From B21-G16 sp003644825 [NCBI: Candidatus Zhuqueibacterota bacterium] (GTDB taxonomy: Bacteria > SM23-31 > B21-G16): 6,191 nt of DNA. This document shows positions 1 through 6,191 of the stretch, in pieces. Each line of letters begins with the position of its first letter. Positions within the stretch are counted from its first letter, which is position 1. The DNA lies in assembly GCA_003644825.1 (NCBI GenBank), contig QNDJ01000118.1, positions 1-6,191 of the forward strand. Direction: 5' to 3'. Under the pieces are notes generated by a model. The model searched no databases and was not told the DNA's origin. It saw nothing but the letters and a program-made list of their open reading frames with translations. The position numbers and the translations under genes were made by a program.

Positions 1-2922
1 GTTTTAATATATGGGACAAATCTGGGAGGTTATAGAGCAGGTTATGCCCTCTGTAAAAAGGGATATAAAGTAATTTTACTGAATCGTGGTTCTTATGTAG
101 ATGATAAAAAGTATCAGGCATTAGCTCAACTTCCTCTTGATTTTTGCTGGATTTGTGGTCATATGCCGCAGCGTTTATTCAAGTCAATTGGTTGTATGCA
201 GGATTATTATAATGCTGAACTTCTTGAAGTTTCTGGTAAAGCAGGAAACTTTAAGGTAAAGTTCAGAAAAAAAGACCAGATAGTAAACAACTTTATATGC
301 ACAGAATGCAACAAATGTATCGAAGTATGCCCGATAGAAAGAGATGGCCAGAAAGCTATTTTTGTTCATCCAGAAGTTGCCTGGGAGAATATCTATCTGA
401 TAGACTATGAATCCTGCACAAAATGTGGGAAATGTGAGGAAATTTGCCCTACAGGGGCATTGAAAATAGAGAAACCTGTTGAAATCTTAGAAGCTGATGT
501 TGGGGCTATTATCCTTGCCCCTGAATTTGACGAACCTTCATCCGAAGATTTAGTTGAGTTTGGGTATGGTAAATCACCAAATGTTGTTAAGAACTCGGAA
601 ATCAGCAGAAAATCACTTCTAACAAATTTTGTAAAAGATTCTGTTAAGTTGCCTTCAGGAAAAATACCTAAAAAATTTAGTATAATTATCACCCCACATT
701 TTAATAAACCTGGAGTAGAGTATGAAAATTACAATCTCAGTATTAGTGCGATATATAGAGGGTATAAAATAAAAGAAATTATACCGGATTCAGACGTTAC
801 AATATATCTTAAGGATTATCGAGGTTTTGGTAAAAGACACTATAGATGGTATGAGAAGGCTCTGGATACTGGCGTAAAAGTAGAAAGAGTGGAAGAACTA
901 AAAGTAATCCCTGAAAATAAAGATTCGGTTAGAATAGAGTATAAGAAAAATGGAAAGCTTTCAGGTGAATCATCCGAGTTAATTATACTAATAACAGGGC
1001 AAAAGTCCCCATCCCTGATGAAAAATTTATCAAAAATTTGTGGAATAGAGGCTGATAAAAATGGATTCTGTAAAATAAGACCATTTTCGGTCTGTGAAAC
1101 AACCGTTGATGGTATATTCGCGGTGGGCGAGTTTTCCGGTCCAAAAGGAAATCCAGAAACTATATGGGAAGGTTGTGCAGCATTAACTGAAACATTAAAA
1201 TATCTTGGTGAAAAAAGTTTTAAACCTGCTTCTCCTCCGGTTCTTAAAAATGTTAGTGGTGAAAAACAGCGTATAGGTGTATTTATATGTAGTTGTTTTG
1301 GATTATTTAAAGAAAAGGTTGATTTAAATGAATTGGTAAAGAGTGTAAAAACCATCCGGGGTGTAAACCATGTTGAAGTAATTGAAGCTTGTTGCACACC
1401 ACCTACTATAAAAGAAACATCAGAAAAAATAAAAAAATCAGGTGTAAATAGAGTTGTTCTTGCTGTTTGTACACCTTTACAAAAGTTACTTAAATATCGA
1501 AAAGCTGTTATGATGGCAGGATTAAACCCTCTCCTGTGTGAATTTATACGTTTTCGAGAAGATGTAATAAATGTTCACAATAATAGCAAAGAGATGATTA
1601 AAAAAGCTTTTTATCTTATTAAAAGTGGTGTGGAAAGAGCTAAGGAAGGAACCCAGCTACCTGTACCTTCAGGTTCATTTATTTCATCTGTTCTTATTAT
1701 TGGTGGTGGTCTTTCAGGTATGATTTGTGCAAAAGAAATTGCTAATAACGGTTTTTCCGTTACAATTATAGAAAAAAATGACAAAATTGGTAATAATAAC
1801 AGATATTTAAATAAAGAACAAAAAAAATATCTGAGCAAGCTAATAACTGATGTTGAGAGTAATTCAAATATATGTGTATATTTAAATTCAGAAATTAAGC
1901 ATGTTGAGGGTTATGCTGGTAATTTTGAAGTTGACATAAAATCGAAAAATGAAAATATAAAAATAAAATCAGGTATGATAATTATAGCTACTGGTGGAAA
2001 GGAGTATATCCCTGAAAATTATCTTTATGGTAAAGACCCCAGAGTAATCACTCAATCTGAACTTTTAGAAAAAATTGAAAACAGTAAGGATTTTGTTCCG
2101 GATAAAGTTGTAATGATTCAGTGTGTTGGCTCAAAAAACGATCAACATCCATATTGTTCACGGGTTTGTTGTAATCAAGCATTGAATAATGCAATTTATT
2201 TACAGAAAAGAGGAGCAGAAGTAACAATTTTTTATAGAGATATTACAGCTTATGGTAATGAAGATTATTATGGCGATGCTTTGGAATCGGGTATTAAATT
2301 TATAAATTTTGATAAGGAAGATTATCCTGAAGTTAAGAAAAATGGAGAGCAGCTTGAAGTAACATTATCAAATGGAACAAATTTAATGGCAGACCTCGTG
2401 GTGTTAAGCACCGGCATTATACCAGATGAGGAAAATAACAGGAAATTATCAAAGATACTGGGATTTCCGCTGGATCAGGATGGATTTTTTGATAGTGATG
2501 TAAATTCCTATCCTTTTGAAGAAGCAATTAAAAGATTAACAAAACCTTTCGAACTTGCCACCAATGGTATTTTTCCGGTTGGTCTTGCCCATTCACCAAG
2601 GAATTTTGAGGAATCCATTCTTACAGCAAAAGATGCTGCAGGAAGGGCGCTTGTAATGCTTGGTAAGAAAAGTATACCTCCACCAAATGCGATGTATATT
2701 GCTGAAGTAAAGGAACAATTATGTATGGGGTGTGGGTTATGCGTTGATGCCTGTCCATATTCTGCAAGATATATTGATGAAGAGAAGAAAATTGCAGTTG
2801 TTGTACCATATTTGTGTGATTCCTGTGGTTCCTGTGTAGCGGCCTGCCCTAATGATGCTTCTTATTTGAGGGATTTTATGGGCAACCAGACAGTTAATGC
2901 TATTGATGCACTACTAATATAA
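1..2922 (+). CDS. hdrA: Double HdrA-like FAD/iron-sulfur subunit (5' end cut by window edge)
   Basis: HdrA-family core subunit for flavin-based electron bifurcation, cytoplasmic, with no membrane segment. The reading frame is open from base 1 (973 residues visible; numbering here starts at base 1). The first ATG at 163 is internal, because homology continues upstream of it. Unit 1 (about 1-403) has a Rossmann-like start (GTNLGG, 5-10), a CxxC at 49/52, an inserted ferredoxin domain with two 4Fe-4S motifs (Cys 100/103/106/110 and 139/142/145/149), and a GIFAVG flavin-domain end near 371. An HdrA N-domain follows (about 425-549, starting IGVFICSC). Unit 2 has GGGLSG at 568-573, IATGG near 662, the cluster motif C708/C719/C723/C724, and GIFPVG near 856. 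Two C-terminal 4Fe-4S motifs follow (Cys 908/911/914/918 and 939/942/945/949). Seen: two HdrA-like units in one chain, against roughly 650 residues for ordinary HdrA. Inferred: unit 2 is the flavin-active half. The electron donor and acceptor are unknown. The family call is secure; the exact complex is not. Confidence 0.93.
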   Translation, partial: VLIYGTNLGGYRAGYALCKKGYKVILLNRGSYVDDKKYQALAQLPLDFCWICGHMPQRLFKSIGCMQDYYNAELLEVSGKAGNFKVKFRKKDQIVNNFICTECNKCIEVCPIERDGQKAIFVHPEVAWENIYLIDYESCTKCGKCEEICPTGALKIEKPVEILEADVGAIILAPEFDEPSSEDLVEFGYGKSPNVVKNSEISRKSLLTNFVKDSVKLPSGKIPKKFSIIITPHFNKPGVEYENYNLSISAIYRGYKIKEIIPDSDVTIYLKDYRGFGKRHYRWYEKALDTGVKVERVEELKVIPENKDSVRIEYKKNGKLSGESSELIILITGQKSPSLMKNLSKICGIEADKNGFCKIRPFSVCETTVDGIFAVGEFSGPKGNPETIWEGCAALTETLKYLGEKSFKPASPPVLKNVSGEKQRIGVFICSCFGLFKEKVDLNELVKSVKTIRGVNHVEVIEACCTPPTIKETSEKIKKSGVNRVVLAVCTPLQKLLKYRKAVMMAGLNPLLCEFIRFREDVINVHNNSKEMIKKAFYLIKSGVERAKEGTQLPVPSGSFISSVLIIGGGLSGMICAKEIANNGFSVTIIEKNDKIGNNNRYLNKEQKKYLSKLITDVESNSNICVYLNSEIKHVEGYAGNFEVDIKSKNENIKIKSGMIIIATGGKEYIPENYLYGKDPRVITQSELLEKIENSKDFVPDKVVMIQCVGSKNDQHPYCSRVCCNQALNNAIYLQKRGAEVTIFYRDITAYGNEDYYGDALESGIKFINFDKEDYPEVKKNGEQLEVTLSNGTNLMADLVVLSTGIIPDEENNRKLSKILGFPLDQDGFFDSDVNSYPFEEAIKRLTKPFELATNGIFPVGLAHSPRNFEESILTAKDAAGRALVMLGKKSIPPPNAMYIAEVKEQLCMGCGLCVDACPYSARYIDEEKKIAVVVPYLCDSCGSCVAACPNDASYLRDFMGNQTVNAIDALLI

Positions 2923-2934
2923 CAGGGTATTATT

Positions 2935-3360
2935 ATGAATGATAGTTTTAAACCTAAAATTATTTATTTTTTATGCAGCTGGTGTGGGACCGGTGGTTCA
3001 GAAACTGCATCTGCTTTTGGTTTACATTATCCGGAAAATGTTTTGCCATTCAGGGTAAATTGCACCGGTTCTCTTTCTACTGTATACATACTGAGAGCTT
3101 TTTTAGAGGGTGCAGATGGAGTTGTAATTAGTGGATGTCATCCTGGTGATTGTCATTATAACAATGGTAATTTCCGGGCAAGAAGAAGAGTTGCCATAAT
3201 TAAATCTATTCTGGATACTCTGGGGCTCGAACCAGAAAGAATCTGGTTCAGATATGTAGCACACGGGGAAGGAAAGAGATTTGTGGATACGGCTGCTGAA
3301 TTTAATGATTATATAAAAAAATTGGGACCCAATCCATTGAAGACAAGGAGAGATATATGA
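2935..3360 (+). CDS. mvhD: MvhD/FlpD-type [2Fe-2S] electron-transfer subunit, divergent copy
   Basis: Small soluble subunit of the MvhD (methyl-viologen hydrogenase delta, FlpD) family. In Hdr complexes this family carries a [2Fe-2S] cluster and passes electrons between a dehydrogenase or hydrogenase and HdrA. It has 141 residues, the normal size for a stand-alone MvhD. The five family cysteines are present: C14 and C17 (CSWC), C43, and C68 and C73 in GCHPGDCHY. It differs from the usual pattern after C43, where the family normally has an Arg-Val-Asp-Pro type run and this copy reads GSLST. The segment after CxWC (GTGGSETASAFG) is also unlike the common AADLAG form. It starts 12 nt after the HdrA stop, with only a weak AGGG at 2924-2927 ahead of the ATG, so translation may be partly coupled. 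Its stop overlaps the next start. It is clearly paralogous to the gene at 5612. Inferred: it docks on one half of the double HdrA. Confidence 0.9.
   Translation: MNDSFKPKIIYFLCSWCGTGGSETASAFGLHYPENVLPFRVNCTGSLSTVYILRAFLEGADGVVISGCHPGDCHYNNGNFRARRRVAIIKSILDTLGLEPERIWFRYVAHGEGKRFVDTAAEFNDYIKKLGPNPLKTRRDI
3345..3350 (+). promoter_or_regulatory. Shine-Dalgarno site inside the preceding gene
   Basis: AAGGAG lies 6 nt before the ATG at 3357, within the last codons of the first mvhD-like gene. It supports the ATGA-overlap start of the FrhB-like gene and suggests translational coupling of the two products. Confidence 0.75.
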
Positions 3361-4493
3361 GAGGGGCTATTTTTAAAATCGAAAAAGATTTCGACAAAGA
3401 GATTCGTAACTTTTTAAAAAAGACAATAGTAAAGAAATTTTTTGGAGCTATTCTAATTCCCTGTAAAGTTCCTGCAAATGATTCCTATGCATATTTACTT
3501 ATCAGGGATGAAGCATTAATTGAAAAAGCATCAATACTACCACCTGTGATGCCGATTCAGGGTGGAAGAGTACTGAAAAGTTTTACGAGACTGGGAAAGA
3601 TAGATGCTAAAGTTGCTGTAATTATGCGCCCCTGTGAAATAAGGGCTTCAATTGAGCTTTCTAAATTAGAGCAGGTAGATTTGACAAATGTTACATTGAT
3701 AAGTGTAGATTGCCCCGGTGTAATTCCTCTATCTGATTATCTTGAAGATCCAGTTAAAGGAACAGATACTTTTAAAGAAGCTTTTAAGACGTGGGAAAGT
3801 GATTCAGTTAGAGAGTTATGCAAAGTATGCTATAATTTTACTCTGACAGGTTCGGACCTTCACATAGGAATACTGGGAAGTGAACAGGGTAATTTATTTC
3901 TTATACCGGTAAGTGAAAAAGGCAGAAATTTACTGGATTTTTTTAATATTAATTATGAAAATGATATATCTTCCTGGGAAAATATTGTGAAGAAAAAAGA
4001 AGATGAGAGAAAAATAAAAAGAAAAGAATTTCGAGAAAATTTAAGGCAAGAAATTGAAGGAATAGATAATCTTCTTAAGACGTTTAGCGATTGTTTAAAC
4101 TGTCATAACTGTATGAGGGTATGCCCTATTTGTTATTGTCGTCAATGTTTTTTTGATTCTGATGCATTAAACCTTCCGTCTACAAACTATATTAAGAGAG
4201 CAGAGAATAGAGGGAGTATTAAATTCCCACCTGAAACATTGCTTTTTCATCTGGGCAGAATGTCTCATATGATTACTTCCTGCGTTTCCTGTGGTTCCTG
4301 TGAAGATGCCTGTCCTGTTTCTCTACCGATATCCAGGGTTTTTAGTTTTGTTGCTGAAAATGTTCAGAACTTATTTAATTATGTGCCAGGAATGAGTGTT
4401 AAAGACCCTGTTCCAACGATAACTTATGAAGAAGAGGAATTAAAAGAATTTGAAAATCCATATATAGAAACTTATAATATACAGAGGATGTAG
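3357..4493 (+). CDS. FrhB/FdhB-type iron-sulfur flavoprotein subunit, copy 1
   Basis: Member of the family of F420-reducing hydrogenase beta and formate dehydrogenase beta subunits, 378 residues, soluble. The N-terminal part (about 1-200) matches the family core: a PPVMPIQGGR segment near 62-71, the RPCEIRA motif with C93, C119 in VDCPG, and a C155/C158 pair. A charged, probably helical linker (about 205-235) precedes a cysteine-rich C-terminus. This holds C246/C249/C252/C256 followed by C259/C261/C264 (CPICYCxxC), then a second 4Fe-4S motif at C309/C312/C315/C319. In methanogen relatives this subunit binds FAD and moves a hydride to or from F420. Nothing here shows F420 use, and bacterial relatives are often annotated formate dehydrogenase beta without proof. 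It overlaps mvhD by 4 nt and is followed after 3 nt by its paralogue, so it is surely part of the same complex or pathway. The substrate is unknown. Confidence 0.87.
   Translation: MRGAIFKIEKDFDKEIRNFLKKTIVKKFFGAILIPCKVPANDSYAYLLIRDEALIEKASILPPVMPIQGGRVLKSFTRLGKIDAKVAVIMRPCEIRASIELSKLEQVDLTNVTLISVDCPGVIPLSDYLEDPVKGTDTFKEAFKTWESDSVRELCKVCYNFTLTGSDLHIGILGSEQGNLFLIPVSEKGRNLLDFFNINYENDISSWENIVKKKEDERKIKRKEFRENLRQEIEGIDNLLKTFSDCLNCHNCMRVCPICYCRQCFFDSDALNLPSTNYIKRAENRGSIKFPPETLLFHLGRMSHMITSCVSCGSCEDACPVSLPISRVFSFVAENVQNLFNYVPGMSVKDPVPTITYEEEELKEFENPYIETYNIQRM
4483..4488 (+). promoter_or_regulatory. Shine-Dalgarno site for the second FrhB-like gene
   Basis: AGAGGA lies 8 nt before the ATG at 4497 and overlaps the last codons of the preceding gene. 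It supports the start chosen and continuous translation across the 3-nt gap. Confidence 0.65.
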
Positions 4494-4496
4494 AAA

Positions 4497-5600
4497 ATGT
4501 CAAAAACATTATATATAGATGAGAATGTGAACGATGGAATTAAAAAGTTTCTCAGGTGTATTCTGGAGAATGGAAAGGTAAAAGGAGTTTTAACACTTAT
4601 AAATGAGGGAGAAAAAATCGCGTATTCTCTTATTTCAAACCCTGAGCTTATAAAATATACTGTTCCATTGTATCCGATAATGCCGTTGAATGCTGCAAGG
4701 AGTTTATCACACATTACCTTATCAGAACCGATAAGTGAGCCTATTGCAGTCGTTATTAAACCCTGTGAAATAAGGGCTTTTATAGAGCTTGTAAAAAGAA
4801 GTCAGGGGTCTGTTGAAAATATCTTTTTTATCAGTTTTACCTGCGGCGGTGTATATCCGATTAAAATGAATGTTAATGGAAAAATCAATGAAAAGATAGA
4901 TAATTTCTGGAGGTTAATCGAAAAGAACGAAATTGATGCTGATTTACGAGCATCCTGTAAGGTGTGCAAAGAATTTATACCGTATAATACTGATATGACT
5001 ATTTTTCTGGCAGGAAATAAGGAAATAAATAATCAATGCAGAATATTTTTAAATACAGATAGGGCTGAAGATTTTGCAGAATCTACAGATGGAAATATTG
5101 TACAGGATAAAATAAATACAGAATTAATTGATGAGTTGAAAGTAAAGAGATTGGAAGAAAGAAAAAAATTGTTTGAGGATAAAAAGATAGAAAAGCTCGG
5201 GCTTGAAGGGTTGATAGATATTTTTGGGAGATGTATAAGTTGTCATGCCTGTGGTAATGCCTGCCCTATTTGTTATTGTAGCTTATGTTATTTTGATTCT
5301 CAGGAGAGTGAATATAAGCCAGTAGATTATGAATCTGAACTGGAAAAAAGAGGAGCAATCAGGGTTCCACCTAACACGGTAACTTATCAGGTTGGGCGTT
5401 TGATTCATGTGGGGATTTCCTGTGTTGGTTGTGGATGTTGTGAGGATGTATGCCCGAGCGAAATACAACTATCTACAATTTTTATAAAAGGAAGCGAATC
5501 TATTCAGGAGAAATTTAATTATATACCGGGTAAAAACCCTGAAGAGTTGATACCAATCTCCACATTTGACATTAAGGAATTTCCTGAAGTAGAAACTTAA
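4497..5600 (+). CDS. FrhB/FdhB-type iron-sulfur flavoprotein subunit, copy 2
   Basis: Paralogue of the preceding gene, 367 residues, same architecture. It has a PIMPLNAAR segment (60-68), the KPCEIRA motif with C90, C116, a C154/C157 pair, and a long charged stretch (about 205-235). The cluster region has C246/C249/C252/C256 plus C259/C261/C264, then C309/C312/C315/C319, the same residue numbers as in copy 1. It also has an extra C314 directly before C315, absent from copy 1. The two copies share motifs (CPICYC, FDS, NYxPG) but differ widely between them, so this is an old duplication, not an assembly artefact. Family knowledge suggests flavin binding plus two 4Fe-4S clusters. The hydride carrier or partner cannot be read from the sequence. 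The gene sits 3 nt after copy 1 and 11 nt before the second mvhD, pointing to co-translation and a shared complex. Confidence 0.87.
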   Translation: MSKTLYIDENVNDGIKKFLRCILENGKVKGVLTLINEGEKIAYSLISNPELIKYTVPLYPIMPLNAARSLSHITLSEPISEPIAVVIKPCEIRAFIELVKRSQGSVENIFFISFTCGGVYPIKMNVNGKINEKIDNFWRLIEKNEIDADLRASCKVCKEFIPYNTDMTIFLAGNKEINNQCRIFLNTDRAEDFAESTDGNIVQDKINTELIDELKVKRLEERKKLFEDKKIEKLGLEGLIDIFGRCISCHACGNACPICYCSLCYFDSQESEYKPVDYESELEKRGAIRVPPNTVTYQVGRLIHVGISCVGCGCCEDVCPSEIQLSTIFIKGSESIQEKFNYIPGKNPEELIPISTFDIKEFPEVET

Positions 5601-5605
5601 GGGAG
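5601..5605 (+). promoter_or_regulatory. Shine-Dalgarno site for the second mvhD-like gene
   Basis: GGGAG directly follows the stop codon of the FrhB-like gene and lies 6 nt before the ATG at 5612. It supports that start. Confidence 0.7.
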
Positions 5606-5611
5606 AAAAAT

Positions 5612-6037
5612 ATGGAGGAAAATTTTGAGCCAAGATTGGTGGGTTTTATGTGTCGCTGGTGTACCTATCAAGCAGCAGACCTGGCAGGCACAAGTAGAAT
5701 GAAATATCCATCTAACCTTATACCTATAAAGGTGTTGTGTTCCAGTCGGGTTGACCCTTTATGGGTATTAATAGCTTTTATGAGAGGTGCTGATGGTGTT
5801 CTTGTTGCAGGCTGTCATCCGGGTGATTGTCATTATCAGGAGGGTAATTATCATACACGAAGAAGATTTGTTCTTGTAAAAAATGTATTTGATTCTCTTG
5901 GGCTTGAGTCTGAAAGATTAAGACTTTCCTGGATTTCCGCCTCTGAAGGAAGAAAATTCGTTGAAGTAACTTCTGAATTTATAAAAAATATTAAAGAAAA
6001 GGGCCCTAATCCAGCAAAAAAAGCTATATTTTTATAA
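5612..6037 (+). CDS. mvhD: MvhD/FlpD-type [2Fe-2S] electron-transfer subunit, canonical copy
   Basis: Second MvhD-family subunit, also 141 residues, with its cysteines at the same residue numbers as the first copy: C14 and C17 (CRWC), C43, and C68 and C73 in GCHPGDCHY. Unlike the first copy it keeps the ordinary family pattern throughout: an AADLAGTSR segment after CxWC, SSRVDP after C43, ADGVLVAGC before the last cysteines, and an SASEG motif near 103-107. Both copies end with a similar GPNPxK tail. The role known for the family is electron transfer through a [2Fe-2S] cluster between a partner oxidoreductase and HdrA. It is the last gene of the operon, 11 nt after the FrhB-like gene. Because it is canonical, it is the better candidate to serve the flavin-competent half of the double HdrA; that pairing is inference. 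Confidence 0.93.
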   Translation: MEENFEPRLVGFMCRWCTYQAADLAGTSRMKYPSNLIPIKVLCSSRVDPLWVLIAFMRGADGVLVAGCHPGDCHYQEGNYHTRRRFVLVKNVFDSLGLESERLRLSWISASEGRKFVEVTSEFIKNIKEKGPNPAKKAIFL

Positions 6038-6191
6038 AATAGTATTATTCCCACATATAGCTACTATAAAGATTAATATTCTTTTTAATACCTTTATTAT
6101 AAACATATATTACTTCTGTTGATTTTTTTTTATTTAAAGTTTATCTACCATTGAAGTGATATATACACAGTTTTAAAAAGTAGAATGGTAA
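6038..6191. other. AT-rich 3' flank, no gene recognised
   Basis: The 154 nt after the last stop codon are very AT-rich, with a run of nine T at 6123-6131. I see no open frame with a convincing start, no tRNA-like structure and no strong GC-rich stem before the T run. It probably contains the operon end, but the stop site cannot be placed. The window ends before any next gene can be judged. Confidence 0.5.

Follow-up and report, generated by a model that had tools for sequence, protein, structure and literature searches.

A fused two-unit HdrA-like protein whose first unit looks flavin-free, probably a derived branch of type II HdrA

The window, i.e., the whole stretch of DNA analysed (6191 bases, one entire contig), was found to encode two HdrA-like units fused in one chain. 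In the first unit (N-unit) every FAD and cluster motif tested was replaced except for the last glycine motif, and the fold, the CxxC and the inserted ferredoxin were kept. The only normal FAD loop, four-cysteine cluster, N-terminal cluster domain and C-terminal ferredoxin are all in the second unit (C-unit). The best explanation, which we consider probable, is that the protein represents a derived branch of type II (fused) HdrA in which each chain is an intramolecular heterodimer with one flavin, forming a self-complementing HdrA hub.

The source genome (2.48 Mb, 493 contigs) is 83.6% complete. Frame 1 is open over bases 1–2922 (973 aa), and since the window is one entire contig the fused gene is truncated at its 5′ end. 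About six codons are absent, as the counterpart in Chloroflexi bacterium B30_G15 (L025), which is the closest relative among the matches listed (64% identity), begins six residues earlier (MSNEST ahead of VLIYGTN). When overlap of the contig start with other contigs was sought, the source genome held no match to the first 130 bases other than the bases themselves. The window contains five genes, all on the plus strand:

1–2922, plus strand: fused two-unit HdrA-like protein, about six 5′ codons missing (open frame; N-terminus by L025; NF040770 in three stretches)
2935–3360, plus strand: MvhD/FlpD (MvhDa), direct neighbour (PF02662, E 1.3e-42; downstream in 10/10 members of the subfamily described below)
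3357–4493, plus strand: FdhB-like Fe-S protein 1 (PF04432, E 3e-7; PDB 9t1s_M FdhB, E 6e-34)
4497–5600, plus strand: FdhB-like Fe-S protein 2 (PF04432, E 2e-6)
5612–6037, plus strand: MvhD/FlpD (MvhDb) (PF02662, E 1.8e-50)

The fused protein scored below the curated cut-offs of three family models: 465.6 bits against 1100 for the HdrA2 model NF040770, 358.7 against 1400 for NF041778 and 330.8 against 1300 for NF041891. Its structure model (pLDDT 80.1, pTM 0.78) was compared with known HdrA chains by VIA-align. The N-unit (model residues 1–405) aligned to 8rvu_a over 401 residues (Z 36.7, rmsd 3.1), showing that the HdrA fold is retained, and the C-unit (model residues 422–973) aligned to 8rvy_A over 531 residues (Z 28.1, rmsd 4.5), showing it to be an HdrA with an N-terminal domain and a C-terminal ferredoxin. 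Together with the open frame, these alignments bear out the initial annotation, which had proposed a fusion of two HdrA-like units over bases 1–2922.

FAD sites of this kind are usually described by a GxGxxG loop, an acidic end of strand 2, an ATG-like glycine and a last glycine motif. With M. thermolithotrophicus HdrA as the reference for the first-unit alignment, the following features were assigned to the N-unit, all on the plus strand:

1–1245, plus strand: N-unit, residues 1–415, a TrxR-like fold with an inserted two-cluster ferredoxin and neither N-terminal domain nor C-terminal ferredoxin (VIA-align)
10–36, plus strand: YGTNLGGYR, residues 4–12, replacing the FAD loop GxGxxG (GTN[LM]xG in 10/10 subfamily members)
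79–102, plus strand: LNRGSYVD, residues 27–34, replacing the acidic end of strand 2 (VEK) and GG (LNR in 10/10)
145–156, plus strand: C49-x-x-C52, counterpart of HdrA C194/C197 (kept in 10/10)
298–447, plus strand: inserted ferredoxin domain with eight cysteines (cysteine count, Pfam)
604–606, plus strand: S202 at the place of E356 (S, A or V in 10/10 of the subfamily; E in 64/64 ordinary proteins)
691–774, plus strand: residues 231–258, replacing the four-cysteine cluster motif, with Y252 at the place of K409 (alignment with M. thermolithotrophicus HdrA)

The earlier reading, that this unit retains the CxxC (C49/C52) and the inserted two-cluster ferredoxin (cysteines 100, 103, 106, 110, 139, 142, 145 and 149) and has altered FAD motifs, was confirmed: GTNLGG, LNR and APE stand at the loop, the strand end and the ATG-like motif, respectively. 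Going beyond it, we found that the four-cysteine motif and the pair E356/K409 are also absent (S202, Y252). The CxxC stretch (residues 45–56) has a pLDDT under 50, so that C52 cannot be placed in the model. From the sequence motifs and the fold, the N-unit looks flavin-free.

The C-unit was found to contain:

1246–2919, plus strand: C-unit, residues 416–973, with an N-terminal Fe-S domain, a TrxR-like domain without inserted ferredoxin and a C-terminal ferredoxin (VIA-align)
1270–1578, plus strand: N-terminal Fe-S domain with C430, C432, C465 and C490 (counterparts of all four conserved in 10/10)
1702–1719, plus strand: GGGLSG, the FAD loop (motif, alignment)
2065–2067, plus strand: L689 at the place of E356 (alignment)
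2122–2172, plus strand: four-cysteine cluster motif C708/C719/C723/C724 (motif, alignment)
2185–2187, plus strand: N729 at the place of K409 (alignment)
2722–2847, plus strand: C-terminal ferredoxin domain with eight cysteines (Pfam, alignment)

Here too the motifs named in the initial annotation (GGGLSG, IATGG, C708/C719/C723/C724 and the eight-cysteine C-terminal ferredoxin) were present and the CxxC was absent. The FAD loop, the four cysteines and the cysteines of both the N-terminal domain and the C-terminal ferredoxin were kept in 10/10 subfamily C-units. The bifurcating-flavin pair E356/K409 is absent from both units of the window protein. In the C-units of the subfamily both residues were kept in 8 of 10 cases and were lost only in the window (L, N) and in L025 (Q, R); among the matches listed, 65 of 81 other fused proteins kept both.

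The scan for related loci kept its best 80 matches, so that its loci are a sample. With TGA counted as a residue in frame calling, a fused frame was present in 79 of these best 80 loci; no fused frame was obtained for L067, L013, L014, L015 and L131. The N-unit table excludes 17 of the 91 fused proteins (no complete first-unit start, or a large insert) and covers 10 subfamily members and 64 ordinary proteins. None of the latter, all with complete N-units, had an in-frame TGA at the unit junction.

None of the ten subfamily N-units had the FAD loop, E356, K409, the ATG-like glycine or any of the four cluster cysteines, and the same kinds of letters had taken their place in all ten: GTN[LM]xG, LNR, an ATG-like motif ending in E or T, S/A/V for E356 and Y for K409. 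The CxxC and the eight ferredoxin cysteines were kept in 10/10. Among the matches listed, ordinary type II first units kept E356, K409 and the ATG-like glycine in 64/64, the four cysteines in 63/64 and the GxGxxG loop in 62/64, with E or D at the acidic position in 57 of the 64 and Q in the remaining 7. A count made without alignment agreed with this, as there was no cysteine between the ferredoxin and residue ~340 in 9/10 members and one in L127. Besides, a Pfam Rossmann FAD/NAD start was detected in 5/5 ordinary N-units vs. 1/5 subfamily N-units (L126, weak).

The ten members, from four phyla, are the window, L025, proteins from 7 of the 9 genomes in one small phylum and one from 1 of 2 genomes of another. 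With some candidates per genome scored, the type was found in 1 of 6 genomes of the window's own phylum, in 1 of 400 genomes drawn from the phylum of L025 (the L025 genome itself) and in 4/193 and 4/385 genomes of two broad draws, which overlap with the other member counts. N-unit identity to the window was 52–70% within the subfamily, compared to 27–30% for the other HdrA of the L025 genome.

This comparison bears on the alternative of a relic N-unit in decay, or of an error in the assembly. The gene is cut by the contig end and there are many hdrA paralogues in the source genome, which would suit such an origin. However, the same, mostly identical, replacement letters occur in 10 genomes of four phyla, the frame is open in all ten members, and identity over 45 pairs was 64.6% for the N-units vs. 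60.9% for the C-units. We regard this alternative as most improbable, and the ten-member alignment was taken to rule out decay or assembly error. The search for homologues with conserved losses, which had been proposed as a check, thus excluded a lone decayed copy and showed the asymmetry in 10/10 relatives. The higher similarity of N-units than of C-units is itself weak support for function, because the trend (39/45 subfamily pairs) is likewise seen in 1448/2016 ordinary pairs.

In trees of both units the subfamily formed a clade with support 1.0, on a stem of 2.0 for the N-units and 0.91 for the C-units. Its placement among type II units had a weak support of 0.512 in the N-unit tree, and none was given in the C-unit tree. 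The stem lengths are what would be expected of a first unit that underwent one phase of fast change and was fixed thereafter.

Another alternative is an ordinary two-flavin type II HdrA, the N-unit of which still binds FAD through an unusual loop. The close match of the N-unit fold to HdrA (Z 36.7), the kept last FAD motif and the one member that scores with FAD_binding_2 are in line with this. Against it, 10/10 members have lost the neighbouring cluster along with the loop glycine, the ATG-like glycine, E356 and K409, and we hold this alternative to be unlikely. The last FAD motif of the N-unit, GIFAVGE, together with L126, the N-unit of which scores above the Pfam cut-off with FAD_binding_2, is a counter-point to a flavin-free first unit.

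The conservation of the replaced segments was compared with that of the rest of the unit. In the subfamily N-units 36/81 columns of the former FAD/cluster segments were invariant vs. 54/241 elsewhere (p 0.0003), for segments picked by hand on reference numbering, columns that are not independent and sequences of which 7/10 come from one phylum. The intact flavin site of the C-unit showed similar values (32/81 vs. 47/226 elsewhere). Since the N-unit site is as invariant as the intact C-unit site, it is under constraint although the flavin letters are gone. Invariant residues of the subfamily N-unit alignment include L27, N28, R29, G30, Y32, V33 and D34. The former cofactor segments are thus not relaxed, and such constraint would be needless for a mere scaffold.

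This conservation supports a third alternative, in which the site in the N-unit was remodelled to take up another ligand (a different nucleotide or cofactor), so that the protein would have two unlike cofactor sites instead of a flavin and a scaffold. The new invariant motifs YGTN, LNRGxYVD and YR and the retained Rossmann fold also speak for it. On the other hand, no ligand is indicated, the conserved residues may just pack an empty site or hold the fold or an interface, and the segments were hand-picked, with dependent columns and 7/10 sequences from one phylum. We consider a rebuilt site possible and on balance doubtful. The same modest chance is given to its more specific form, in which the bifurcating flavin and a [4Fe-4S] cluster would have been exchanged for a different and conserved ligand site (YGTN/LNRGxYVD/YR), with the changed half retaining both the exit ferredoxin and the ligand that reaches across to the other unit's cluster.

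Type II HdrA (class A3) has been described as a fusion of two classes that match both units found here (PMC12054007). The window protein shows the two TrxR-like units of this type, the first with the inserted ferredoxin and without N-terminal domain and C-terminal ferredoxin, the second with N-terminal domain and C-terminal ferredoxin and without CxxC, and MvhD adjoins the gene as in type II. FAD motifs in both units, reported for known type II proteins although the printed definition does not ask for them, were not found here, the N-unit motifs being absent. K409 and E356 are reported in 75% of type II sequences, with two bifurcation sites suggested (PMC12054007). In contrast, the first units of the subfamily lack the FAD, cluster and E/K motifs in 10/10 members, and the second unit of the window protein also lacks E/K. 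According to PMC12054007, no fused HdrA has been studied biochemically.

Fused and tandem HdrA of ANME archaea are similar to the window protein in having complementary Cys197 and N-terminal domain and FdhB-like partners (PMC9012536). C197 is said there to coordinate the other unit's N-terminal cluster, and the fused chain is proposed to be its own heterodimer. These fusions differ in that the N-terminal domain is placed in the first unit and FAD residues are retained, as is said of all HdrA in that set, whereas here the domain is in the second unit. The same kind of second unit has been described for acetogens (PMC9430772), where the inserted ferredoxin is likewise missing from the second unit of the HdrA encoded in the MetFV clusters of Sporomusa ovata and Moorella thermoacetica. 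In S. ovata, E and K occur at only one of the two flavin sites, a likeness to the asymmetry of the subfamily. This E160/K216 site, however, belongs to the first unit, and the protein is predicted to bind two FAD (PMC9430772), while the first unit here lacks flavin motifs. Fused HdrA in archaea are further listed in PMC11237513.

The fusion and the split between the units, with CxxC and inserted ferredoxin in the first and N-terminal domain and C-terminal ferredoxin in the second, have already been published as type II/fused HdrA and so are not new. The literature searched, most of it outside subscription journals, contained no account of a fused HdrA that lacks the flavin in its first unit. 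New relative to this literature is the loss from the N-unit of the FAD loop, the ATG-like glycine, the four-cysteine site and E356/K409. The initial annotation had also proposed that the two halves lost motifs reciprocally. The parts are complementary, but a reciprocal loss in one event was rejected, as second units generally lack the CxxC (present in 0/91 fused proteins among the matches listed). Lack of the CxxC in the C-unit is common to type II proteins at large, and the subfamily is distinguished by its N-unit losses alone.

Compared to the complexes HdrABC-FdhAB and HdrABC-MvhAGD (7bkb, 8rvu, 5odc, 9t1s), the window showed the HdrA fold in both units and an FdhB match: FdhB-like protein 1 matched FdhB chains of HdrABC-FdhAB complexes in the PDB search (9t1s_M, 6e-34; 8rvu_E; 7bkb_E). 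MvhD and an FdhB-like partner thus stand beside HdrA as in HdrABC-type systems, with the FdhB identity taken from protein 1. Unlike the fused protein, those complexes have one full HdrA chain per flavin. No HdrB, HdrC, partner HdrA, FdhA or hydrogenase was found in the window, where the fused gene is cut at the contig end, and a search of the source genome for the partner HdrA of other members gave no full-length match, the hits being partial or of other architectures.

MvhD and an FdhB-like gene were found directly downstream of the fused gene in 10/10 subfamily members. Among the matches listed, ordinary loci with enough sequence had MvhD close by in 41/60 and an FdhB-like gene in 11/50; neighbours were sought with the window's own proteins, so that distant ones may be missed. 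Five members from the small phylum have a second MvhD and an HdrA upstream. This partner HdrA is complete in four cases, in which it is GltD-inserted and has the FAD loop, whereas in L124 the contig ends within it. All five keep E356, K409 and the four cysteines. HdrB (CCG domain, L123) and HdrC-like genes lie farther upstream in clusters of other members. Downstream in L025 there are three more MvhD-like stretches and an HdrC-like protein, as well as the first part of a [NiFe] hydrogenase. L127 and L128 have no HdrA upstream on the sequence stretch at hand.

For a self-complementing one-flavin HdrA, which is the reading we favour, an electron path can be proposed along the lines of that in PMC9012536. 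Electrons would pass from MvhD via the C-terminal ferredoxin to the FAD of the C-unit. One branch may then lead from this FAD through the four-cysteine cluster towards HdrBC. The other may run by way of the C-unit's N-terminal cluster, to which C52 of the N-unit would add the last ligand, to the N-unit ferredoxin and on to soluble ferredoxin. Each element of one HdrA would then be present exactly once. The N-unit flavin would be the dispensable one, since in type II it lacks an N-terminal domain (exit) and a C-terminal ferredoxin (entry) of its own.

In the printed literature the pair E356/K409 is the criterion that separates bifurcating from non-bifurcating HdrA flavins (PMC9430772, PMC12054007). 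By this criterion the C-unit flavin of the window protein is probably not bifurcating. As the remaining flavin lacks the bifurcation pair in the window and L025, a one-flavin relay between the MvhD/FdhB-like subunits and ferredoxin is the more likely role there, and any bifurcation would be left to a partner HdrA. The earlier proposal that the halves rebuild one asymmetric HdrA therefore stands in that the cofactor parts sum to one set in 10/10 members, but in the window the result is not an ordinary bifurcating HdrA, its flavin lacking E356/K409. Similarly, the view of the N-unit as mainly an iron-sulfur conduit agrees with its flavin-free appearance and kept Fe-S parts, and may undersell a unit with new conserved residues.

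Fused HdrA elsewhere have been proposed to carry two bifurcating flavins per chain (PMC12054007). In the subfamily the first flavin has in effect been knocked out by nature while the remaining machine is kept, which allows a direct test of which flavin, cluster and ferredoxin a fused HdrA needs. In addition, the loss of E356/K409 in two members and their retention in eight provide a matched pair for the role of these residues in bifurcation.

The counterpart of HdrA C103 in the N-terminal domain of the C-unit was missing in all 10 members of the subfamily alignment, whereas most ordinary fused proteins contain a cysteine at this position. A CC pair (C464/C465 in the window protein) was found in 9 of the 10 subfamily C-units. 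Downstream of the VEK-like motif of the C-unit, the GG was kept in L025, the closest relative, but replaced by GN (IGNNN) in the window protein (residues 591–600); the window's own C-unit flavin site may be undergoing further drift. In L025, a small gene pair (7613–8354) that separates the hdr genes from the hydrogenase genes is a putative toxin-antitoxin or PIN-domain pair.

Other arrangements of hdrA, and contig breaks, were found in the following compared loci:
L011, 8844–10160, minus strand: separate first-unit-type gene with an in-frame TGA
L011, 7135–8838, minus strand: separate second-unit-type gene adjoining the first-unit-type gene
L013, 4606–7326: type III-like HdrA-like protein with a GltD/NfnB-like insert
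L014 start, L015 end and L012 end (contigs C303, C344 and C92): break positions at NKPVIDKENCIFFQRGKCKACEKFCS

The separate neighboring genes of L011, present in the same genome and followed by MvhD, are an unfused counterpart of the window's fused gene. In L013, a second-unit-type HdrA comes next after the gene with the insert, then MvhD, and then the beginning of a gene for an FdhB-like protein. The three contigs all break at one peptide stretch, NKPVIDKENCIFFQRGKCKACEKFCS, and therefore a repeat common to hdrA paralogues interrupts the assembly.

The second CxxC position, corresponding to Cys197 of HdrA, is a cysteine in the window protein, but an in-frame TGA in L011 (minus strand, 9992) and also in L075, L077, L081, and L090 (position 63, fused protein slice), for example in the context NDCSI-TGA-ILAPKM. 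The TGA at the Cys197 place would most simply be read as selenocysteine.
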